64,000 nt of DNA from an uncultured Ulvibacter sp. (lineage in GTDB: Bacteria > Bacteroidota > Bacteroidia > Flavobacteriales > Flavobacteriaceae), in NCBI GenBank assembly GCA_943789105.1, contig CALSSW010000005.1:290001-354000 (forward strand), in the 5' to 3' direction. How positions within the stretch are numbered: the first letter of the stretch is position 1; every line of letters starts with the position of its first letter. Under the pieces are notes generated by a model. The model was not told the origin of the DNA. It was given only the letters and a program-made list of their open reading frames with translations, and searched no databases. The translations under genes were made by a program, and so were the position numbers. Below are positions 1-64,000 of the stretch, piece after piece.

Positions 1-19
1 CTGTATGTTCTTTACTCAT
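1..19 (-). CDS. Possible start of the next gene downstream of murQ (cut by window edge)
   Basis: An ATG on the minus strand at 19-17 overlaps the murQ stop codon and opens a frame reading MSKEHT to the window edge. The overlap resembles the translational coupling seen elsewhere in this window. Six codons are too few to identify anything, and this could be chance. Confidence 0.3.
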
Positions 20-827
20 TTTTATGGTTTTGAATTGCGTTTCTTACGTTGTTGTATTTCTCTAACAATAGTACTGCTTCTTTTTTTGATACTTGAAGTC
101 TATCCATTACCATTTTCTCTGCTCTTGCAACAAGCTTATTGTTACTAAGGTGCATGTCCACCATTTTATTTCCTTCTACTTTTCCCAGTTGTATCATGGT
201 AGCCGTAGAAATCATATTTAAAATGAGTTTTTGAGCGGTTCCTGCCTTCATTCTTGAACTACCGGTAACAAATTCTGGCCCCACGACAGCCACGACAGGA
301 AATTTAGCAGTAAGTGCTAGTGGGCTTTGCTCATTACAAGTGATACAACCTGTTGTGATGTTTAAAGCATTACATTTCTCTAGAGCGCCAATAACATAGG
401 GCGTAGTGCCAGAAGCTGCAATACCAATTACAATATCGTTAATACCAATTTGATGGTTTTTTAAGTCTTTCCAACCTTGAGTTGTGTCATCTTCTGCAAA
501 TTCTACAGCTGTTCTTATAGCTGTATCTCCTCCTGCTATTAACCCGATTACTACTCCAGGATCCATCCCAAAAGTAGGGGGAATTTCACTAGCATCTACA
601 ACTCCTAATCTACCACTAGTTCCAGCGCCCATATAAAATAGTCTCCCACCTTTTTCTAAAGAAGTGACCACTTGAGAGGTAAGTGCTTGTATCTGTGGAA
701 TAGCTTTTTTAACCGCTAGTGGCACATGGGTATCTTCCTTGTTTATGTTGTACAAGAGCTGTTCTACGTTCATTTTTTCAAGATGATCGTAATGTGAGGT
801 AGCTTCTGTGGTTTTTTTAAAACTCAT
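12..827 (-). CDS. murQ: N-acetylmuramic acid 6-phosphate etherase
   Basis: Predicted to cleave the lactyl ether of N-acetylmuramic acid 6-phosphate, giving GlcNAc-6-phosphate and lactate in cytoplasmic peptidoglycan recycling. The 271-residue protein is close to the usual family length. It has a SIS (sugar isomerase) fold with the sugar-phosphate loop GAGTSGRLGVVDASE around residues 68-82, followed by PPTFG, and the later KAGTAQKLILNM helix typical of MurQ. The start ATG is 20 bases from the neighbouring lipoprotein stop. Recognition rests on family motifs; no transporter or kinase partner lies in the window. Confidence 0.93.
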   Translation of the reverse strand: MSFKKTTEATSHYDHLEKMNVEQLLYNINKEDTHVPLAVKKAIPQIQALTSQVVTSLEKGGRLFYMGAGTSGRLGVVDASEIPPTFGMDPGVVIGLIAGGDTAIRTAVEFAEDDTTQGWKDLKNHQIGINDIVIGIAASGTTPYVIGALEKCNALNITTGCITCNEQSPLALTAKFPVVAVVGPEFVTGSSRMKAGTAQKLILNMISTATMIQLGKVEGNKMVDMHLSNNKLVARAEKMVMDRLQVSKKEAVLLLEKYNNVRNAIQNHKNE

Positions 828-847
828 GTAAGTCCAACATTTTTTAA

Positions 848-1648
848 TTACTCAACAGTGTACACAATTGTTGATTTTTCAGAAATTCTGAAGTACCCTA
901 AAGGAAAATTACCTGAATTTGTTTTATTCACGATGTTTCCTCGAACAGTTGCAGGTTGAGTTTCAAAAGGCCCACCACCACCGCTGTCTGTTTGTTGTAA
1001 TAAAACAGTCATAAAGTTAAAGAAATATTCATCAACTCCGTACAGATTAAAAGTTACTACATCTCCAGGTGTTAAATCATCAGCAAGATAAAAATCATTT
1101 ATTCTATTGCCGTCAAAAAACTCGTCATTAAATGCTCTTCTCTCATCACCTCTGATAGACAATGTTTCACTAAGGTAATAATTTTTAATACCTCCTGGAT
1201 CTGTGAAATAGGCTTTTAATTGTATTTGATCTCCTCCAAAACCACCCTGATTATCTTGAATTACCTCCTCAAATTCTGTAACGGTATGAAGAGATTCTGT
1301 GGCGCTGTACGTTTCATCTTGATGGATTACCTCCAGGGTGTAGGTATTATTTAAAACGGGTATAAGATTAGCTGTGTAAATACCGTTTTGTGTATGATTA
1401 AAACTATAAACCTCACCTGTGCTGCTAGTAATAGAAACTAGGGCATCTGTAACTGGTGGTATGTAATTTTCAAAAAATGGGGCCGTCTGTGAGAGTTTAA
1501 CCTCCGCCGTAGATGAATCATTTTCTAGTACATTTATAGTAGCCTCTATTACCAGTTTTGGCTGGCTATTTTGCAGATCTAAATCTATAACCTCCTCGCA
1601 GGAGCTTAGTAACAGAATCACTAGAATAAAAAGAATATTTTTTTTCAT
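848..1648 (-). CDS. DUF4249-family lipoprotein, partner of TonB receptor
   Basis: A 266-residue lipoprotein. A short hydrophobic N-terminus (about residues 4-15) ends in a lipobox with Cys17 (LLSSCEE), so export and lipidation at the outer membrane are expected. The rest is beta-rich and resembles DUF4249 proteins, which in Bacteroidota sit next to TonB-dependent receptors. Here it starts only 3 bases after the receptor stop, so the two are surely co-transcribed. By analogy with SusD-like partners it may help capture a ligand or stabilise the receptor; the substrate is unknown. Confidence 0.8.
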   Translation of the reverse strand: MKKNILFILVILLLSSCEEVIDLDLQNSQPKLVIEATINVLENDSSTAEVKLSQTAPFFENYIPPVTDALVSITSSTGEVYSFNHTQNGIYTANLIPVLNNTYTLEVIHQDETYSATESLHTVTEFEEVIQDNQGGFGGDQIQLKAYFTDPGGIKNYYLSETLSIRGDERRAFNDEFFDGNRINDFYLADDLTPGDVVTFNLYGVDEYFFNFMTVLLQQTDSGGGGPFETQPATVRGNIVNKTNSGNFPLGYFRISEKSTIVYTVE

Positions 1649-1651
1649 AGC

Positions 1652-4018
1652 TTAAAATTTAAAATTATACGTAATGGCAGGAATAACTCCAAAAATAGAA
1701 AGTCTTACCGCCTCATTATTTCCAGTATCTTTATTTTCTCTAAATGATACAGAGGCAGCATTTTTTCTATTATACACATTGTATACGCTAAAAACAATCT
1801 CATCACTCCAGCGTTTTTTACTTTTATGTTTTAAATTCCAGGTAGCTGAGATATCTAGATGATGAAAACTCTCTAATCTACTAACATTTCTTGCCTCATA
1901 TACAGGAACTACTTGGCCTTGGTACTCATATTGTCCTAGAGGGAATGTGGCTGGACGTCCAGTTTGGAAAATAAAATTAGCACCTAAAAACCATTTTTCG
2001 CTCAGTTTGTATTGTGCCGTTAGGGAGAAATCATGGGTTCTGTCCCAGGCTGTGCTGTACCACTTCCCATTGTTAATGCCTGTTTCTAAAGCTGTTCTTC
2101 CGGGTGTTCTTTGTTCAGATTTTGAAAGTGTGTATGCTAACCAACCTTGTAAGTTTCCTTTGGTTTTTCTCAGTAGGAATTCTAAACCATATGCTCTGGT
2201 GTGTCCACTTAAAACAACCTGTTCTATGGCATCATTAGCAATTAAATCTGCATCATCAACATAATCAATTCGGTTTTTTACCTCTTTGTAATAGGCTTCA
2301 GCCTCTAGAGAGAAGTTTTCAAAAGCCTTAAAATAACCTACAGCAAATTGATCTCCCAATTGCGGTTTTATAAATTGTCCACTTGGGGCATATATATCAA
2401 AAGGGGTAGGAGAGGATGTGTTGCTTATTAAATGGATGTATTGTGCTGTTCTGTTATAACTAGCTTTAATAGAAGAACTCTCTGATACTTGATAGGCTGC
2501 AGATACTCTTGGCTCAAAGTTTAAAAAGGACTTTATTGAAGCGTCTCTTGCAATAGCAATTGTGTCTATAGGAGTTGCTTTTTGATAGACATCTAGATTC
2601 TGGTTGTAAATAATCGGATTATCGTTTTCATACACATTAATAGATGCTTGGCCTAATCTTGTGAAGTTTGATATACGAAGTCCTGCCTGAATGTTTAATT
2701 TTTCTGAAGCTTTTATAGTTCCATCAATATACCCTGCGTTTTCAAAGGCATATTTGTCTGTAAGTTTTCTGTAGTTTATTCCGCTATTATCTGTGGTTGG
2801 AAATACTTCTCCAGGGTTGAATTTATAATAAATACTATTAAACCCAAATTGTAATTTTACGGCGTCTGAAACATAACTTGTAAAATCATATTTTAAGTTG
2901 AAGTTCCTAATACCAGTATCAAATTGGAACTCCGCGAACTTGAGTTCTAGACCATAATAGTAATCTGAATAAATTAAAGAGAGGTTGCTAAACAGTCTGT
3001 CGCTGAATAAATGATTCCAACGTAGGTTTAATGTTGTATTTCCAAAGGTGTTTCCGAAAACATCTCCAAGGTCAAAAGTGTCTCTACCAAAATAACCAGA
3101 TAAAAATATTTTATTTTGACCATCTATATCATAACTTAGTTTGGTATTTAAATCATAGAAATACGCAATATTTTCATTTCCTGCGTCTACCAAAGGTATA
3201 AACAAGTGTGCATAGCTACTTCTGCCACCAACTAGAAACGACCCCTTATCTTTTACAATAGGTCCCTCAAGGAGCAGTCTGCTCGCCAATAAGCCAATAC
3301 CACCAGTGGCTCCAAATGCTCTCTTATCACCATCTTTTTGGTATATATCTAACACGGATGCAATGCGTCCTCCATATCTAGCAGGAATACCTCCTTTGTA
3401 AAGGGTTAAATCTTTAATAGCATCTGGATTAAACACAGAGAAAAAACCAAACAAGTGTGAAGAGTTATAGAGTGTTGCCTCATCCAGCAAGACTAGGTTT
3501 TGATCTGCGGCCCCGCCTCTTACATTAAAACCACTCGCTCCCTCACCTGCATTAGTTACTCCAGGGAGAAGAGTTATGGCTTTGAGGACATCTGCCTCTC
3601 CCAGTACCACCGGTATTCTTTTTATTATGTTTGCTTTGAGTGTGGTTACACTCATTTGGGGTGTTTTTATGTTTGTTTTTTCAACGTCTGTTTCTAGTAC
3701 AACCACATCTAGCATTTCTGTGGTTTGAGATAACGAAACATTGTTGGTCACAGCTGCGTTGAGTTCTATGGTTTGCGAGTAGCTTTCAAAGCCTAAATTT
3801 GTATAGGTAACCTGGTGGATTCCTTTGGGTAGTGTGATGGAGTAAAAACCATATTGATTTGTAACAACTCCGGTTTGCAGGGAAGGGATTAGTACATTAA
3901 CACCTATCATGGTTTCGCCAGATTGGGCTTCAGAAATTGTACCACTTAGGGTAAATTTTTCTTGCGCAAACATTGCAAAACTTGCAAGAATAAGTACCAG
4001 AGTAAGTTTGTTTTTCAA
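1652..4018 (-). CDS. TonB-dependent receptor with carboxypeptidase-like N-terminal domain
   Basis: A 788-residue outer-membrane active transporter. In order: signal peptide (about 1-18, ending MFAQ), a carboxypeptidase-regulatory-like beta domain (about 22-105, with NQYGFYSITLPKG), a plug domain (about 115-230, with GFNVRGGAADQNLVLLDEA), and a C-terminal barrel ending in phenylalanine (TYNFKF). The start is a TTG at 4018; no in-frame ATG precedes the signal peptide. It heads a two-gene unit with the DUF4249 lipoprotein. The substrate cannot be read from sequence; neighbours give no sugar-degrading or siderophore genes. Confidence 0.9.
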   Translation of the reverse strand: MKNKLTLVLILASFAMFAQEKFTLSGTISEAQSGETMIGVNVLIPSLQTGVVTNQYGFYSITLPKGIHQVTYTNLGFESYSQTIELNAAVTNNVSLSQTTEMLDVVVLETDVEKTNIKTPQMSVTTLKANIIKRIPVVLGEADVLKAITLLPGVTNAGEGASGFNVRGGAADQNLVLLDEATLYNSSHLFGFFSVFNPDAIKDLTLYKGGIPARYGGRIASVLDIYQKDGDKRAFGATGGIGLLASRLLLEGPIVKDKGSFLVGGRSSYAHLFIPLVDAGNENIAYFYDLNTKLSYDIDGQNKIFLSGYFGRDTFDLGDVFGNTFGNTTLNLRWNHLFSDRLFSNLSLIYSDYYYGLELKFAEFQFDTGIRNFNLKYDFTSYVSDAVKLQFGFNSIYYKFNPGEVFPTTDNSGINYRKLTDKYAFENAGYIDGTIKASEKLNIQAGLRISNFTRLGQASINVYENDNPIIYNQNLDVYQKATPIDTIAIARDASIKSFLNFEPRVSAAYQVSESSSIKASYNRTAQYIHLISNTSSPTPFDIYAPSGQFIKPQLGDQFAVGYFKAFENFSLEAEAYYKEVKNRIDYVDDADLIANDAIEQVVLSGHTRAYGLEFLLRKTKGNLQGWLAYTLSKSEQRTPGRTALETGINNGKWYSTAWDRTHDFSLTAQYKLSEKWFLGANFIFQTGRPATFPLGQYEYQGQVVPVYEARNVSRLESFHHLDISATWNLKHKSKKRWSDEIVFSVYNVYNRKNAASVSFRENKDTGNNEAVRLSIFGVIPAITYNFKF

Positions 4019-4040
4019 GGGTCTAATTTTAAGTAAAAAT

Positions 4041-4071
4041 AAAGCCTTTAGTTACAGTTACTAAAGGCTTT
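4041..4071 (-). terminator. Rho-independent terminator of icd
   Basis: A perfect 12-bp inverted repeat (AAAGCCTTTAGT / ACTAAAGGCTTT) with a 7-base loop lies just after the icd stop. Read on the minus strand it is followed by TTTATTTTTA. It separates icd from the TonB-receptor unit, which has only about 20 further bases for its own promoter. Confidence 0.8.
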
Positions 4072-4084
4072 AACGAAAGTTTAA

Positions 4085-6313
<2,229 letters not shown>

Positions 6314-6335
6314 CTAATTCTTTTTTTTTGGATTG

Positions 6336-6343
6336 CAAATATA
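6336..6343 (-). promoter_or_regulatory. -7 promoter box (TATATTTG) of icd
   Basis: Matches the Bacteroidota TAnnTTTG box, 22 bases upstream of the icd ATG. No convincing -33 TTG element is visible. Confidence 0.5.
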
Positions 6344-6486
6344 CAAATTTGAGCAGCCTTTTAAAAGTGTAAGTGGCTTATTATAGCTGCAACTCTATGA
6401 GTTACTAATGTGCTATTTTTTAATTGAAATTTTTAATAATATGATAATTACAAGTCTTATTTTTAAGGATATGGTAATAAAATAAA

Positions 6487-6524
6487 AAAGCCATATCATT
6501 GTATTGCTACATTGGTATGGCTTT
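6487..6524 (-). terminator. Terminator-like hairpin with no annotated gene upstream
   Basis: AAAGCCATACCA pairs with TGATATGGCTTT (one internal mismatch). On the minus strand it is followed by TTTTTTATTTTATT. The rplS transcript already has its own terminator at 6852-6878, so this one would end a separate transcript. Confidence 0.6.
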
Positions 6525-6669
6525 ACGTAAAATAATTCATTTCATATAGACTCTTAAGTCTTTGATACAGTTTATTTTACAAAAAGTGTTTTGTTTTTTT
6601 AAGTATCAATACATGTTGTATTCTATGACACTAGCAAAACAAATACACATACTACTTTTTGATCGTATC

Positions 6670-6744
6670 TCAACCCTTTTTGAAGGGAGTCCTCAATAAA
6701 ATAAAAGCAGCAATACTAAGAACGTGTTTTTTAGGTATTAGCAT
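6670..6744 (-). CDS. Possible 24-residue hydrophobic peptide
   Basis: The short frame reads MLIPKKHVLSIAAFILLRTP followed by FKKG and a TGA stop. It has a lysine pair, a hydrophobic core of about nine residues, and a basic tail, as in small membrane peptides and some type I toxins. Its ATG is in the loop of the hairpin at the 5' end of the candidate RNA, about 13 nt from the predicted start. It has no recognised family and may be chance in AT-rich DNA. Confidence 0.28.
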   Translation of the reverse strand: MLIPKKHVLSIAAFILLRTPFKKG

Positions 6745-6760
6745 ACGCTAATTACCCTAT

Positions 6761-6768
6761 CAAATATA
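6761..6768 (-). promoter_or_regulatory. -7 promoter box (TATATTTG) of the candidate small RNA
   Basis: Perfect TAnnTTTG match on the minus strand inside the icd-rplS gap, placed 4-5 bases before the first paired base of the 5' hairpin. No -33 TTG is evident. Confidence 0.45.
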
Positions 6769-6851
6769 CCACAGAATAAACCACTAAAAGTAATTTAAGT
6801 GTTTTGTTTTCAACCTGTTATGAACATGGTTTATTAACTTTTGTTCATAAA

Positions 6852-6878
6852 AAAAGCGACTCATCATGAGTCGCTTTT
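6852..6878 (-). terminator. Rho-independent terminator of rplS
   Basis: Perfect inverted repeat AAAAGCGACTC / GAGTCGCTTTT with loop ATCAT. On the minus strand it runs into seven consecutive T. It lies 20 bases past the rplS stop. Confidence 0.9.
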
Positions 6879-6898
6879 CTAATATGTATGATTGAAGA

Positions 6899-7249
6899 CT
6901 AGTATCTTTTCTCTTTAATTCTTGCTTTTTTACCAGTAAGACCTCTAAAGTAGTATATACGTTTTCTACGTACAGCACCTTTTTTATTGATCTCAACTTT
7001 CTGCAGAGCTGGCATGTTTACTGGGAAGATTCTTTCTACTCCAACAGTACCTGACATTTTTCTTATTGTAAAAGTTTTTAAAAGTCCTGTACCCTTTACT
7101 TGGATAACCACACCTCTAAAAAACTGCGTTCTTGTTTTTTCACCTTCACGAATTTCATAGAATACTGTAATTGTATCACCAGCTGAAAATTCTGGGAAGT
7201 CTTTTTTTGTAACAAATTCGTCTTGAACAAATTTTATTAACGATTCCAT
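6899..7249 (-). CDS. rplS: 50S ribosomal protein L19
   Basis: Large-subunit ribosomal protein at the 30S-50S interface. The 116-residue length and sequence are those of bacterial L19: FSAGDTITVFYEI near residue 21, the FFRGVVI segment near 43, TIRKMSGTVGVERIFPVN near 62, and a basic tail KGAVRRKRIYYFRGLTGKKA. It is a stand-alone gene with its own promoter, a roughly 65-nt leader that can fold, and a strong terminator; trmD, often beside rplS, is not here. Confidence 0.97.
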   Translation of the reverse strand: MESLIKFVQDEFVTKKDFPEFSAGDTITVFYEIREGEKTRTQFFRGVVIQVKGTGLLKTFTIRKMSGTVGVERIFPVNMPALQKVEINKKGAVRRKRIYYFRGLTGKKARIKEKRY

Positions 7250-7314
7250 AGTATTAATTTAAATATTAAACTAAAGCAACATACACGTATTTCGCCAGAG
7301 GTTAAATTAATTGG
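7250..7314 (-). promoter_or_regulatory. Putative structured leader of rplS mRNA
   Basis: From the transcript start predicted by the -7 box (about 7313) to the ATG, the leader begins and ends with complementary arms. ATTAATTTAA at 7311-7302 can pair with TTAAATTAAT at 7262-7253, enclosing 39 bases that include an ATAC/GTAT hairpin. The closing arm ends 3 bases before the start codon, a position from which pairing could gate translation. The arms are only A and T, so chance is possible. Confidence 0.35.
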
Positions 7315-7317
7315 CTG

Positions 7318-7325
7318 CAAAAATA
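7318..7325 (-). promoter_or_regulatory. -7 promoter box (TATTTTTG) of rplS
   Basis: TAnnTTTG match on the minus strand, 68 bases upstream of the rplS ATG. The predicted transcript start falls 2-3 bases before the first arm of the leader stem. Confidence 0.55.
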
Positions 7326-7518
7326 CCTAAATTTTGTAATGTGACAATTATTTAGGCCACTATTTTGATTGAATTTTGAAAATTTCAGTAATAAACCTAC
7401 TTAGTCTCTGCAATCCAACTATTAATTTCATCTTCATTAATGCCAAGGGTATGAAGTCAGACTCTAAAACTTGATTTTGAAGTTCTCTTTTATCACAACG
7501 AGCACCTATTTCTTTCTT

Positions 7519-7526
7519 TATCTTTG
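7519..7526 (+). promoter_or_regulatory. -7 promoter box (TATCTTTG) of the KAS III gene
   Basis: Perfect TAnnTTTG match 41 bases upstream of the ATG at 7568. Confidence 0.55.
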
Positions 7527-7567
7527 CTTTTTAGTATCTTACAAACACGTTTAAAAATCAAATAATT

Positions 7568-8575
7568 ATGTATAGTTCGAAAATTAGTGGCGTGGGTCAT
7601 TACGTGCCAGAAAATGTTGTTACCAATGACGATCTTTCTAAAGTGATGGACACCAATGATACATGGATACAAGAGAGAACGGGTATACAAGAGCGAAGGC
7701 ACATAAAAAAAGGTGATGGAAATAACACATCTATTATGGGCGCAAAAGCTTCTAAAATTGCTATGCAGCGCGCTGGAGTTAGTACCAAAGATATAGACTT
7801 AATTATATTTGCAACCCTTAGTCCAGACATGTATTTTCCTGGTGGAGGTGTGCAATTACAAGAATTACTAGAAATGGATACAGTACCTGCATTGGACGTT
7901 CGTAACCAGTGCAGTGGTTTTGTGTATTCTTTGTCTGTTGCAGATCAGTTCATTAAAACAGGAATGTATAAAAATGTGCTAGTAGTTGGTAGTGAAAACC
8001 ATAGTGGTGGTCTAGATTTTACTTCTAGAGGGCGAAGTGTATCTGTTATTTTTGGAGATGGAGCAGGGGCGGTGGTTGTGTCAAGAAATCATAGAAAAAC
8101 TGGAGGCATTTTGTCCACTCATTTGCATAGTGAAGGAAAGCACAAGGATGAACTCGCACTTCAAGGACCCAGTACCGGACATTGGGTGCCAGAACTAATA
8201 GAAAACAACCCGCAAGATGATATTCCTTATTTCCCTTATATGAATGGCCCGTTTGTTTTTAAACATGCGGTTGTTCGTTTCAGTGAAGTTATACAAGAAG
8301 GGTTATTAGCCAATAACATTAATAGCGAAGATATTGACATGTTGATACCACACCAGGCTAATTTGAGGATATCACAATTCATACAAAAAAAGATGCAATT
8401 GCCAGATCATAAAGTGTTTAATAACATACAGAAATACGGAAATACTACGGCTGCTTCTATTCCTATTGCCTTGTCTGAAGCTTGGGAGCAAGGAAAAATC
8501 AAAGAGGGTGACCTTGTTGTTTTGGCTGCATTTGGTAGTGGTTTTACTTGGGGAAGTGCTATACTAAAGTGGTAG
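7568..8575 (+). CDS. 3-oxoacyl-ACP synthase III (FabH-like condensing enzyme)
   Basis: Condensing enzyme predicted to join an acyl-CoA starter with malonyl-ACP. The 335-residue protein has the KAS III triad: Cys115 in VRNQCSGFVY, His262 in IPHQANLRI and Asn292 in GNTTAASIP, plus the FGDGAGAVVV loop near 162. It is not beside acpP, plsX or rpmF, the usual context of the primary fabH, so it may be a second paralogue with another starter or a special lipid or secondary-metabolite role. The family is certain; the exact substrate is not. Confidence 0.88.
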   Translation: MYSSKISGVGHYVPENVVTNDDLSKVMDTNDTWIQERTGIQERRHIKKGDGNNTSIMGAKASKIAMQRAGVSTKDIDLIIFATLSPDMYFPGGGVQLQELLEMDTVPALDVRNQCSGFVYSLSVADQFIKTGMYKNVLVVGSENHSGGLDFTSRGRSVSVIFGDGAGAVVVSRNHRKTGGILSTHLHSEGKHKDELALQGPSTGHWVPELIENNPQDDIPYFPYMNGPFVFKHAVVRFSEVIQEGLLANNINSEDIDMLIPHQANLRISQFIQKKMQLPDHKVFNNIQKYGNTTAASIPIALSEAWEQGKIKEGDLVVLAAFGSGFTWGSAILKW

Positions 8576-8601
8576 TGGTATCCAAGTACTACTAATTTAA
8601 A

Positions 8602-8633
8602 ACGCCTCTCAAAGTATAATTTTCGAGAGGCGT
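8602..8633. terminator. Terminator-like hairpin after the KAS III gene
   Basis: ACGCCTCTC pairs with GAGAGGCGT across a 14-base loop, 26 bases past the stop. The downstream T run on the plus strand is weak (CTTCACTTT); on the minus strand TTTTAAATT follows. Confidence 0.55.
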
Positions 8634-8812
8634 CTTCACTTTAACAAACCTAAACATGAACGGTTATATATTTTTAATGAACGGCTAATTCAAATACTTA
8701 TAACATCTGTAATAGGGGCAACTTTCTTTAAAGACGAAGATTTTTGCTAAGTATTTCACTTTTCTTAAATAAAGCACCAATTTCTATCTATGCTCCTCAG
8801 GATTAAAGATGC

Positions 8813-8820
8813 TACCTTTG
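8813..8820 (+). promoter_or_regulatory. -7 promoter box (TACCTTTG) of the CoA-binding protein gene
   Basis: TAnnTTTG match 31 bases upstream of the ATG at 8852. The rest of the 276-base gap shows only the preceding hairpin. Confidence 0.5.
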
Positions 8821-8851
8821 TTTTAAAATTATTGACACATAACTTTTTATC

Positions 8852-9211
8852 ATGAAAAAAACATTAGTTCTTGGCGCAAGTCTAAAGCAAGACAGATACT
8901 CAAACATTGCTATCCATAAATTACGCGAAAATAACCACCAGGTAGTTGCCATTGGCATGAGAGAAGGTGTTGTGAAAGATGTAACTATAACAACAGAAAA
9001 AAAGATGTTTGAAGCTATAGATACAGTTACGCTATACCTTAATGAGTCTAGGCAAGAAGCTTATTACGACTATATTATATCTCTATCTCCAAGGCGTGTT
9101 ATTTTTAACCCAGGTACTGAAAACAAAAAGCTTTACACTCTTTTAACCCAGCATCAAGTTGCCTATGAAACTGCCTGTACTTTAGTTTTGTTGGGTACGA
9201 ATCAATACTAA
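8852..9211 (+). CDS. CoA-binding domain protein (YccU-like)
   Basis: A 119-residue single-domain Rossmann protein of the CoA_binding_2 type. The N-terminal TLVLGASLKQDRYSNIAIHK matches the glycine-rich nucleotide loop of the family, and DYIISLSPRRVIFNPGTEN gives the second conserved segment. It is monocistronic with its own promoter. Its last 30 bases overlap the convergently transcribed sodium symporter gene. The cellular role of the family is not established. Confidence 0.82.
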   Translation: MKKTLVLGASLKQDRYSNIAIHKLRENNHQVVAIGMREGVVKDVTITTEKKMFEAIDTVTLYLNESRQEAYYDYIISLSPRRVIFNPGTENKKLYTLLTQHQVAYETACTLVLLGTNQY

Positions 9212-10627
9212 ACCTAGGTAGGTAAGAAGCCCGTTTAAAATCAAAATAAAGAACCCAAACTCAAATCCAAACCAAAGGCTAGAGAAATAGCTTATAGCAT
9301 AGCCAATAAAGGGGGTGAGTATTGCAATAATTGGTACAAAGCGGTCCTTTATTTTTTGTTTTGAGAACAAACCAAAAGCATATAGGCCAAGAAGTGGCCC
9401 ATAGGTATATCCTGTAAAAACAAATAGTTTGGTAATTACCGAGGCATCTCCAATAAGATAATTAAAACTTATAATAACCAATATGAGCACTAAAGACATT
9501 GCAATATGTACTTTTTTACGCACCTTTATTTGATCTTCTGGTGTGTGCTTTTTTTCAATATCAAGAATATCAATACTAAAGGATGTAGTTAAAGAGGTAA
9601 GGGCACTATCAGCGCTAGAATATGCTGCTGCAATAAGCCCAAGCAAAAAGAAAACGCCAATCCCCCAACCAAAATTATCATTCATGGCAATGGTAGAAAA
9701 AAGCTTGTCTTTATGTGCGTCAATTCCGTTTTGCTCAGCATATATAGTAAGTAGTAGCCCTAGACCTAAAAATATTAAATTAACAATAGTGAGCACCATG
9801 GTAAACCAAAACATATTTTTTTGAGCGTCTTTTAAGTTGCGGCATGTCAAGTTTTTTTGCATCATGTCTTGATCCAGACCTGTCATTACAATGGCGATAA
9901 ACATTCCGCTTACAAATTGTTTAAAAAAATAATTGCTGCTTTTATAATCATCAAAGAAAAAGATGCGAGATAGATCACTTTGTGCTATGAAATTAATTAT
10001 TCCATCATCACCTATGCCTAATCCCTCTGATATATAATAAATAGCTACTCCAACTGCAATAAGCATAAAAAGTGTTTGTAGGGTGTCTGTCCATACAATG
10101 GTTTTAATACCGCTTTTAAAAGTATACAGCCAGATAAGTAAAATAGTAATGGTTACTGTTGCCCAAAATGGTACTCCCATTGCATTAAAGACAATGTCTT
10201 GCAATACAATAGCAACCAAATATAATCTAAAACTAGCTCCTGTAATTCTGGATAGTAAAAAGAAAGAAGCTCCTGTTTTGTATGATGCAGTTCCAAATCT
10301 TCCCTCTAAGTAGGTGTATATTGAGGTTAGATTTAACTTATAATATAATGGCAGTAATACAAGCCCAATAACCGCATAACCAAAGGTATAGCCCAAAACA
10401 ACTTGAAAATAATTAAAACTGTCTGCCTCAACAGCCCCTGGGACAGAAATAAATGTAACGCCACTTAAAGAGGCGCCAATCATGCCAAAGGCAACCAAAT
10501 ACCATGGTGATTGCTTACCGGCTTTAAAAAAATCTGCATTACTGCCTCCCTTGTTTGTGATATAAGATATTGCCAGCAGTAGTGAGAAATAACCGCCAAT
10601 AAGTAAAAGTATGTGAAATGGTTGCAT
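9182..10627 (-). CDS. Sodium:solute symporter (SSS family)
   Basis: A 481-residue inner-membrane secondary transporter with about 13 hydrophobic segments, the architecture of the SSS family (PutP/PanF/SGLT group). The N-terminal segment with NADFFKAGKQSPWYLVAFGM and the SLSGVTFISVPGA motif in TM2 match family members. The substrate cannot be deduced; no catabolic genes adjoin. It converges with and overlaps the CoA-binding gene by 30 bases. Confidence 0.88.
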   Translation of the reverse strand: MQPFHILLLIGGYFSLLLAISYITNKGGSNADFFKAGKQSPWYLVAFGMIGASLSGVTFISVPGAVEADSFNYFQVVLGYTFGYAVIGLVLLPLYYKLNLTSIYTYLEGRFGTASYKTGASFFLLSRITGASFRLYLVAIVLQDIVFNAMGVPFWATVTITILLIWLYTFKSGIKTIVWTDTLQTLFMLIAVGVAIYYISEGLGIGDDGIINFIAQSDLSRIFFFDDYKSSNYFFKQFVSGMFIAIVMTGLDQDMMQKNLTCRNLKDAQKNMFWFTMVLTIVNLIFLGLGLLLTIYAEQNGIDAHKDKLFSTIAMNDNFGWGIGVFFLLGLIAAAYSSADSALTSLTTSFSIDILDIEKKHTPEDQIKVRKKVHIAMSLVLILVIISFNYLIGDASVITKLFVFTGYTYGPLLGLYAFGLFSKQKIKDRFVPIIAILTPFIGYAISYFSSLWFGFEFGFFILILNGLLTYLGLVLIRTQQN

Positions 10628-10818
10628 AAAAATTTTTCTGAAATTTTTTACTGTGAGTAAAAATAGGAAAGTTTCACTTGCAATGCTTTATTATTGGGTG
10701 TATATTCTTTTTGTTATTGATGCTATCTCAACTTAATTTAGAAAAATATATCAACAAACAAGCCATATAATATTTATTTATAAGGGCTATAATAACGTGT
10801 TTTTTCGAAGCTTTTTTT

Positions 10819-10826
10819 TATCTTTC
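10819..10826 (+). promoter_or_regulatory. -7 promoter box (TATCTTTC) of recR, near-leaderless
   Basis: One mismatch to TAnnTTTG in the last base. It ends 5 bases before the recR ATG, so transcription would begin at or about 1-2 bases before the start codon. Confidence 0.4.
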
Positions 10827-10831
10827 GGGCT

Positions 10832-11452
10832 ATGGATTTTTCTTCAAAACTTCTTGAAAATGCTGTAAATGAAATGTCACAATTGCCAGGAATTGGTAAG
10901 CGGACTGCACTTCGTTTGGTGCTACATATGTTAAAACAACCACCACAGCAAACCCAAGGATTGGCTCAAAGTCTGGTTTTCCTTAGAGAACAAATTAATT
11001 TTTGTAGCAGTTGTCATAATTTAAGTGACGCTACATTGTGTGAAATTTGCGCAAACCCTAACCGCAGCCAAAGAATAGTTTGTGTAGTTGAGGATATTAG
11101 GGATGTTATGGCCATTGAGGCAACAAGTCAATACCGAGGACATTATCATGTCTTAGGAGGTAAGATTTCACCCATGGATGGTATTGGCCCTTTAGATTTA
11201 ACCATAGATGCTTTGGTTGAAAAGGTGAAGGACGGCAAAATAGATGAGCTTATATTTGCATTAAGCTCCACAATGGAGGGAGACACCACCAATTTTTATA
11301 TCTTTAAGCAAATTGAAGACTATAGCGTAACAACTACAACAATTGCCAGGGGTATATCTGTGGGTGATGAGCTAGAATATGCAGATGAGGTCACACTAGG
11401 GCGCAGTATCATTAATAGAATTCCTTTTGAGAATTCTTTAAAAAACAACTAG
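10832..11452 (+). CDS. recR: Recombination mediator RecR
   Basis: Acts with RecF and RecO to load RecA at gaps in damaged DNA. The 206-residue protein carries the helix-hairpin-helix [17 protein letters not shown] (about residues 18-34), a four-cysteine zinc finger ([16 protein letters not shown], about 56-71) and a Toprim domain from about 80 ([14 protein letters not shown]). It is followed 4 bases later by a glycosyltransferase gene, presumably in one operon. Its promoter box abuts the ATG. Confidence 0.96.
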
Positions 11453-11456
11453 ACTA

Positions 11457-12575
11457 TTGAAACTCTCTGTCATTATTGTTAATTATAACGTTCGCTATTT
11501 TTTAGAGCAGTGTATCATTAGTGTCCAAAAAGCAACGCGGGCTATCGATGCAGAGATTATTATTGTAGATAATAACTCTACAGATGATAGTTGTTTCATG
11601 GTCAAAGACAATTTTCCATCAATAACACTTATAGAAAATAAAAAAAATGTAGGTTTTAGCACTGCAAACAATCAAGGAGTTACAATTGCAAAAGGAGATT
11701 ATGTTTGTATTTTAAATCCAGACACAGCTGTTGCAGAAGATGTATTTACCAAAGCATTACACTATGCAGATTCTCTAAAAGATTTGGGTGCCTTAGGTTG
11801 CTACCTTATGGATGGTACAGGATGTTTTTTGCCAGAAAGTAAAAGAAATCTTCCAACACCACTAGTTTCTGCATTAAAGCTTCTTGGCTTTTCAAAAAAA
11901 TATTATGCAAATGCTGTTTCTAGAGATGACAAAGGAAATGTAGCTGTTTTAGTTGGTGCTTTTATGCTTTTAAAACGCTCTCTGTACAAAGAAGTTAATG
12001 GTTTTGATCAGGATTATTTTATGTATGGTGAAGACATAGATTTGTCATACAAATTAGAGAGAGCTGGATGTAAAAACTATTATATAGGAAATGTTACAAC
12101 CCTTCATTATAAAGGGGAGAGTACTACTAAAAATAAAATTTATGTAGAACGATTTTATGGAGCTATGACTATTTTTTATAAAAAACATTTCACCTCAAAT
12201 TTCTTGATGGACGGGACTATAAAATCTATACTTTGGTTAAAAACCAATCTTTTTTCACCTTCAAAGGTCCGTAGGCCAAAAACAAAGCAAATTAAGGCTG
12301 GATTTATTATGACAGAAGACCTAGCGCTATTGTCTAAAATTTCAGCAGTAATTGACGTGCCATTAAAAGCCACCTCAAAAAGTATATTTCAAGACACAAT
12401 GCACCACAATACCCTATTTGTTTTTGACGGTGCATATATGTCTTACGATCAAATATTTACGGTAATGAAACAGCTACAGGGTCTTGGGAACCAATTTAGA
12501 ATACGTCCCCAAGATTGTGATTTTATTCTTGGTAGCGACCAAAGTGATCAAAAGGGAAGTGTACTTGTTTTTTAA
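11457..12575 (+). CDS. Glycosyltransferase family 2
   Basis: A 372-residue cytoplasmic sugar transferase of the GT-A fold. The N-terminus KLSVIIVNYNVRYFLEQCI, then VDNNSTDDS near residue 38 and the ILNPDTAV metal/sugar site near 91 are typical of rhamnosyltransferase-like GT2 proteins; YGEDIDLSYKLERAG near 190 is the acceptor-side ED motif. The start is TTG at 11457, because no ATG precedes the first strand. It sits 4 bases after recR, a pairing common in Flavobacteriia. Confidence 0.88.
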   Translation: MKLSVIIVNYNVRYFLEQCIISVQKATRAIDAEIIIVDNNSTDDSCFMVKDNFPSITLIENKKNVGFSTANNQGVTIAKGDYVCILNPDTAVAEDVFTKALHYADSLKDLGALGCYLMDGTGCFLPESKRNLPTPLVSALKLLGFSKKYYANAVSRDDKGNVAVLVGAFMLLKRSLYKEVNGFDQDYFMYGEDIDLSYKLERAGCKNYYIGNVTTLHYKGESTTKNKIYVERFYGAMTIFYKKHFTSNFLMDGTIKSILWLKTNLFSPSKVRRPKTKQIKAGFIMTEDLALLSKISAVIDVPLKATSKSIFQDTMHHNTLFVFDGAYMSYDQIFTVMKQLQGLGNQFRIRPQDCDFILGSDQSDQKGSVLVF

Positions 12576-12607
12576 AAAAAAAGTAAATCTGTTCCTGTAA
12601 AATTTCT

Positions 12608-12615
12608 TAATTTTG
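12608..12615 (+). promoter_or_regulatory. -7 promoter box (TAATTTTG) of the E2 gene
   Basis: TAnnTTTG match 35 bases upstream of the ATG at 12651. Confidence 0.5.
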
Positions 12616-12650
12616 CAGCATAACATTAAACGCTATTTTACAACACCACT

Positions 12651-13955
12651 ATGGCTAAATTTGAACTAAAACTTCCTAAAATGGGCGAAAGTGTTGCCGA
12701 AGCTACGGTAACCAACTGGTTAAAAAATATAGGTGATACTATAGAGGCAGATGAGCCTGTGCTAGAAATTGCTACAGATAAGGTAGACAGTGAAGTGCCT
12801 AGTGAAGTAGATGGTGTACTAGTAGAGATTCTTTTCAATACAGATGATGTTGTTCAAGTGGGCCAAACCATGGCTATTATTGAAACAAATAGTGATGTTG
12901 TTGTTGAAACTCCCCAAACAGCTCCCCAAACAGCTCCCCAAAGCGCTGCTCAAGAAACTGAAAGTGTGAAACAGGTAGCTGCAACAGTTACTGCAGCAAA
13001 AGATACTTTAGCTGCCCCTGTGGTGGTATCTAGTACACAAGGGAGATTTTATTCTCCACTGGTCAAAAAAATTGCCCAAAAAGAAAATATTTCACAAGAA
13101 GAATTAGATACCGTTCCAGGAACCGGTAAGGATGGCCGTGTTACTAAAAATAACATGCTAGACTATATTAAAAGCAGGGGTACTAGCGCCTCAGTTTCAA
13201 AATCAGTTGCTACACCAACACAAGTAGCGCCTGTTTCTGTAAATGGAGGTGATGAAATTATAGAGATGACGCGTATGGGGAAATTGATTGCCCACCATAT
13301 GGTTGCCAGTGTGCAAACAAGCGCTCATGTTCAATCATTTATTGAAGCAGATGTTACCAACATCTGGAATTGGCGTAAAAAAGTAAAAACATCTTTTATG
13401 AGTAGAGAAGGAGAGAATTTAACATTCACTCCAATATTCATGGAAGCTGTCGCTAAGGCATTAAAAGATTTCCCGATGATGAATATAGCCCTCGATGGTG
13501 ATAACATCATAAAACGCAAAAATATTAATCTAGGGATGGCTGCAGCCTTACCCGGCGGAAATTTAATTGTCCCTGTAATTAAAAATGCAGACCAACTCAA
13601 TCTTGTAGGAATGACAAAGGCAGTAAACGATTTGGCTGCTCGTGCAAGAGACAATAAATTAAAACCTGATGATATTCAAGGAGGAACCTATACAGTAACC
13701 AATGTTGGAACCTTTGGAAGTATCATGGGAACTCCTATTATTAACCAACCTCAAGTTGGTATATTGGCATTAGGAGCCATACGTAAGGTACCTGCTGTTA
13801 TTGAAACTCCAGATGGAGACTTTATAGGTATTCGATACAAGATGTTCTTAAGCCACAGTTATGACCACAGAGTTGTAAATGGAGCATTAGGAGGTCAATT
13901 TGTGAAAGCGGTAGCAGATTATCTAGAGGCTTGGGATGTAAATAAAGAAATATAA
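12651..13955 (+). CDS. 2-oxoacid dehydrogenase E2 (dihydrolipoamide acyltransferase)
   Basis: Core acyltransferase of a 2-oxoacid dehydrogenase complex, transferring the acyl group from lipoamide to CoA. Domains in order: lipoyl domain (about 3-77, lipoyl Lys44 in EIATDKVDSEVP), a Gln/Ala/Thr/Pro-rich linker with a short repeat, E1/E3-binding domain (about 125-165, TGKDGRVTKNNMLDYI), and the catalytic domain (about 205-434). The active-site motif is HRVVNG (His406, Asn410) rather than the usual HxxxDG. No E1 or E3 gene is adjacent. Branched-chain specificity is likely but not provable here. Confidence 0.88.
   Translation: MAKFELKLPKMGESVAEATVTNWLKNIGDTIEADEPVLEIATDKVDSEVPSEVDGVLVEILFNTDDVVQVGQTMAIIETNSDVVVETPQTAPQTAPQSAAQETESVKQVAATVTAAKDTLAAPVVVSSTQGRFYSPLVKKIAQKENISQEELDTVPGTGKDGRVTKNNMLDYIKSRGTSASVSKSVATPTQVAPVSVNGGDEIIEMTRMGKLIAHHMVASVQTSAHVQSFIEADVTNIWNWRKKVKTSFMSREGENLTFTPIFMEAVAKALKDFPMMNIALDGDNIIKRKNINLGMAAALPGGNLIVPVIKNADQLNLVGMTKAVNDLAARARDNKLKPDDIQGGTYTVTNVGTFGSIMGTPIINQPQVGILALGAIRKVPAVIETPDGDFIGIRYKMFLSHSYDHRVVNGALGGQFVKAVADYLEAWDVNKEI
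12912..12947 (+). repeat. Three tandem 12-base units inside the E2 linker
   Basis: CCCCAAACAGCT occurs twice exactly (12912-12923, 12924-12935), followed by the variant CCCCAAAGCGCT (12936-12947). It encodes an in-frame PQTA-type repeat in the flexible linker, so copy-number change would lengthen or shorten the swinging arm without a frameshift. Confidence 0.9.
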
Positions 13956-13975
13956 AAATTCTATTTAATTCAAAC

Positions 13976-14007
13976 AAAAAAACTGCCCTGTAAAGGCAGT
14001 TTTTTTG
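13976..14007. terminator. Bidirectional terminator between E2 and M28 peptidase genes
   Basis: AAAAAAACTGCC / GGCAGTTTTTTT with loop CTGTAAA: 12-base arms flanked by A and T runs, so it can end transcription of both converging genes. Confidence 0.9.
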
Positions 14008-14023
14008 TTTGGATATAGTCTTG

Positions 14024-15037
14024 TTATAGCTTATCTGCGGTAATGCGCTTTTCACGATTGGCTATTTCCCAAGCGGTATGAAAAATAAGTTTTGTTCTTT
14101 TTTCCATTAAATCATAGGCTATTTTATCTGGTGTGTCAGAGATTTTATGATAATCTTTATGTACTCCATTGAAGTAAAAAATGACAGGAATATTATTCTT
14201 TGCAAAGTTATAATGATCACTTCTGTAGTAAAAACGGTTAGGGTCGTTTTCATCATTAAAGGTGTAATCTATCTTCAAATCACTATAGGTTTTTGCAACT
14301 TGTGCAGATACATCATGCAGCTCTTGGCTTAATCTATCACTACCAATAAGATAAATATAATTTGGCGTATCTACTTTGTTTGGTTCTATACGGCCTATCA
14401 TGTCTGTGTTTAAATTGCAAACCGTATTGGCTAGCGGAAATATTGGGTTTTCTGTATAATATCTAGAACCATACAAGCCAATTTCTTCCGCCGTAACATG
14501 TAAAAATAAAATAGATCTTTTAGGACCATTTCCTTCTTTTACTGCTCTTTGAAATGCTTCTGCCATTTCTAGCATAGCCACTGTACCACTACCATCATCA
14601 TCTGCTCCATTAAAAACATTACCCTTATCATCTACCCCTACATGATCTAAATGAGCAGATAGAACAATAATTTCTTCTGGAAATTCTCTTCCCTGAATAA
14701 AGGCAACCACATTTTCAGAATCTACAGGTTCTTTTAATCCTTTTAGGTAAGCTGCTGGTACTTTTTGAAAATAATTATCACCTCCTAAAGCAGATTCAAT
14801 ACCCTGAGCTATATAAAAATCTTTTAAATAGTTTACTGCTAATTTCTGTCCCTTTGAACCGGTCATCCTTCCTCTCATGTCATCACCTGCATAGATGTAT
14901 AACATTTCTTTCAGCTCTTTTGATGTAATAGTTGCGGCATAATTTTCTACCGTATTTTGTTTTTGCAGTGTTGCTTTTTGGGCCGAGGAACAGACCACTG
15001 AGGTAAAAACAAGCACAGCAATGATATAATATTTCAT
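14024..15037 (-). CDS. Secreted M28-family zinc aminopeptidase
   Basis: A 337-residue exported metallopeptidase. I start it at the ATG at 15037 because the protein then begins MKYYIIAVLVFTSVVCSSAQ, a clean signal peptide; a longer frame to 15160 would bury the signal 41 residues in. Zinc ligands are visible in LSAHLDHVG, the GADDDGSG loop, VTAEEIGLYGS and NTDMIGR, and a final His in YHKISDTPDK, all as in the M28 family. It probably trims peptides in the periplasm or outside the cell. Confidence 0.9.
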   Translation of the reverse strand: MKYYIIAVLVFTSVVCSSAQKATLQKQNTVENYAATITSKELKEMLYIYAGDDMRGRMTGSKGQKLAVNYLKDFYIAQGIESALGGDNYFQKVPAAYLKGLKEPVDSENVVAFIQGREFPEEIIVLSAHLDHVGVDDKGNVFNGADDDGSGTVAMLEMAEAFQRAVKEGNGPKRSILFLHVTAEEIGLYGSRYYTENPIFPLANTVCNLNTDMIGRIEPNKVDTPNYIYLIGSDRLSQELHDVSAQVAKTYSDLKIDYTFNDENDPNRFYYRSDHYNFAKNNIPVIFYFNGVHKDYHKISDTPDKIAYDLMEKRTKLIFHTAWEIANREKRITADKL

Positions 15038-15164
15038 TGGGTTGTAGGTTATTTTTTTAAGTACTGTGCAAAATATTGATTTTTTGAGACCTACGCTAAA
15101 AAGTTTTCTTAAAATTTTACGTCTACTCATGCTTAGTTTTAATCTAAGGTATGCCAACAATTAT

Positions 15165-15172
15165 TATCTTTG
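15165..15172 (+). promoter_or_regulatory. -7 promoter box (TATCTTTG) of the MBL-rhodanese gene
   Basis: Perfect TAnnTTTG match 16 bases before the ATG at 15189; predicted leader about 12 nt. Confidence 0.55.
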
Positions 15173-15188
15173 TAGTTAAACAAGTACT

Positions 15189-16571
15189 ATGCAGATTGAA
15201 CAATTATATACAGGATGCCTATCTCAAGGCGCTTATTATATCGAAAGTAATGGGGAAGCAGTTGTTATAGACCCCTTGAGAGAAACAGGACCTTATTTGC
15301 AAAGAGCTAAACGTGATAAGGCTACCATTACCTATATTTTTGAAACGCATTTTCACGCAGATTTTGTGAGTGGTCACCTCACATTATCAAAACAAACAGG
15401 AGCAACTATTGTTTTTGGTCCTAACGCAAACACTTCTTTTGATGCATATATAGCCAAAGATAATGAGGTTTTTAGGATAGGAGATATTACTATTACGGTG
15501 TTGCATACTCCAGGGCATACCATGGAGAGTACCACCTATTTACTAAGTGATGCATCTGGAAAACAGTATGCAATTTTCACTGGAGATACCCTTTTTTTAG
15601 GAGATGTAGGAAGACCAGATTTAGCTCAAAAATCTGCTGATATTACCCAAGAACAACTAGCAGGAATCCTCTTTGATAGTTTACGAAACAAAATTATGCC
15701 CTTGCCAAATGATGTGATTGTGTATCCAGCTCACGGGGCCGGGTCTGCTTGTGGAAAAAATATGATGACACAAACGGTAGACACCTTAGGGAATCAAAAA
15801 CAAATGAATTATGCCTTGCGCCAGGATATGACCAAAGAAGAATTTATTAAAGAAGTTACAGATGGTTTAGTTACCCCGCCAGCCTATTTTCCTTTAAATG
15901 CAAAAATGAACAAACAAGGGTATGAGCATCTTGATGCTATTATAGAAAGAGCCCGTATACCACTTTCCCCTGAATATTTTGAGGATTTAGCCAATAAAAC
16001 TGGCGCTATTATCTTAGATGTTAGAAACCAGCTTGATTTTATGCAAGGTCATATCCCTAATTCTATATTTATTGGTATAGATGGTGGCTTTGCCCCTTGG
16101 GTTGGAGCCCTTATCAAGAATGTAAAACAACCTATCTTGCTTGTGGCTCCTAAAAATAGAGAGGCCGAGGTTATTATGCGCCTGTCTCGCGTTGGTTTTG
16201 ATAATACACTTGGCTTTTTAGAAGGGGGTATAACCTCATGGCAAAGTGCAGGAAAAGAAATTGATTCTATGCAGACTGTTTCAGCACAAACCTTAAAAGA
16301 GGCAATAGATAAAGGTATGCCTGTTTTTGATGTAAGAAAACAAGGCGAGTTTTCTGCTTCTCATGTTCCATCGGCTAGCCATACTCCGCTTGGTTTTATG
16401 AACGATTATTTGGCTTTGTTTCCAAAGTCATCTACTTTTTATTTATACTGCGCAGGAGGATATCGCTCTGTCATTGCGGCTTCTATTTTAAAGAGTAGGG
16501 GTATACATGGCGGCATAAATGTAACAGGTGGTTTTGCATCTATTAAAGAGGCAACCATTACAGTGGTCTAA
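15189..16571 (+). CDS. Metallo-beta-lactamase fold hydrolase with two rhodanese domains
   Basis: A 460-residue cytoplasmic protein likely handling persulfides. The N-terminal metallo-beta-lactamase domain (about 1-235) has THFHADFVSGH (His54, His56, Asp58, His63) and GDTLFLGDVGRPDL, as in ETHE1-like persulfide dioxygenases. Two rhodanese domains follow. The first (about 255-350) has VAPKNRE in place of the catalytic Cys loop, so it is probably inactive. The second (about 365-455) keeps Cys421 in YCAGGYRS and should carry sulfur. It is a single gene with its own promoter. Confidence 0.88.
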   Translation: MQIEQLYTGCLSQGAYYIESNGEAVVIDPLRETGPYLQRAKRDKATITYIFETHFHADFVSGHLTLSKQTGATIVFGPNANTSFDAYIAKDNEVFRIGDITITVLHTPGHTMESTTYLLSDASGKQYAIFTGDTLFLGDVGRPDLAQKSADITQEQLAGILFDSLRNKIMPLPNDVIVYPAHGAGSACGKNMMTQTVDTLGNQKQMNYALRQDMTKEEFIKEVTDGLVTPPAYFPLNAKMNKQGYEHLDAIIERARIPLSPEYFEDLANKTGAIILDVRNQLDFMQGHIPNSIFIGIDGGFAPWVGALIKNVKQPILLVAPKNREAEVIMRLSRVGFDNTLGFLEGGITSWQSAGKEIDSMQTVSAQTLKEAIDKGMPVFDVRKQGEFSASHVPSASHTPLGFMNDYLALFPKSSTFYLYCAGGYRSVIAASILKSRGIHGGINVTGGFASIKEATITVV

Positions 16572-16624
16572 TCATTTCAGTCATAGGTGTTTAAAATTGC
16601 ATACTAATCTAAGTATTTAAAGGG

Positions 16625-16632
16625 TATATTTG
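16625..16632 (+). promoter_or_regulatory. -7 promoter box (TATATTTG) of the acyltransferase gene
   Basis: TAnnTTTG match ending 23 bases before the ATG at 16656. It argues for that ATG over a TTG at 16641, which would lie almost at the predicted transcript start. Confidence 0.5.
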
Positions 16633-16655
16633 CTCTAATATTGATAAAACTAATC

Positions 16656-17531
16656 ATGTCTTTTTTAATTTTTGCACTAGTCTATCCTTTTGTTTTGTTA
16701 TTGTCCAAGCTTCCTTTTAGAGTTTTGTACATCATTAGCGATGTGGTGTTTTTAATCCTGTATTATATTGTTGGTTACCGAAGAGATGTGGTTCTGTTTA
16801 ACCTAAAAACAGCTTTTCCTGAAATGGATAAAGCAACCTTAAAAGAAACAGAAAAACGTTTTTACCATCACTTTTGTGATTTGTTTATTGAGGTAATTAA
16901 AACCCTTAGCATCTCAGAGCAAACCCTTAGGGATCGTTATTTATTTACAAATATTGAAGTACTTCAAAAATATGTGGATAAAGACCAACCTGTATTAGTT
17001 ACTATGGGTCATTATGCTAGCTATGAGTGGGTTTTCGCACTTGCTACCCTACTAAAAAATCATCCAGGATACGCTATTTATAAAAAGATAAAGAATCCTT
17101 ATTTTGATAAAATGATTCGTGATATTCGTAGTAAGTGGAATTCAACTTTAGTACCTAATAAACAGGCGCGAGAAAAAATAAAAGAGGTGCTAGCTACTCA
17201 AAAAGGATTTGCTTATTTTGGTTTTATTATGGATCAATCTCCTTCAAACTCAAATAAAAAACACTTTTCAAACTTTTTAAGTGTTCAAACTCCTTTTTTT
17301 ACTGGTGTAGAGAAGTTGTCAAAACAATACGATTTACCAGTGTTGTTTCTGGGCACAACCAGAGTAAAAAGAGGATATTATAGCTCCACTTTTAGTGTTC
17401 TTACAGACACCCCGAACCAACATCCAGATTTTGCTATTACAGATGCCTATGCTAAAATATTAACAGAACTAATCATAAAGGATCCAGCATATTATTTCTG
17501 GACTCACAAACGTTTTAAGTTTTTAAAATAG
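16656..17531 (+). CDS. Lysophospholipid/lipid A acyltransferase (LpxL/HtrB family)
   Basis: A 291-residue inner-membrane-associated acyltransferase, predicted to add a secondary acyl chain to a lipid A precursor or related lipid. The N-terminus has two hydrophobic stretches (about 3-18 and 24-40). The catalytic HxxxxE motif is GHYASYEW (His119, Glu124), and the later GFIMDQSP segment is typical of LpxL/HtrB-like proteins. The start ATG at 16656 is preferred; an in-frame TTG lies 15 bases upstream. No other lipid A genes are beside it. Confidence 0.87.
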   Translation: MSFLIFALVYPFVLLLSKLPFRVLYIISDVVFLILYYIVGYRRDVVLFNLKTAFPEMDKATLKETEKRFYHHFCDLFIEVIKTLSISEQTLRDRYLFTNIEVLQKYVDKDQPVLVTMGHYASYEWVFALATLLKNHPGYAIYKKIKNPYFDKMIRDIRSKWNSTLVPNKQAREKIKEVLATQKGFAYFGFIMDQSPSNSNKKHFSNFLSVQTPFFTGVEKLSKQYDLPVLFLGTTRVKRGYYSSTFSVLTDTPNQHPDFAITDAYAKILTELIIKDPAYYFWTHKRFKFLK

Positions 17532-17592
17532 ATTTAAATTATTGTAAAATGTATCTAATAACTCACCTACCTAGTACCCTAAAATCACACCT

Positions 17593-18228
17593 ATGACTTC
17601 TGAAATACTTGAAAAATTAAAATGGCGCTATGCATGTAAAAAATTTGATGTTTCAAAAAAACTCTCAGAAGAAAAATTAACAGTTCTCAAACAAGCATTC
17701 AATCTTACTGCAACATCCTATGGATTACAACCCTTAAAAATGCTTGTAATTTCAAATCAAACACTCAAAGAAGCATTGGTGCCCTTAACCATGAACCAGA
17801 GGCAGGTTGCAGATTGTTCTCAAGTATTGGTATTGTGCACAGAGACCCAAATCTCATCAAGCTATATTAAAAAATATTTTGATAGTGTGGAGTCTTTGCG
17901 TAAAACACCAAGAGATGTACTGCGGCCATTTGAAAGCTTTTTAACTGAGGAGTTTTCTCAAAAAGATTCTTCCCAGATTAATACCTGGATGGCCAAACAG
18001 GCCTATTTGGCTCTTGGTAATTTACTAACCGTTTGCGCCCTAGAAGATATTGATGCTTGCCCTATAGAGGGGTTTGAACCTCAAAAGTATGACTCCTTTC
18101 TTAATCTTACAGAAAAAGGGTTGCAATCTGTTTTAGTGCTTGCAGTGGGTTACCGTGATGATGACGATACGTTTTCTAGCATGGCAAAGGTACGCCGAGG
18201 TACAGAGCAGGTGATTCTTGTAATGTAG
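17593..18228 (+). CDS. NAD(P)H-dependent nitroreductase-family oxidoreductase
   Basis: A 211-residue FMN-dependent flavoprotein of the NfsB type. The N-terminal RYACKKFD, the SYGLQPLKMLVI stretch (residues about 43-54) and the late GYRDDDDTFSSMAKVRR segment match the family. It is expected to be a cytoplasmic dimer that reduces quinones, nitro compounds or similar; the physiological substrate is unknown. It converges with the ABC transporter gene, the two stops being 2 bases apart. Confidence 0.85.
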   Translation: MTSEILEKLKWRYACKKFDVSKKLSEEKLTVLKQAFNLTATSYGLQPLKMLVISNQTLKEALVPLTMNQRQVADCSQVLVLCTETQISSSYIKKYFDSVESLRKTPRDVLRPFESFLTEEFSQKDSSQINTWMAKQAYLALGNLLTVCALEDIDACPIEGFEPQKYDSFLNLTEKGLQSVLVLAVGYRDDDDTFSSMAKVRRGTEQVILVM

Positions 18229-18230
18229 TG

Positions 18231-20003
18231 TTATATTTTTGCTTGATAGGTATACAAATCATAATACCTTCCTTGTTTTTCTATTAAGGTTGTGTGGTCT
18301 CCCTGTTCTGCTATTTCACCGTTTTCTATCACAAGTATTTGATCTGCACGTTTAATAGTGCTTAATCTATGGGCTATGACAATGGTAGTTCTGTTTTTAG
18401 TTAGTGTTTCTAATGATTTTTGAATTAAAGATTCACTTTCTGTGTCTAGATTTGAAGTGGCCTCATCCAAAATAATAATTTTAGGATCTGCAAGTATGGC
18501 CCTTGCAATTGCGATACGTTGTCTTTGCCCTCCAGATAGTTTTACACCACGCTCTCCTATTAAGGTGTCAAGCCCATCCTCAAAACGATCTGTAAATTCA
18601 TTAACATATCCTGCCTTTACTGCTGTAAGTAATTGTTGTTGTGTTGCCTTTGGTCTAGAGAATAGAATGTTTTCTTTGATGGTTCCTTCAAACAAAAATT
18701 CATCCTGCAATACAACTCCAAGATGCTTACGATAGCTACTTAGTTTTACATTTGCCAGATCTACGCCATCCATGGTAACACTTCCAGATTGAGGCGTTAA
18801 AAAGGTAGCGCACAATCCAGCAATAGTAGATTTTCCTGAGCCAGAGCTTCCTACTAGGGCAATTACATCTCCTCCTTTAACACTTAGATTTATATTATGT
18901 AGTACATTTTTACCATCATCATAGGCAAAACTAACATCTTTAAATTCAAGTTTTCCTTGTATATCATCTAAGACAATGCTGCGGTTTTCTAGCTCATCTT
19001 CTCCTGTGAGATTCATCAGTTCCTCTGTTCGGTCAAGGCCGGCTAGGGCTTCTGTGAGTTGGCTACCAATATTGCTCATCTGTACAATAGGAGCAATCAT
19101 AAAACCAAGTAAAAGCGTGAACAATAAAAAATCTCCTACAGTCATGGTCTCTTGTATCATGTAATACCCGCCAATACCCATAATACCTACAGAGGCCAAA
19201 CCTAATAGGAAAGTGGATGAACTTGTCATAATTGCGGTTGCTGTCAGGCTCTTTTTTACGTTCTGAAACAGTTGGTCTACTCCCTTTTCAAACACCTTGT
19301 TTTCTTGTGCTTCTGCGTTAAATCCTTTAATAACTCTTACCCCAGCTAATGTTTCTGTGAGCCTGCCTTTTACTTGGGCGTTTATCTTTCCGCGAACTCT
19401 AAATATGGGTCTAATGTATTTAAATGCTTTTAGTGCCACAAAACCAAAAATTGCCACGGGTAGAAAAACAAATAAGGTCATCCATGGGTTTATTCTAATG
19501 AGTAGCACTACAGATATAATTGCGGTAATAGTACCTCCAACTAGTTGTACCAGTCCTGTGCCAATAAGATTACGCACTCCTTCAACATCGCTCATTATTC
19601 TAGAAACAAGCCCTCCAGATTTATTGTTGTCAAAAAAACTAATAGGTAAAGAAAGTATCTTTTTTTGTACCTGTGCGCGCAGTTCGCTGATTAAATACTG
19701 CGCCTGTACACTTAAAATCCGGGTTAATAAAAAGGAGGTTACTGCCTGTACTAAAAGTGCTACACCTACCACCCAAAGCATGTTGTATAATTCTTGAAGG
19801 TCTTTATTTGGTATGATATTATCTAAAAGCTCCTTAGATTTTAAGGGTAGTACAAATCCTGCAAGACGCCCAATTACAATTAATAAAAGTCCAACAAAAA
19901 CAAGGTTTCTACGTGGCCAAATAATGGTCTTAAAGGCAGAAGCCATTGTTACATTATTTTTTTTGTTTGGTTCTTTGGCGGTATTCTCAGTGTATTTTTT
20001 CAT
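18231..20003 (-). CDS. ABC exporter, fused permease and ATPase (MsbA-like)
   Basis: A half-transporter that should act as a homodimer, exporting a lipid or drug. With the ATG at 20003 the protein has 590 residues (MKKYTENTAKEP...); the frame extends to 20063, but that extension is poorly hydrophobic and unlike family N-termini. Six TM segments occupy roughly residues 30-310. The nucleotide-binding domain has Walker A VALVGSSGSGKST, signature LSGGQRQRIAIARAIL and Walker B IIILDEATSNLD. It could flip lipid A or another amphiphile; neighbours do not decide this. Confidence 0.88.
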   Translation of the reverse strand: MKKYTENTAKEPNKKNNVTMASAFKTIIWPRRNLVFVGLLLIVIGRLAGFVLPLKSKELLDNIIPNKDLQELYNMLWVVGVALLVQAVTSFLLTRILSVQAQYLISELRAQVQKKILSLPISFFDNNKSGGLVSRIMSDVEGVRNLIGTGLVQLVGGTITAIISVVLLIRINPWMTLFVFLPVAIFGFVALKAFKYIRPIFRVRGKINAQVKGRLTETLAGVRVIKGFNAEAQENKVFEKGVDQLFQNVKKSLTATAIMTSSSTFLLGLASVGIMGIGGYYMIQETMTVGDFLLFTLLLGFMIAPIVQMSNIGSQLTEALAGLDRTEELMNLTGEDELENRSIVLDDIQGKLEFKDVSFAYDDGKNVLHNINLSVKGGDVIALVGSSGSGKSTIAGLCATFLTPQSGSVTMDGVDLANVKLSSYRKHLGVVLQDEFLFEGTIKENILFSRPKATQQQLLTAVKAGYVNEFTDRFEDGLDTLIGERGVKLSGGQRQRIAIARAILADPKIIILDEATSNLDTESESLIQKSLETLTKNRTTIVIAHRLSTIKRADQILVIENGEIAEQGDHTTLIEKQGRYYDLYTYQAKI

Positions 20004-20124
20004 TGGGTATAAGGATGCTTTGTTGTTTGTGTTTACAGATCTAAAGAGCGTAGCCCCTTGCAAACTATGAGATTCAAAAAATGTATAAAGTAACCCTTAG
20101 CTATAAGCGGGTAGTAGGTGGGAT

Positions 20125-21273
20125 TTAATACCCTACGTAGTCAATGATCTCAAGACCATACCCTATCATCCCTACACGTTTTTCTTGTTTGGTATTAGAC
20201 ATTAGGCGTATTTTATGGATACCTAAATCGTGCAGGATTTGAGCGCCAATTCCAAAATCTCTTGCGTCCATCTTAATGTTTGGAGCCTTGGTGATTTCAT
20301 CTGCCTTTTGTATTTTTTTTAGTGTTTTAAGTCTATTGATTAGATTAAAAGATTGGCTTTGCTGGTTGATAAATACCATTGCACCTTTCCCTTGATTTTC
20401 TATAACTTTAAACATATCGTCAAGTTTCTTGTCTACACTGCTGGTTAATGTGCCTAGAATATCATTGTTAACTAGGGTAGAGTTCATACGCACTAAAACA
20501 GGTTCATTGTTTTTCCAGTTACCTCTAGTTAGGGCAATATGTATTTGATCATTAGTGGTTTGTTTGTATGCTCTTAAACGGTAGGGTCCAAAATTTGTGT
20601 TGATGGTAAAATCTTCTTCTTTCTCTATCAAAGAGTCATGCTCCATTCTGTAGGCAACTAGATCTTCAATGGATACTAGTTTTAAGTCAAACTTTTTTGC
20701 AACCTGGGCAAGTTCTCCAAGGCGTGCCATGGTTCCATCCTCATTCATTATCTCTACAATTGCTCCAGCTGGTTTTAGTCCTGCTAGTCTCGCAAAGTCT
20801 ATGGCAGCTTCTGTGTGGCCAGTTCTGCGCAGTACACCTCCGTCTTTTGCTTTGAGCGGGAATATATGCCCTGGCCTACTCAAATCAAAGGGTTTTGTAG
20901 AGGGGTCTACCAATGCTTTTACTGTTTTTGCTCTGTCTTTGGCAGAGATACCTGTAGTAACACCGTGTCCTTTAAGGTCTATAGAAATAGTGAAGGCTGT
21001 TTCCATAGGGTCTGTGTTATTGCCAACCATCATTTCAAGTTGTAATTCTTTACAACGGCTTTCTGTGATGGGCGTACAAATAAGACCACGACCGTGGGTT
21101 GCCATAAAATTTATGATCTCCGGGGTAATGTTTTCTGCGGCGGCTACAAAATCACCTTCGTTTTCACGATCCTGATCATCAACTACAATAATCACCTTTC
21201 CTTGTTTGATGTCTGCAATAGCCTCCTCAATGGTGTTTAACTGTATGTTGGCTGCTTGTTTTGTAGTACTCAT
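20125..21273 (-). CDS. ribB: 3,4-dihydroxy-2-butanone-4-phosphate synthase with degenerate GTP cyclohydrolase II domain
   Basis: Riboflavin synthesis: converts ribulose 5-phosphate to dihydroxybutanone phosphate plus formate. The N-terminal domain (about 1-205) keeps the acidic motif [12 protein letters not shown] (about 31-42), the THGRGLIC segment and [13 protein letters not shown]. The C-terminal half (about 210-382) has the GTP cyclohydrolase II fold, including [17 protein letters not shown], but contains no cysteine at all, so the three-Cys zinc site of RibA is missing. GTP cyclohydrolase II activity must come from another gene. Length is that of a full RibBA fusion. Confidence 0.9.
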
Positions 21274-21292
21274 TGTCCTTAAATTTTGGATG

Positions 21293-21300
21293 CAAAGATA
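21293..21300 (-). promoter_or_regulatory. -7 promoter box (TATCTTTG) of ribB
   Basis: Perfect match on the minus strand, 19 bases upstream of the ribB ATG. The predicted leader is about 16 nt, too short to hold an FMN riboswitch. Confidence 0.55.
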
Positions 21301-21478
21301 AACAATGCTTGTGATACCTTATACCGAAATTTTAATTCCCTGTCATATTTTAAGTATACTTTATCATAAGTAAAGATACAAATGGTTTACTTTATAATGT
21401 ATATCGCAACGATAGTAACTAACAATATCTTTATTAGGTTTCTTAATAACTTTTTCTCGCACTTTTTATGAAAATGTT

Positions 21479-21486
21479 TACTTTTG
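21479..21486 (+). promoter_or_regulatory. -7 promoter box (TACTTTTG) of trxB
   Basis: TAnnTTTG match 31 bases upstream of the ATG at 21518. Confidence 0.5.
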
Positions 21487-21517
21487 AAATCCAAGAAAAA
21501 TTTCAGAAAAAAAAGCC

Positions 21518-22480
21518 ATGAGCGATACTATAGAAAGAATTAAATGTTTGATAATTGGTAGTGGTCCTGCGGGATATACTGCTGCAATTTATGCTGCACG
21601 TGCAGATTTAAATCCTGTTATGTATACAGGTATGGAGCCTGGAGGACAACTAACTACCACTACAGAGGTTGATAACTTTCCTGGGTATCCTGAGGGTATT
21701 GATGGCCCAACTATGATGGTGCAATTACAACAACAAGCAGAACGTTTCGGAACCCAGGTACGAATAGGTATGATTACCGCCGTTGAGTTTAGCACCCAAG
21801 TTGGTGGGATTCATAAAGCAACTGTAGATGGTAAAACACAAATAGAGGCAGAATCTGTTGTGATTTCAACAGGAGCAACTGCAAAATATTTAGGCATACC
21901 TAGTGAGCAAAAATTACGTGGAGGTGGTGTGTCTGCCTGCGCTGTTTGTGATGGATTCTTTTACAAGGGCCAAGATGTTGCAATTGTTGGCGCTGGAGAT
22001 ACGGCCGCAGAAGAAGCAACCTATCTTGCTAATATATGTAATAAGGTAACTATGTTGGTGCGTAAAGATTACATGAAAGCTAGTAAAGCGATGCAGCATA
22101 GAGTAACCGCTACACCAAATATTGATTTGCGCTACAACACAGAAGTAGATGAGGTATTGGGAGACATGGTTGTTGAAGGATTGCGAATGAAAAACAATAA
22201 GGATGGCACCACTCAAGATATTGCCATTACAGGACTCTTTATTGCTATTGGGCACAAGCCAAATACAGATATATTTAAAGGCCAATTAGACATGGATGAC
22301 ACTGGTTATTTAATTACTAAGGGAAAGTCTACCAAAACCAATCTTCCTGGAGTATTTGCCAGTGGAGACGTACAGGATAAAGAATACCGTCAAGCAGTAA
22401 CTGCTGCCGGTACAGGTTGTATGGCTGCCTTAGACGCAGAACGCTACCTAGCAACCCTAGAGACAGCTGTAGAGGCATAA
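21518..22480 (+). CDS. trxB: Thioredoxin-disulfide reductase
   Basis: Flavoenzyme that reduces thioredoxin with NADPH. The 320-residue length is standard. It carries the FAD loop IIGSGPAGYTAAIYAARA (about 11-28), the redox-active pair CAVC near residues 143-146, the NADPH loop VGAGDTAAEEATYLA, and the C-terminal FAD motif GVFASGDVQDKEYRQAVTAAG. It is monocistronic with its own promoter. Confidence 0.97.
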   Translation: MSDTIERIKCLIIGSGPAGYTAAIYAARADLNPVMYTGMEPGGQLTTTTEVDNFPGYPEGIDGPTMMVQLQQQAERFGTQVRIGMITAVEFSTQVGGIHKATVDGKTQIEAESVVISTGATAKYLGIPSEQKLRGGGVSACAVCDGFFYKGQDVAIVGAGDTAAEEATYLANICNKVTMLVRKDYMKASKAMQHRVTATPNIDLRYNTEVDEVLGDMVVEGLRMKNNKDGTTQDIAITGLFIAIGHKPNTDIFKGQLDMDDTGYLITKGKSTKTNLPGVFASGDVQDKEYRQAVTAAGTGCMAALDAERYLATLETAVEA

Positions 22481-22595
22481 GTTTTAAATTGAGCTTTCAT
22501 AACAATAAATTAACTGTTGTTATTCTCTGCTTTAGAGCCATTATTTCCTTTGCTTATTGAACTTCTTGGATTATCTTCGTTAAAAATCATACTAC

Positions 22596-23051
22596 ATGAA
22601 GGCAACACCAAGAGCTATTAACAGTTATATCTTTTTTAAATTACCTTCTTGCTATTTTACTGGAGTACGCGTAAAAACTATTGACCAGACTTGTTGTGTT
22701 ACATCTGTAAGGCATAGATGGATCAACCAAAACCCTTTTAAATCTATGTTTTGGGCAGTACAGGGCATGGCTGCAGAACTTGCAACTGGAGCATTAGTAA
22801 TGGCAAGTATTGCTCAAAGCGATGCTAAAATATCTATGCTAGTTGCAACCAATAATGCAAGGTTTGATAAAAAAGCTACCGGCAGAATTACTTTTTCTTG
22901 TGAAGATGGACTGTTAATCAAAGATACTATTGCTAAAGCTATACAAACAAAACAAGGGCAAAGTTGTTGGACCAAAGCCGTCGGAAAAGATAGCCTTGGC
23001 GCTGTAGTTTCTGAATTTAACTTTCAATGGACCCTTAAGGTACGGCCATAG
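22596..23051 (+). CDS. DUF4442-type hotdog-fold protein (possible thioesterase)
   Basis: A 151-residue protein resembling the DUF4442 family, which shares the hotdog fold of acyl-CoA thioesterases. Visible landmarks are NPFKSMFWAVQGMAAELATG (about 49-68), where the central helix of the fold should lie, and the strand KISMLVATNNARFDKKATG. No catalytic assignment can be made. The 115-base gap before it holds a near-match promoter box (TATCTTCG) and no other gene. Confidence 0.6.
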   Translation: MKATPRAINSYIFFKLPSCYFTGVRVKTIDQTCCVTSVRHRWINQNPFKSMFWAVQGMAAELATGALVMASIAQSDAKISMLVATNNARFDKKATGRITFSCEDGLLIKDTIAKAIQTKQGQSCWTKAVGKDSLGAVVSEFNFQWTLKVRP

Positions 23052-23207
23052 AGCTCTAATGCTAGCTTGAGTTTTAATCTGTTTTGTCTTTCATTAGTTG
23101 TCCAAACATGCCTTTTTTTGATTTATTTTTTATATATTTAGTACAAATAATTTTAAACCACTCTTTATAGCATAGAAAACTACTTAACCATTTTATAATT
23201 ATTCCAT

Positions 23208-23405
23208 ATGTCTAGAGCAATGTTTGAATACACCAAAGCAGTTTTGTCTAAAGTAAGCTTTGATGTACGGCTTTTTAGCAAGGAGCTTAAAAAAGCAATT
23301 ACAAGATTACTGCCCCATGAAATTGATGAGTTAGCGATTTGGGTAGATTCTTTAATAAAGCAACAACCCCAACTCATTCCATGTTTAAAACTATTAAACC
23401 AATAA
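23208..23405 (+). CDS. Small conserved-looking hypothetical protein
   Basis: A 65-residue soluble protein with mixed charge and likely helical. From memory, short proteins with the pattern MFEYTK-VLSKVSFD--LF-KEL-KA--RLLP-E occur widely in Flavobacteriia, where their function is unknown. If the second Met is used (23220) the protein has 61 residues and begins with that pattern. A strong terminator follows directly, which supports a real gene. Confidence 0.6.
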   Translation: MSRAMFEYTKAVLSKVSFDVRLFSKELKKAITRLLPHEIDELAIWVDSLIKQQPQLIPCLKLLNQ

Positions 23406-23432
23406 AAAAAGCACTCTTAGGAGTGTTTTTTT
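23405..23432. terminator. Bidirectional terminator between the small protein and oxyR genes
   Basis: CACTC-TTAG-GAGTG with flanking AAAAAAAG and TTTTTTT extending the stem. Serves both converging genes. Confidence 0.85.
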
Positions 23433-23449
23433 ATGCTTGGAGTATTTAC

Positions 23450-24385
23450 TTATTTTAAAGGGCTGATAATCTTTACATCATTAAATCGTATAGCGCCTCT
23501 AATTACACCAGCAATTACATCATATAGGGCATCTATTATTTGCAATTTTAACTCACTTTTACTATAAATAAGACTCACTTCTCTAGCAGGAGGAGGATCC
23601 GTGAAATAACGCAACTTTTTAATTTGTTTTTCAGAAAGATCAAGGGTGTGTAAATAGGGTAGAAGTGTCATTCCTAATCCTTCATTAGACAATTTAATTA
23701 GGGTTTCAAAACTTCCGCTTTGTAACTGAAAATTATTTTCTAGTTCCCCTTGTTTAGATTTACATAGATGTATCACACTGTCCTTGAAGCAGTGACCATC
23801 TTCTAACAATAATAAATCATCTAGCTCTAGATCGTTACTACTAATTTTCTTTTTTTCAGAAAGGGCATGACCCTCTGGCACAAAAGCCACAAAAGGTTCA
23901 TAATACAAAACACGTTCTTTTATATTATGTTCAAGTAATGGGGTTGCTGCAATTGCCGCATCAAGATGACCATCACGAAGTTTAGTAATGATATCGTCTG
24001 TGGTGAGTTCCTCTATTTTGAGCTGTACCTTAGGATATTTTTTTGTGAAGTTTCTAAGAAACATGGGAAGAAGTGTTGGCATCACTGTAGGGATGATTCC
24101 TATATTAAATTCACCACCAATAAAACCTTTTTCTTGATCTACCACATCTTGCATGCGCTCACTTTCATTTACAATATTTCTAGCTTGACTCACTATTTTT
24201 TTTCCAACAGGAGTAAGCTCTATTGGCTTTTTACTACGGTCAAAAATTAAAATATCAAGCTCTTCTTCAAGCTTTTGAATTTGCATGCTTAGGGTTGGTT
24301 GAGTAACAAAAGTTTTTTGTGCTGCTTTGGTGAAATTTTTGTTTTCAGCAACTGCCAAAACATATTTTAATTGCGTAATTGTCAT
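23450..24385 (-). CDS. oxyR: LysR-type regulator OxyR (peroxide sensor)
   Basis: Transcription activator of the peroxide response. The N-terminal helix-turn-helix (about 1-60, NFTKAAQKTFVTQPTLSMQI) is followed by a LysR substrate-binding domain. The redox pair is preserved: GHCFKDSVIHLC places cysteines at residues 199 and 208, the same numbers and spacing as E. coli OxyR. At 311 residues the length is standard. No catalase or ahpC adjoins, so its targets lie elsewhere. Confidence 0.92.
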   Translation of the reverse strand: MTITQLKYVLAVAENKNFTKAAQKTFVTQPTLSMQIQKLEEELDILIFDRSKKPIELTPVGKKIVSQARNIVNESERMQDVVDQEKGFIGGEFNIGIIPTVMPTLLPMFLRNFTKKYPKVQLKIEELTTDDIITKLRDGHLDAAIAATPLLEHNIKERVLYYEPFVAFVPEGHALSEKKKISSNDLELDDLLLLEDGHCFKDSVIHLCKSKQGELENNFQLQSGSFETLIKLSNEGLGMTLLPYLHTLDLSEKQIKKLRYFTDPPPAREVSLIYSKSELKLQIIDALYDVIAGVIRGAIRFNDVKIISPLK

Positions 24386-24402
24386 TGGTTTTGTGTTTGA
24401 AA

Positions 24403-24410
24403 CAAAGATA
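24403..24410 (-). promoter_or_regulatory. -7 promoter box (TATCTTTG) of oxyR
   Basis: Perfect match on the minus strand, 17 bases upstream of the oxyR ATG. Confidence 0.55.
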
Positions 24411-24492
24411 AGAAAAACTGATAGTTTTTAAATATATTTTAGTTTTTGGCTATTGTTTATCTTAATATACTCTTATGCTGCTATTTAAAAAG

Positions 24493-24530
24493 AAAAACCA
24501 GAGATACTCCCAATAAAGTAGCGGTTTTTT
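24493..24530 (+). terminator. Weak terminator-like hairpin upstream of the polysaccharide locus
   Basis: AAAAACC and GGTTTTT close an imperfect stem with an inner TACT/AGTA pairing, followed by further T on the plus strand. No annotated plus-strand gene precedes it; oxyR diverges to the left. It may end a short divergent RNA or be chance. Confidence 0.3.
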
Positions 24531-24574
24531 AGTTTATTTGTAGAAGCGACATTGCTACTTTAAAAAATAACAGT

Positions 24575-24772
24575 ATGAATTTTTTATATTTTGATCCAGG
24601 GCTAGGAGCTATGATAGTTCAAGCCGTTGTTGCTGCAGCCGCAGGTGTTTTATTATTCTCTAAAGGGGTTATGTATAAAATTAAGGGGTTTCTTGGTATA
24701 CTTAAAGAAGATGATGATACCTATGACTCTATAGACATTGATGAGAAAGAAGATAAAGATGAAACAAAATAA
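24575..24772 (+). CDS. Small one-TM protein with FDPGLG motif
   Basis: A 65-residue membrane protein: N-terminal FDPGLGAMIVQ, one TM helix (about 11-29, VQAVVAAAAGVLLF), a basic patch (KGVMYKIKG) and a very acidic tail (DEKEDKDE). The positive-inside rule puts the N-terminus outside and the tail in the cytoplasm. I recall comparable short DPGxG membrane proteins near methyltransferase and sulfatase-like genes in polysaccharide loci. Its 3' end overlaps the next gene by 14 bases. Function unknown; a scaffold or accessory subunit is plausible. Confidence 0.7.
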   Translation: MNFLYFDPGLGAMIVQAVVAAAAGVLLFSKGVMYKIKGFLGILKEDDDTYDSIDIDEKEDKDETK

Positions 24773-26147
24773 CACACGCCCCCACCAAGCTTCTTTTAGA
24801 GATCCTTCTGGATACATGTTTTATGACGGGGATGTCTTAAGGCGCGCCATTAACCCTATATATTTCAAACAATACAATGCCCTTAAAGACAGTGGTTTTA
24901 TTAAGACATTAATTAAAAATAAGCTGTTAATACCTCACACTCAAACCACGGTTTCTGACAAGCAAATAGTTATTACTCCAGAGCCTATTGCGTTTATTAC
25001 CAATCCTTATGAGTGGAGTTTTGAGCAGTACAAACATGCTGCCCTACATACGTTGAAGGTTCATAAATATGCGCTTTCTAAAGGGTTTATTTTAAAAGAT
25101 GCATCTGCCTATAATGTTACTTTCCACAAAGGGAGTCCTGTTTTTATAGACACGCTGTCCTTTGATTTTTATGAGAAAGACACTCCTTGGAGAGCCTACA
25201 AGCAGTTTATCACTCATTTTTTCGGTCCTTTGGTATTAGCCTCTTATCATGGCACAGAGATTTTTAAAATGTTGCAAACACATATAGATGGTATTCCTGT
25301 AAAATTGATAGCATCTTTGTTGCCAGGTAAAAGTAAGTTAAGCTCAACCATATACACTAACATACATTTGCTTGCTAAAATGGAACGCACCCACAGTGAA
25401 GATTACAAAGCAGAAACTAAAATTGCAAAACTCTCTCTAAAGGCCCAAAATAACATCATAGATAACCTTTTTGATTTTATCAAAAAGCTATCTATCAAAG
25501 AAGAAACAGAGTGGGGCAATTATTATGATAAAACAAATTATAATGATGCCGCATTTCAAGGTAAAAAAACTTTAATCGAGGATTGGGTTACTGCATTAAA
25601 TCCTCAAAGACTTATTGATATTGGAGGCAATGACGGAACTTTTGCTCGTACTGTGGTAACCAAAGTACCTCACGTAATTGTTACAGATATTGACAGCAAT
25701 GCAGTAGGCTACAATTACAAGCAGATACAACAAAACAAAGAAACAAATATGTTGGCTTTTGTGTGTGATGTGTTGCAGCCTGCACCTGGTATTGGTTTGA
25801 ATAACTTAGAACGCAATTCTCTTACAGAAAGGCTACAAATCTACAGCCCTGATGTTACCATGGCGCTGGCTCTTATACATCACATAACCCTAAGTGGGAA
25901 TGTTCCTTTTGATAGATCGGCTCAATTTTTTGCTGCTTTTTCAAAACATCTAATACTAGAGTTTCCAACCCGAGAAGATTCTTGGGTAAGCTCACTTCTA
26001 GTTAGAAAGCGAGAATTTATGAATCACTTTGATTTTTATAATCAAGAGGCTTTTGAAACTGGCTACAAGCAATACTTTGATATCCAGAAAAAAGAAACCG
26101 TCACTGGAACCAAAAGAGTTTTATATTTATTAAAAAATAAAGTATAG
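24759..26147 (+). CDS. SAM-dependent methyltransferase with kinase-like N-terminal motif
   Basis: A 462-residue protein taken from the ATG at 24759; a start 21 bases upstream would only add basic residues. The C-terminal half is a class I methyltransferase: motif I RLIDIGGNDGTFA (about 284-296) and VTDID (motif II acid), with ALALIHH further on. The N-terminal half shows LKDASAYNV (Asp114, Asn119) and VFIDTLSF (Asp131), spaced like the catalytic-loop Asp/Asn and metal-binding Asp of protein and aminoglycoside kinases. It resembles NoeA-like methyltransferases of surface-glycan loci. It overlaps the DPGxG gene and abuts the next with no gap. Confidence 0.72.
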   Translation: MKQNNTRPHQASFRDPSGYMFYDGDVLRRAINPIYFKQYNALKDSGFIKTLIKNKLLIPHTQTTVSDKQIVITPEPIAFITNPYEWSFEQYKHAALHTLKVHKYALSKGFILKDASAYNVTFHKGSPVFIDTLSFDFYEKDTPWRAYKQFITHFFGPLVLASYHGTEIFKMLQTHIDGIPVKLIASLLPGKSKLSSTIYTNIHLLAKMERTHSEDYKAETKIAKLSLKAQNNIIDNLFDFIKKLSIKEETEWGNYYDKTNYNDAAFQGKKTLIEDWVTALNPQRLIDIGGNDGTFARTVVTKVPHVIVTDIDSNAVGYNYKQIQQNKETNMLAFVCDVLQPAPGIGLNNLERNSLTERLQIYSPDVTMALALIHHITLSGNVPFDRSAQFFAAFSKHLILEFPTREDSWVSSLLVRKREFMNHFDFYNQEAFETGYKQYFDIQKKETVTGTKRVLYLLKNKV

Positions 26148-27644
26148 ATGTCTGCAAAGAACACTAGGTCTTTTGTTGCTTCTTTTTTAAAGTCTAGCAA
26201 TGACTCTGTTATACTTGCTGCTATTGCTGCAGGGCTTTATCCAATTCTATTTTATTACAGTAACAATTTTCAGTTAGTTAATACCTGGCAGCATTTTTTG
26301 TTTTTTGTGGCTAGCTTTATAGGGCTTCCTGCAACGCTTTTTCTTATAGTTAAAAAACTGTTTTCAAAAGTGAAGTTTTTACAAAAGTGGCAGCAGTATG
26401 TGGTACCTTTTTTAGGAGTATTTACTTTTTTGTTTTTAATGAAAATATGTTTGTATGCAGGCATACAAAAAAAGATGATACTTGGTATTGTTTTAATAGC
26501 CGCCATACTGGCCTTTTTTTTATGGAAACAATATAAAAAAATTATTGTATTGCAACTGCTTTTAGCAATCATGGGGCTAATTACACTCATTCCCGTTTTG
26601 AGCAAACAACTATTGTATGACAATTCTTGGACACTGCAACCAGATGCCATACAAGAGGCTAGTTTTGTTACAAAGCCCAATGTGTATTTTATTCAGCCAG
26701 ATGGCTATGTTAATTTTTCAGAAATAAACAAAGGCTACTATAACATAGATAACAATAGCTTTAAGAATTATTTAGACACAAATAACTTTAAAACCTATCC
26801 AAATTTTAGGAGTAATTACGCCTCCACTCTAACATCAAACAGTGCCACTTTTATGATGAAACATCATTATTATGGCAAGGGGAGTGATATTACAGAGAAC
26901 ACCAATGCCAGAGACATGATTATCTCAGATAACACGGTGCTAAACATATTTAAAAACAATGGGTATAAGAGTTATTTTTTGGCAGAGATGCCATACTTAT
27001 TGCTTAACAAGCCTGTCCTAGGGTATGATGTTAGTAATTTTACCTCTAGTGATGTTGGTTATATAGGTACCGGTTTAGGAACTTATTATGATATTCTTAC
27101 CCCACTTAACACTTACACAAAAGAAGTTATAACCCAACCTAAGTTTTTCTTTATTGAAATTTTTAATCCAGGTCATGTGCACGGCAGAGAGGCCCAATCA
27201 TTGGGTGTGGATGGAGAACGCGCACTCTGGCAACAAACACTTTTTAATGCAAACAAAACCCTTGTCCAAACCATAGATATTATAAAACAAAACGACCCCA
27301 ATGCCCTTATAGTTATTATGGCAGATCATGGCGGTTTTGTTGGTATGGAGTATACCCTGCAAACCTATACTAAAACCCAAGATAGAGATTTAATATACTC
27401 TATCTTTAGTAGCAACCTTTCTATACATTGGCCACAGGGTGATATACCCTCATATGATATAAATTTTAAAAGTGCTGTAAACGTTTTCAGGATTTTGGTA
27501 TCTTACTTAACGCAAGACACATCATATCTTGAACACCTTCAAGATGATAGTAGCTATGTTATTTTAAATAAAGATGCCCCTAGTGGCGTTTATAAGTACA
27601 TTGATACCGATGGAACCATCGTTTTTGAACCCGTTGCACAATAA
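26148..27644 (+). CDS. Membrane-anchored alkaline phosphatase/sulfatase-superfamily protein
   Basis: A 498-residue membrane enzyme. The first ~165 residues hold about five hydrophobic helices; the rest should be a periplasmic catalytic domain. Metal-site features of the alkaline phosphatase superfamily are visible: IQPDGYV near residue 183 (first metal-binding Asp), a Ser/Thr-rich stretch YASTLTSNSATFMM (about 224-237) that could give the nucleophile, and MADHGGF near residue 391. Architecture recalls LTA-synthase or phosphoethanolamine-transferase proteins. It starts immediately after the methyltransferase stop. Substrate likely a glycan or lipid headgroup. Confidence 0.72.
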   Translation: MSAKNTRSFVASFLKSSNDSVILAAIAAGLYPILFYYSNNFQLVNTWQHFLFFVASFIGLPATLFLIVKKLFSKVKFLQKWQQYVVPFLGVFTFLFLMKICLYAGIQKKMILGIVLIAAILAFFLWKQYKKIIVLQLLLAIMGLITLIPVLSKQLLYDNSWTLQPDAIQEASFVTKPNVYFIQPDGYVNFSEINKGYYNIDNNSFKNYLDTNNFKTYPNFRSNYASTLTSNSATFMMKHHYYGKGSDITENTNARDMIISDNTVLNIFKNNGYKSYFLAEMPYLLLNKPVLGYDVSNFTSSDVGYIGTGLGTYYDILTPLNTYTKEVITQPKFFFIEIFNPGHVHGREAQSLGVDGERALWQQTLFNANKTLVQTIDIIKQNDPNALIVIMADHGGFVGMEYTLQTYTKTQDRDLIYSIFSSNLSIHWPQGDIPSYDINFKSAVNVFRILVSYLTQDTSYLEHLQDDSSYVILNKDAPSGVYKYIDTDGTIVFEPVAQ

Positions 27645-27647
27645 TAG

Positions 27648-27655
27648 TACCTTTG
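27648..27655 (+). promoter_or_regulatory. -7 promoter box (TACCTTTG) before the FemAB-like gene
   Basis: TAnnTTTG match in the 40-base gap, 29 bases before the ATG at 27685; may start a second transcript in the locus. Confidence 0.4.
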
Positions 27656-27684
27656 ATAGGTAGCTTACAAAAAACATTATTTTT

Positions 27685-28663
27685 ATGTCTAATTATCGCG
27701 TAGAAAAATACACAAAAGAAAACCGCCTAGCGTGGGATACTTTTATTTCTGGGGCCAAAAACGCTACGTTTTTGTTTGCCCGCGATTTTATGGAGTATCA
27801 CAGCGATAGATTTACAGATTATTCTTTGCTAGTATATAAAGATGATATGCTCTATGCTGTACTGCCTGCAAACATTGTTGGTGACAAACTATACTCTCAT
27901 AAGGGGCTTACCTATGGAAGCTTAGTGTTGAGTAAAAGCGCAAAACTACTTTATACCTTTGAGGCTTTTAAAGCGCTGCTTGCATTTTTAAATGCCAAGG
28001 CTATTTCTACTTTAGAGCTGAGAAACATACCAACATTTTACAACACAATGCCCTCTGATGAGTTGTCTTACTTTTTATTCAAGGCAAATGCCAAACTCAT
28101 TAAAAGAGATGCATTAATGGTTATAGATACGACCAATAAAATAAAATTTCAGAAAAACAGACGTGAAGGCATTAACAAAGCAAAGCGAAATGGCCTCACT
28201 ATTGCTGTAGACGATAACTTTGAAGGATTTTGGAAGCAGATACTAATTCCAAATCTTCAAAAAAAGACACGGTGTGGCTCCGGTTCATAGCCTTGAGGAA
28301 ATACAACTACTTGCCACAAAGTTTCCAGATCATATCAAGCAAGTAAATGTGTATAAAGACAATGTTATTGTTGCAGGAACAACCCTGTTTTTAACAAAAA
28401 CTACGATACATCCGCAGTATGTTTCTGGCAATAGTGATAAGAATGCCTTTGGATCTTTGGATTTAGCCTATGATTATATTATAAACCATTTTGATAGTTC
28501 TAAACGCTATTTTGATTTTAATATCTCTAGCGAAGAAAATGGTACGGCTTTAAACAGCGGGCTTATTTTCTGGAAAGAGAGTTGCGGGGCTCGTACCTAT
28601 GTGGCAGACAACTATCTTATAGACACAGCATGCTATAAAACCTTAGATTTGCAGATACTATGA
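27685..28663 (+). pseudogene. FemAB/GNAT-like acyltransferase, frameshifted
   Basis: Two consecutive frames make one protein. The first (27685-28290) ends soon after NLQKK; the second resumes as HGVAPVHSLEEIQLL and runs to 28663. Removing one base from the seven-A run at 28259-28265 joins them into about 325 residues, a usual length for FemAB-like GNAT proteins that transfer acyl or aminoacyl groups to glycans. KNRREGINKAKRNGL (about 157-171) is the typical basic segment. The second part could start at GTG 28274. ATGA overlap with the aminotransferase implies the true gene ends at 28663. Sequence error, decay or slippage are all possible. Confidence 0.8.
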
Positions 28664-29760
28664 TACCATTTATAGACATACAGGCAATTAACTCCCGGTT
28701 TGAAAAATCATTTAAAAATCAGTTCCAAGATTTTTTAGACAGTGGTTACTTCGTTTTAGGGAATCAAGTTAGCGCCTTTGAGAGTAGGTTTGCAGACTAC
28801 TGTGAAACACAGTATTGCATTGGAGTTGGCAATGGTTTGGATGCATTACGTCTTATTCTAGAAGGGTATAAGATATTGGGTAAGTTAAAGCTAGGGGATG
28901 AGGTAATTGTTGCTTCTAACACATACATAGCTACAATAATAGCTATAAAACAAGCGGGTTTACAACCCCTACTAGTTGAGGTAGAAAACCAAACTTTTAA
29001 TTTTGATATTTCTGCATTAAAACAAGCTATCTCACCATCTACAAAGGCCATTATGCCAGTGCACCTGTATGGCCAAATTGCTCCTATGGAGCAAATAAAT
29101 AGCCTGGCTGTTAATAATAACCTATTGATTATTGAAGATGCGGCGCAAGCCCACGGTGCAATCCATACCAATGGCAAACGTGCAGGAAATCTTGGTCATG
29201 CAGCAGGATTTAGTTTTTATCCAACCAAAAACTTAGGAGCTCTTGGTGATGCAGGGGCAGTTACTACCAACGACGCTAGCTTGGCAGGGGCCATAAAAAA
29301 ATTACGTAACTACGGGTCTTCATCAAAATATGTTAATGAGTTACTAGGAGTAAACTCAAGACTTGATGAATTGCAGGCCAGTTTTTTATCTGTTAAATTA
29401 CCTGTTTTAGATGCAGATAACTCCACAAGGAGAGACATTGCTACTGCATATATAAAAGGAATTACAAATACAAAAATTGTGCTTCCTGCTTATGATGGTT
29501 CAAAAAACCATGTGTTTCATTTGTTTGTTGTGCAGGTAGAAAACAGAAATCAATTCCAAGACTATCTTAAAAATAAGGGGATAGGTACTTTAATTCATTA
29601 CCCAATACCGCCGCACCATCAAGAGGCATTAAAAGAATTTGCAGTTTTACAATTACCTATTTCAGAAAAAATACACCAACAAGTAATTAGTTTACCCATG
29701 AGCCCGGTAATGACTAAAGCTCAAATTCAAAAAGTGATCAACGTTGTAAATGCATATTAA
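28660..29760 (+). CDS. DegT/DnrJ/EryC1/StrS sugar aminotransferase
   Basis: A 366-residue PLP enzyme that aminates a nucleotide-linked keto-sugar. Family signatures: [12 protein letters not shown] (about 50-61), [18 protein letters not shown] (about 155-165), and the Schiff-base lysine in [17 protein letters not shown]. The ATG overlaps the preceding gene's stop (ATGA). With the FdtA-like ketoisomerase at 33352 it could make dTDP-3-amino-3,6-dideoxyhexose, as FdtB or QdtB does; this pairing is inference. Confidence 0.88.
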
Positions 29761-31071
29761 TTGAAGATTCCAGATTTTATTAAAAGTAATTTACTTTTAA
29801 AGATGACCTCTTTAAACGCTGTAGTAGTATCTATCAGATTAGTAGTGTCTGCCGTTGTGCAGCGTTTGCTTTTTGATTTAGTGGGCGCAGAAGGACTTTT
29901 TAAAATAGGGCAATTAAGAAGTCTTACCCAGCTGCTTACCTCTCTTACCTCTTTTGGGGTGTTTAATGGTGTGGTAAAATACTTGTCTGAATATAAGGAT
30001 GATAAGCCCAAACTTCAACAACTTTTTTCTACCGCTTTTGTATTTATGGTTGTGGGTACACTGCTCTCTGGCGTAGTGCTTTTTATCTTTGCAATTCCTA
30101 TAAGTAACTATTTGTTTACAGATAGTGTAGATTATAGTTTTGTGATACGCTTTGTTGCTTTGGCAGCACCTAGTATAGCTGTGCAACGTGTTTTTAGCGG
30201 TGTAGTAAATGGCCTGTCTGAGTATAAAAAATTCGCTAAAATAGAGCTTATTAGCTACCTCATTAGTATAGCTGTTTTGGTAGTGTGCCTATATCAATAC
30301 AACCTTTCTGGAGTTTTAATTGCTATTGCATTGGCACCTGCTATACAGGTGATTGTAGTGGTGGCTATTTTTTATAAGCTGCTTAACCAATATGTGCAGT
30401 TTTCTAAGTTGAAATTTCAAACTCCATTTTTAAAAAATTTATTGGCTTTCTCTCTCATGTCTTTTGTAGCAACAATCTTACTCCATTTTGTTGAAATAGA
30501 CATTAGATCCATGCTTGCCGAAAAAATGTCTGAGAGAGATGCTGGTGTCTGGACAAACATCACCTTTATTTCAAGAAATTATATGGTCTTCTCTGGCTCT
30601 TTATTCTCTTTATATGTCTTACCAAAGTTTGCAGGAATCTACTCTGGTAAAGCCTTTAAAAAAGAAGTGTATAGTATATACAAAACACTACTGCCCATTT
30701 TTGGACTTGGTATGTTAGTTGTATTTTTTGGTAAATCTATTATTGTACATCTGTTGTATCCTGGATTAGATGAAATGTTACCACTATTTAAATGGCAATT
30801 ACTGGGAGACTTTGTTAGACTAGCTTCTCTGGTTTTGGCACATCAGTTTTTAGCTAAAAAAATGGTGCGTAACTTTATTTTCTCTGAGCTATTGTCTCTA
30901 GGATTGTTTTATGGTTTTGCAAACTATTTAGTTGCTCAGTTCGGGGTAGAAGGTATTGTAATGGGTCACTTTTTAAGGTATGTCATCTATTTTATGGTGG
31001 TGGTTTTCTTGGTGTGGCGTTATTTTAACAATCAAAAGTCACCACAGAGTGATACTACTTCTATAGCCTAG
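29761..31071 (+). CDS. Polysaccharide flippase (Wzx/MATE-like)
   Basis: A 436-residue integral membrane protein with about 12 hydrophobic segments, resembling O-antigen translocases that flip lipid-linked oligosaccharide to the periplasm. The start is TTG at 29761, directly after the aminotransferase TAA with no gap; N-terminal KIPDFIKSNLLLKMTSLNAVV is typical of the group. It ends tail-to-tail with the next minus-strand gene, leaving one base. Confidence 0.82.
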   Translation: MKIPDFIKSNLLLKMTSLNAVVVSIRLVVSAVVQRLLFDLVGAEGLFKIGQLRSLTQLLTSLTSFGVFNGVVKYLSEYKDDKPKLQQLFSTAFVFMVVGTLLSGVVLFIFAIPISNYLFTDSVDYSFVIRFVALAAPSIAVQRVFSGVVNGLSEYKKFAKIELISYLISIAVLVVCLYQYNLSGVLIAIALAPAIQVIVVVAIFYKLLNQYVQFSKLKFQTPFLKNLLAFSLMSFVATILLHFVEIDIRSMLAEKMSERDAGVWTNITFISRNYMVFSGSLFSLYVLPKFAGIYSGKAFKKEVYSIYKTLLPIFGLGMLVVFFGKSIIVHLLYPGLDEMLPLFKWQLLGDFVRLASLVLAHQFLAKKMVRNFIFSELLSLGLFYGFANYLVAQFGVEGIVMGHFLRYVIYFMVVVFLVWRYFNNQKSPQSDTTSIA

Positions 31072-31072
31072 G

Positions 31073-32203
31073 CTAGTTCCAAGTGTCTAGATACTGCTGA
31101 GCTACTTTCTTGTAGTGGTGATGCTGCACTACAAACTCATGTGCAGCCAATCCAATTTCTTTAATTTTTTCTGGGTGTTTGATCAAATCTTCTAGGGCAA
31201 TAACCAAACTCTCTACATTAGGCAAGGCATTAATAGCAACAGGAGTATCTAGCTTGTAATGTTCCATAAACGCTGGTTCTGCACCAGTGAAAACCACTTT
31301 TGCTTTGGCCATAGCCTCCAAAGCATTATAGCCTTGATCATAAGCAAATACTTGGTCTAGAATGATGTGGGCGTCGTTATATTTTTTAATGTATTGATCA
31401 TAAGGCAAATTCTCAACAACTTCTATGTGTACCAGCTCAGGAAATTTTTGTTGAATAGCAACTAAAGCCTCTTCGAAGTAAGAGATTCCTTTGCTATGGT
31501 AATTTGTTCTGTTAATCCCCATAAATATTACAATAGGGCCCTTTGTGTCCAGTTCAAAAACACTAAGCTTTGACGTGTTTATTGGGTTTGGTATTAACCC
31601 TAGGTACTTACTATTACCCGCTAGTGGCATATGATAATCATAATCACTAGCTATGACCCCGTCTATGTTTTTAAAAAGGTACTGGTGTAGTTCTTTAAAA
31701 GGTGTGGTAGTGTATTTTAAAACACTCTTGAATTCTATTTTTGACACCTTACCATCTTTGTAATTACTTAGTATAGAGTAAGGGTTTACATTGCTTAATT
31801 GATGTTGTACACTCAAGTAATCTGTCCCACAACTCAGTAAAAATAATTTTTTGTTGTTTTGTTTCAAGAACGAAATCATTTTAATTTCATCCTTAACAGC
31901 AGCACCAAACGGGCTTTCATTAATGAGTTGTACCACATCAAATCCTTTAAGTGATGATGCGTTTTTGAAAAACTGCCTGGTCATAGACCAAGAGGTAATG
32001 TCAAATTTAAATAGTATGTAGATTACTATTTTTATTTTTCGGGCCAATCCTGTATCAAAACTCCTTTGTATAATAATATCACTAGGATACTTTTTAAAGT
32101 AATCTCCCGTTGATATAAGTATAACTTGATGGCCCAAAGCGACCAGTCCTTCTTGCAAAGAATTGTGCAATCTGCTGTATTCACCAACCAGAAGGATCTT
32201 CAT
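31073..32203 (-). CDS. Glycosyltransferase (GT-B fold, family 1/4-like)
   Basis: A 376-residue cytoplasmic glycosyltransferase. It begins MKILLVGEYSRLHNSLQEGL, a GT-B N-terminal Rossmann strand with a nucleotide loop, and has a C-terminal donor site around DQVFAYDQGYNALEAMAKAK (EALAMG-like stretch). The donor sugar cannot be assigned. It is on the opposite strand to the flippase and diverges from the next glycosyltransferase with interleaved promoter boxes. Confidence 0.8.
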   Translation of the reverse strand: MKILLVGEYSRLHNSLQEGLVALGHQVILISTGDYFKKYPSDIIIQRSFDTGLARKIKIVIYILFKFDITSWSMTRQFFKNASSLKGFDVVQLINESPFGAAVKDEIKMISFLKQNNKKLFLLSCGTDYLSVQHQLSNVNPYSILSNYKDGKVSKIEFKSVLKYTTTPFKELHQYLFKNIDGVIASDYDYHMPLAGNSKYLGLIPNPINTSKLSVFELDTKGPIVIFMGINRTNYHSKGISYFEEALVAIQQKFPELVHIEVVENLPYDQYIKKYNDAHIILDQVFAYDQGYNALEAMAKAKVVFTGAEPAFMEHYKLDTPVAINALPNVESLVIALEDLIKHPEKIKEIGLAAHEFVVQHHHYKKVAQQYLDTWN

Positions 32204-32211
32204 ATTTGTGG

Positions 32212-32219
32212 TATCTTTG
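32212..32219 (+). promoter_or_regulatory. -7 promoter box (TATCTTTG) of the plus-strand glycosyltransferase
   Basis: Perfect match 33 bases before the ATG at 32253, inside the 49-base divergent gap. Confidence 0.5.
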
Positions 32220-32234
32220 GGTTTAGTTATGCAT

Positions 32235-32242
32235 CAAAAATA
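32235..32242 (-). promoter_or_regulatory. -7 promoter box (TATTTTTG) of the minus-strand glycosyltransferase
   Basis: Perfect match on the minus strand 31 bases upstream of the ATG at 32203; it lies beyond the plus-strand box, so the two transcripts would overlap at their 5' ends. Confidence 0.45.
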
Positions 32243-32252
32243 ACATTAATTG

Positions 32253-33365
32253 ATGACGCAAACAGCGCATAAAAAGAAATTTAAAATTTGTCTGATTTCT
32301 ATTTCATTAGCAAAAGGTGGAGCAGAGCGTTCTGTAGCTATGCTTTCTCAAATGCTTTCTAGTTTAGGGCACCAGGTTCATATCGTTGTTTTAAACAACG
32401 AAATTGATTTTAAATACAGCGGCACACTCTTTAATTTAGGCGCTTTAAAACCTAAAGATGACCACTTTCTTGCTAGACTTACTAGGTTTAAAAAATTACG
32501 CAGGTATTTAAAAACCCATTCTTTTGATGTTGTGATTGATCACAGACCTAAAAACGAATATTTTAGAGAGTTATTTTATGCCAAGTATATCTATAGAAAC
32601 CTTAGTGCTATTTACGTAGTGCATAGCTCTAAAAAACAAGAATATTTCACCAAGATGGTCACAAAAATGGCCGCCATATATAATACTCAATTAGCTACTG
32701 TAACAGTGTCTAGTCATATTGAGCAGCATGTTGCTAAGACAAGTGGAGTTCTTAACTGCAGCACTATCCATAATGCGTATAATCCAGCCTGGAAACAAGA
32801 ATCTTTATTAGATGATTTTCCGGCTACAAACTACATACTTAGTTATGGAAGATTGCATGATGGGATTAAAGACCTTTCTTTTTTATTACACTCTTTTAAC
32901 GCTTCTAGGGTTTGGAAAGATGAAGTTTCTTTAGTTATTATGGGTGATGGCCCAGACAAAAAAATGTTACAAGATCTTGCAGCAAGTATGCCATGTAACA
33001 AGCACATTGTTTTTTTACCCTTTACAAAAGCCCCTTTTGGTATTATAAAAAATGCTAGATGTGTTACCCTAACTAGTTTTTATGAGGGGTTTCCTATGGT
33101 TTTGGTAGAATCCTTATGTGTTGGAGTGCCTGTTGTTTCTTTGGATATTGTTTCTGGTCCTTCAGAAATAATACAGCACAACTTCAATGGCCTTTTAGTG
33201 AAAGAAAGAGATCTTGATAAATTTGCAGATGCCCTTGGTGTCATTTGTAGAGACGAAGTGTTATATTTGAAATTAAAAGCCCAAACCCAAGGCTCTGTAC
33301 AACAATTTTCTATGCAGGAAATTTCAGAAAAATGGGATAACTTACTACAACATGTCATACGTTAA
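32253..33365 (+). CDS. Glycosyltransferase family 4
   Basis: A 370-residue retaining glycosyltransferase. ISLAKGGAERSVAMLSQML (about 17-35) is the GT4 N-terminal loop (GGAER), SYGRLHDGIKDLSFLLHSF starts the donor-binding domain, and FYEGFPMVLVESLCVGVPVV holds the EX7E motif. I choose the ATG at 32253; a TTG lies just before it. Its last 14 bases overlap the FdtA-like gene, so the two are co-translated. Confidence 0.87.
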   Translation: MTQTAHKKKFKICLISISLAKGGAERSVAMLSQMLSSLGHQVHIVVLNNEIDFKYSGTLFNLGALKPKDDHFLARLTRFKKLRRYLKTHSFDVVIDHRPKNEYFRELFYAKYIYRNLSAIYVVHSSKKQEYFTKMVTKMAAIYNTQLATVTVSSHIEQHVAKTSGVLNCSTIHNAYNPAWKQESLLDDFPATNYILSYGRLHDGIKDLSFLLHSFNASRVWKDEVSLVIMGDGPDKKMLQDLAASMPCNKHIVFLPFTKAPFGIIKNARCVTLTSFYEGFPMVLVESLCVGVPVVSLDIVSGPSEIIQHNFNGLLVKERDLDKFADALGVICRDEVLYLKLKAQTQGSVQQFSMQEISEKWDNLLQHVIR

Positions 33366-33771
33366 TTTAACCAATATATCATTACAAGAAATACCTAAAA
33401 TATGTGATCCAGAAGGTCGCGGAAATTTATCAGTCATAGAAAAGGATGTATTACCCTTTGATATTAAACGCGTGTATTATTTATATGATGTGCCCAGTGA
33501 TAGTTGTAGAGGAGGGCATGCTCATAAAGAGTTACAGCAATTCTTAATAGCCCTTAGTGGTAGTTTTGACGTGGTGCTTGATAATGGAAAACATCGTAGA
33601 ACCATCACCTTAAATAGGCCTAATAAAGGCCTTTTAATACCTTGCGGGGTTTGGCGAGAGTTAGAAAATTTTTCTGCAGGATCGGTTTGTTTATCCCTGG
33701 TAAGTGAGGTGTATCAAGAAGAAGATTATATCCGTGATTATGATGTTTTTAGATCAGTTGTAGGTGCTTAA
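33352..33771 (+). CDS. fdtA: dTDP-4-keto-6-deoxyhexose 3,4-ketoisomerase (FdtA/QdtA-like cupin)
   Basis: A 139-residue single-domain cupin. RGGHAHKELQQFLIALSG (about 54-71) carries the histidines of the sugar-isomerase active site, and FDVVLDNG and the LIPCGVWRE segment complete the fold. Family members move the keto group of dTDP-4-keto-6-deoxyglucose from C4 to C3 to allow amination. It overlaps the upstream glycosyltransferase by 14 bases and the converging one by 18. FdtA and QdtA differ in product stereochemistry, which cannot be told here. Confidence 0.82.
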   Translation: MSYVNLTNISLQEIPKICDPEGRGNLSVIEKDVLPFDIKRVYYLYDVPSDSCRGGHAHKELQQFLIALSGSFDVVLDNGKHRRTITLNRPNKGLLIPCGVWRELENFSAGSVCLSLVSEVYQEEDYIRDYDVFRSVVGA

Positions 33772-34686
33772 CTGAAATCCAGCTTTTTCTAAAACTACTT
33801 TTACCTGTAACAAAACCTCTAAAATAACACTAGGTGCGCTTATTAAAAAACGTTGCTTTTTGTTAATATTTTTAAAATCTATCCCTTTTTTATACTTTAA
33901 ATAATCCTTTTTGTTTCCTGCTATTTTTGCATGCAGGGCTAGTGAATACCTGTTTAAGTCTAAGAACTTTTTAAGTCCTTTGTGGCTTGAAATATGTTTT
34001 TCATAACAATCTAAATCTAGCGCTTTTTTTACTTGTTTTGGAGAATTTGACAAACTCGTTGCTTCAAAGCGATATGTTGCTAATGGAGTGTTTAAAAAAA
34101 CCACTGTGTAGGCTAGACCTAGTCTAATCCATAAATCTGTATCCTCTCCACTGCGCAGGGTTGGGTTGTAATATCCAATTGTTTCAAAAACATCTTTATG
34201 TAGCACAGTGCTGCTACTGGTGAGTATGGTATTTATATAGCTAGAGGTAAAGTAAGATACTACATAGCTTTTATCTGGAGATAGGTTTGCTATGGAGTAG
34301 GTTGGTTTATACATTTTTCCTCTAGACTCTATAGTACAAACCGCTGCAAATACATGTTGTTTTGGATACCCATCTATTAGAGCATCTATTTTTTCAAGAT
34401 AGTCTTCTTTCCATATGTCATCTGCATCTAATAAAGCAATGTAGTCTGCATTTGCTTTATTTATCCCGGTATTTCTAGCTATAGAAACCCCTTGGTTTTC
34501 TTGTTTGATGTAGTGTATTCTTGGATCTGTAAAGCTCTTTATTATAGACTCACTAGCGTCTGTAGCTCCGTCATTAATTACTATGAGCTCAAAATCTACA
34601 AAACGTTGTTTAATAACACTTTCTAGGGTTTTAGAGAGGTATTTTTCTTTATTGTACACTGGTATGATTACAGAAAATCTAGGCAT
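33754..34686 (-). CDS. Glycosyltransferase family 2
   Basis: A 310-residue GT-A transferase: RFSVIIPVYNKEKYLSKTLE at the N-terminus, VINDGATD near residue 35, and the DADD metal site in YIALLDADDIW near 87. Basic C-terminus, no clear TM helix. Its ATG overlaps the stop of the upstream glycosyltransferase by 8 bases, so both come from one transcript; its end overlaps fdtA by 18 bases. Confidence 0.87.
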   Translation of the reverse strand: MPRFSVIIPVYNKEKYLSKTLESVIKQRFVDFELIVINDGATDASESIIKSFTDPRIHYIKQENQGVSIARNTGINKANADYIALLDADDIWKEDYLEKIDALIDGYPKQHVFAAVCTIESRGKMYKPTYSIANLSPDKSYVVSYFTSSYINTILTSSSTVLHKDVFETIGYYNPTLRSGEDTDLWIRLGLAYTVVFLNTPLATYRFEATSLSNSPKQVKKALDLDCYEKHISSHKGLKKFLDLNRYSLALHAKIAGNKKDYLKYKKGIDFKNINKKQRFLISAPSVILEVLLQVKVVLEKAGFQLSTYN

Positions 34687-35566
34687 TTTTCTTTAATTTA
34701 CAGTAAAAACATAGTTTATATAGATCGAACAAAAAGATAGACGGGTGTTTTGAATTTAAATTTGCAATGATTTGTTTTTCAAACCTATTACAAACAAAAA
34801 TAAAAATAGCTGTTAGCCCAATGCTATTTAATTGATTGTATCTTCTTTGTAAGGGGCGAGCAGTAGTATCTATTTTTTTGTTTTTTTCGAGGGTAAATGT
34901 GGTTTGTATTGCTCCTAATGATTTTTCAATAAATACAGCGGTGCTCTCAAGACCTAAATGAATGGTTGGATTTTCAATATGTAATATATTTGCCTTTAAT
35001 TCTTTTAATTTATAAGAGAAAAATATATCAAGACCATACATGTTAGCCTCTAATATATTCGCTTTTTCAAACATGTTTTTTTGAATTAATACATTTTGAG
35101 AAATTATATTATAAGGGTGTTTATTTCTTTCTTTTGCACTTTTTGTTTCTTTTTTTCTACCATAGGCCCATCTAAGCATTTGGTTGTGATTGGGCTTTTG
35201 ATTCTCGTAAACAATTCCGCCACTTATAACATCTTGTTTTTTGTCTAGTTGTTTTACATACCTAGCTATTAATTTATCATCCAGAGGGGTTACATCTGCA
35301 TCTAGAAATAGCAACCAGTTGTATTTTGCTTTATTTGCTAAAATATTTCTTGTTGCTGTTCTGCCAACATTTTTTTCATTCTCAAGAAAACTACAGTGGT
35401 CTAGAGCGTTTATTTTTTTATTTTCAGTACTACATTGTGAATTAGAAGATGCATCATCAAGCACTAAAATTTCAAAATTAACATCACTTTTTACACCCTG
35501 GTATTGCAAGTTTTTCACAAGCTTTAGGGTATTGTAATTATATGTTGGTATTAAAATTGAAAGCAT
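34679..35566 (-). CDS. Glycosyltransferase family 2
   Basis: A 295-residue GT-A transferase starting at the ATG at 35566 (MLSILIPTYNYNT); a start at 35581 adds only five residues. LVLDDASS near 34 and FLDADVTP near 87 are the nucleotide and metal sites. It lies at the right end of the polysaccharide locus, first gene of a two-gene minus-strand unit. Confidence 0.84.
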   Translation of the reverse strand: MLSILIPTYNYNTLKLVKNLQYQGVKSDVNFEILVLDDASSNSQCSTENKKINALDHCSFLENEKNVGRTATRNILANKAKYNWLLFLDADVTPLDDKLIARYVKQLDKKQDVISGGIVYENQKPNHNQMLRWAYGRKKETKSAKERNKHPYNIISQNVLIQKNMFEKANILEANMYGLDIFFSYKLKELKANILHIENPTIHLGLESTAVFIEKSLGAIQTTFTLEKNKKIDTTARPLQRRYNQLNSIGLTAIFIFVCNRFEKQIIANLNSKHPSIFLFDLYKLCFYCKLKKNA

Positions 35567-35810
35567 AGGGCTAAGGTACAAAACTGTTTAAATGTAACGT
35601 ATTGATACTTCGTAAGATTTTATATTCCATATTTTTTAAGTGTCGTTTTAAGCTGTTATTTCATTTAAAAGGAGTTTATAATTAGGTAAGTTATTGTTTT
35701 TTAGGTGTATGGGGCCAGTAAAGGAGCGGGCTTTGAGTATTAAATTAATTGTTATATGTTTGCATCCCCTAAATTTTGTGAGGTTTTTTTCTCACTACAA
35801 CTTTTTAACC

Positions 35811-36464
35811 ATGAAAAAAAGCATCTTAATACCTACTGTACTGCTTTCTATTGCAGTGTTCTTTCTGCTAAGTTTTTCGGCAAAAGAGGAAGCTATAGAC
35901 CTTTCTCACTATAAGATTTCAGAAAAAGCATACCTATATCAGGTGCCTACCAAAAAAGAATCGCAACAGGCTTCCTTACTCCCTGATATGCCATTTTTCA
36001 ATATATTTTTAGGAAAAACATTTGTGGGTTTCAAAGAAGCGCTTGGTTTTAATGAATCTACAGGTAACTATGCAAGTATAAATAGGTACGGGTATCTTGG
36101 TAAATATCAATTTGCGGCAACAACTCTTTCTCTAATTGGCGTAAACAATACAAATACCTTTATTACAAGTGCTGCTTTGCAAGAAAAAGCATTTGTAGCC
36201 TATACCTCTAGAAATAAGTGGATTTTACGCAGAGATATTAAACGTTTTGTGGGTACAAAAATTAATAATGTACTTGTTACAGAGTCTGGTATTTTAGCAG
36301 CTGCACATTTAGCTGGGGCTGGAAATGTAAAAAAATACCTAAGAAGTGACGGAGATTTTTTCTTTAAAGACGCCTTTGGAACTACCATACAAACCTATCT
36401 AAAGAAGTTCTCAGGTTATGACACCTCTAGTGTAACCCCAAATATCAAAGCAAAAGCTGTATAG
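35811..36464 (+). CDS. Exported lysozyme-like (lytic transglycosylase-type) protein
   Basis: A 217-residue protein from the ATG at 35811, which gives a clean signal or anchor segment (MKKSILIPTVLLSIAVFFLL). Longer frames start in non-hydrophobic leader sequence. The core FNESTGNYASINRYGYLGKY has Glu82 followed by a YGYLGKYQF stretch, as in lysozyme-like peptidoglycan hydrolases that use one glutamate. GILAAAHLAGAGNVKKYL further on is the usual helix. It may remodel the wall; activity is inferred from the fold. Confidence 0.68.
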   Translation: MKKSILIPTVLLSIAVFFLLSFSAKEEAIDLSHYKISEKAYLYQVPTKKESQQASLLPDMPFFNIFLGKTFVGFKEALGFNESTGNYASINRYGYLGKYQFAATTLSLIGVNNTNTFITSAALQEKAFVAYTSRNKWILRRDIKRFVGTKINNVLVTESGILAAAHLAGAGNVKKYLRSDGDFFFKDAFGTTIQTYLKKFSGYDTSSVTPNIKAKAV

Positions 36465-36476
36465 TCTATACTTACA

Positions 36477-37190
36477 CTACCCCTGAATTATAAACATTGT
36501 AGGTCTTTTGTGAAGATCTTCCTTTATTCTTTTCCAGTTTTGTGCAGATTCGGTTCTTATAAACTCTGTAGACAAGGTAATATCACAAGCAACACATATA
36601 TCTGTGTTTTTTTGTAGAGCCGTTATAAGACTCTCTAGCATTTGATTATTCCTATAAGGTGTTTCTATAAACAATTGACTTTGGTTGTCTTGGATAGACC
36701 TTTTTTCTAATTGTTTGATCTTTGCCTTGCGTTCTGCCTTATCTATAGGCAGGTAGCCGTTAAAGGCAAAATTCTGCCCATTAAAACCACTAGCCATCAT
36801 TGCTAGCAGTATAGAAGAAGGTCCAACCAGTGGCACTACTTTAATTCCGTTTTTGTGTGCCTGTGCCACCACAGCAGCTCCAGGATCAGCAATGCCGGGA
36901 CATCCAGCATCAGAGATTACACCAACGTCCAGTCCCTTAAGACATGGCTCCAGCATTTGAGGTATGTCCTGAGGCTCTGTAAACTTGTTTATTTCTTCTA
37001 GGTGTAGACTACTTTGTGATTTTTTACTAGCTACTGCTTTAATGAATCTACGAGCACTTTTTTCATGCTCAACGATATAATGATCTATATTTTCTACTGC
37101 TTTTTTCACCAAAAGGGGAAGTACCTCAAGTGGAGAAGTTTCTCCCAGTGTACAGGGTATAAGGTATAGATTTCCTTTTAGGGTTTTCAT
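36477..37190 (-). CDS. RsmI-type SAM methyltransferase
   Basis: A 237-residue tetrapyrrole-methylase-fold enzyme. GNLYLIPCTLGE at the start, GVISDAGCPGIADPG near 91-105 and VPLVGPSSILLAMMASGF match RsmI, which 2'-O-methylates C1402 of 16S rRNA. It is shorter than E. coli RsmI and has GE for GN in the first loop; a distinct Bacteroidota paralogue is possible, so I give no symbol. Its start is 3 bases past the sugar dehydrogenase stop. Confidence 0.78.
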   Translation of the reverse strand: MKTLKGNLYLIPCTLGETSPLEVLPLLVKKAVENIDHYIVEHEKSARRFIKAVASKKSQSSLHLEEINKFTEPQDIPQMLEPCLKGLDVGVISDAGCPGIADPGAAVVAQAHKNGIKVVPLVGPSSILLAMMASGFNGQNFAFNGYLPIDKAERKAKIKQLEKRSIQDNQSQLFIETPYRNNQMLESLITALQKNTDICVACDITLSTEFIRTESAQNWKRIKEDLHKRPTMFIIQG

Positions 37191-37193
37191 TAC

Positions 37194-38558
37194 TTATTTA
37201 ATCATTAATTTTTTTACAAATTTAGCTCCCTGTTTGGTCGTTATAGTTATAAAATACATCCCTTTGGCAAAACTTGAAGTGTTTAGCTTTTTTTGGTTTG
37301 ATTGTAGCGTTTCAGCATACAAAATACTTCCTTTTATATCCGAAATTTTAAGATGTTCCATTACCTGTGTTTGTAGTTTGATACTCACAATATCGTTGGC
37401 TGGGTTTGGATATATTATTGCATCAGCCCCTTGATTTTCATCAACACTAAGCACCCCCCCAACTATTTTAAAGATACTACCCCCAAGATTTACCACATAC
37501 AGTTCTTTATTTATATCTTGTCCAAAACCAACCCAGGTGCCTGGAAATTGTCCTTGGTTTATGTAATTATCATCTATATCTAGGGTTGAAATCATCCCGT
37601 CAATATCTCCAAAAACATATACATCTTGAAGATCTGAGTATAAATCACCTCTGTACACATATCCTCCAATTACAGAGCCTCCTCCATTCCAACTGTAATC
37701 AAAAACAGGAAAGGTTAATTCACTCTCATCTGGGCATCCTGAGGTGTTATAAGGAGCATTACCTTCATAACATCTCCACCCATAATTTAAACCTGCCTGG
37801 CTTAAGCTAGCTCTGTTTACTTCTTCTCTGGCATTTTGCCCAACATCTCCAATCCAAATACTATTTGTCTCGGGATCCATGGTAAATCTAAAGGGGTTTC
37901 TAAGGCCTGTGGCCCAAATTTCATCTCTTGTGTTTGGATCAACAATAAATGGGTTGTCTGAGGGGATGCCGTAATTGTTGCCACCACTTTGGGTGTCTAT
38001 GTCAATTCTTAGTAATTTACCAATGAGTAGGGTAGGGTTTTGGGCATTGTTGTTTGTGTCACCACCCCCGCCACCGTCTCCAAGGCCAATATAGAGGTAG
38101 CCATCTTGGGGTCCAAAAGCAATGGTCCCTCCATTGTGGTTTGAGAAAGGTTGCGAAACTGTTAGCAACATTACTTCTGAGTTTGGATCTGCAATATCTG
38201 GATTTGAAGTGCTTACAGAAAACTCAGAAATTTGTGTATCTCCACTACTATTTGAGTAGTGTACAAAAAACCTACCATTGGTTTGATACTCTGGATGAAA
38301 CGCCAAACCCAGTAAACCTCTTTCGCCCCCGGCATTTACTATAGATTGTATGTCAAGAAAAGGGGTAGGGTTTACAGTACCGTTTATATCTACTATTTTA
38401 ATAACCCCACCTTGTTCTACTACAAAGAGCCTTTCATCTCCGGCATTTTTGAGCGCTAGTGGGCTAGAAAATCCATCGGCAAAATCTTCTAATTCTATTG
38501 TTTGTGAAAACGCATTTAAACAAAAAAATGCGCAAATAAGAAGGAGTATATTTTTCAT
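37194..38558 (-). CDS. Secreted PQQ-type sugar dehydrogenase with T9SS sorting domain
   Basis: A 454-residue exported protein. Signal peptide (about 1-18, ending LNAFSQ), then a six-bladed glucose/sorbosone dehydrogenase propeller (about 20-365; SSPLALKNAGDERLFVVEQG, GERGLLGLAFHPEY, GDGGGGGDTNNNAQNP, ATGLRNPFRF). The last ~80 residues are a type A C-terminal domain (IIYPNPANDIVSIKL ... FVKKLMIK), which routes proteins through the type IX system to the surface. Likely oxidises an aldose outside the cell with PQQ; substrate unknown. Confidence 0.88.
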   Translation of the reverse strand: MKNILLLICAFFCLNAFSQTIELEDFADGFSSPLALKNAGDERLFVVEQGGVIKIVDINGTVNPTPFLDIQSIVNAGGERGLLGLAFHPEYQTNGRFFVHYSNSSGDTQISEFSVSTSNPDIADPNSEVMLLTVSQPFSNHNGGTIAFGPQDGYLYIGLGDGGGGGDTNNNAQNPTLLIGKLLRIDIDTQSGGNNYGIPSDNPFIVDPNTRDEIWATGLRNPFRFTMDPETNSIWIGDVGQNAREEVNRASLSQAGLNYGWRCYEGNAPYNTSGCPDESELTFPVFDYSWNGGGSVIGGYVYRGDLYSDLQDVYVFGDIDGMISTLDIDDNYINQGQFPGTWVGFGQDINKELYVVNLGGSIFKIVGGVLSVDENQGADAIIYPNPANDIVSIKLQTQVMEHLKISDIKGSILYAETLQSNQKKLNTSSFAKGMYFITITTKQGAKFVKKLMIK

Positions 38559-38595
38559 GATTGTGTGTTTTAATCAAAGTAACAAAAATTAATTA

Positions 38596-39057
38596 TTAAC
38601 TAAAACTCCCGCTACTCACAATTTTCTCACAGGCTTTGTAAAGCAAATCATATGCCTGTTTAAAACCATGTTCACCTCCGTAATACGGGTCTGGCACTTC
38701 TTTGTCTTGTCCAGGATGGGTGCTATCTAATATCAGAGATACTTTTTCTATCTCTTGGGGTGTCTTAGCTAATTTTATTACGTCTCTAAAGTTTGACTTA
38801 TCCATTACAAAAATGAAATCATAGATTTCAAAATCATAGGTAGAAAACTGTTTTGCTCTTTGGCGGGATATGTCAATGTTATTTTTTGCAGCAACCTCAA
38901 TACTTCTTGGGTCAGGTTTATTGCCTACATGCCAGGCACCTGTTCCGGCAGATTGCACTTCAAATTTATTAGAATCTAACATGTTTTCTAAAATTCCATG
39001 CGCTAGGGGAGAGCGGCAAATATTGCCCAGACAAACCATAAGTATTTTAGTTTTCAA
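38596..39057 (-). CDS. Low-molecular-weight protein-tyrosine phosphatase
   Basis: A 153-residue cytoplasmic phosphatase with the P-loop CLGNICRS (Cys9 nucleophile, Arg15) and the general-acid loop VPDPYYGG. I place the start at TTG 39057: the upstream ATG at 39096 falls inside the dnaA terminator hairpin, and translating from it would decode the terminator. The TTG gives LKTKILMVCLGN, the normal family N-terminus. Substrate unknown; in other bacteria such enzymes counter tyrosine kinases of polysaccharide export. Confidence 0.87.
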   Translation of the reverse strand: MKTKILMVCLGNICRSPLAHGILENMLDSNKFEVQSAGTGAWHVGNKPDPRSIEVAAKNNIDISRQRAKQFSTYDFEIYDFIFVMDKSNFRDVIKLAKTPQEIEKVSLILDSTHPGQDKEVPDPYYGGEHGFKQAYDLLYKACEKIVSSGSFS

Positions 39058-39084
39058 TGAATGCTTTTTAAAATTGGGAATAAA

Positions 39085-39107
39085 AAATCCCGCCATTGGC
39101 AGGATTT
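39085..39107 (-). terminator. Rho-independent terminator of dnaA
   Basis: AAATCCtGCC-AAT-GGCgGGATTT (written on the minus strand, one mismatch) followed by six T. It begins 6 bases after the dnaA stop. Confidence 0.75.
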
Positions 39108-39113
39108 GATACT

Positions 39114-40544
39114 TTATAGTGTAAGTTTCTTTTGTAAGTCTTCCACATATTTTCTAAACTGTTTATCTGTACTAGATAGGTTGTCTACTGTTTTACAAGC
39201 ATGTAAAACGGTGGCATGATCTCGTTGTCCTATTTGTGAGCCAATGGAAGCAAGTGAAGCCTTAGTGAATTTTTTTGCAAAAAACATAGCCAATTGTCTA
39301 GCTTGAACGATGTGACGTTTTCTTGTTTTAGATTGCAGTGTTTCTACATCCATCTGGAAATAATCACTTACTACTTTTTGTATGTAGTCTATAGAAACTT
39401 CTCTTTTGGTATGTTTCACGTAGTTGTCTACAATCTTCTTTGCTAGATCAATGGTAATTTCTTTTTTATTGAAAGAAGAATGAGCTATTAATGATATAAT
39501 GGCGCCCTCTAGTTCTCTAATATTTGTTTTGATGTTGTTTGCTAAAAACTCAACGATATCTTCGGGCATTTCTACACCGTCTCTATATAATTTGTTTTTG
39601 ATAATGGCAATGCGCGTTTCACAATCTGGGTGGTTAAGCTCTGCAGATAAACCCCACTTAAAGCGAGAGAGCAATCTTTGCTCTATATCTATCATATCAA
39701 CAGGTGCTTTGTCACTTGTTAGTATAACTTGCTTTCCGTTTTGATGCAAATGATTAAATATGTGGAAAAACACATCTTGAGTCCCTGCCTTGCCAGAGAG
39801 TAATTGGATATCATCAACAATCAAAACATCTATCACTTGGTAGAAGTGAATAAAATCGTTTCTGTTATTTTTCTTTACAGATTCACTGTATTGCTGTACA
39901 AATTTCTCAGCCGAAATGTAAAGAACTGTTTTTTCTGGATACTTATCTTTTATGTCAACCCCGATAGCGTGCGCTAAATGAGTTTTACCAAGGCCAACAC
40001 TTCCAAATACCAATAGTGGATTGAAAGACGTTCCTCCTGGTTTGTTCGCAACCGCAATACCTGCAGATCTAGCCAGTCGGTTTGACTCTCCTTCCAAGAA
40101 ATTTTCAAAATTATAACTTGGATTTAATTGAGATTCTATTTTTACATTTCGAATACCAGGAATTACAAATGGATTTTTAAGCTCTGGGCTTTTGTTCTTT
40201 AGCGGAACATCCACATTTTGTGATCCTTGATTATTGCTTCTATTTGAACTAGGAATTCTTTCTGTAAAAGGTTGTTTGTTTCCGTAGGTATTTTCCATCC
40301 TAATAACATACACCAACTTTGCTGCTGGGCCTAACTCTTTGGTTAAGGCAACTTTTAACAATTTTACGTAGTGCTCCTCTAACCACTCATAAAAAAATTT
40401 ACTAGGTACTTGAATACTTAGTGCATTGTCAGAAAGCTTTACTGCTTTTATTGGTTCGAACCAAGTTTTATAGGCTTGCTGGGTAATATTATCTTCGATA
40501 AACGAGAGACAATTATTCCATACAATTGCAGAAGTATTGTTCAT
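39114..40544 (-). CDS. dnaA: Chromosomal replication initiator DnaA
   Basis: Binds and opens the replication origin. The 476-residue protein has the four usual domains: helicase-interaction domain (about 1-85), a variable linker, the AAA+ core with Walker A GSVGLGKT (181-188) and Walker B VLIVDDIQLL, and a C-terminal DNA-binding domain with the signature GQRDHATVLHACKTV. It is a single gene ending in its own terminator, flanked by the phosphatase/RsmI genes on one side and the thioesterase on the other. No clear cluster of DnaA boxes is visible nearby. Confidence 0.97.
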   Translation of the reverse strand: MNNTSAIVWNNCLSFIEDNITQQAYKTWFEPIKAVKLSDNALSIQVPSKFFYEWLEEHYVKLLKVALTKELGPAAKLVYVIRMENTYGNKQPFTERIPSSNRSNNQGSQNVDVPLKNKSPELKNPFVIPGIRNVKIESQLNPSYNFENFLEGESNRLARSAGIAVANKPGGTSFNPLLVFGSVGLGKTHLAHAIGVDIKDKYPEKTVLYISAEKFVQQYSESVKKNNRNDFIHFYQVIDVLIVDDIQLLSGKAGTQDVFFHIFNHLHQNGKQVILTSDKAPVDMIDIEQRLLSRFKWGLSAELNHPDCETRIAIIKNKLYRDGVEMPEDIVEFLANNIKTNIRELEGAIISLIAHSSFNKKEITIDLAKKIVDNYVKHTKREVSIDYIQKVVSDYFQMDVETLQSKTRKRHIVQARQLAMFFAKKFTKASLASIGSQIGQRDHATVLHACKTVDNLSSTDKQFRKYVEDLQKKLTL

Positions 40545-40752
40545 AGTTTTTTTAGAGGGTATTTTGTTGGTTAATCTTTTTGCAAAAGGACAATTGAGCA
40601 GTAAATATCAGTTGAACTTTCTTGCACAACAAATATGTGAACAAATTTGTAAAAAAAAAAACGTTTTGCTGTTGAATTTTCGGTTTTTTTATTGCATGTT
40701 TAACTCAAGAGTTTTTATACCTAATAAATAACCACTTTTACAGCTATTATTT

Positions 40753-41149
40753 TTGAAAAAAACAACAACAACTTTGCGCGTTAGATACGGAGAGACAGAC
40801 AAGATGGGAATTGTCTATTACGGAAATTACGCTACCTATCTTGAACAAGGAAGAACAGAGTGGCTAAGAGATATGGGCTTTTCCTACAAATGGATGGAGG
40901 ATAACGGGATTCATTTACCGGTTGTCGAGTTAAGCATCAAATTTAAAGCTCCTGCTCGGTATGATGATGTTTTGACTGTTACCACAACACTAAGGAAAAT
41001 TCCTACACACCGTATTGATTTTTCCTATGAAATACACAATCATAGAGGGTCAACTTTTAATCACAGGTGATACCTCTTTAGTTTTTGTAAATAGTGTTAC
41101 AAATAAATTGCAAAAAGCGCCTGATTATTTGTTAGAGAAGTTAGTTTAG
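40753..41149 (+). pseudogene. YbgC-type acyl-CoA thioesterase, frameshifted
   Basis: Hotdog thioesterase family. The first frame, from TTG 40753, encodes residues 1-98 with the active-site region GETDKMGIVYYGNYATYLEQ, then ends after GSTFNHR. The next frame continues as LLITGDTSLVFVNSVTNK and stops at 41149. Removing one G from the GGG at about 41046-41048 restores HNHRGQLLITGD and a 131-residue protein of normal family length. Start: no ATG precedes the conserved RVRYGETD strand. A mutation or a base-calling error are both possible. Confidence 0.8.
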
Positions 41150-41173
41150 CAAACAAAATAATAAGGTTGTTAG

Positions 41174-41785
41174 CTACAGCTTTTTTATTTCAACTTTATA
41201 TGTGTTTTCAAATAAAGTAAAAATTCTATCGGCTTCTTTTTTTCTTACAGAAATTGTTAGTGTACAATTGTGTTCCAATTTTTGATCAATAAGTTTTATT
41301 TTCTGATCCTTTATGTTTCTCATCACAAGGCTCATTTCTGGATATTCAAAAAGCAGTAAAAACAATACATCTATTGTTTTTTCTTTGATAGATACAGTTT
41401 CTAAGGTTAATTTGGCAGATGTTTTATAGGCTTGAATTAATCCGCCAACACCTAGTTTAGTACCTCCAAAATAACGCACACTCACCACAAGTGTATTGGT
41501 CAAGTTAAAAGCTTGTAGTTGTCCATAAATTGGCATTCCTGCACTGTTGTTTGGTTCTCCATCATCATTGGCTCTGTATTTTTGATAGCTTTCTCCCAGT
41601 TGCCAGGCATAACAAAAATGACGCGCGGTGTGATGTTGCTTTTTTAACGTATTGATGCACGCTTTGATATCCTGCTGGGTTGTTACTGGAAATGCATAGC
41701 CATAAAATTTGCTGCCACGATCTTTGTGTAGCGTTTGTTTAGAGGCAGATGCTATAGTGTAATAGGTGTCTTTAGTATTTTCCAT
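41174..41785 (-). CDS. YigZ/IMPACT family protein
   Basis: A 203-residue protein of the UPF0029/IMPACT type. The conserved N-terminal segment is SKFYGYAFPV, then HHTARHFCYAWQLG, NDDGEPNNSAGMPI and SVRYFGGTKLGVGGLIQAY. Its molecular role in bacteria is not settled; eukaryotic IMPACT acts on translation control. It is the last gene of a minus-strand run with the DMT transporter (1-base gap). Confidence 0.88.
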   Translation of the reverse strand: MENTKDTYYTIASASKQTLHKDRGSKFYGYAFPVTTQQDIKACINTLKKQHHTARHFCYAWQLGESYQKYRANDDGEPNNSAGMPIYGQLQAFNLTNTLVVSVRYFGGTKLGVGGLIQAYKTSAKLTLETVSIKEKTIDVLFLLLFEYPEMSLVMRNIKDQKIKLIDQKLEHNCTLTISVRKKEADRIFTLFENTYKVEIKKL

Positions 41786-41786
41786 T

Positions 41787-42662
41787 TTACAGTATGGCTG
41801 AACTTACTAGGGCTATACTAATAATTGCCAAGATAATACCTATCCAATTTTTCATAGAAAGTCGTTCTCTAAAAAATACAATTCCCAATAAAGTGGAGAT
41901 AATCACAATGCCCACATTGTTTATAGTAAAGATACCAGAGCTATCAAACAAATCACTCCTAAGTGCCTTTACTAAAAAATAGATAGAGAAGTAGTTTGGG
42001 ATACCAAGAACAATACCGGCTATTACGTTTTTATACTCAAGCACCAGCACACCTTTTATTTTTTGTGCCATTAATACCATAATTCCAATAATTCCTGCAG
42101 TCATAAATATGGTAGAAGAAAAAAGCGGGATCAGGCTTTTGTCTGTAATAAAATCATTTTGTAAAAAGTTTAAACTTGTGTCAATAAGCCCGCTTCCTAA
42201 AAAAACTAACAATGGTAAAACCAAATTCCTTTTTTGTAAGACAATGCCGCTATCTTTTTTTACAGCTACAAGATACACTGCAATAAGTGCTAAAACAATA
42301 CCGGCTGCCTTGAAGGGCCCAAGGGGCTCTTTGTAGTACCATAATCCAAAGGCAATAGGTATTACAAGTGCCATTTTTGTTGCCACAGAGACTACAGATA
42401 AACCACTATGCTGTGTGGTTATAGCCATCAGGTTAAATACGATAATAAATAATGCACCTAAAGCCAAGGTGTAATAAAACCAATTGTATTGGGGTATTGC
42501 AGATAACTCAATGCTGTTTTGGTAACCAATTAACCCGCAGCTGCAAGCAACAAAATAATTAACTACAATGGCCTGTAGGGTGTTAATATTGTAACTAGCA
42601 AAAAGCCTAAATATTACAAATATGAGTGTGGAGGCTATAATGCTTAATGCTAAGAATATCAT
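41787..42662 (-). CDS. DMT-superfamily transporter (EamA type)
   Basis: A 291-residue inner-membrane protein with ten predicted helices in two repeated halves, as in EamA/RhaT drug-metabolite transporters. The final helices (IGIILAIISIALVSSAIL) and the repeat FREPLSMKN-like loop fit the family. Likely a metabolite exporter; the substrate is unknown. Its ATG overlaps the last base of the ribD reading frame, so it probably belongs to the ribD transcript. Confidence 0.82.
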   Translation of the reverse strand: MIFLALSIIASTLIFVIFRLFASYNINTLQAIVVNYFVACSCGLIGYQNSIELSAIPQYNWFYYTLALGALFIIVFNLMAITTQHSGLSVVSVATKMALVIPIAFGLWYYKEPLGPFKAAGIVLALIAVYLVAVKKDSGIVLQKRNLVLPLLVFLGSGLIDTSLNFLQNDFITDKSLIPLFSSTIFMTAGIIGIMVLMAQKIKGVLVLEYKNVIAGIVLGIPNYFSIYFLVKALRSDLFDSSGIFTINNVGIVIISTLLGIVFFRERLSMKNWIGIILAIISIALVSSAIL

Positions 42663-43757
42663 TAGTTAGTGTTTTTATAAATACAAAGACTTGTGTCTTT
42701 GATGCTTTTTCTAGTGTGTGGTTTTGCATTAAAAATAGGTGCTTTAATCCCGTTTTCTAGGCTCATTTTCCCCGTGTATACATGGGCCTGATCCCAAATG
42801 TCTTCATCTATAAATGTTTGCAAGGTTTTTGTGCCTCCTTCAATGATAATACTTTGCAGATTATGCTTGTTGTGCAATAGCACATATCTGCAAGGCCAGG
42901 TTTTTTTCAAAAGTAATATACTCATATATAATAGGAGTGTTTTGTGTGGCCTCTTGCTTTACCTGGGTAATAATAATGGTGGGAGCCTTATCATTAAAAA
43001 TAGCTGCTGTTTTTGGTATTTTTAGATTTTTATCTATAACCAATCGTGTTGGTGAGGTTCCTGCCCATTGGCGGGTGGTAAGAGAGGGGTTGTCTACAAG
43101 GGCTGTTGTGGTTCCAATTACAATGCCTTGTTCTTGTGCTCTTAATTGATGTACTTGCTGTCTGGAGTATATGTTTGATATCCAGAGGGGTTGTTTTTTG
43201 TCTTTTATAATTGGAGCAATATAGCCATCTGTTGTTTGTGCCCACTTTAAAAAAACAAAGGGCCTTTTTTTATTCTGAAATATAAAAAAACGTTTATTGA
43301 GCGCTTTACATTGCTCCTCTAGGACACCTTGGATAACCTTGCAGCCCGCTTTTTGAAGTTTTAAAATGCCTTTTCCTGCAACTTTTGGATTAGGATCCAC
43401 ACAGCCAATAATCACATTTTTAATACCGCTGGTGATAATTAAATCTGCACAAGGTGGCGTTTTACCGCTATGGCTACATGGCTCCAGACTAACATATAGG
43501 GTTGCTTTTTTAAGCAGTTGTTGGTGTGATGTGATGGCGCTTGTTTGCAATATTTTTAAAGTATTTGTGTTTGTTTTTGAATTTGTAATTGCATGAACCT
43601 CTGCATGAGCTTTGCCTGCCTTATAGTGCCATCCTTCTCCAATGATAAGATTGTTGTATACCAAAACACTGCCCACCAATGGGTTTGGGTAGGTGGTTCC
43701 TAAGCCATTTTTGGCCAGTTCAATACAGCGGCTCATGTATTTTTGATGTATCTTCAC
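42662..43757 (-). pseudogene. ribD: Riboflavin deaminase/reductase RibD, frameshifted
   Basis: Bifunctional second and third steps of riboflavin synthesis. The first frame has the deaminase zinc motif (HAEVHAI; EPCSHSGKTPPCADLI) and most of the reductase domain, ending near LALQICAIAQQA. The second frame (to 42662) holds the missing reductase end: NLQSIIIEGGTKTLQTFIDE. One extra base somewhere in about 42875-42915 separates them. The start is probably the GTG at 43757 (VKIHQKYMSRCIELA); ATG 43772 is the alternative. Because ribD should be essential without external riboflavin, a sequencing error is quite likely. Confidence 0.85.
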
Positions 43758-43784
43758 GCTGTAAAAATACAATGATTTTTATAG

Positions 43785-44279
43785 ATGCGTGAACCTATTA
43801 TTAGAACAATTAAAAAAGAGGATAATACCCACCTAGCAAAGTTGATTAGAAAAGTCCTTGAAGACCTTGGAGTCCCAAAAGTTGGATCTGCCTTTGCAGA
43901 TAAAGCCTTAGATTGTATGTTTGAAACCTATCAAGGTGACCGTAGTGTTTATTTTGTAGTAGAAGAAAATGGAACTATTATTGGGGGCGCCGGAATAGCA
44001 GCCCTAGAAAATTATGATGGAACTATTTGTGAGCTTCAAAAAATGTATTTTTTAGAAACCGCAAGGGGCAGAGGTCTTGGAAAAATCATGATGCGCCTCT
44101 GTCTGGAAGCTGCTGTCTCTTTCTCTTTTGAGAGCTGTTATATAGAGACCATGACTTACATGACTGCTGCGCAAAATTTATATAAAAAATATGGTTTCCA
44201 GTATTTGAATGGCCCCTTAGGTGATACAGGACATTTTTCTTGTCCAGTACAAATGCTTAAAAAACTCTCAATCTCTTGA
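43785..44279 (+). CDS. GNAT-family N-acetyltransferase
   Basis: A 164-residue acetyl-CoA-dependent acyltransferase. ELQKMYFLETARGRGLGKIM (about 86-105) is the motif A segment with the R/Q-x-x-G-x-G/A acetyl-CoA loop, and YIETMTYMTAAQNLYKKYGF is motif B. The acceptor is unknown. It diverges from ribD with only 27 bases between, and its TGA overlaps the prmC TTG start, so the two are translationally coupled. Confidence 0.85.
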   Translation: MREPIIRTIKKEDNTHLAKLIRKVLEDLGVPKVGSAFADKALDCMFETYQGDRSVYFVVEENGTIIGGAGIAALENYDGTICELQKMYFLETARGRGLGKIMMRLCLEAAVSFSFESCYIETMTYMTAAQNLYKKYGFQYLNGPLGDTGHFSCPVQMLKKLSIS

Positions 44280-45127
44280 AACTATCTCAACTAAAAATTA
44301 ATTTTATTGCTCAACTTCAAGGAGTCTATGACAAGGAAGAAGTACATTCTTTTTTCTATTTGCTTTGTGATTTTTTCCTGCAGTATTCTCGCTTTGAAGT
44401 TTCTATGAGTCAAGACACTATGGTGTCTGAAACTAATATAGCAAGATTTGAGAAGGTTCTATTAAGATTAAAAGCCCAGGAACCCATTCAATACATACTT
44501 GGAACCACCGAGTTTTATGGGCTCACTTTTAAGGTTAATGAGCACACCCTTATCCCAAGGCCAGAAACAGAAGAATTGGTAGATTGGGTTCTATCAAACC
44601 TTCATGATCAGGATCGTGTGTTGGATATTTTAGATATTGGTACAGGAAGTGGTTGTATTGCTATTTCTTTAGCCAAAAATATTCCAAGGGCAAGAGTTTC
44701 TGGTATTGATATTTCAGAAAAAACACTAGAGGTAGCTCAAGAAAATGCAGTCAAAAATCAAGTGTTGGTTTCTTTTTGTAAAAAAGATATATTGCAAACT
44801 ACAGCCTTGAAAAACAAGTATGACGTAATGGTTTCTAACCCCCCTTACGTGCGCCAAATAGAGAAAAAAGCAATGAATGCCAATGTGTTAGACTATGAGC
44901 CCGGCGTTGCATTGTTTGTACCCAACGAGGACCCATTGTTATTTTACAGAAAAATTGCCCGGTTAGCTATGATGTCTTTACAAACAAGAGGCTGGCTTTA
45001 TTTTGAGATTAATGAATATCTATCTAAGGAGATGGATGTCTTGTTAAAAGAAATTGGCTTTGCTAATATTGAAATTAAAAAAGACTTTAGAGAGGTGCCT
45101 AGAATGATAAAATGTCAAAAATTATGA
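44276..45127 (+). CDS. prmC: Release-factor glutamine methyltransferase
   Basis: Methylates the GGQ glutamine of RF1 and RF2. A 283-residue protein: an N-terminal helical substrate domain (about 1-85), the SAM loop DILDIGTGSGCIAI near 116-129 and the catalytic NPPY in VSNPPYVRQIE. It starts at TTG 44276 (TTGA overlap with the GNAT stop), as no ATG lies before the conserved region, and ends in an ATGA overlap with the LOG gene. Confidence 0.93.
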   Translation: MKLSQLKINFIAQLQGVYDKEEVHSFFYLLCDFFLQYSRFEVSMSQDTMVSETNIARFEKVLLRLKAQEPIQYILGTTEFYGLTFKVNEHTLIPRPETEELVDWVLSNLHDQDRVLDILDIGTGSGCIAISLAKNIPRARVSGIDISEKTLEVAQENAVKNQVLVSFCKKDILQTTALKNKYDVMVSNPPYVRQIEKKAMNANVLDYEPGVALFVPNEDPLLFYRKIARLAMMSLQTRGWLYFEINEYLSKEMDVLLKEIGFANIEIKKDFREVPRMIKCQKL

Positions 45128-45687
45128 AAAGTATTTGTGTGTTTTGTGGAAGTAGTGATGGTAATGACCCTTTAATTACAAAAGCAGCTATTGCGCTGGC
45201 CGATGCGCTTTTAGAGCGAAATAACCATTTAGTGTATGGAGGTGCTAAAATTGGTATTATGGGTGCCATTGCTCAAAGAGTTATCGATGGTGGAGGCCGT
45301 GTAGTTGGTGTTATTCCAGCATTTTTAAAAAAGAAAGAAGTAGTCCATACTCAGCTATTTGAATTAATTACCACCAAAAACATGAATGACCGAAAGCTTA
45401 AAATGCTAGAGGTAAGTGATGGTTTTATAACCCTGCCTGGTGGTTTTGGCACCCTAGAAGAGCTTTTTGAAATAGCAACAGCACTGCAGTTAGGGCAACA
45501 TAAAAAACCAATTGGCCTTTTGAATATAAATGGTTTTTATGATGAGCTACTAGCCTCTTTGCAAAAAATGGTAGTTCTTGGGTTTGTAAAACAGCACAAT
45601 CTAGAACTAGTACTTGTTGATACAACGGTAGAAGGGTTGCTTTGTAAAATGGACGATTTTAAGGCCCCTGACAAAGCTGTTTGGTAA
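45124..45687 (+). CDS. LOG-family protein (TIGR00730 type)
   Basis: A Rossmann-fold protein of the LOG/lysine-decarboxylase-like family, members of which hydrolyse nucleoside 5'-monophosphates to a base and ribose 5-phosphate. The motif PGGFGTLEELFE (the PGGxGTxxE signature) and CVFCGSSDGNDP are clear. The ATG at 45124 overlaps the prmC stop (ATGA) and gives 187 residues; a start at 45112 would add four. Substrate in bacteria is uncertain. Confidence 0.9.
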   Translation: MKSICVFCGSSDGNDPLITKAAIALADALLERNNHLVYGGAKIGIMGAIAQRVIDGGGRVVGVIPAFLKKKEVVHTQLFELITTKNMNDRKLKMLEVSDGFITLPGGFGTLEELFEIATALQLGQHKKPIGLLNINGFYDELLASLQKMVVLGFVKQHNLELVLVDTTVEGLLCKMDDFKAPDKAVW

Positions 45688-45728
45688 TGCTTTTAGTAAC
45701 CATAAAAAATAAGCGTTACATTAAAATC

Positions 45729-45755
45729 AAAAGCTCTTTAAAAAGGAGTTTTTTT
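45729..45755 (+). terminator. Probable terminator after the LOG gene
   Basis: AAAAGCTC-TTT and AAA-GGAG-TTTTTTT form an imperfect A/T-flanked stem, 42 bases past the stop and just before the ligA promoter. Confidence 0.5.
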
Positions 45756-45761
45756 GTGTAA

Positions 45762-47834
<2,073 letters not shown>

Positions 47835-47862
47835 TAGTGCATACCAATGCAGTATAAATCTG

Positions 47863-47870
47863 TATTTTTG
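47863..47870 (+). promoter_or_regulatory. -7 promoter box (TATTTTTG) before the DUF6913 gene
   Basis: TAnnTTTG match ending 19 bases before the ATG at 47890; may also drive dapA. Confidence 0.45.
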
Positions 47871-47889
47871 AATACTATTTTTAGGAGAT

Positions 47890-48411
47890 ATGTTTAAAGT
47901 AATAAAGCAGCGATATTATCAAAAAGCAATTACTGCAGCGCTAGCACAAAGAGATGTTTCAAGGTTAAACACAAAAATGCAAACGTTGGCATTTTTGTAT
48001 GATGGAGATCTTGTAAATGAGCTATCTCCATATTATAAAATAGCAAGCTCATTAATGGTTTCAGAAACAAAAACACAATTTTTTTCTTTTGTAACGTTTA
48101 AAAAAAACACACCGTCTTTACTACGAAATCAGTTTTCTCAGAAAGATATTTCTTTTAAAGGTTTACTTACCGGAGCTTCTGCAAAAGAATTTGTTAGTAT
48201 GGATACAGATGTGTTGATTTATATGTCAAACAAAAAGCATTTACCTTTAGAGAGCGTTGTTGTAAAAAGTAACGCTAAATTTAAAGTGGGTTTTAAAGGG
48301 GTAGATCCTCGATATTTTGATCTAATTTTAGGGGTAGATCCAGCAAATACTCAGGCAATAATTACCGAGCTTACAAAATATTTTAAAATTCTAGGAAAAA
48401 TTCAAGTATGA
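47890..48411 (+). CDS. Conserved hypothetical protein (DUF6913-like)
   Basis: A 173-residue protein, likely soluble, with no motif I can tie to an activity. Residues 45-60 ([16 protein letters not shown]) and 138-150 ([13 protein letters not shown]) look most constrained. I recall a protein of this size, named DUF6913, between ligA and dapA in Flavobacteriia, which matches this position. Its stop overlaps the dapA start by 4 bases, so it is co-transcribed with dapA. Confidence 0.65.
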
Positions 48412-49283
48412 AAGAACTCATAGGTACAGGTGTCGCGTTAATTACACCATTTACGAAGCATGGTGCAGTAGATACTACTAGTTTAACACGTATTGTTAAT
48501 TTCCAGATAGAAAATGGAATAGATTACTTAGTGGTTTTAGGTACAACTGCAGAAAGCGCTGTGCTCTCTGGAGATGAAAAACAGTTGGTTAAAGACACAA
48601 TAATTAGTGCAAATGCAGGTAGATTGCCTTTGGTCTTGGGCATTGGAGGCAATAACACCCAGGCAGTTATTGATGAGTTTGTAGCTACAGATTTGGCAGC
48701 TTTTACAGCAATATTATCTGTATCGCCAATGTATAACAAGCCCAGTCAAGAAGGAATCTATAAACACTTTGCTGCCATAGCAGCTGTAAGTTCTAAGCCA
48801 ATTGTTTTATACAATGTTCCTAGCAGAACAGCCATTAATATGGAGCCTCAAACAGTAGCTAGATTGGCCCGAGATTTTAAGAATATTGTCGCCATAAAGG
48901 AAGCAAAAGGAGATATCGTGCAGGCCATGGAGTTAATCACTCAAACCCCAGAAGATTTTTTAGTGATTAGCGGTGATGATATGATAGCACTGCCTATGAC
49001 CCTGGCAGGCGGGGTGGGAGTAATATCTGTTATTGCACAGGGATTTCCTGAGGCCTTTTCTAGCATGATATACTTTGCATTACAACGTAAGGTAGACCAG
49101 AGCTATGCTATTCATTATAAAATAGCGCCAGCAATAGATTATATTTTTGAACAAGGAAACCCTGCTGGGATAAAAGCAGTGTTTGCTGCCCTTAATTTGT
49201 GTGAACCTACACTAAGGCTACCGCTAGTAGAGGTTAACGATAATTTAAATGCCAAAATTAAGGCCTTTGTGAAGGCTTTTTAA
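48408..49283 (+). CDS. dapA: 4-hydroxy-tetrahydrodipicolinate synthase
   Basis: Condenses aspartate semialdehyde with pyruvate, the committed step to diaminopimelate and lysine. The 291-residue TIM barrel has [14 protein letters not shown] (about 45-58), the tyrosine in LYNVPSRT and the Schiff-base lysine in [11 protein letters not shown]. The ATG overlaps the preceding stop by 4 bases. A terminator stem lies within its last codons. Confidence 0.95.
49262..49281 (+). terminator. Probable terminator overlapping the dapA 3' end
   Basis: GCCTT-TGTG-AAGGC followed by TTTTT; the stem is built from the last sense codons of dapA and runs up to its TAA. Confidence 0.5.
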
Positions 49284-49390
49284 TACAATTTAATTTTTGT
49301 GGGTTTTTTATATGCTATTTTATTAGTAAAATGAATGCCAACACAATATATACCAACGATAATAAGTTTTTGTAATCACGTATAATTCAC

Positions 49391-49398
49391 TACTTTTG
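49391..49398 (+). promoter_or_regulatory. -7 promoter box (TACTTTTG) of the bamD operon
   Basis: TAnnTTTG match ending 20 bases before the bamD ATG at 49419; likely start of the bamD-rpoZ-coaBC-DUF4835 transcript. Confidence 0.55.
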
Positions 49399-49418
49399 CC
49401 CGATGTTTTTTTAAAACT

Positions 49419-50261
49419 ATGAAATACTTTATTTTCTTTTTAATTACGTGCACTATTTTGTGCAGTTCTTGCACGCCATATCAGGTTGTGTTGAAGGAAA
49501 CAGATAGTGTCGCCAAATACCAGATGGCAGATTCTTTATATCAGGTTGCCATGGCAACAGGTAAAAAATCAAAATTTAGAAATTCTTTAAAACTTATGGA
49601 ACAAATAGTTCCTCTCTATAGAGGTAAACCTCAGGCAGAAAAGCTTTCTTATATTTACGCAAATACATTTTATAACCTAGAAGATTATTTTGTTGCGGGA
49701 TACCAGTTCGAGCGTTTTGAATCGACATATCCAAAAAGCGATAGTGTTGAGGTTGCTGCCTACAAATCTGCAAAGAGCTATTATGAATTATCCCCAAGAT
49801 TTTCTTTGGATCAAAAGGATACTGAAAAAGGCTTAGAGAAATTACAAGCGTTTGTAAATAAATACCCAAATTCATCTTACAGGATAGAGGCAAACAATTT
49901 GGTGTCAGAGCTTCGTGAAAAGTTAGAGAAAAAAGACATAGAGAATGCACATCAATATTTTAAAATAGGTCAACAAATAGGAAGTTATAAACCAGCTGTT
50001 GATGCATATGAAAATTTTATAACAGACCATCCAGGATCTGTATTTAGAGAACTTGCCTTTTTTGGCACAGTAGCGGCTTCTTACAACAGAGCTATAAGCA
50101 GTATTCCTGCAGTACAAAAAGAAAGACTTTTGATTTCAAAAGAATATTATAGTAAGTATGCAAAATATTATAAATCTGGAGACAAAAAACAAGAGGCAGA
50201 TGCACTTATTGCAGCTATAGAAAAAGAATTAGAAAAGTACCAACAACCCACAGAAAACTAA
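49419..50261 (+). CDS. bamD: Outer-membrane assembly lipoprotein BamD
   Basis: Lipoprotein of the BAM complex that inserts beta-barrels into the outer membrane. The 280-residue protein has a signal peptide with lipobox ending at Cys18 (CSSCTP), then TPR-type helical repeats through the rest (e.g. FYNLEDYFVAGYQFERFE, YPNSSYRIEANNLVSELREK). It heads an operon with rpoZ (4-base gap), coaBC and DUF4835, a conserved order in Bacteroidota. Confidence 0.92.
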   Translation: MKYFIFFLITCTILCSSCTPYQVVLKETDSVAKYQMADSLYQVAMATGKKSKFRNSLKLMEQIVPLYRGKPQAEKLSYIYANTFYNLEDYFVAGYQFERFESTYPKSDSVEVAAYKSAKSYYELSPRFSLDQKDTEKGLEKLQAFVNKYPNSSYRIEANNLVSELREKLEKKDIENAHQYFKIGQQIGSYKPAVDAYENFITDHPGSVFRELAFFGTVAASYNRAISSIPAVQKERLLISKEYYSKYAKYYKSGDKKQEADALIAAIEKELEKYQQPTEN

Positions 50262-50265
50262 GATT

Positions 50266-50601
50266 ATGGCAGATATAAAAAACAGCGAAGCACCTTTAAG
50301 CACAACTACTATTGATAAAAACAAAGTAGATGCGCCAACAAACAACATTTATGAGGCAATCTCTATTATTTCTAAGAGAGCAAATCAAATTAATGGAGAC
50401 ATTAAAAAAGAATTGTTAGAAAAACTAGATGAATTTGCAACATACAATGATAGTCTTGAAGAGATTTTTGAAAACAAAGAACAAATTGAAGTTTCAAAAT
50501 TCTATGAAAAATTGCCTAAGCCACATTCATTGGCTGTACAAGAATGGTTAGAAGACAAAATCTACTTCCGTAATACTGCAGATGAGGATTTAGAACAGTA
50601 A
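50266..50601 (+). CDS. rpoZ: RNA polymerase omega subunit (Bacteroidota type)
   Basis: Small subunit that helps assemble RNA polymerase. The 111-residue protein has the family's core NIYEAISIISKRANQING (about 27-44), corresponding to the RxxxxxxR-IaxrAxQ helix of omega, and a Bacteroidota-specific acidic C-terminus. It lies between bamD and coaBC, its usual place in this phylum. Confidence 0.88.
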   Translation: MADIKNSEAPLSTTTIDKNKVDAPTNNIYEAISIISKRANQINGDIKKELLEKLDEFATYNDSLEEIFENKEQIEVSKFYEKLPKPHSLAVQEWLEDKIYFRNTADEDLEQ

Positions 50602-50608
50602 ATTTCAT

Positions 50609-51823
50609 ATGAGGGTATTGAGCCAAAAAAAGATTTTACTTGGCGTGACTGCTGGTATTGCTGCTTATAAAGCCGCATTTTTGGTACGTTTACTTGTAAA
50701 ACAAGGCGCAGAGGTTAAAGTTGTAATGACTCCAAAGGCCAAAGAATTTGTTACACCCTTAACACTTTCTACACTCTCCAAAAATGAAGTGCATTCTTCC
50801 TTTACCAATGAGGATAATGATAATGCCCAATGGAATAACCATGTTGAGTTAGCCCTTTGGGCAGATTTATTTATTATAGCTCCAGCCACTGCCAATACAC
50901 TATCAAAAATGGCCCATGGTACTTGTGATAATCTATTGTTGGCCACTTATCTTTCTGCAAAATGTCCTGTGTATTTTGCTCCGGCTATGGATTTGGACAT
51001 GTATAAGCACCCAAGCACTCAACAAACCTTCGATACCCTTACAAGCTTTGGTAATCATTTGATACCCGCAGCATCTGGTGAACTAGCAAGTGGTTTGGTA
51101 GGTCAAGGTAGAATGGCCGAGCCAGAAATAATTATTTCTTTTATTTGTTCTGAAATCTTAAAATCCCTACCCCTGCATGGGAAAAAAGTATTAGTTACTG
51201 CAGGACCTACTCATGAGCTAATTGATCCTGTTCGATTTATAGGAAATCATTCTTCTGGTAAAATGGGGATTGCCATTGCAGAGCATGCAAGTAGTTTAGG
51301 AGCACATGTAACTCTTGTGCTGGGGCCCTCTAGTGTTGCAGTTTCAGATAAAAATATTCAAGTTATTCATGTAACAACAGCACAACAAATGTACGATGCT
51401 GTTCATCAATATTACACGCAAACCAATATTGCAATATGCAGTGCAGCTGTTGCAGATTTTAAACCTGTAACTGTTTCAGATCAAAAAATTAAAAAGAAAA
51501 CTAGAGAAGGGTTGTCTTTTGATCTTGAACCAACAAAAGATATATTGGCAAGTTTGGGTTTGCAAAAGAAGAATCAATTTTTGGTGGGTTTTGCCTTAGA
51601 AACTCAAAACGAAATAGAAAATTCAAAAAAGAAACTTGAAAAAAAGAATTTAGACTTAATTGTGTTAAATTCGCTAAGAGACAAAGGAGCAGGATTCAAG
51701 GGAGATACAAATAAAGTCACCTTTATTGACAAAGACAATAAAGTGACCCCTTTTGATGTTAAATCTAAAAAGGATGTTGCACGAGATATTTTAGAACATA
51801 TTATTACAAAAATAGATGCATAA
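50609..51823 (+). CDS. coaBC: Phosphopantothenoylcysteine decarboxylase/synthetase
   Basis: Two CoA-biosynthesis steps in one 404-residue protein: ligation of cysteine to 4'-phosphopantothenate (CoaB, C-terminal) and decarboxylation (CoaC, N-terminal, FMN). The N-terminal half shows LLGVTAGIAAYKA, the catalytic-His region NHVELALWAD, PATANTLSKMAHG and PAMDLDMYKHP; the C-terminal half begins VLVTAGPTHELIDPVRFIGN. Its end overlaps the next gene by 8 bases. coaE lies 5.5 kb further on. Confidence 0.95.
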   Translation: MRVLSQKKILLGVTAGIAAYKAAFLVRLLVKQGAEVKVVMTPKAKEFVTPLTLSTLSKNEVHSSFTNEDNDNAQWNNHVELALWADLFIIAPATANTLSKMAHGTCDNLLLATYLSAKCPVYFAPAMDLDMYKHPSTQQTFDTLTSFGNHLIPAASGELASGLVGQGRMAEPEIIISFICSEILKSLPLHGKKVLVTAGPTHELIDPVRFIGNHSSGKMGIAIAEHASSLGAHVTLVLGPSSVAVSDKNIQVIHVTTAQQMYDAVHQYYTQTNIAICSAAVADFKPVTVSDQKIKKKTREGLSFDLEPTKDILASLGLQKKNQFLVGFALETQNEIENSKKKLEKKNLDLIVLNSLRDKGAGFKGDTNKVTFIDKDNKVTPFDVKSKKDVARDILEHIITKIDA

Positions 51824-52703
51824 TTTTTTACTTTTAATAGCCTTGGTTGTTTTTACAACAACGAGTGTTGGCCAAGAACTAAATGCTACTGTGTATATTG
51901 ATGCGGAGCAAACAGGCCAACAAAACAACCAGATATTTAAAACACTTGAGCAGCAACTCACCGAGTTTTTAAACAACCGTAACTGGACTGATGATTCTTA
52001 CCTCAATCAAGAAAGAATAGATTGTAATTTCACTCTCATTATCTCTAATTTTGATGGGACTTCATTTAGTGGCTCTTTGCAGATACAGTCTTCTAGACCT
52101 GTATTTAACTCCTCTTACAATGCTCCAATATATAATTACAATGACAGGCAAGTTTCTTTTCAGTACAAAGAGTTTGAACCTTTGGTGTTTAATATAAACC
52201 AAATAGAGTCTAATTTAGTTGCCCTTGTTTCTTACCATGCTTATACCATCATTGGCTTGGATGCAGCCACTTTTGAACAAAACGGTGGTGACACTCATTT
52301 TGAAATAGCCAAACAAATAGTAAATACAGCTTCATCTAGTAGTTATGCTGGTTGGAAATCTACAGATGGTACCCAGTCTAGATATAGATATAATGATGCA
52401 ATGATCTCTAACGTATATAGAGAGTTTCAAACCGCAATGTATGATTATCATCGTGGAGGTTTAGATATCATGGAATCAAACCAAAAACAAGCCAAAGAAA
52501 ATATCATAGAGGCAATAAAAGTGCTCAAGAGCATTAATGATCGCAGACCGAACTCTTTTGTGCTGCGCACCTTTTTTGATGCAAAGGTAGATGAGATTAA
52601 ATCTATATTTAGCAGTGGTCCACAAGTTAACACAGTGACCTTAAAAGAATCTCTAAACAGGATGGCGCCTACCAGAAGAACTGCCTGGGGAGAGATCAAC
52701 TAG
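51816..52703 (+). CDS. DUF4835-family exported protein
   Basis: A 295-residue secreted protein: signal peptide (about 1-19, TTTSVGQ), then a Bacteroidota-specific domain matching what I know as DUF4835 (ERIDCNFTLIISNFDGTSFS; NPxxY-type tail TRRTAWGEIN). Some recent annotations link this family to type IX secretion; I cannot verify that. It is translationally coupled to coaBC by an 8-base overlap and precedes recN. Confidence 0.75.
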   Translation: MHNFLLLIALVVFTTTSVGQELNATVYIDAEQTGQQNNQIFKTLEQQLTEFLNNRNWTDDSYLNQERIDCNFTLIISNFDGTSFSGSLQIQSSRPVFNSSYNAPIYNYNDRQVSFQYKEFEPLVFNINQIESNLVALVSYHAYTIIGLDAATFEQNGGDTHFEIAKQIVNTASSSSYAGWKSTDGTQSRYRYNDAMISNVYREFQTAMYDYHRGGLDIMESNQKQAKENIIEAIKVLKSINDRRPNSFVLRTFFDAKVDEIKSIFSSGPQVNTVTLKESLNRMAPTRRTAWGEIN

Positions 52704-52743
52704 GTTGCCTTTTAGTTATCAATAATACTAGTAATTTGCAGGT

Positions 52744-54396
52744 ATGATATTAAGTCTTTCGATAAAAAATTATGCTTTAATTGAGGACATACATGTACCC
52801 CTTACCAAAGGTTTGACAATTATTACTGGAGAAACTGGTGCTGGTAAATCAATACTTTTGGGAGCCTTATCTCTATTACTTGGTAAAAGAGCAGACCTTA
52901 GCAGTGTTAAAGATGCCACTCAAAAATGCATAATAGAGGGAGAATTTTCCTTAAAAGGGTACGGGCTACAAACCCTTTTTAAAGAACATAATCTTGACTA
53001 TGATGTTCATACCATCATTCGAAGGGAGATCCTGCCAAGCGGTAAATCCAGAGCCTTTGTTAATGATACCCCAGTAGGATTATCTCAATTACAAGCTTTG
53101 GGAGGATATCTGGTGGATATTCATAGCCAGCAAGAAACCAATAGTTTTGCCACTCAGGGGTTTCAGCTAGAAGTTTTAGATGCTCTAGCGGGTAATGCTC
53201 CAATACTACAAGGATACCAAAATACCCTGTCTGAGTTTACCAGTATTTCAAAACGCTTAGAAGAACAGCTTTCACAAAAAGAAGCTGCTTTAAAAGAGCT
53301 TGATTACCACACGTTTTTACAACAAGAACTCCTAGAGGCTTCTTTGAATAATATTGATCAACAAGAGTTGGAGACTAGTTATCAGACCTATAGTAATGCC
53401 GAAGAAATACAAGAATCTTTTACTGGAATAGATCAACTTTTTTCTCAAGAGAATATTGGTATACTTGACAGTATAAAAAAAGCGAGGAGTCTATTAAATA
53501 CCATCTCAAAATATGCGCCTTCCTATCAAGAGCTTTACGATAGATTACATAGTGTTACTCTAGAGCTTGAAGATGTTATTTCAAGTATTCAAAACATATC
53601 TGAAGATTTGCAAGTAGACCCAACTGAATTATTTAGAATCAATGAGGTGTTGCAAACAATATATAGGTTGCAACAAAAGCACAGTGTCTCTAGTATTAAA
53701 GAGCTTTTAGATATAGAATCAAATCTAAGCTCAAAAATATATAACTCGCAGCATTTGGATAGTACTATTCAAGCGCTAGAAAAGGAAAAAGAAAAACTAA
53801 CACAAACGCTTTTAAAACTTGCTAAAAATCTTCATGTTACAAGGGTGGAGGCAGTACCGATTTTACAAGAAAAATTAGAGTCTTATTTATCATTATTGGG
53901 CCTTCCAAACGCAAAATTTAAGCTAGAATTTACTACCTCACCTACGTTTAAAAAATCTGGGACAGATAAACTGGCTGTTTATTTTACAGCAAATAAAGGA
54001 GGTAATTTCGGACTCTTAAAAAAGGTAGCCTCTGGTGGTGAAATGAGTAGAATTATGTTGTCTGTAAAGGCCTTGCTGTCTCAGTATAAAAAATTACCAA
54101 CCATCGTTTTTGATGAAATCGACACAGGTGTTTCTGGTGAAATTGCATTAAAAATGGCACACATTATGAGTGAAATGAGTTCTCATATGCAAATTCTCAG
54201 TATTACTCACTTGCCACAAATAGCTGCCAAGGGAGAACAACACATAAAGGTCTATAAAGAAGATCGTCACAACACAACGGTAACTCATTTAAAGCAACTC
54301 TCACAAGAAGAGCGAATTGTCGAAATTGCTCAGATGATAGGAGGTAAAAACATTACTGACACCACCTTAGCTAACGCAAAAGAATTACTCAATTAA
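52744..54396 (+). CDS. recN: DNA repair protein RecN
   Basis: SMC-like ATPase used in double-strand-break repair. A 550-residue protein: Walker A ITGETGAGKSILLGALSLL (about 28-46), a long helical, coiled-coil middle (about 150-370), and the signature SGGEMSRIMLSVKALLSQY plus Walker B TIVFDEIDTGVSGEIA in the C-terminal part. It follows the DUF4835 gene by 40 bases and is probably part of that operon. Confidence 0.95.
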   Translation: MILSLSIKNYALIEDIHVPLTKGLTIITGETGAGKSILLGALSLLLGKRADLSSVKDATQKCIIEGEFSLKGYGLQTLFKEHNLDYDVHTIIRREILPSGKSRAFVNDTPVGLSQLQALGGYLVDIHSQQETNSFATQGFQLEVLDALAGNAPILQGYQNTLSEFTSISKRLEEQLSQKEAALKELDYHTFLQQELLEASLNNIDQQELETSYQTYSNAEEIQESFTGIDQLFSQENIGILDSIKKARSLLNTISKYAPSYQELYDRLHSVTLELEDVISSIQNISEDLQVDPTELFRINEVLQTIYRLQQKHSVSSIKELLDIESNLSSKIYNSQHLDSTIQALEKEKEKLTQTLLKLAKNLHVTRVEAVPILQEKLESYLSLLGLPNAKFKLEFTTSPTFKKSGTDKLAVYFTANKGGNFGLLKKVASGGEMSRIMLSVKALLSQYKKLPTIVFDEIDTGVSGEIALKMAHIMSEMSSHMQILSITHLPQIAAKGEQHIKVYKEDRHNTTVTHLKQLSQEERIVEIAQMIGGKNITDTTLANAKELLN

Positions 54397-54460
54397 AAAA
54401 GGATACTGTATATTTACAGCTTAAAATAGCAAACAAAAACAACCAATAAAAGTATTAAAG

Positions 54461-55276
54461 ATGTCTTATAATTTATTAAAAGGAAAACGAGGAATTATTT
54501 TTGGAGCTCTTGATGAAAATTCAATTGCTTGGAAAACAGCAGAAAGAGTTCATCAAGAGGGTGGAACCTTTGTTTTAACCAATGCACCTATTGCAATGCG
54601 TATGGGACAAATTAAAACACTTGCAGAAAAAACAGGTTCTGAAATTATTCCTGCAGATGCTACATCTATGGAAGATCTCGAGAACTTAGTATTAAAATCT
54701 ATGGAAATCTTAGGAGGTAAAATAGATTTTGTACTTCACTCTATAGGGATGTCTGTAAATGTTAGAAAGGGAAAACCCTACACAAGTCAAAACTATGACT
54801 GGACACACAAAGGATGGGATGTATCTGCGGTTTCTTTTCATAAAACAATGAGTGTGTTATACAACCACAACGCAATGAATGAATGGGGAAGTATTGTAGC
54901 GCTAACTTATATGGCAGCACAACGAGTTTTTCCAGATTATAATGATATGGCAGACAACAAGGCTTACTTAGAGTCTATAGCTCGTAGTTTTGGTTATTTC
55001 TTTGGAAGAGATCAAAAAGTACGTGTAAACACAATTTCTCAATCTCCAACGCCAACAACTGCTGGTCAAGGAGTAAAAGGATTTGATGGTTTTATTGCTT
55101 ATGCAGAGAAAATGAGCCCACTAGGAAATGCTACTGCAGAAGATTGTGCTAATTATACTATTGCAATGTTTAGTGATTTAACCAAGCGTGTTACCCTTCA
55201 AAATTTATTTAATGATGGAGGCTTCTCTAATATGGGTGTAAGTGACCAAGTTATGGACACCTTTACAAAAGAGTAG
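54461..55276 (+). CDS. fabI: Enoyl-ACP reductase (NADH)
   Basis: Last reduction in each round of fatty-acid elongation. A 271-residue short-chain dehydrogenase fold of the FabI type: start YNLLKGKRGIIFGALDENSI, the FVLHSIGMS strand, and the active-site pair Tyr-x6-Lys in DYNDMADNK. Ends in a strong terminator. Confidence 0.95.
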   Translation: MSYNLLKGKRGIIFGALDENSIAWKTAERVHQEGGTFVLTNAPIAMRMGQIKTLAEKTGSEIIPADATSMEDLENLVLKSMEILGGKIDFVLHSIGMSVNVRKGKPYTSQNYDWTHKGWDVSAVSFHKTMSVLYNHNAMNEWGSIVALTYMAAQRVFPDYNDMADNKAYLESIARSFGYFFGRDQKVRVNTISQSPTPTTAGQGVKGFDGFIAYAEKMSPLGNATAEDCANYTIAMFSDLTKRVTLQNLFNDGGFSNMGVSDQVMDTFTKE

Positions 55277-55296
55277 TTCCATACATATGATTTCTT

Positions 55297-55326
55297 AAAC
55301 CACCTTGACGAAAGTTGAGGTGGTTT
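55297..55326 (+). terminator. Rho-independent terminator of fabI
   Basis: AAACCACCT pairs with AGGTGGTTT; the inner part adds further pairs around a GAAA tetraloop, and a T run follows. Confidence 0.9.
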
Positions 55327-55345
55327 TTTTGATTAACTTTACAAA

Positions 55346-56344
55346 ATGATACAGTTTTCATTTATCATTCCAGTATACAATAGACCCCATGAAATTAAAG
55401 AATTGCTGGAGAGTTTTAAGGCGCTAACCTATAGCAATGCTTATGAAATTGTCATTGTTGAAGACGGATCTACCCTTTGTTGCTCTGATATTGTAGCAAG
55501 CTATCAGGATGCTTTAAATATCTCCTATTATCAAAAACCTAACACGGGTCCAGGAGATAGTAGAAACTTTGGTATGGGTCTTGCAAAAGGGAATTACTAT
55601 ATTATTTTAGATAGTGATGTGTTATTACCTCCAGATTACTTGGAACATGTAAGCACATTTTTAACCCACAGTTATGTAGATTGTTTTGGTGGTGCAGATG
55701 CTGCACATGATAGCTTCACTAATTTACAAAAGGCCATTAATTATACCATGACTTCTTTTTTAACAACAGGAGGTATTCGTGGCAGTAAAAAATCAGCACA
55801 CCATTTTGAACCAAGAAGTTTTAATATGGGCTTGTCTAAACAAGCTTTTGAGGCTACACAGGGATTTTCAAAAATTCATCCCGGAGAAGACCCAGATTTA
55901 TCTCACAGGGTAAAAAAAGAAGGTTTTAAAACTGCTTTTGTGCCAAATATAGCCGTATTTCATAAGCGAAGAGTCTCTTGGAGTAGTTTTATACTTCAAG
56001 TAAAAAAGTTTGGTCTCGTACGCCCAATATTAAATAAATGGCATCCACAAGGGGCTAAAATCACTTTTTGGTTTCCAACACTTTTTATATTTTTAACTCT
56101 TGCCAGTATATTCCTTGGTATTATTTATGGTTGGCTATTTTTATTACCGTTGGCTAGTTATATAGCTGTTATCTTTGCAGATTCTAGCCTTAAAACAAAA
56201 AAAATGGGCATTGGTTTTATGGCTGTTTTTGCCATGTTTATTCAGTTTTTTGGCTATGGATATGGTTTTTTAAAAGCCACTATTTATATACACTGGCTTG
56301 AAAAAGATCCTCAAAAACAGTTTCCAAGATTATTTTTTGAGTAA
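55346..56344 (+). CDS. Membrane glycosyltransferase family 2
   Basis: A 332-residue GT-A transferase with a membrane tail. QFSFIIPVYNRPHEIKELLE begins the domain, VEDGST near 38 binds nucleotide, DSDVLL near 89 is the metal site and GEDPDLSHRVKKEGF near 183 the acceptor motif. Two to three hydrophobic helices occupy about 230-310. A TAACTTTA box ends 4 bases before the ATG. Function in glycan or lipid assembly is inferred. Confidence 0.85.
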   Translation: MIQFSFIIPVYNRPHEIKELLESFKALTYSNAYEIVIVEDGSTLCCSDIVASYQDALNISYYQKPNTGPGDSRNFGMGLAKGNYYIILDSDVLLPPDYLEHVSTFLTHSYVDCFGGADAAHDSFTNLQKAINYTMTSFLTTGGIRGSKKSAHHFEPRSFNMGLSKQAFEATQGFSKIHPGEDPDLSHRVKKEGFKTAFVPNIAVFHKRRVSWSSFILQVKKFGLVRPILNKWHPQGAKITFWFPTLFIFLTLASIFLGIIYGWLFLLPLASYIAVIFADSSLKTKKMGIGFMAVFAMFIQFFGYGYGFLKATIYIHWLEKDPQKQFPRLFFE

Positions 56345-56365
56345 TTTACAGCAAGTATTTTTAGT

Positions 56366-57316
56366 ATGGCAAAAACAGTAAAAAATCCTTTTAAAAATTC
56401 AAAACTCAAAGCCTTTATTGTCTTTTTGTTTTTAGCTTCTTTTTTTTGGATTTTAACCAAATTCTCAAAACCAGATGTTGCCTCTGTGGTTGCCACCATA
56501 AGCTATGTTAATATTCCTCAAGGGTTTATTTTAAAAGAAAATACAATTCAAGATTTTTCTTTTAATGTTAATGCCACACGTTTTGAGTTTTTAGGCTATG
56601 TTTTTAATAAACCCGATATTAAAATTGATGTAAGTACCTACTTTAACGAAACTACAAATACAGCAAAAGTAGATGGCGCAGCACTTGAGAAACTTATATT
56701 AAAGCAAGTAGTAAATGGAGGTTTTGTTACTCAGCTATCTTTACCAGAACTTACTTTAACCCTAGAACAACTTAGTTTTAAGAAAGTTCCAGTTGTGGGG
56801 CAAATTTTAATTTCATACGATGTTGGTTTTGATGGTATGGGCCCCAAGCAAATTAAGCCAGATTCTGTAACTATCACTGGTTCAAAAAAAATGTTGGATA
56901 CTATTTTCTCACTAAATACGAGCCCTATAGAACTTAAAGATATTTCAGCATCTTTTGCTCAGGATGTTTCGCTTCAAAGTTGGCCAAATACTTCAGTAAC
57001 AATTTCTCCCAAACAAGTGACCATATCTCAAGAGGTGTCTGAGTATTCTCAGAAAATACTTATAGTTCCTGTAACTATGGTAAACCAACCATCTCAAGGT
57101 AATTTTAAACTACTACCTGCTAGCATTAGGGTTGCTTTCAATGTTCCAGTAGCTCAGTTTAATGAAATAGTCTCTAAAGATTTCACCATTATTTGTGATT
57201 ATAACGCAAGAGATGTAGAAGATAATTTCATGATACCTTTAGTTACGCAGATGCCTGCTAATATTACGGGTGTAGAGATGGAGACAAAAAAAATTGACTT
57301 ATTAATATTTAAATGA
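56366..57316 (+). CDS. YbbR-domain membrane protein (CdaR-like)
   Basis: A 316-residue protein with one N-terminal TM helix (about 15-33, FIVFLFLASFFWILTKF) and the rest in the periplasm, with beta-rich repeats of the YbbR type (PVVGQILISYDVGFDGMG; PDSVTITGSKKMLDTI). YbbR proteins are linked to cyclic-di-AMP control in Firmicutes; here only the architecture is shared. Its stop overlaps the coaE start by 4 bases, an order common in Flavobacteriia. Confidence 0.78.
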   Translation: MAKTVKNPFKNSKLKAFIVFLFLASFFWILTKFSKPDVASVVATISYVNIPQGFILKENTIQDFSFNVNATRFEFLGYVFNKPDIKIDVSTYFNETTNTAKVDGAALEKLILKQVVNGGFVTQLSLPELTLTLEQLSFKKVPVVGQILISYDVGFDGMGPKQIKPDSVTITGSKKMLDTIFSLNTSPIELKDISASFAQDVSLQSWPNTSVTISPKQVTISQEVSEYSQKILIVPVTMVNQPSQGNFKLLPASIRVAFNVPVAQFNEIVSKDFTIICDYNARDVEDNFMIPLVTQMPANITGVEMETKKIDLLIFK

Positions 57317-57909
57317 AAATAGTTGGACTTACAGGAGGTATAGGTACTGGTAAATCTACCATAGCAGAGCTTTTTAAAGCTATGGGAGTTCCTGTGTATA
57401 TTGCCGATAGTGAGGCTAAAAAGATTTTAGCATCTTCTAGGGTAGTTCGGTCAAAAGTAATTTCATTACTAGGTGCGTCAGCATATACAAATAAGGAGCC
57501 TAATCGTGACTATATAGCACAATTAGTTTTTAATGATCCAGATTTATTAGCCAGTTTAAATGCTATAATTCATCCCCAAGTACATACAAGTTTTAAGCTG
57601 TGGGCAAAAATGCAGGATGCACCTTATTGTATAAAAGAAGCTGCTATTTTATTTGAAAATGGTGGTTTTACTCAGTGTGATGCCACTATTTTGGTAACTG
57701 CCCCAACAAAACTAAAAATAGAAAGAGTGCTCGCTAGAGATAAAACTTCACTCAAAAAAATACAAGCACGTATGGAAAACCAATGGGAGGATCAAAAGAA
57801 AATTCCGTTGGCAAATTATGTTATTGAAAACATAGATATCACAAGCACAAAAAATCAAGTACAAAAAATTCACAAAACACTCCTAAGTACTTGTGTTTCA
57901 TCTCTCTAG
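57313..57909 (+). CDS. coaE: Dephospho-CoA kinase
   Basis: Final CoA-synthesis step: ATP-dependent phosphorylation of dephospho-CoA. The 198-residue P-loop kinase begins VGLTGGIGTGKSTIAELF, followed by VYIADSEAKKIL and, later, RxxxRxxxR-like VLARDKTSLKKIQARM. The ATG overlaps the YbbR gene stop by 4 bases. Confidence 0.95.
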   Translation: MKIVGLTGGIGTGKSTIAELFKAMGVPVYIADSEAKKILASSRVVRSKVISLLGASAYTNKEPNRDYIAQLVFNDPDLLASLNAIIHPQVHTSFKLWAKMQDAPYCIKEAAILFENGGFTQCDATILVTAPTKLKIERVLARDKTSLKKIQARMENQWEDQKKIPLANYVIENIDITSTKNQVQKIHKTLLSTCVSSL

Positions 57910-57960
57910 TTTTTTTGTTATTATTAAGTTAAAGACAAGAATGGCTATATGTTAAAAACT

Positions 57961-57968
57961 TACTTTTG
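57961..57968 (+). promoter_or_regulatory. -7 promoter box (TACTTTTG) of the histidine kinase gene, predicted leaderless
   Basis: TAnnTTTG match with four bases (AGTT) before the ATG at 57973, the same spacing as at ligA. Confidence 0.45.
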
Positions 57969-57972
57969 AGTT

Positions 57973-59535
57973 ATGGATAAAAAAATCTTTAGCTTACTAG
58001 TTGCGTTAATGGCGCTTTCTCTACTAGGGATTATTTTTGTTCAATGGTACTGGATTTCTAATTCTTATGATAATAAAGAAACTCAGTTCATCTCTAATGT
58101 TAGGCAAGTTTTAGTAAATACCTCAGAAGAAATTGAGTTAAAGGAAATTGAAAAATACTACACTATTTATAGTGATATTTTGTCTGAAGCAGGTACACCA
58201 GAGAGTATTAGTATTAGTGAATTAATTTATAAAATTAATACCGATAAAACCAATGACTCCTTTATATTCTCTGACGGAATTTTAGAAGAAGATTATAAAA
58301 TTTCTACTAGTTTTCTAGATACTGACATTGATAGCATTGTCTTTAAGAAGGTCACTAGTAAAACAAAAACCCAAAAAGTATTGCAAAGTATTGATGGGTC
58401 AAGCAATAAAATTATAAAAACAGAGTCTTTTGCAAGATTAAAAGATTATGAAAAGATACAATTTGAAAATGCCTTTGCTAATATTTCTACTAATACACCA
58501 TTGCATAGAAGGGTAACTGCACAAGAAATTGAGAAGAGTATTTCAAAACAATTAGAGGATAGGGGTGTGAGGTCAAGATTTCAGTTTGCCGTTTATAGTA
58601 ATAACTTGGCTACTAAAGTAAGGTCCAAAAAATTTGAAATTTCTCCACAAACTACCTTTAGAGTTCCTTTGTTCGAGAATAATGACCTTAACAAAGGATA
58701 TCAGTTATATGTTAATTTTTACGAACAAGAACGTGATGTTTGGTCAACGATTTTTGGAATGTCTATACTATCGCTTTGTTTTACCAGTGTCATTTTCATT
58801 GCTTTTTATAGTGCCTTGAACCAACTGGTAAAACAAAGACAAATAGCCCAAGTCAAAAATGATTTTATCAATAACATGACACACGAGTTTAAAACACCTA
58901 TTGCTACCATCGGTTTGGCTCTAGATGCGCTTAAAAATCCAAAGGTTAAAGGGGATGAGGTTTTTTTTGCTAAATATTTGAAGATGATTCGTGATGAAAA
59001 TAAAAGAATGTTAGGCCAAGTAGAAGATGTGCTACGTATTTCTAGTCTTGAAAAAAATGAGCTTGATTTACCTAAAGAGCATCACAATGTACATCACATC
59101 ATTGAAGATTCTGTGTCGCATATCACCCTTATTGTTGAAGATAACGGGGGATATGTAAAACCGCATTTTGGGGCTTTAAAAACAGATGTTTTTGTCAATG
59201 AGCCCCACCTTACAAACGTGATTGTAAACATTCTGGATAATGCAGTAAAATACTCAGAAGGACCGCCAAAAATTGATCTATACACTCAAAGCACTAAAGA
59301 CAGAGTTATTATAAAAATTCAAGACCAAGGCATTGGCATGAGTAAAGCAGTACAAAATAAAATATTTGACAAGTTCTACCGTGTACCCACCGGAGATATT
59401 CACAATGTTAAGGGACATGGACTTGGATTGTCTTATGTAAAAAAAATACTCGATGATCATGATGCAAAAATCACCATCGAGAGTGAAAAAGGAAAAGGAA
59501 GCACATTCATAATTAAATTACACTTAATATCTTAA
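57973..59535 (+). CDS. Sensor histidine kinase (RprX-like)
   Basis: Membrane sensor of a two-component system. The 520-residue protein has TM1 (about 6-26), a large periplasmic sensor domain (about 30-255), TM2 (about 258-280), the dimerisation/phosphoacceptor box with His304 in NMTHEFKTPIATIG, and a catalytic domain with VIVNILDNAVKYS (N box) and GHGLGLSYVKKI (G box). The partner regulator starts 3 bases after its stop. The pair resembles RprX/RprY of Bacteroides and Porphyromonas; the signal is unknown. Confidence 0.87.
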   Translation: MDKKIFSLLVALMALSLLGIIFVQWYWISNSYDNKETQFISNVRQVLVNTSEEIELKEIEKYYTIYSDILSEAGTPESISISELIYKINTDKTNDSFIFSDGILEEDYKISTSFLDTDIDSIVFKKVTSKTKTQKVLQSIDGSSNKIIKTESFARLKDYEKIQFENAFANISTNTPLHRRVTAQEIEKSISKQLEDRGVRSRFQFAVYSNNLATKVRSKKFEISPQTTFRVPLFENNDLNKGYQLYVNFYEQERDVWSTIFGMSILSLCFTSVIFIAFYSALNQLVKQRQIAQVKNDFINNMTHEFKTPIATIGLALDALKNPKVKGDEVFFAKYLKMIRDENKRMLGQVEDVLRISSLEKNELDLPKEHHNVHHIIEDSVSHITLIVEDNGGYVKPHFGALKTDVFVNEPHLTNVIVNILDNAVKYSEGPPKIDLYTQSTKDRVIIKIQDQGIGMSKAVQNKIFDKFYRVPTGDIHNVKGHGLGLSYVKKILDDHDAKITIESEKGKGSTFIIKLHLIS

Positions 59536-59538
59536 CGT

Positions 59539-60255
59539 ATGGAAACTGAAAACAAAAAAATACTACTGGTAGAGGACGATCCAAATTTCGGAACTGTCCT
59601 AAAAGATTACCTTACCATGAATGACTACAATGTTGTACATGCCAAAAACGGAATGGAAGGATTTGAAAAATTTAAAAAAGATGATTATGATCTTTGTATT
59701 TTAGATGTAATGATGCCCTATAAAGATGGGTTTACATTGGCAAAAGAAATTCGTGAAAAAAATCAAGACGTACCAATTATCTTTCTAACAGCAAAAGCAA
59801 TGAAAGAAGATGTTTTAAAAGGTTATAAAGTAGGAGCAGATGATTACCTTAATAAGCCATTTGATAGCGAAGTTCTTTTAATGAAAATTAAAGCTATCAT
59901 TCAACGCAAGGCAAAAGACTCTATTGCAGATAGTAAAGAGTTTGAATTTCAAATAGGAAATTTCTTCTTAAACTCTAAACTTAGATTTTTAACTTTTCAT
60001 AAAGAAAACCCAGTAAAACTATCTCCAAAAGAAAATGAGTTATTGCGTTTATTGGCTTTGCATAAAAATGATCTTATGCCAAGAGAACTTGCGCTGATTA
60101 AAATTTGGAGAGATGACAACTATTTTACCTCTAGAAGTATGGATGTATACATCGCTAAGCTGCGTAAGTACCTAAATAAAGAAGATGACGTAGAGATCAT
60201 AAATATTCACGGAGAAGGATTTCGTTTGGTTGTGAAAAGTGAAGTTGATATTTAA
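59539..60255 (+). CDS. OmpR-family response regulator (RprY-like)
   Basis: Cytoplasmic regulator paired with the preceding kinase. Receiver domain (about 5-120) with acidic pocket Asp13/Asp14, phosphoacceptor Asp56 in LCILDVMMP and Lys106 in YLNKPF; then a winged-helix DNA-binding domain (about 140-235; LSPKENELLRLLALHKN, SRSMDVYIAKLRKYL). Length 238 residues is standard. A bidirectional terminator follows. Confidence 0.92.
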   Translation: METENKKILLVEDDPNFGTVLKDYLTMNDYNVVHAKNGMEGFEKFKKDDYDLCILDVMMPYKDGFTLAKEIREKNQDVPIIFLTAKAMKEDVLKGYKVGADDYLNKPFDSEVLLMKIKAIIQRKAKDSIADSKEFEFQIGNFFLNSKLRFLTFHKENPVKLSPKENELLRLLALHKNDLMPRELALIKIWRDDNYFTSRSMDVYIAKLRKYLNKEDDVEIINIHGEGFRLVVKSEVDI

Positions 60256-60276
60256 CATAAACACATACGTAAGTGT

Positions 60277-60305
60277 AAAAAACGCCCTGTTATAGGGCGT
60301 TTTTT
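60277..60305. terminator. Bidirectional terminator between the response regulator and miaA
   Basis: A perfect 12-bp stem, AAAAAACGCCCT / AGGGCGTTTTTT, with loop GTTAT. The miaA stop codon (minus strand) lies in the loop. Confidence 0.93.
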
Positions 60306-61204
60306 AATTTTATAAAATTAACTATATCATCACTTTTACTGGTATAGTCAAACCAATGTATGTCTTGGTTTTTTCTAAACCATGTGCCTTGTCTTTTCGC
60401 AAAACGCCTGGTATTTTTCTTAATTTCTTCTACCGCTTTTTCTAGAGAGTGTGTCCCATCAAAATATTGAAACAATTCTCTATAGCCAACGGTTTGTAAG
60501 GCATTTAACTCTTTGTGTGGATACAGGTTTTTTGCTTCTTGTAAAAGCCCATTTTCTAACATGACATCTACCCTTTTATTGATGCGTTCATAGACTATTG
60601 GCCTTTCTGCGGTAAGACCTACGTAGAGTGTTTCAAAATTTCTATTGGCAGGTTTAGCTTTTAAAAAACTAGAGTAGGGTTTGCCTGTTGCTCTATAAAT
60701 TTCTAGGGCTCGTAGTACCCTTCTAGGATTTTCTGTATCCATTGTTTTGTAATACATTGGATCCACACTCATCAGCTCTTGTTGTAAGAGCTGTAAGCCA
60801 TCATTGTCTAGTTGTGTGTTTAACGCTTCTCTAATTTCTTTAGCAATATCAGGGAAAATATCTAAGCCATTTATTACAGCATCTACATAAAGTCCAGATC
60901 CTCCTACTAGTAAAGCCGTAGATTTTTCGCTAAATAGGGTATCTAGTTTTAAAAGCGCTTCTCGCTCAAAATCTCCAACGCTATAGGTGTCAAAAATACT
61001 TTTATGTTGTATAAAATGATGTGGCACTGAAGCTAGCTCTTGGGGAGATGGTACGGCAGTACCAATATTCATTGATGTATAAAATTGGCGTGAATCTGCA
61101 GATATTATTTCTGTATCAAAAGCTTTTGCAATAGCAATACTTAGGGTTGTTTTGCCAATAGCAGTTGCGCCCACAATACATATGAGTAATGGTTTTTTGG
61201 ACAT
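60290..61204 (-). CDS. miaA: tRNA dimethylallyltransferase
   Basis: Adds the dimethylallyl group to A37 of tRNAs reading U-initial codons. The 304-residue protein has the P-loop IVGATAIGKTTLSIAIA, SADSRQFYTSMNIGTA and VGGSGLYVDAVINGLD, then ENPRRVLRALEIYRATGKP. Its start overlaps the ion-channel stop (TAATG), so it is translationally coupled to that gene, an odd pairing in function. Confidence 0.95.
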   Translation of the reverse strand: MSKKPLLICIVGATAIGKTTLSIAIAKAFDTEIISADSRQFYTSMNIGTAVPSPQELASVPHHFIQHKSIFDTYSVGDFEREALLKLDTLFSEKSTALLVGGSGLYVDAVINGLDIFPDIAKEIREALNTQLDNDGLQLLQQELMSVDPMYYKTMDTENPRRVLRALEIYRATGKPYSSFLKAKPANRNFETLYVGLTAERPIVYERINKRVDVMLENGLLQEAKNLYPHKELNALQTVGYRELFQYFDGTHSLEKAVEEIKKNTRRFAKRQGTWFRKNQDIHWFDYTSKSDDIVNFIKLKNAL

Positions 61205-62055
61205 TAGATTTTAGAATCTTCCTCGAGAAGGGTTGTACCACATTTATGACAAAATTCTGCATGGTCATGGTGGTTGTCTTCATTGCAATTTTGACAACAC
61301 TGTGTGTTTATATGAATGTACTGTGGATCATCTACAGCAGGTTTTTTTTTGCTGGCATATTCTGCGCTTACAATTCCCGTTGGGACTGCTATTATTCCAT
61401 ACCCCATAATCATAATAACAGCGGCTATAAATTGCCCAAGAGGCGTAACTGGAGCAATATCTCCAAAGCCAACAGTAGTAAGGGTAACAATACACCAATA
61501 TACACTCACAGGGATACTAACAAAACCACTTTGTTCTCCCTCTACTAAATACATAATTGTACCTGCTATAATAGATAGAATGAGCACCGCAAATAAAAAC
61601 ACAAATATCTTAGGTTTACTATCACGCAGCGCTTTGTTTAGTTTATTTGCCTCTCCCATGTAGCGGGTAACTTTTAGTATTCTAAAAACCCTTAATAACC
61701 TTAGTGCTCTTACTGCCAGAAGTGCATTACTTCCTGCTAAAATAAAGGAAAGATAAAGCGGTATGGTAGAGAGAAAGTCAATAATACCATAAAAACTAAA
61801 AATATAATTAGAAGCTTTTTTTACAGTGATGATTCGTAAGATATATTCTATGGTAAAGAATATAGTGATAACCCATTCACCAAAATATAGGAGGTCATGA
61901 TAATGTGTGTCTATAGAGGTTACACTCTCTAACATGACCAGTATGACACTAACTAAAATTAAAATAAGTAATACAATATCAAAGAGTTTACCCATGGGGG
62001 TATCTGCCTCATAGATAATGGTGTGTAATTTGTTTTTTAAATTATTGCTAGTCAA
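61204..62055 (-). CDS. Voltage-gated-type potassium channel with C-terminal zinc ribbon
   Basis: A 283-residue, six-helix channel subunit. S4-like segment 116-131 has arginines every third position (RALRLLRVFRILKVTR); the pore filter is TTVGFGD (193-199), the potassium signature. After S6 the tail (about 245-283) carries Cys253, Cys254, Cys257, then Cys269 and Cys272, a probable zinc ribbon that also holds several histidines. Start is TTG 62055. It would act as an inner-membrane tetramer; gating is unknown. Confidence 0.87.
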   Translation of the reverse strand: MTSNNLKNKLHTIIYEADTPMGKLFDIVLLILILVSVILVMLESVTSIDTHYHDLLYFGEWVITIFFTIEYILRIITVKKASNYIFSFYGIIDFLSTIPLYLSFILAGSNALLAVRALRLLRVFRILKVTRYMGEANKLNKALRDSKPKIFVFLFAVLILSIIAGTIMYLVEGEQSGFVSIPVSVYWCIVTLTTVGFGDIAPVTPLGQFIAAVIMIMGYGIIAVPTGIVSAEYASKKKPAVDDPQYIHINTQCCQNCNEDNHHDHAEFCHKCGTTLLEEDSKI

Positions 62056-62100
62056 TATTTTAATTTTATACTGTTAAAAATACAGAAGTTTCTATAAACT

Positions 62101-63477
62101 TTAATGGTTTACATCTAGATTTATAATTTTAATCACTTTTCGTTTTCTTAGGTAAGACTGCAAAATATGTTGTGCATCTCTATTATTGTGCATAGGTCTT
62201 ATTATAGATTTTAATATTTCAGGATTGGTGATTTGATGATTTAAAGTATAATACCCAAACCCTCTATAGATTCCTTTTTCTATTAAAACAACAGATCGCT
62301 CCTGGGTATTTCTTCCTTTATCAATGACAAGCATATGTTGGTTTTGATAACTGTAGTTGTTTAGAAATTCTGCTACTTTTTTGTTGTAAGCCTCTGGGCT
62401 CTCTTTTTCAATACAGGCTCCCAGGCATTCTTTTATACCGTAACTAAAACAAGCTTTATCTGCATCTTGTATACCACCAAGTTTTTGACATAAAGCATAT
62501 TTTTCAATAATTTTCTCAAGATTGGCCTTGGCAGATTGAAGATTGCTAAAAGTAGTAATGGCTTTTTTACGAGCATCTACCTTTTCAATCTTTAAATTTA
62601 TATAGCCCTTACTGTCTTTAAAGGATGTAAGTTGTGCATTAAAGGCTCTTTTTCTTAGCGCTCTATTGTATTTTGGGTTGAGTTGTTTTATGTCTTCACT
62701 TTCTTTTAAAAGTGCAATAAGCTCATTTCCTGTTTTTTCATAGCTTACGTTTGTAACTTCAAGTTGTATTTTTTTAGATTTTCTATTGTCGTTGGTGAAA
62801 TGTTGGGTCAGCCTTTTTTGAATGTTTTTACTTTTTCCGATGTAAATAATAGTACCATCTTCTCGGTGCATATAATAAACACCAGTATCTGTAGGTGCTG
62901 CTTTGATAAGTTCTAGTAATTTTGAATCTATATTTGTTCTAGGATTTGCTTTAATATGCTGTTGTACCATTTCTTTTTTAGCATCCTTTAAAAGTAGTAG
63001 CTTGAAAAGTTCAACGGTGGCTAGGGCATCTCCCCCTGCGCGATGTCTATTGGCTATTGGTATGCCTAATGCTTGGACGAGTTTTCCAAGACTGTAGGAG
63101 GCCATATCTGGCATTAGCTGCTTAGCCAGCTCAACGGTGCAAAGTGTTTTCTTGTCAAAATTGTACCCTAACCTGTCAAATTCTGTGGTAAGAATTCTAT
63201 TGTCAAATTGGGCATTATGGGCTACTAATATAGCCCCGTCGGTTATTTCTATAATACGTTTTGCAACCTCATGAAATTTTGGCGCTGTACGTAGCATTGC
63301 ATTATTAATTCCAGTAAGGTTTACCACGAAAGGTTGTATTGGTATTTCAGGGTTTACAAGACTCGCAAATTGATCTACTACCTTTTCTCCATCAAAACGA
63401 TAGATTGCAATTTCTGTGATGCCCTCTTCATTATACTTTCCTCCAGTAGTCTCTATGTCTAAAATTGCGTATTCCAA
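62101..63477 (-). CDS. DnaQ-type exonuclease fused to GIY-YIG (UvrC-like) nuclease
   Basis: A 458-residue DNA-processing enzyme. The N-terminal DEDD exonuclease (about 1-165) has AILDIETTG, the VAHNAQFDNRIL loop and HRAGGDALATVEL. A GIY-YIG nuclease follows (about 195-275, GVYYMHREDGTIIYIGKSKN), then a UvrC-like segment with a cysteine pattern (YALCQKLGG ... CFSYGIKECLGAC). Such proteins may act in nucleotide excision repair alongside or in place of Cho; the precise role is not settled. It shares a minus-strand run with yggS. Confidence 0.87.
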   Translation of the reverse strand: MEYAILDIETTGGKYNEEGITEIAIYRFDGEKVVDQFASLVNPEIPIQPFVVNLTGINNAMLRTAPKFHEVAKRIIEITDGAILVAHNAQFDNRILTTEFDRLGYNFDKKTLCTVELAKQLMPDMASYSLGKLVQALGIPIANRHRAGGDALATVELFKLLLLKDAKKEMVQQHIKANPRTNIDSKLLELIKAAPTDTGVYYMHREDGTIIYIGKSKNIQKRLTQHFTNDNRKSKKIQLEVTNVSYEKTGNELIALLKESEDIKQLNPKYNRALRKRAFNAQLTSFKDSKGYINLKIEKVDARKKAITTFSNLQSAKANLEKIIEKYALCQKLGGIQDADKACFSYGIKECLGACIEKESPEAYNKKVAEFLNNYSYQNQHMLVIDKGRNTQERSVVLIEKGIYRGFGYYTLNHQITNPEILKSIIRPMHNNRDAQHILQSYLRKRKVIKIINLDVNH

Positions 63478-63488
63478 TATGTAAGAAC

Positions 63489-64000
63489 TTAATTATAATT
63501 TCTAGCTCCAAAAATAGAACTTCCAATGCGTACCATGGTGCTTCCATGGTTTAATGCCAGGGTATAATCACCGCTCATCCCCATGCTTAAAACACTTAAT
63601 TGTGGGTGTTGTTTTATAAACTCCTTGTGTAGGGAACTTAGTTTTTTAAATTCTGTATCTATTTGTGTTTTATTATCTGTAAAACTAGCCATACCCATAA
63701 GGCCAATGATAGAAACATGAGGCAGTGTTGCTTGAATATCTTTGGCAAGTAATTGTAAGGCATCTGCTTGGTGTAGACCAAATTTGTGTTCTTCTGCTGC
63801 AATTTTAATTTGCAACAAGCACTTAATTACTCTATTGTGTTTGGCGGCTTGTTTGTTAATTTCTCGAAGTAATTTGAGACTATCTACGGTATGTATTAAA
63901 TCTACAAAAGGAGCCATGTATTTCACCTTATTGGTTTGAACATGTCCAATCATGTGCCATTGTATGTCTTTGGGCATTTCTTCCCATTTAGAGGCCATTT
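63489..64000 (-). CDS. YggS-family PLP-binding protein, partial
   Basis: C-terminal part of the PLP homeostasis protein (YggS/PLPBP). The visible ~170 residues include WHMIGHVQTNKVKYM, DSLKLLREINKQA, GLMGMASF and the end LSMGMSGDYTLALNHGSTMVRIGSSIFG, which are diagnostic. The N-terminus with the PLP lysine lies beyond the window edge. It is 11 bases upstream of the exonuclease gene on the same strand. Confidence 0.92.
   Translation of the reverse strand, partial: MASKWEEMPKDIQWHMIGHVQTNKVKYMAPFVDLIHTVDSLKLLREINKQAAKHNRVIKCLLQIKIAAEEHKFGLHQADALQLLAKDIQATLPHVSIIGLMGMASFTDNKTQIDTEFKKLSSLHKEFIKQHPQLSVLSMGMSGDYTLALNHGSTMVRIGSSIFGARNYN

Follow-up and report, generated by a model that had tools for sequence, protein, structure and literature searches.

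A candidate structural RNA gene between rplS and icd: a probable shortened member of an RNA family of Flavobacteriaceae

What is encoded between the genes of ribosomal protein L19 (rplS) and of isocitrate dehydrogenase (icd) in an uncultured Ulvibacter sp.? The question arises from a stretch of 64,000 nt (GCA_943789105.1, contig CALSSW010000005.1, positions 290,001-354,000, forward strand), hereafter called the window. An orphan transcription unit had been predicted there on the minus strand, which might produce a small RNA, a small membrane peptide or a type I toxin. In the present analysis, the reading considered likely as a whole is that of a standalone, trans-acting structural RNA gene, a shortened member of a wider family, for which a mechanism is proposed.

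Signals, folding and strand of the unit

The features of the region are collected in Table 1. Direct reading bears out a perfect TATATTTG box and the presence of further inverted repeats within the unit. A first hairpin was expected where the transcript should begin. It is indeed found there (GGTA-A-TTAGC/GTAT/GCTAATACC), but it is imperfect because one A is bulged, and no other helix of the unit pairs so poorly in the six-genome alignment described below. The terminator-like hairpin announced with its T run also holds, with arms 88% complementary and a T-rich stretch after them, and so does the terminator attributed to rplS itself, seen as a terminator-like hairpin at 6847-6883. A simple scanner run with its own thresholds reported neither a minus-strand sigma-70-type promoter at the TATATTTG box of the unit nor a terminator within 6000-7600. 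TTG is absent from the 28 nt upstream of the window's -7 box, which is thus without a -33 TTG.

Table 1. Features of the rplS-icd region, in window coordinates
Feature	Position	Strand	Basis or remark
L19-Flavobacteria leader (RF03130) ahead of rplS	7277-7304	-	Rfam match
rplS, ribosomal protein L19, preceding gene	6899-7249	-	PF01245, 137.3 bits
-7 promoter box TATATTTG, perfect	6761-6768	-	read directly
Putative RNA gene, ~270 nt	6480-6755	-	start taken from the -7 box, end from the terminator
H1, 5' hairpin, variable sequence	6735-6755	-	83.3% of cells paired, 3/7 pairs with compensatory change
ACGTTCTT box (H2)	6718-6725	-	elsewhere part of a hairpin with loop AACGTT; here degenerate (ACACGTTC)
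H3, long hairpin, internal loop with two UUGAG elements	6650-6712	-	window-clade helices 2-4
H4, long hairpin (GUGU.UUUGUUUU / AAAACAAA.ACAC), CAUAGA loop	6586-6648	-	window-clade helices 5-7
P1 domain, closing stem GUAAAAUAA/UUAUUUUAC and inner hairpins	6526-6581	-	covariance models R1, R2
Terminator-like hairpin, conserved stem AAAGCCAU.../...AUGGCUUU	6487-6524	-	inverted repeat, 17-nt arms
Second -7 box TATATTTG, before icd	6336-6343	-	read directly
icd, monomeric isocitrate dehydrogenase, 742 aa, next gene	4085-6313	-	PF03971, 1280 bits

Folding of 283 nt of the minus strand gave -70.9 kcal/mol, against -48.6 +/- 4.5 for shuffled sequences (z -4.9, none of 200 shuffles as low), in line with the proposal of a minus-strand unit that is structured, ends in a terminator and has a promoter box of its own. 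As the plus strand comes close to this value (z -4.7), folding energy does not choose the strand, whereas wobble pairs do. Read on the rplS-icd strand, G-U cells outnumber A-C cells 43:5 in the window clade defined below, and 27:1 and 140:22 in two other alignments. This excess fixes the transcribed strand as that of rplS and icd.

Relatives and range of the RNA

All 11 genomes examined of the window's genus, the window's included, gave a blastn match to the unit, of very uneven strength. Ten of these matches sit between rplS and icd; the eleventh (L018) is a 25-base match in a short stretch carrying neither gene. At another locus of the genus (L017), a 237-codon frame separates the RNA from icd. 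The whole unit is alignable in six genomes, again including the window's, which are called here the window clade (alignment A3).

Two covariance models were used, R1, built from the long form described below, and R2, built solely from genera other than the window's. R2 matches all ten of the genus loci given to it and finds the window at 6575-6487 (minus strand, E 1.3e-8). In the window's genome, it places the unit first (4.2e-7), followed by the unit's own reverse strand (8.8e-4) and by a next place at E 3.66. R1 finds the window at 6580-6485 (minus strand, E 1.2e-5). Judged from such matches, the window unit belongs to a family of structured RNAs in Flavobacteriaceae, of which it is a shortened form.

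The layout of this family was drawn from the DNA downstream of rplS in the best 80 named contigs of a longer list and in 150 family genomes, the first listed of the 196 (out of 199) in which rplS was found. A common arrangement recurs: a -7 box, then, some 175-250 nt past rplS, a ACGTTCTT box, followed by the structured body and a hairpin AAGCC...GGCTTT. The ACGTTCTT box and the hairpin occur together in 114 loci, some of them duplicates, and 107 loci (106 distinct) remain once duplicates are removed. Duplicates between the two collections were dropped, eight for the mixed-clade and long-form alignments and nine for the promoter, neighbour and loop counts, the identical pair L081/L157 being retained in all deduplicated sets. 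Counts based on the ACGTTCTT box are conditional on that box, and a strict motif misses members that the covariance model finds.

Among the 127 box-bearing loci, TAnnTT[TA]G is found 20-125 nt upstream of ACGTTCTT in 94 (base-shuffled mean 24.1) and TTG 16-23 nt before the -7 box in 77 (base-shuffled mean 3.1), the shuffles preserving base composition only. AACGTT is present in 105 of the same loci, and the 7-nt loop holds the palindrome AACGUU. The H2 stem has six base pairs in 71 of them; in 34, no loop-adjacent pair is formed. In the clade of L087, L095, L148, L161 and L232, a second AACGU element stands directly ahead of P1, and it could pair intramolecularly with the AACGUU loop of H2.

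In 16 of the 107 loci, box and hairpin lie no more than 232 nt apart; the distance is 280-345 nt in 22, 368-410 nt in 64 and longer in 5. The RNA length, counted from 7 nt past the -7 box up to where the stem ends in those loci that have a -7 box, has a median of 296, 424, 499 and 611 nt in the four classes (14, 5, 58 and 5 loci, respectively). The commonest form (64 of the 107 loci) is about 500 nt long, and the window clade has the shortest one, about 270 nt. By eye, the window form appears to keep H3 with its UUGAG internal loop, H4 and the terminator, with a reduced P1 and a decayed H2. H3 was likened, also by eye, to the equivalent hairpin of ten near relatives picked for UUGAG, and in the P1 domain of the window, the 3' domain known from other genera is seen in reduced form.

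Several loci downstream of rplS show repetition. In L052 and L123, the middle of the RNA seems, by eye, to be internally repeated, and in L055 the ACGTTCTT box occurs twice. From these three cases, some long forms may have grown by duplication of modules. In L089, tandem R2 matches at 3705-3828 and 3983-4093 point to a possible duplication of the RNA or of its 3' domain.

With R1, the RNA was found in 122 of 199 genomes (111 of the 169 of good quality) sampled at nearly one per genus from this large bacterial family; most of the genera examined gave a match, and the RNA mostly lies between the same two housekeeping genes. It must be kept in mind that 42 of the 122 positive genomes were training members of R1, and the same 42 are included in the 110 of 150 stretches downstream of rplS that R1 matches. 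On the best named contigs, R1 matches 56 of 80, 15 of which had trained it; R2, applied to 56 of the 80, adds 5 and brings the two models together to 61. Named cultured genera such as Maribacter, Aequorivita and Formosa are represented. Outside such samples the matches become rare. An order sample rich in one large genus gave 19 of 246, 18 of them within the family, and a class sample gave 3 of 247, two within the family and the third (G624; L320) probably due to chance. In the stretches fetched for this match and for one family hit (G067; L313), neither the box nor rplS nor icd is found. From the case of L313, a few of the 122 family matches are probably chance as well. Conversely, searches spanning more than 40 genomes apply stricter filters and lose weak matches. 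G001, a member of the window's genus, was missed by the R1 family search, and R2 finds locus L017 there with E 2.9e-12. On these data, the RNA appears almost confined to Flavobacteriaceae and usually stands beside rplS or icd.

Absence is also found within the family. In one genus, g126, probably Flavobacterium in view of its many species, all ten genomes examined were without the box at the rplS site and without an R1 match, and in six of them icd follows rplS at 236-303 nt. The Flavobacteriaceae can therefore do without the RNA. An origin from phages or plasmids was considered and set aside, as the long member L083 found no match in either. Viral contigs gave one exact match to the stem pattern, in a 12.5-kb stretch devoid of rplS and icd, which was taken as chance.

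Covariation and coding potential

In the window clade (A3), 96.3% of the 518 cells of the consensus structure are paired. Compensatory change is seen in 8 of 87 pairs, versus 2.5 after shuffling and 0-3 in slid versions. For further pair types, 113 of 500 shuffles reach the count, so that there is no excess over chance. The 12 outer pairs of H4 are preserved yet invariant across the six rows.

For the 3' domain of the long form, alignment A1 comprises 57 of 64 sequences, namely those with a recognisable TTGA start (62 by a looser rule). Left to itself, RNAalifold gives the terminator and a single hairpin here, and P1 was put in manually ahead of the count. Of the cells, 94.6% are paired; 18 of 34 pairs show compensatory change, in 120 cells, where shuffling gives a mean of 35.0 and sliding gives 19-37. 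The terminator stem is strongly conserved, 10 of its 17 pairs being invariant across 56 distinct long-form rows. Alignment A2 holds nine of 12 near relatives found by pattern, L030, L045 and L078 being excluded as longer or duplicate. Its branched 3' domain, of four helices and the terminator, is 98.3% paired, and 8 of 39 pairs show compensatory change, in 15 cells (3.9 after shuffling, 0-4 when slid); its count of further pair types is reached by 37 of 500 shuffles. The 5' part (H2 and H3) was considered in A4, that is in ten of 14 near relatives selected by eye for UUGAG in H3, L022, L023, L026 and L051 being left aside. It shows 12 compensatory cells in 9 of 22 pairs versus 5.2 after shuffling; slid by one column, the structure still reaches 9 cells, which makes for a weaker control.

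For the full-length long form (64 rows, 63 distinct), RNAalifold gives 20 helices of at least 3 bp, of which 19 have compensatory change. Over its 129 pairs, 835 cells have changed on both sides, compared with a mean of 243 and a maximum of 280 in 50 shuffles, a comparison that favours this structure to some extent, as it was derived from the same rows on which it was scored. A 3-bp helix linking both ends is 78% paired and doubtful. One long relative folded alone gives z -7.45 and a picture much like that of the alignment. A covariation scan of the 64 rows revealed, by eye, no clear run of new neighbouring pairs, 48 of the top 110 column pairs belonging to the structure already drawn; hence no pseudoknot is claimed. 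When clades are mixed, little structure is shared: with 34 rows RNAalifold recovers the terminator alone, and with 22 rows a 5' stem and the 3' domain, H3 and H4 being missed. The clades were therefore aligned separately, and H3 and H4 were likened across them by eye.

These results bear on the idea of a stray terminator or repeat, having no function of its own and kept in a conserved intergenic stretch. Such a view would be in keeping with four distant members of the genus, in which the blastn similarity coincides with the region of the terminator hairpin. Yet compensatory changes are spread all along the unit (A1, A2, A3, A4 and the long form), the promoter box is conserved, and the stem pattern AAAGCCAT..ATGGCTTT occurs at a single place in the window's genome. 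We regard a stray terminator as very improbable.

The original prediction also offered a small membrane-peptide mRNA or a type I toxin unit, and the 24-codon frame on which it relied, encoding a basic-hydrophobic-basic peptide (MLIPKKHVLSIAAFILLRTPFKKG), is present in the window. Among the six genomes of the window clade, the window's included, this frame starts with ATG in two (L001 and L010), the window's genome being one of the two and the frame in L010 being similar to that of the window. It has no ATG and only an inner TTG in L009, and it is broken in the other three, being shifted in L011, deprived of its stop at that place in L012 and interrupted by an in-frame stop in L013. When relatives with the same gene order were compared, as the prediction had asked, the hairpins were found to be conserved and the peptide was not. 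The conserved part of the frame falls largely inside helix H3. Over the 107 loci, the length from box to terminator is evenly spread modulo 3 (36/32/39), and the ATG frames of the sense strand, with a median of 24 aa, do not exceed in length those of the antisense strand (28 aa). A peptide or toxin mRNA was rejected because the frame is not conserved and the length modulo 3 is unconstrained; we give this reading hardly any credence. The region 6755-6480 of the minus strand is very probably a structured noncoding RNA gene.

Neighbouring genes, proposed mode of action and known systems

The proximity of icd raises the possibility of regulation in cis. In such a model, transcription would start at the -7 box, the RNA would act as a sensor and its terminator would decide on read-through into icd. 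The RNA does end in a terminator-like hairpin, and in 111 of the 124 RNA-bearing loci icd follows it on the same strand, in 101 without any intervening frame above 70 aa. In the other 13, icd is absent from the fetched stretch, one such stretch being only 745 nt long. Twenty R1 places situated away from rplS or having unclear neighbours were fetched. In eight, the RNA stands 108-214 nt upstream of icd and no rplS is present in the stretch, which again would suit a leader. In seven, rplS and icd flank the RNA; in L315, rplS is 1.8 kb upstream and icd 94 nt downstream; L319 has icd in a stretch that starts near a contig end, L318 has rplS without icd, and the remaining two, L313 and L320, carry neither gene.

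Other observations speak against such a leader. A -7 box of its own precedes icd in the window and is found within 150 nt of icd in 76 of the 111 loci, a count made without shuffled control. A frame above 70 aa intervenes in 10 of the 111. Ten loci where the RNA is beside rplS and icd is not close were followed further. Five have icd 1.2-6.6 kb on, behind other genes, four have no icd within 15 kb (L326, L329 and L330, which are R1 matches, and L322, which has box and hairpin and no R1 match), and one ran off its contig. In G050 and G133 (L323 and L324), two long frames on the opposite strand directly follow the RNA, ahead of icd. These frames, of about 1250 and 440 codons, are found in two genera and perhaps represent one shared insertion. 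Moreover, no alternative partner of the terminator stem was seen, and some 500 nt is large for a regulatory switch. Thus, the RNA does not behave as an obligate leader of icd, since at some loci other genes, also of the opposite strand, intervene or icd is missing within 15 kb, and a leader or attenuator of icd is in our opinion improbable. The most plausible view is that rplS-RNA-icd is the ancestral order, that it has been broken on one side or the other, and that the RNA is strictly tied to neither gene. A standalone gene is thereby favoured rather than a leader, though some remaining link with icd could persist.

We are fairly confident that the RNA is standalone and acts in trans. It would be transcribed on its own from its own promoter box and fold into a series of hairpins followed by a closed 3' domain. 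It would act in trans as a structural RNA, either by binding a protein or by self-assembling, and would not be an mRNA, an antisense guide or a switch of icd. The mechanism that appears most likely, though it is put forward tentatively, combines a platform for protein binding with kissing of AACGUU loops. A protein would be bound on a platform formed by the folded body together with the unusually invariant terminator hairpin. The H2 loop AACGUU would, in most box-bearing loci, kiss either another copy of the RNA or a different part of its own molecule, and the window clade would have lost part of this docking arrangement. As the most conserved parts are a paired stem and the palindromic AACGUU loop, docking is suggested more than pairing in the manner of a guide.

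It may nonetheless be imagined that the RNA regulates mRNAs by base pairing, through exposed loops such as AACGUU and, in the long form, UACAUU. The apical loops are conserved, and passages of PMC9723704 describe an effect of the structured RNA Rfp18 of Flavobacterium psychrophilum on protease mRNAs. On the other hand, no conserved single-stranded seed was noticed on viewing the alignments, the H2 loop is short and palindromic, and conservation peaks in a stretch that is paired as a stem. In length, the long form also far exceeds the median of 176 nt that the same passages give for independent transcripts (PMC9723704). A base-pairing regulator is thus held to be rather unlikely. A bolder version of the proposed structural role, which is at least conceivable although we would not count on it, is that of a new class of large, self-assembling flavobacterial RNA, with copies joined by the AACGUU loop and a protein held by the invariant terminator hairpin and the 3' junction domain. 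If this were true, the family would represent an RNA machine, absent by loss from some genera and, in the small-genome lineage to which the window belongs, trimmed to about 270 nt.

The original prediction recognised no known RNA family. Rfam 15, scanned at its curated gathering scores, returned no family over the unit in the window or in 16 relatives. A permissive scan of window positions 6330-6900 gave only scores far below gathering, and when two relatives, one long and one near, were scanned permissively, no match appeared up to E 1. No description of the RNA was found in the open-access library searched. The RNA is filed as a new family of large structured bacterial RNAs of unknown function, Rfp18 having been compared by description only. 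To our knowledge, there is only a small number of large structured RNAs in bacteria for which no function is known, and unexpected biology has come with each new class. Because the RNA is present in cultured genera and exists in long, middle and reduced forms, deletion and probing experiments should be straightforward.

Several known RNAs of these bacteria invite comparison. The L19-Flavobacteria leader (RF03130) and Flavo-1 (RF01705) share the neighbourhood of the unit. However, both stand before rplS and neither overlaps the unit; Flavo-1 was met in one of the 16 loci scanned (L083, 54.1 bits, positions 2798-2866, just upstream of rplS). Like the present RNA, 6S-Flavo (RF01685) is a standalone structured RNA of the same bacteria. 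It gives no match at the unit, and the genome's own copy lies at C4:244120-244228 (97.4 bits). Rfp18 is, in the passages of PMC9723704 devoted to it, a structured small RNA conserved in flavobacteria. In this description it resembles the present RNA. At the rplS site, the present RNA was met in none of the ten genomes examined of g126, a genus that is only probably Flavobacterium.

The closest likeness in character is with OLE, GOLLD and ROOL, classes that are presumably contained in Rfam and to which homology was sought in the Rfam scans of 16 relatives and in the permissive scans of two, without a match. As with these classes, the flavobacterial RNA is long, made of many helices, noncoding and of largely unknown function. 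In PMC12286853, OLE, GOLLD and ROOL form homo-oligomers, the contacts of ROOL including kissing loops. The ROOL studied there measures 659 nt; in the present family, the commonest form has about 500 nt and the window form about 270 nt. Unlike those classes, the flavobacterial RNA is almost confined to Flavobacteriaceae and usually sits beside rplS or icd; any likeness in oligomer formation would lie in the palindromic loop, which is degenerate in the window. The resemblance in self-assembly is therefore offered as an analogy and carries no claim of membership. In the long form, where the likeness to such ornate RNAs was followed to this depth, the window form being short, the RNA does show many covarying helices (19 of 20) and no coding signal, as would be expected of a large structural RNA.
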